NCBI GenBank assembly: GCA_003554345.1
Contig: PWGE01000156.1
Location: 1-7,907 of the forward strand
Direction: 5' to 3'
Source of the DNA: T1SED10-198M sp003554345 [NCBI: Candidatus Sumerlaeota bacterium]
Lineage (GTDB): Bacteria; Sumerlaeota; T1SED10-198M
DNA length: 7,907 nt
Shown here: positions 1 through 7,907 of the stretch, in pieces
Layout of the letters: each line of letters starts with the position of its first letter
How positions within the stretch are numbered: the stretch's first letter is position 1
Notes under the pieces: generated by a model
Databases searched by the model: none
What the model saw: only the letters and a program-made list of their open reading frames with translations
Told to the model about the DNA's origin: nothing
Made by a program: the position numbers and the translations under genes

Positions 1-381
1 GTTTCTTTCAGGAACTTTCAGTGCAGACAGTGTGGTGAGTGCTGTAAAGGAAAAGGGACCGTCCAGTTATCGTCTCAGGAGCTGGAAGATATTTGCCGGT
101 ACCTGGCTATTTCCCATCGACTTGCCATGAGATATTACTGCTATCGGGATAAGAAGAAATATGTTCTTTTTGACCAACCGGATGAGTCCTGCATTTTTTT
201 ACGTCAGAATCGCTGTTTGATACATCCTGTAAAACCGTCTCAGTGCCGGAACTTTCCCCACGAATGGAATGAGAAAAAAATGCTTGAACGGTGTGAGGGA
301 TATCAGGCTCTTACCCGACCTGGAGATAATTCTTCTCTGCCTGGGCCTGAAAACGGGGAAAATTGGTCATATGTACCGTAA
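1..381 (+). CDS. YkgJ-type cysteine-cluster (zinc/iron-binding) protein, 3' part
   Basis: The reading frame is open from the first base of the window, so the true start lies upstream; 126 codons are visible before the TAA. The visible part opens with a CxxCGxCC cluster (Cys8, Cys11, Cys14, Cys15), followed by further cysteines at Cys64 (in CIFL), Cys72 (in RCLIHP), Cys82 (in QCRNFP) and Cys98. This spacing, with the C-R-N-F-P segment, is typical of the YkgJ/UPF0153 family, which is annotated as a putative zinc- or iron-chelating cytoplasmic protein with no settled biochemical role. Cys32 and Cys47 are extra. An internal ATG at codon 43 would drop the CxxCGxCC cluster and is not the start. The stop is 30 nt before the gltX ATG at 412, so the two may be co-transcribed. 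Family membership is well supported; function is unknown. Confidence 0.85.
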   Translation, partial: VSFRNFQCRQCGECCKGKGTVQLSSQELEDICRYLAISHRLAMRYYCYRDKKKYVLFDQPDESCIFLRQNRCLIHPVKPSQCRNFPHEWNEKKMLERCEGYQALTRPGDNSSLPGPENGENWSYVP

Positions 382-401
382 TTACTTCCGATGAAGAAAA
401 G

Positions 402-407
402 AAAGGA
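402..407 (+). promoter_or_regulatory. Shine-Dalgarno that decides the gltX start
   Basis: AAAGGA lies four bases before the ATG at 412. The in-frame ATG at 391 has no purine-rich stretch before it (it follows an ACTTCC stretch) and would only add MKKRKDD ahead of the conserved MVRVRFAPSPTG. The site therefore favours 412 as the start, although its spacing is slightly short. Confidence 0.6.
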
Positions 408-411
408 TGAT

Positions 412-1851
412 ATGGTACGAGTAAGATTTGCACCCAGCCCTACCGGAAATTTGCATATTGGGGGCGTTCGTACCGCTCTTTTTAACTATCTCTTCGCCAG
501 ATCTCATAAAGGGGCTTTTCTGTTACGTATCGAGGATACGGATCTTGAACGTTCAAAAACAGCATATACTGAGCATATTCTGGAGTCCCTTAAATGGCTC
601 GATATAACGATCGATGAACCGGTAGTTTTTCAATCATGTCGTCAGTCCCTTTATGAACACTATTTTGTTATCTTAAAGAAAAAAGGAGTGGTGTATCCCT
701 GCTTTTGTACTGTTGATGACCTTCAGCAGGAACGCGAAGAAGCCAGAAAACAGGGCGTGCCATACTGCTATTCCGGACGATGTCGGGAGTTACCCTCAGT
801 GGAGGTAGAACAGAAGCTTCAAGCATGCCAATCTCATACCTATCGTTTTTTTAATGAAAAGAATGGGACCGTTAAATGGCAGGATAGAGTCCATGGAATC
901 ATTTCCTTTGACACCTCCCGTCTGGATGATTTTATAATAAGACGTTCCGATGGTTCTTTCACTTATAACTATTGTGTGGTGATTGATGATCTGGATATGG
1001 AAATCACGCATGTGATTCGGGGAGATGATCATATTTCCAATACTCCCCGTCAGATTCTTTTGTTTCAGTCACTTTCTGAAGAACCACCTGCTTATGCCCA
1101 TGTTCCCATGATACTGGGTCCCGACCGTAAAAGACTGAGCAAGAGGCACGGTGCCTGCGGGCTGTTGAACTTCAAGAAGGAAGGGTATTTGAAAGAGGCT
1201 CTTGTTAATTTTTGTGCCCTTATGGGGTGGTCCTGGGACGATAAAACGACCATATTTTCCAGGCAGGAACTGATTGATACATTTACGCTGGATAAAATTT
1301 CATCCAGTCCGGCGGTTTTTGATAAGGATAAGCTCAATTGGTTGAATCGCTATTATCTGCGCAGCCTTTCTCTTTCACAAATAATGCAGGCGTTGGCACC
1401 TTTTTTGCGGGAAGAACAGCAAATGGAGAAAATAAGCCATGATATCCTCCTGGAATTGGTCAAAATAAGCCGGGAAAGAGTGACAACGCTCAAAGAACTG
1501 GCTGAAACTATTGGCAAAATCTGCAGAGGTCCTTCCTGCTATGAAGAGAAAGCGGTTCGGAAATGCCGAAAAAAATTTCTTCGTCCCGGTCTTTTGCCTG
1601 GTCTTATTGCCTTTTTAAACAACTTAAAGGAATGGTCACTGCCTTCTTTTGAAGAAAAACTGCGTGAATGGGCGCAGCAAAATGACTATAAATTTGTAGC
1701 CGTAGCTCAGGTTCTTCGTCTTGCTTTGACAGGAAGTTTGGTCTCTCCGCCTATTATAGAATGTGCTGTCTTTCTGGGTAGGGATACGGTACTTTCCCGC
1801 CTTTCCCACCTGGAACAATATCTCCGTTCCAGCGGGGATTACGAGGGTTGA
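412..1851 (+). CDS. gltX: Glutamyl-tRNA synthetase (class I)
   Basis: This cytoplasmic enzyme charges tRNA-Glu with glutamate using ATP. The 479-residue product is close to the 471 residues of the E. coli enzyme. It shows the N-terminal RFAPSPTG block, the class I HIGG signature (residues 15-18) and LRIEDTD (38-44). A complete zinc-site pattern follows: Cys97, Cys99, Tyr120 and Cys124, matching C98/C100/Y121/C125 of E. coli GluRS. The glutamate-pocket region is intact (TYNYCVVIDD, then RGDDHISNTPRQ), as is the KRLSKRHG form of the KMSKS loop (240-247). The C-terminal third is the helical anticodon-binding part and is less conserved. I cannot tell from sequence alone whether the enzyme is discriminating or also charges tRNA-Gln. 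I start it at 412 rather than 391 because of the Shine-Dalgarno and family alignment. Its TGA shares one base with the next gene's ATG (TGATG), suggesting translational coupling. Confidence 0.96.
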   Translation: MVRVRFAPSPTGNLHIGGVRTALFNYLFARSHKGAFLLRIEDTDLERSKTAYTEHILESLKWLDITIDEPVVFQSCRQSLYEHYFVILKKKGVVYPCFCTVDDLQQEREEARKQGVPYCYSGRCRELPSVEVEQKLQACQSHTYRFFNEKNGTVKWQDRVHGIISFDTSRLDDFIIRRSDGSFTYNYCVVIDDLDMEITHVIRGDDHISNTPRQILLFQSLSEEPPAYAHVPMILGPDRKRLSKRHGACGLLNFKKEGYLKEALVNFCALMGWSWDDKTTIFSRQELIDTFTLDKISSSPAVFDKDKLNWLNRYYLRSLSLSQIMQALAPFLREEQQMEKISHDILLELVKISRERVTTLKELAETIGKICRGPSCYEEKAVRKCRKKFLRPGLLPGLIAFLNNLKEWSLPSFEEKLREWAQQNDYKFVAVAQVLRLALTGSLVSPPIIECAVFLGRDTVLSRLSHLEQYLRSSGDYEG

Positions 1852-3488
1852 TGGGTCTGTTTCATCAGCGTTGTTATGTGCTCACTGTTTTTATTCTCTT
1901 AGTCTGGCTCATATCTTCTCCTTTATCAGGAAATGATTTTGAGCTGGTGTTATCAGTGCAGGATCCTTTTTTCAGGCTCCTGAATGAACAGTGGGAATTT
2001 GCCCGGAGGGGCGGCAGTTATGGTGATTATTATTATCGTTTCCCTTCTGCAGGTACTGGTGATGTAATGGCTCGCTGGTATGTTGATGGTGTTCCTTCGG
2101 GTGAATATGAGCTGGAAACATGGATTGTCCCCGGTAGTTATGCCTCAAAAACTCAATACCGTATCGAAGGTGCTGAGAGTTTGAATGTTGTTGTTTCTGC
2201 TGAAGAAGAAGGGTGGTATTCACTGGGGAAATTTCAGGTGGAAGATTATTTGAGGGTGTCGATTGTTGACAAATGGGAGCAGCGGCATATGGTACATGCC
2301 GATGCCCTGAGAATGCAACTCAACAGTGAGCCTCCTCCTCCGCCTGTTGCTGATCCGCCACCTCTGTTGGGATTGTGTATTGATGATGTGGGAATGCAGA
2401 GTCCGCAGAATGAAAACAGTATTGTTTATGGTTTTACCCGATTACCGGTCTCTCTGACGTATGCCGTTCTTCCCCATGCGGTTTTTGCCAGGGAAAGCGC
2501 CCGGTATCTTACCGGAAAGGGATCTGAAGTGATTGTTCATCAGCCTATGGAACCTATTTCGTCGTTCTTTGAAGATTATGACCATCTTATTACCACTACT
2601 CAGGATAAAGAGGAAATATATGATATCCTTCGAACTTCTTTTGAAAATGTGCCTGGTGCTTTTGGTCTGAATAATCATATGGGCTCTCTGGTTACCCAGG
2701 ACCGACGAGTCATGAAAACGATCCTGGGTTATCTGCAAGAAAATGAGGGGTTTTTCCTGGATAGTTATACTATCGCTCACAGTCGGGCATTTGCATTAGC
2801 CCGGCAAAAAGGAGTGCTCACCGGGAAGCGTCATTACTTTATTGATGGAGAAACGGTCCAGGAAAGTCGCACTCATATGAGAAGATGGGCAGACCAGGTA
2901 TTATATAATCCGGGGCGCCCTCTTAATGCTATTGGACACGTGCAGCAGAATACCCTGCAAGCCCTGGAGGAAAAAATACCTCTTTTGATAGAGAGGGGAA
3001 TCCAGGTGCAGCCTGTTTCATCCACCATGCATTTGACCTTTTATCCAGATGAAAATACTCCGGTATCGTCTTTTCGCAGTGTTCAGCCGTTTCAATGGGG
3101 GGCTCAGGAAGAATGTTTTTTTACTTCTGCCACCAGGCGGGCGGCACTGTGGGAGCTGAAAGATGATAAAGAGCCTCCTCTCCTGGGAGAAATGAACATA
3201 CTGGCACCCTGTACCGGGAAGTATCGCCTCTGGGTATACTGGGATGAGAAGGAAAAAGAACTGTCGTCCTCTCGAATGGAAGTGGTTACTCCTGCCGGTG
3301 GTCGTTCGGTGCCTCTTTGTCAGAAAAAGGGGAATCGTCAGTGGATACCCCTGGGACATTACAATGTAAAACAGGGGGAACTGCTTCAGCTCCGGATTCT
3401 GGCGCCTCCTGCCCCTTTATCTGATTCTTTTATCCGCCTGGATGCCGTTCGTTTACAATACCTGGGAGAAGAAAGAAATGAGGAGTAA
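1851..3488 (+). CDS. Exported YibQ-type divergent polysaccharide deacetylase flanked by two golvesin-like domains
   Basis: The 545-residue product has an N-terminal export signal (about 1-27: short basic start, hydrophobic VLTVFILLVWLISS), so it should act in the periplasm or outside the cell. Residues about 31-157 form a beta-rich module ending in HADALRM that resembles the golvesin C-terminal-like domain. A proline-rich linker (161-171, with PPPPP) follows. Residues about 172-393 are the divergent polysaccharide deacetylase fold (Polysacc_deac_2/YibQ family): CIDDVG (Asp178, Asp179), VIVHQPMEP (His230), GLNNHMGS (His276), FFLDSYT (Asp304) and AIGHVQ (His363). Residues about 410-537 look like a second copy of the first module (TGKYRLWVYW... 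WIPLGHYNV... RLDAVRL). The family is thought to act on polysaccharide or peptidoglycan, but its substrate is not established. I chose ATG 1851 (GAGGG at 1843-1847) over the TTG at 1848. The gene is close behind gltX, but no functional link is apparent. Confidence 0.85.
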   Translation: MGLFHQRCYVLTVFILLVWLISSPLSGNDFELVLSVQDPFFRLLNEQWEFARRGGSYGDYYYRFPSAGTGDVMARWYVDGVPSGEYELETWIVPGSYASKTQYRIEGAESLNVVVSAEEEGWYSLGKFQVEDYLRVSIVDKWEQRHMVHADALRMQLNSEPPPPPVADPPPLLGLCIDDVGMQSPQNENSIVYGFTRLPVSLTYAVLPHAVFARESARYLTGKGSEVIVHQPMEPISSFFEDYDHLITTTQDKEEIYDILRTSFENVPGAFGLNNHMGSLVTQDRRVMKTILGYLQENEGFFLDSYTIAHSRAFALARQKGVLTGKRHYFIDGETVQESRTHMRRWADQVLYNPGRPLNAIGHVQQNTLQALEEKIPLLIERGIQVQPVSSTMHLTFYPDENTPVSSFRSVQPFQWGAQEECFFTSATRRAALWELKDDKEPPLLGEMNILAPCTGKYRLWVYWDEKEKELSSSRMEVVTPAGGRSVPLCQKKGNRQWIPLGHYNVKQGELLQLRILAPPAPLSDSFIRLDAVRLQYLGEERNEE

Positions 3489-3497
3489 ATATTGCTG

Positions 3498-3535
3498 AAA
3501 ACCCCATTTCTGTGCAGTGAATCAGCGGGTGTTTT
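3498..3535 (+). terminator. Weak hairpin after the deacetylase gene, possible terminator
   Basis: AAAAC-CCC (3498-3505) can pair with GGG-T-GTTTT (3527-3535), with a bulged T at 3530 and a 21-nt loop. The GTTTT is part of the stem rather than a clean U-tract after it, and the structure runs into the -35 box of the next promoter. It is a poor intrinsic terminator at best and may be chance. Confidence 0.2.
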
Positions 3536-3561
3536 GAAAATATATAGAAGTGTGGTAAAAT
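3534..3561 (+). promoter_or_regulatory. Sigma70-type promoter with extended -10, upstream of the ABC exporter operon
   Basis: TTGAAA (3534-3539, five of six matches to TTGACA) is followed after 16 bp by TAAAAT (3556-3561, five of six matches to TATAAT). TGG immediately precedes the -10, giving the TGn extended -10 motif. This is the only sizeable gap on the strand and sits just before a four-gene run, the expected position. The predicted start point is about 3567-3569, at the first bases of the hairpin described next. The match is by eye to the E. coli consensus, so the sigma specificity in this organism is inferred. Confidence 0.6.
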
Positions 3562-3562
3562 C

Positions 3563-3599
3563 CCTCTTCATCTCTTCTGAAGAAGAGATGTAGGAGAGG
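3563..3599 (+). promoter_or_regulatory. Leader hairpin 1 at the predicted 5' end of the ABC exporter mRNA
   Basis: CATCTCTTC (3569-3577) and GAAGAGATG (3582-3590) are perfect complements around a TGAA loop. An outer stem, CCTCT (3563-3567) with AGAGG (3595-3599), can add five pairs across an internal loop. No T-run follows, so it is not an intrinsic terminator. If transcription starts near 3568, the inner stem forms the very 5' end of the mRNA, which in known cases such as ompA protects against decay. The DNA could also be an operator, since the repeat is a symmetric dyad just after the -10. Confidence 0.55.
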
Positions 3600-3623
3600 C
3601 CGGAAAAAGCAATAACCCGGCTT
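3592..3623 (+). promoter_or_regulatory. Shine-Dalgarno-like AGGAG plus leader hairpin 2 before the ABC exporter start
   Basis: AGGAG (3592-3596) is the only good ribosome-binding sequence before the ABC exporter gene, but it is 38 nt from the ATG at 3635, too far in linear form. A hairpin fills the space: AGGCCGG (3597-3603) pairs with CCGGCTT (3617-3623), seven pairs including one G-U, with a 13-nt loop. Looping it out puts AGGAG directly beside ATG 3624 and 11 nt from ATG 3635. Bases 3597-3599 are also used by the outer stem of hairpin 1, so the two pairings are mutually exclusive. The pairing is read directly; its regulatory role is inference. Confidence 0.4.
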
Positions 3624-3634
3624 ATGAAATATAT

Positions 3635-5476
3635 ATGACAACAATTCGCTTTCTTTATACTTATATCAGGAAATACTTTCGCCTCTTTATTCTGGCGGCT
3701 TTCCTGGCTATCCTGGTGAGTGCTCTGTCTATAGGTTCTTTTGGTGCTATAGTGCCTACATTGAATATACTTTTTGATCCCTATATAGCAGAAGATGGGA
3801 CCCAGGAATTTATTCGTATACCGGAGGAGGTGCCGGGGGGTATTCGTGAAAAAGTTGAGGGTCCGGTGCAGTCCCTTAATGAAAATTTTCAGGGACGGCA
3901 TTATGATCTGCTCATTATGGTGATGGTCTTTTTTATTGTCATTAATTTTTTTAAATGCTTCTGCATGTTTCTCAAAAAGTATCTGCAGGCTTATATTGGA
4001 AACAAAATCGTACAGTCCATACGAAATGATCTCTATCGGCGAATTTTAACCCTGGATTTTTATTTTTTCGGCCGATTTAAAAGTGGTGACCTGATGAGTC
4101 GTCTCCTCGATGATACCGGGCGTGTGCAGAAAAGCGTTACCAGGGAAGTAATGAACCTGCTCTCTGCTCCTATTGATATTATTGTAAAAATGGTGACCCT
4201 TTTTCTTATAGCACCGGTGCTCTCGATATTTGTTTTCTGTGTCTATCCCTTTATAGCAGTTCCTATAGTTATTTTTGGCAGAAAAATCAAGAAGTATTCC
4301 AGGCGTGCCATGAAAAAGACAGCTGATTTAAACAGTATTATAAAAGAAACTATTTCCGGGATAGAGATTGTGCAGGCTTTTAATATGACTGATTATGAGC
4401 ACGCACGCTTTGAGAAGAAAAATCACCGCCTGGTATATTTGAGGTTAAAAAATTCAATTATGTCGGCGGTTTCCCGTCCTATTTTAGAATTTTGTGTAAA
4501 CATTGGAATTTCTATCATTGTTTTATGGGGTGGTTATCTGGTCTTAAAACGGGGAACCCTTCAGTCGGATATTTTTATCTTCTATCTGGGAATACTGGCT
4601 TCTATGTACCGACCTGTAAAAGATATATTAAGGGCTAATAACCAGTTGCAGGAAGGAATGGCTTCAGCGGACAGGGTGTTTCAGATTATGAATGAGCAAA
4701 ATCAGGTGGTGGAAAGGGAGGACGCTAAGAAACTTGACAGGGTGGAAAAAGGACTGGTTTTTGACAATGTATCTTTTGAGTATAATACTGAAGAACCTGT
4801 TTTGTGTAATATCGATCTGGAAGTTCCCCTCAACAAATGTGTCGCTATTGTTGGACCCAGCGGAGCCGGTAAAACTACCCTGGTGCATCTTGTTCCCCGC
4901 TTCATTGAACCCTCTTCCGGACGTGTATTGATTGATGGAGAAGATTATAAAAATTATACTATTGAATCTATCCGAGCCCAGATAGGAATTGTCATGCAGG
5001 ATGTTTTTCTTTTTGATGATACCATTCGCAATAATATTGCTTATGGTCATCCTGAAATCGAACTGGAGCGGGTCATAGAAGCGGCAAAACATGCCAATGC
5101 TCATGATTTTATCATGAATTTGCCCGGGCAATATGATACCATGATTGGTGAACTGGGAGATACTCTCTCTGGCGGTGAAAAACAGCGCCTCTCCATCGCA
5201 AGGGCTATTCTTAAAAACCCTTCTATTTTGCTGTTGGATGAAGCGACCTCTTCTTTAGATTCTGAAGCAGAAGCCCTGGTGCAGCAAGCTCTGGACTACC
5301 TTATGAAAGACCGGTCAACTTTTATTATCGCTCATCGACTTTCAACTGTGAAAAATGCCGATGAAATCATATTCCTGAAAGACGGTTGTGTGTGCGAACG
5401 GGGAACTCATGAAGAATTAATTGAGAAAAATGGATATTATGCACAGTTTTTCCGTACCCAATTTTTAACTCCCTGA
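3635..5476 (+). CDS. MsbA-type ABC exporter (fused permease and ATPase)
   Basis: The 613-residue inner-membrane half-transporter should work as a homodimer. The membrane domain spans about 1-335, with likely helices near 16-40, 92-113, 178-197, 198-216, 286-304 and 311-326. The ATPase domain has all key motifs: A-loop Tyr383, Walker A GPSGAGKTT (407-415), Q-loop Gln455, signature LSGGEKQ (511-517), Walker B ILLLDE (531-536), D-loop SSLD (539-542) and H-loop His567. The family includes MsbA, which flips lipid A-core, and multidrug or polysaccharide-linked exporters. The Kdo-kinase-like gene 7 nt downstream favours a lipid A/LPS substrate. The loop between helices 1 and 2 (about 43-91) is longer than in E. 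coli MsbA (582 residues). No in-frame start exists just upstream, so ATG 3635 is chosen despite lacking an adjacent Shine-Dalgarno. It is the first gene of the operon. Family is certain; substrate is inferred. Confidence 0.92.
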   Translation: MTTIRFLYTYIRKYFRLFILAAFLAILVSALSIGSFGAIVPTLNILFDPYIAEDGTQEFIRIPEEVPGGIREKVEGPVQSLNENFQGRHYDLLIMVMVFFIVINFFKCFCMFLKKYLQAYIGNKIVQSIRNDLYRRILTLDFYFFGRFKSGDLMSRLLDDTGRVQKSVTREVMNLLSAPIDIIVKMVTLFLIAPVLSIFVFCVYPFIAVPIVIFGRKIKKYSRRAMKKTADLNSIIKETISGIEIVQAFNMTDYEHARFEKKNHRLVYLRLKNSIMSAVSRPILEFCVNIGISIIVLWGGYLVLKRGTLQSDIFIFYLGILASMYRPVKDILRANNQLQEGMASADRVFQIMNEQNQVVEREDAKKLDRVEKGLVFDNVSFEYNTEEPVLCNIDLEVPLNKCVAIVGPSGAGKTTLVHLVPRFIEPSSGRVLIDGEDYKNYTIESIRAQIGIVMQDVFLFDDTIRNNIAYGHPEIELERVIEAAKHANAHDFIMNLPGQYDTMIGELGDTLSGGEKQRLSIARAILKNPSILLLDEATSSLDSEAEALVQQALDYLMKDRSTFIIAHRLSTVKNADEIIFLKDGCVCERGTHEELIEKNGYYAQFFRTQFLTP

Positions 5477-5483
5477 GGGTAAT

Positions 5484-6143
5484 ATGCACATCCCTTCTGC
5501 TCTGCAGGCTTTTCTTTATAAGAATTATCCTCATTACCAGGGACTGCAACTGGTTAAAAAGGGAGATAACCTCTTTCAGGCTGATCTCTATCGTTTTCAT
5601 AATGAAAAGGGCGAATACCTTGTGAAGTCATATCATCGCTGGACCTGTTTTGCCTGGTTGTCAAGGCATTTGATAAGACGGGAATTGCATTTTTACAGTT
5701 GCTTTCAGGGATATTCTTTCATGCTTCCTCTTCTGTGCAAAAGTAAAGATTCCCTGGCATTTGTGGTGCCCTGGGTGCATCATACCCCTATAAAACGTCT
5801 TTGCTCTGAAGAATGTGCCGGAGTGTTTTTTCGGGCCAGAAAAGTGATTTCTACTATACATGCCCGGAAGATTACACATGGTGATATTCGTTTAAAAAAC
5901 TTTCTCTATAATGGTGAACATCTCTATTTGATAGACTGGGTGACCTCAGTTGATTGGAACAGGTCTCTTCTCCGAAAAATGCCTGCTCCTTTGAAACGAA
6001 TGTTTTACAGAACGGATTGGTACCGCCTGGAAAAGATGTTTTCAAAACTCCTTCCCCGTCAGGTGGATTTCCATCCACCATGGTGGTACTATCCCGGAGC
6101 TTTTTTTCGTAAAAATATTTATCGCTGGTTTAAGAAAGATTGA
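5484..6143 (+). CDS. Kdo/WaaP-like lipopolysaccharide core kinase
   Basis: The 219-residue protein shows a small protein-kinase-like fold: candidate ATP-binding Lys48 (YLVKSY), helix-C Glu67 (RREL), catalytic loop HGDIRLKN (His132, Asp134, Asn139), and IDW with metal-binding Asp151 in place of DFG. HGD instead of HRD, the short length and IDW are typical of the lipopolysaccharide kinase (Kdo/WaaP, InaA, RIO-related) group, which phosphorylates Kdo or heptose of the LPS inner core on the cytoplasmic side. The C-terminus is basic and aromatic (WWYYPG, then FRKNIYRWFKKD), which would suit membrane contact. ATG 5484 has GAGGG at 5475-5479, and only 7 nt separate it from the ABC exporter stop. It ends in a TGATG overlap with the next gene. 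The kinase fold is well supported. The exact acceptor is not, and another small-molecule or RIO-like kinase is possible. Confidence 0.75.
   Translation: MHIPSALQAFLYKNYPHYQGLQLVKKGDNLFQADLYRFHNEKGEYLVKSYHRWTCFAWLSRHLIRRELHFYSCFQGYSFMLPLLCKSKDSLAFVVPWVHHTPIKRLCSEECAGVFFRARKVISTIHARKITHGDIRLKNFLYNGEHLYLIDWVTSVDWNRSLLRKMPAPLKRMFYRTDWYRLEKMFSKLLPRQVDFHPPWWYYPGAFFRKNIYRWFKKD
6062..6086 (+). repeat. Overlapping inverted repeats inside the kinase gene
   Basis: GGTGGAT (6062-6068) and ATCCACC (6073-6079) are perfect complements around TTCC. The second arm is also the left half of a perfect 12-bp palindrome, CCACCATGGTGG (6075-6086). The CCACC can thus pair with GGTGG on either side. The segment encodes VDFHPPWWY, so the pattern may simply follow codon choice. 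Confidence 0.5.
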
Positions 6144-7546
6144 TGAAAGCCATTGAACATCTCTGGGTCTTTTCTCTGGAGTTCCTGCGTAATCCCACAA
6201 AACTGGAAGAGAGCATGTATTTTCATTCTCTGAATCGTATGGAGAAAACATTAGCCCGGGATTTAATTCGAAATTTGCTTTTCATTGAGATGACGGGTGA
6301 AAATTTTATTCGGAAATTCAGAAAATTTCCCTGTGAGTTTCGGGCTCTCTTTATAACCGGTAGCTTCGAAATCTTATTTGCAGAAAAAATAACCACACCT
6401 GAAATTATTTCCCCACTTCTCGGAATAGTTGATCGTTACTCTTATGCTCCTGCCTGGAAAAAGATTCTTCATGGAGCCCTGGGAAATATCAGCAGAAAAC
6501 GCAGACAGATACTGCAGGATTCTTACCCCTTGGCTGTACGGTTTTCGTATCCCCAACCTGTCTTTGAGGTGCTGAAAAACTCCCTTCCTTCCCATCTGCT
6601 GGAAGAATCTCTCAGCTCGATGCATCATCCCCTTCCCGGACTGGGATTTTTGTATAATCCTTATCTTCTTCATCCCCGTGACATGGAAAAATTCTTGAAA
6701 GAACATGATTGTCAATTCTGGCAAAGCCCGTTTCACACTTATTATATACATGTGAAAAAAGGAACCGATTACCTGCTCAATAGCTCCTGGCTGGAGGAAG
6801 GTAAAATATATGTTCAGGATATGAGCATGGCAGTGTTGGCCCGTAAGATGGCCACTCAATTGGCACGGTCTCGCCGCATTCTTGATTATTGTGCGGCCCC
6901 GGGAGGTAAAACCATAGCCCTTGCAGGTGAATTGTATCCTGAGAATCCGCTTTTTGTCTGTCATGATGTGGATGAACACCGTCTGCAACTTCTGCGGGAG
7001 AATTTACAATGTCGACCCTGGATTAATGCTATCATTATTACTTCTTCCCCTTGCCAGGTAGAGGGTGAATTGCCTGCTTCTGACTTTCGCTCCTTTCTCG
7101 AAAGGAATGATATACCCCGGGCGTTGCGGGGAAAAATCCTGCGGGTTCGTGGATGGGAGGACTCCTGCTCTCATTGCTTTGATACAGTGCTTGTGGATGC
7201 TCCCTGTTCGGGTCTGGGGACAATTCATAAGTATCCTGAAATTAAATATCTCTTTCAGGAAGATGCTTCTTTTATCAGGAGTCAATATGAGCTCCTAAAA
7301 AAGGCAAAAGAGTTTGTTAAAATGAGCGGGATTTTGTATTATATAACCTGTACCCTGAATAAGCGTGAAAATGAGGAGCTGGTGTCTTCCTTTCTGAAAC
7401 AGGAATTAGCACAGGGGAGTAGCTGGACTCCTTTGAAAATGGATTCTGAGGATTTTTTAAGGATCATTCCTTCCCGGCAGATGCCGTCAGGCGGTTTTCT
7501 GGCCGGTATGTGCCGGGAACAGGAAAGGAGCGTGAAAAGGATATGA
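6143..7546 (+). CDS. rsmB: RsmB/NOL1-NOP2-Sun family 16S rRNA (cytosine-5) methyltransferase
   Basis: The 467-residue protein should use S-adenosylmethionine to make m5C in rRNA; RsmB acts on C967 of 16S rRNA. Residues about 1-135 are helical and match the position of the NusB-like RNA-binding domain that marks RsmB. VRFSYPQPVF follows, as in the family. The catalytic domain has VQDMSMAVLA (224-233), SAM motif I DYCAAPGGKT (248-257), motif IV DAPCSG (352-357, assisting Cys355) and motif VI YITCTLNKRENEE (400-412, nucleophile Cys403). It ends in a GGFLAGM block. Oddities: the usual LRVN-type motif reads FLYN (169-172), and about 35 extra residues with a CSHC (342-345) lie before motif IV. I use ATG 6143 rather than the TTG at 6140; it overlaps the kinase stop by one base and has no clear Shine-Dalgarno, so it is probably coupled. 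The symbol is by architecture; a sister m5C enzyme is possible. Confidence 0.88.
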   Translation: MKAIEHLWVFSLEFLRNPTKLEESMYFHSLNRMEKTLARDLIRNLLFIEMTGENFIRKFRKFPCEFRALFITGSFEILFAEKITTPEIISPLLGIVDRYSYAPAWKKILHGALGNISRKRRQILQDSYPLAVRFSYPQPVFEVLKNSLPSHLLEESLSSMHHPLPGLGFLYNPYLLHPRDMEKFLKEHDCQFWQSPFHTYYIHVKKGTDYLLNSSWLEEGKIYVQDMSMAVLARKMATQLARSRRILDYCAAPGGKTIALAGELYPENPLFVCHDVDEHRLQLLRENLQCRPWINAIIITSSPCQVEGELPASDFRSFLERNDIPRALRGKILRVRGWEDSCSHCFDTVLVDAPCSGLGTIHKYPEIKYLFQEDASFIRSQYELLKKAKEFVKMSGILYYITCTLNKRENEELVSSFLKQELAQGSSWTPLKMDSEDFLRIIPSRQMPSGGFLAGMCREQERSVKRI

Positions 7547-7907
7547 AACAGGTGTCAATAGCCACTCTGCTGAAAAAAAAGCAGGAAAATCAGAAAATCA
7601 CCATGTTGACTGCCTATGATCATAACATGGCGGCCTTACTGGATGAGGCTCAGGTGGATGTTATCCTGGTAGGCGACTCCCTGGCTAATGTTTTTGCCGG
7701 GGAAGAAACTACCTTAAACGTTACCATGGATCAGATGCTCTATCATGTTAGGGTGGTAGCAAGAGGAGCCAGGCGGGCTCTGGTGGTGGGGGATATGCCC
7801 TTTGGTACTTTTCAGGGTAAACCGTCGGATGCTTTTCATAATGCCGCTGATTTCTTGCGGGCTGGTGCCCGTGCTGTTAAACTGGAAGGTGGCCAGGAAG
7901 TGGCTCA
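7543..7907 (+). CDS. panB: 3-methyl-2-oxobutanoate hydroxymethyltransferase, 5' part
   Basis: PanB transfers a hydroxymethyl group from 5,10-methylenetetrahydrofolate to 2-oxoisovalerate, giving ketopantoate, the first committed step of pantothenate and coenzyme A synthesis. The 121 complete codons visible are about 45% of a usual PanB (~265 residues); the rest lies beyond the window. Clear family blocks are KITMLTAYD (18-26), VILVGDS (40-46), TTLNVTMD (56-63) and ALVVGDMPF (79-87). The metal ligands are present as Asp45, Asp84 and Glu115, with Lys113 beside them, matching E. coli D45/D84/E114. ATG 7543 overlaps the rsmB stop (ATGA), and MKQVSIATLLKKKQ fits known PanB N-termini. AAGGAG lies 12 nt upstream and AAAGGA only 1 nt upstream, neither ideally spaced. 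Small departures are Ala48 and Asn59, where most family members have Gly and Pro. Confidence 0.95.
   Translation, partial: MKQVSIATLLKKKQENQKITMLTAYDHNMAALLDEAQVDVILVGDSLANVFAGEETTLNVTMDQMLYHVRVVARGARRALVVGDMPFGTFQGKPSDAFHNAADFLRAGARAVKLEGGQEVA

What the first reader, a model, noticed from the sequence alone, without database searches (positions are those of the whole stretch)
3592..3638. A hairpin seems to bridge the Shine-Dalgarno and start codon of the ABC exporter gene
The ABC exporter ATG (3635) has no Shine-Dalgarno at normal spacing. The only good one, AGGAG at 3592-3596, is followed immediately by a 7-bp hairpin (3597-3623) whose last base abuts ATG 3624. Removing the hairpin puts AGGAG next to ATG 3624 and 11 nt from ATG 3635. 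Structure-mediated shortening of a Shine-Dalgarno spacer is known (phage T4 gene 38), but I know of no such case for an msbA-type gene. The flush fit on both sides is suggestive.
Basis: partly seen in the sequence, partly recalled or inferred. Interest (0 to 1): 0.6.

Follow-up and report, generated by a model that had tools for sequence, protein, structure and literature searches.

The report
Two-hairpin leader before an ABC exporter
The mRNA leader of a bacterial membrane-exporter gene folds into two hairpins around a ribosome-binding motif; the hairpin that was flagged is no rarer than chance, while a stronger one beside it could hide the motif in long transcripts and show it in short ones, which is a testable but unproven switch.

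Summary
In detail: AGGAG 3592-3596, a 7-pair hairpin 3597-3623 (H2) and ATG 3635 lie as described, and ATG 3635 has no Shine-Dalgarno (SD) core at normal spacing. The bridging interpretation is not established. H2 alone is ordinary (z -1.8). Comparable 'SD-hairpin-start' arrangements occur at 6 of 485 first-ATG starts (this one included) and 21 of 2654 internal ATGs in a 776-kb sample of the genome. Starts without a close SD are common there (276 of 485). Covariation cannot be tested: no other genome of the class was returned.

Read-through RNA hides AGGAG (free probability at most 0.0023). An extended -10 promoter (3534-3561) would start RNA near 3567-3570 and cut off the pairing arm; AGGAG is then free with probability 0.03-0.84, depending on where the folded RNA is ended. 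Most likely this is a promoter-driven structured leader with SD-independent initiation at a locally open AUG; the bridge is a minority possibility. A read-through gate as in phage T4 gene e, joined to a gene-25-like split ribosome-binding site, is the boldest reading left.

The parts
3534..3561 (+). predicted promoter: TTGAAA, 16-nt spacer, TAAAAT preceded by TGG (extended -10)
   Evidence: 10 of 12, TG before the -10. In the genome sample, promoters of this grade lie in the 150 nt upstream of 13 of 477 first-ATG starts (this one included) and at +150..+300 inside 0 of 477 (p 0.0002); base composition of the two regions was not matched
3567..3570 (+). inferred transcription start; A3570 is the first purine after the -10
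   Evidence: inference from the position of the -10; not measured
3564..3596 (+). hairpin H1: 9-bp perfect inverted repeat CATCTCTTC-TGAA-GAAGAGATG plus a 5-pair extension (bulged T3591, one G-U) that pairs AGGAG with 3564-3568
   Evidence: -16.7 kcal/mol, z -3.60, 0 of 200 shuffles
3592..3596 (+). AGGAG, Shine-Dalgarno-like motif
   Evidence: probability of being fully free 0.0023 or less if RNA starts at 3489, 3540 or 3563; 0.03-0.84 if it starts at 3567-3570, over six 3' ends
   Evidence: -9.4 kcal/mol, z -1.83, 9 of 200 shuffles as good; G-C core 0.65-0.99 over 60 combinations of RNA ends
3624..3638 (+). 4-codon frame ATG AAA TAT ATA TGA whose stop overlaps ATG 3635
   Evidence: stop-overlapping stretches of 2-10 codons after an ATG also stand at 20 of 259 starts, ends of longer frames included, so weak evidence
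3609..3668 (+). locally unfolded pocket around the start codon
   Evidence: 40-nt windows 3609-3648, 3619-3658 and 3629-3668 have MFE 0.0; -20..+20 MFE 0.0, reached by 6% of 259 starts. In longer RNA the start codon is predicted free with probability 0.00-0.85, and 0.00-0.17 when the RNA runs to 3760
3635..5476 (+). MsbA-type ABC exporter, 613 aa, start ATG 3635
   Evidence: PF00664 and PF00005; best NCBIfam TIGR02203 MsbA at 482 bits, under its 602-bit cut-off; in 8 of 108 relatives the alignment begins at residue 1 exactly on a start codon

Best explanation
The msbA-type gene has its own promoter (3534-3561) and a 5' leader of about 65 nt with two hairpins. Translation starts at AUG 3635 mainly because the A/U-rich stretch around it has no local structure (SD-independent initiation). 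The hairpins are general leader structure, for example an end-protecting 5' hairpin and a ribosome landing platform, and the flush position of H2 is incidental. Shown by computation: the local folds, the lack of a close SD core, the locally open start region, and the enrichment of such promoters before genes. Inferred: the transcription start, that initiation needs no SD, and the role of the hairpins.
For: No GGAG, GAGG or AGGA core at 4-14 nt from ATG 3635, as at 276 of 485 first-ATG starts in the genome sample. Start region -20..+20 has MFE 0.0, 6% of 259 starts so open. Start regions in this genome are less folded than internal ATG regions with or without an SD (medians -3.0, -3.6, -4.85 kcal/mol). 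Scharff et al. state that local absence of structure is necessary and sufficient for SD-independent initiation (PMC3121790, abstract read). Bridge-like arrangements are at background frequency. 78 of 276 SD-less starts also have an SD core 18-60 nt upstream, 17 of 276 AGGAG or GGAGG.
Against: In longer RNA the AUG is not reliably open: free with probability 0.41-0.54 for RNA from 3563-3570 to 3665, 3680 or 3700, and 0.00-0.17 for RNA to 3760. The leader is unusually structured (z -4.5, rank 2 of 259) and has no U-tract, unlike two of the other top leaders, which look like terminators (L137, L152), so it may have a dedicated role. In this genome SD-less starts are not more open than SD starts (p 0.21), so openness is not shown to be the rule there. 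The count of SD-less starts is inflated by wrongly chosen first ATGs. Just upstream of AUG 3635 there is no pairing to the anti-SD (+0.4 kcal/mol), against -5.7 to -7.3 for AGGAG with its neighbours, so using the AGGAG would pay if the ribosome can.
Confidence: 0.45

Rival explanations
1. Split ribosome-binding site: in RNA made from the local promoter, AGGAG binds the 16S tail while H2 stays folded and shortens the spacing to AUG 3635 from 38 to 11 nt, as in phage T4 gene 25 (27 to 11) and gene 38 (22 to 5).
For: Geometry exact; bridge-competent state 0.46-0.71 for RNA 3567-3570 to 3650 and 0.19-0.25 to 3680 or 3700; AGGAG-anti-SD pairing -5.7 to -7.3 kcal/mol; 1 of 3000 shuffles as good and exactly flush, 9 of 3000 within 2 nt; the precedent has the same final spacing of 11 nt.
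Against: 6 of 485 starts against 21 of 2654 internal ATGs, p 0.23; H2 z only -1.83; the same state falls to 0.02-0.07 for RNA to 3665 or 3720 and 0.00 for RNA to 3760; the outer two pairs, which make the fit flush, are the weak ones (all seven formed in 0.19-0.80 for these 5' ends); spacing 11 carries 7.7% of SD cores, the peak is 7-8; 4 of 108 relatives have any such arrangement, at one of their candidate starts; 27-nt hairpin, larger than the 16-17 nt that the T4 spacing figures imply.
Confidence: 0.22
2. Read-through gate: in transcripts that come from the upstream genes, H1 locks AGGAG up and lowers translation of the exporter; the local promoter starts RNA inside the 5' arm of H1 and so frees AGGAG. 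The logic is that of T4 gene e (lysozyme). It needs the AGGAG to be used, so it contains the previous rival.
For: P(AGGAG free) at most 0.0023 for 5' ends 3489, 3540 and 3563, at most 0.0035 for 3564-3565 and 0.028 for 3566, against 0.03-0.84 for 3567-3570: a step where the promoter points. H1 z -3.60, 0 of 200; the promoter grade is found upstream of 13 of 477 starts and inside 0 of 477; T4 gene e precedent.
Against: For RNA to 3720, AGGAG stays mostly paired even in the short form (free 0.03). 26 of 3000 shuffles of 3541-3591 reach the H1 energy and 528 of 3000 pair all of AGGAG by chance. Transcription start and read-through unmeasured; a start only 1-2 nt earlier than 3567 would keep AGGAG hidden. 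If AUG 3635 does not use AGGAG the gate does nothing.
Confidence: 0.13
3. H1 is a DNA operator: the 9-bp inverted repeat at about +1 to +22 binds a repressor, and the RNA folds are by-products.
For: Perfect 9-bp inverted repeat just after the -10. Over the genome, with up to 3 mismatches, the repeat pattern is found at 40 places and its backwards-read control at 13.
Against: No second exact copy in the genome. Of the 39 other partial copies I examined 18; 17 lie in stop-free frames of at least 60 codons and one in a frame of 34, though that is a weak test, since the leader copy itself lies in a stop-free frame of 220 codons; codon usage alone may explain the excess over the control (inference). 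The repeat continues as imperfect RNA pairing (bulge, G-U) into the AGGAG.
Confidence: 0.1
4. Coupling through the mini-frame ATG 3624-TGA 3638: ribosomes that start at 3624 stop on top of ATG 3635 and restart there.
For: ATGA overlap.
Against: ATG 3624 has no SD at normal spacing either and zero spacing to AGGAG when H2 is folded; stop-overlapping stretches of this kind occur at 20 of 259 starts.
Confidence: 0.05

Closest known systems
Phage T4 gene 25 and gene 38 split ribosome-binding sites (Nivinskas et al. 1999, Malys and Nivinskas 2009, both only as reviewed in PMC3014915, whose section 29 was read)
   Same: SD far from AUG with a hairpin between; gene 25 goes from 27 to 11 nt, here 38 to 11 nt
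   Different: There mutations, DMS probing and a conserved stem in about 30 phages support it; here there is prediction only, a larger hairpin, no conservation data, and a competing hairpin H1
Phage T4 gene e (lysozyme) leader (PMC3014915, section 29 read)
   Same: Long transcripts hide the ribosome-binding site in a hairpin; [quoted passage not shown]
   Different: T4 uses late-phage promoters; here the promoter looks sigma-70-like and the SD lies 38 nt from the start codon
E. coli thrS split ribosome-binding site (Sacerdot et al., only as cited in a passage of PMC3936740)
   Same: A cellular gene whose ribosome-binding region accommodates a long hairpin without unfolding it
   Different: In thrS, from recall, SD and AUG are adjacent and the hairpin separates them from an upstream single-stranded landing site
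SD-independent initiation at unstructured start codons (Scharff et al. 2011, PMC3121790, abstract read)
   Same: No SD, locally unfolded AUG region
   Different: Here an unusually structured leader sits directly upstream, and longer RNA can pair the AUG

Membership tests
T4 gene 25/38-type split ribosome-binding site | SD motif too far from AUG, with a stable hairpin between that restores usable spacing | tested here: met
   38 nt reduced to 11 nt; -9.4 kcal/mol, core probability 0.65-0.99
T4 gene 25/38-type split ribosome-binding site | SD, hairpin and AUG in the needed state at once | tested here: inconclusive
   predicted probability 0.00-0.71 for RNA from 3567-3570, depending on the 3' end taken
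T4 gene 25/38-type split ribosome-binding site | arrangement beyond background in the genome (my own criterion, not one of the literature) | tested here: not met
   6 of 485 starts against 21 of 2654 internal ATGs, p 0.23
T4 gene 25/38-type split ribosome-binding site | stem conserved or covarying in close relatives | not testable with these tools
   no other genome of the class returned; leader DNA found in 1 of 40 genomes of the phylum, its own
T4 gene 25/38-type split ribosome-binding site | breaking the stem lowers translation | not testable with these tools
   needs a reporter
T4 gene e-type promoter-inside-stem gate | ribosome-binding motif hidden in long RNA and free in promoter-made RNA | tested here: inconclusive
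   hidden in long RNA (free 0.0023 or less); in RNA from 3567-3570 free 0.03-0.84 over six 3' ends; prediction only
T4 gene e-type promoter-inside-stem gate | mapped transcript start that removes the 5' strand of the structure | not testable with these tools
   only a predicted promoter
SD-independent open-AUG start | no SD core at usable linear distance | tested here: met
SD-independent open-AUG start | start region unfolded | tested here: inconclusive
   locally yes: MFE 0.0 for -20..+20, 6% of 259 starts as open; in longer RNA the AUG is free with 0.00-0.85
known Rfam leader or riboswitch | match at gathering score | tested here: not met
   0 matches in the window
MsbA lipid A exporter (TIGR02203) | score above the curated cut-off | tested here: not met
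   482 bits, cut-off 602; an MsbA-type exporter, not a certified MsbA

The most novel reading that the evidence does not exclude
A cellular gene combines two devices known from phage T4: a promoter placed at the 5' arm of a hairpin, so that read-through RNA hides the SD and promoter-made RNA shows it (gene e logic), and a second hairpin that bridges the exposed SD to a start codon 38 nt away (gene 25 logic). Translation of the exporter would then depend on which promoter made the RNA.
Probability: 0.1. Interest if true: 0.6.

Novelty: new member of a known kind. Interest (0 to 1): 0.25.

Why it matters
If the bridge works, it would be a cellular gene with a T4 gene 25-type split ribosome-binding site, at a membrane-exporter gene, with a built-in filter against read-through transcripts. 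If not, it is a caution: a near-flush SD-hairpin-AUG fit turned up at about one in a hundred first-ATG starts of this genome (6 of 485) and hardly less often at internal ATGs (21 of 2654).

Tried and rejected
Covariation in relatives: no other genome of the class was returned, leader DNA matched only its own genome among 40 of the phylum, and none of 109 relative loci carries the neighbouring genes at tblastn E 1e-5, apart from a weak rsmB match in two (flanks were up to 1.5 kb for 29 of them and up to 5 kb for 80). Viral contigs gave no relative. Rfam gave nothing at gathering score. The genome's own anti-SD could not be read: no 16S was found in the assembly; SD use was instead read from motif enrichment. 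Terminator: neither H1 nor H2 is followed by a T-tract, and the scan found no terminator on the + strand at 3300-3900. Upstream in-frame start: the frame is open to a TGA at 3578 but holds no ATG, GTG or TTG before 3635. Operator regulon for the H1 repeat: 18 of 39 other partial copies examined, 17 of them in stop-free frames of 60 codons or more. My first relatives' leader count (92 loci tested, 1 bridge) left out loci held on the minus strand; the corrected count is 108 tested of 109 (L026 had no usable start) with 4 bridged at some candidate start. My first fold table used mostly one 3' end, 3680; the wider table (10 starts by 6 ends) shows that the free-AGGAG, bridge and free-AUG probabilities depend strongly on the 3' end, and the report uses that.

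Full report
What is there. The window is a whole 7907-base contig of a 454-contig, 87.66%-complete assembly. Genes on the + strand, in order: an open frame at the contig edge (not named), gltX, a divergent polysaccharide deacetylase with a Golvesin domain, the ABC exporter, a small protein with a weak protein-kinase match (19.9 bits, under the Pfam cut-off), an rsmB/F-type methyltransferase and the start of panB. The exporter has PF00664 and PF00005 and scores 482 bits to the MsbA model, under its cut-off of 602. Its start at 3635 is supported by relatives: in 8 of 108 the alignment starts at residue 1 exactly on a start codon. The frame is open upstream to TGA 3578 but has no other ATG, GTG or TTG.

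AGGAG 3592-3596 is followed at once by AGGCCGG-13 nt-CCGGCTT (H2), then ATG 3624, then ATG 3635. Over 10 RNA starts and 6 RNA ends the inner five G-C pairs form with 0.65-0.99 and all seven pairs with 0.19-0.81; the outer A-U and G-U pairs are the weak ones. H2 alone is not remarkable: -9.4 kcal/mol, z -1.83, 9 of 200 shuffles as stable.

AGGAG is also the 3' end of a stronger hairpin H1, 3564-3596: a perfect 9-bp inverted repeat with a UGAA loop, extended by five pairs (one G-U, after a one-base bulge) that take up AGGAG: -16.7 kcal/mol, z -3.60, 0 of 200 shuffles. A harsher control that shuffles 3541-3591 and keeps AGGAG reaches that energy in 26 of 3000, and pairs all of AGGAG in 528 of 3000. 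The 98-nt region 3563-3660 has z -4.5, second of 259 start regions sampled. Of the next most structured ones that I looked at, L137 and L152 hold apparent terminators with T-tracts; this leader has none.

The promoter matters. TTGAAA-16-TAAAAT with TG before the -10 (3534-3561) scores 10 of 12. The simple scan finds about as many by chance at its loose threshold (1 found, 1.2 expected), but sites of this grade with the TG lie in the 150 nt upstream of 13 of 477 first-ATG starts, this one included, and at +150..+300 inside 0 of 477 (p 0.0002). The two regions were not matched for base composition. The -10 implies a start near 3568; A3570 is the first purine. In RNA from 3489, 3540 or 3563 the probability that AGGAG is fully unpaired is at most 0.0023; from 3564-3566 at most 0.028; from 3567-3570 it is 0.54-0.84 for RNA to 3650, 0.35-0.48 to 3680 or 3700, 0.07-0.17 to 3665, 0.03 to 3720, and 0.03-0.42 to 3760. 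So transcripts that read through from upstream genes would hide the motif in every case tried, and promoter-made transcripts would show it to a degree that prediction cannot fix. Neither start nor read-through is measured.

Is the bridge more than chance? With AGGAG held and 3597-3634 shuffled, a hairpin as stable at usable spacing is exactly flush in 1 of 3000 and within 2 nt in 9 of 3000; one of -6 kcal/mol or better within 2 nt in 27 of 3000. But one must count the places where it could have been noticed. In 100 sampled contigs and the window (776,233 bases), 6 of 485 first-ATG starts, this one included, show such an arrangement (SD core 18 nt or more away, hairpin of 6 or more pairs within 2 nt, spacing 4-13 nt without it), and 21 of 2654 internal ATGs do (p 0.23). 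A scan over random ATGs of the first part of the sample gave 56 of 7605, and over 93 starts bounded by a near upstream stop gave 1, this one. Of the five other start cases, three look to me like terminators before a T-tract (L112, L203, L210). So the device is not enriched in this genome, and this case is within what the background gives.

Is a bridge needed? 276 of 485 first-ATG starts have no GGAG, GAGG or AGGA at 4-14 nt; this overstates the true share, because first ATGs are not always starts. The SD is nevertheless real in this genome: the cores peak at 7-8 nt from the start and are rare there before internal ATGs. Spacing 11 carries 7.7% of the cores found in the 4-14 nt range. The start region of the exporter has no local structure: MFE 0.0 for -20..+20, reached by 6% of 259 starts, and for the 40-nt windows that cover 3609-3668. 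That fits SD-independent initiation as described by Scharff et al. (PMC3121790, abstract). Against it: in this genome starts with and without SD do not differ in openness (p 0.21), both being more open than internal ATGs, and in longer RNA AUG 3635 is predicted free with 0.41-0.54 for RNA from 3563-3570 to 3665, 3680 or 3700 and with only 0.00-0.17 for RNA to 3760.

Relatives. No other genome of the class was returned; the leader DNA matches 1 of 40 genomes of the phylum, its own. Among 109 relative loci (33-47% identity in the rows listed), 108 had a usable start; 39 have an SD at some candidate start and 4 (L005, L010, L024, L028) a bridge-like arrangement at some candidate start. Many come from other phyla, and Bacteroidetes among them generally lack SDs (PMC3155529 and PMC6847099, starts of abstracts in the search listing). 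Absence there says little about a recent device: the T4 gene 25 arrangement is itself found in the close T-even phages and not in more distant ones (PMC3014915, section 29).

Known parallels. T4 genes 38 (22 to 5 nt) and 25 (27 to 11 nt) have structures that shorten SD spacing, with mutational support; T4 gene e has a hairpin that silences long transcripts and late promoters whose transcripts lack its 5' portion (PMC3014915, section 29). E. coli thrS has a split site with an unopened hairpin (PMC3936740, passage). The six paper searches that ran listed no msbA case of this kind; none of the ten papers shown contained msbA. That is not proof of absence.

Verdict. The bridge is possible and testable but has no support beyond geometry, a fold that depends on the RNA's end, and background-level odds. 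The more notable feature is H1 with the promoter at its 5' arm. I hold SD-independent initiation at a locally open AUG behind a structured leader as most likely (0.45), the bridge alone at 0.22, and the read-through gate (which includes the bridge) at 0.13.

Noticed in passing
window 3564-3596: Strong hairpin whose 3' strand is the AGGAG itself, with a 9-bp perfect inverted repeat just after a predicted extended -10 promoter; the start region is the second most structured of 259 sampled.
   Followed up: yes
window 3588-3593: ATGTAG, a start codon followed at once by a stop, at the 3' arm of H1.
   Followed up: no
window 1751-1876: Another strongly folded start region (z -3.7, rank 6 of 259), at the deacetylase start and the end of gltX.
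   Followed up: no
L177 (G000:C86:2-118): A second gltX N-terminal fragment, 82% identical over 39 residues, at a contig edge of the same assembly; either a second gltX or strain mixing in the bin.
   Followed up: no
L121 minus strand 466; L174 plus strand 1542: Other extended -10 promoters upstream of SD-less first ATGs in the same genome, with 82 and 74 nt between -10 and ATG.
   Followed up: no
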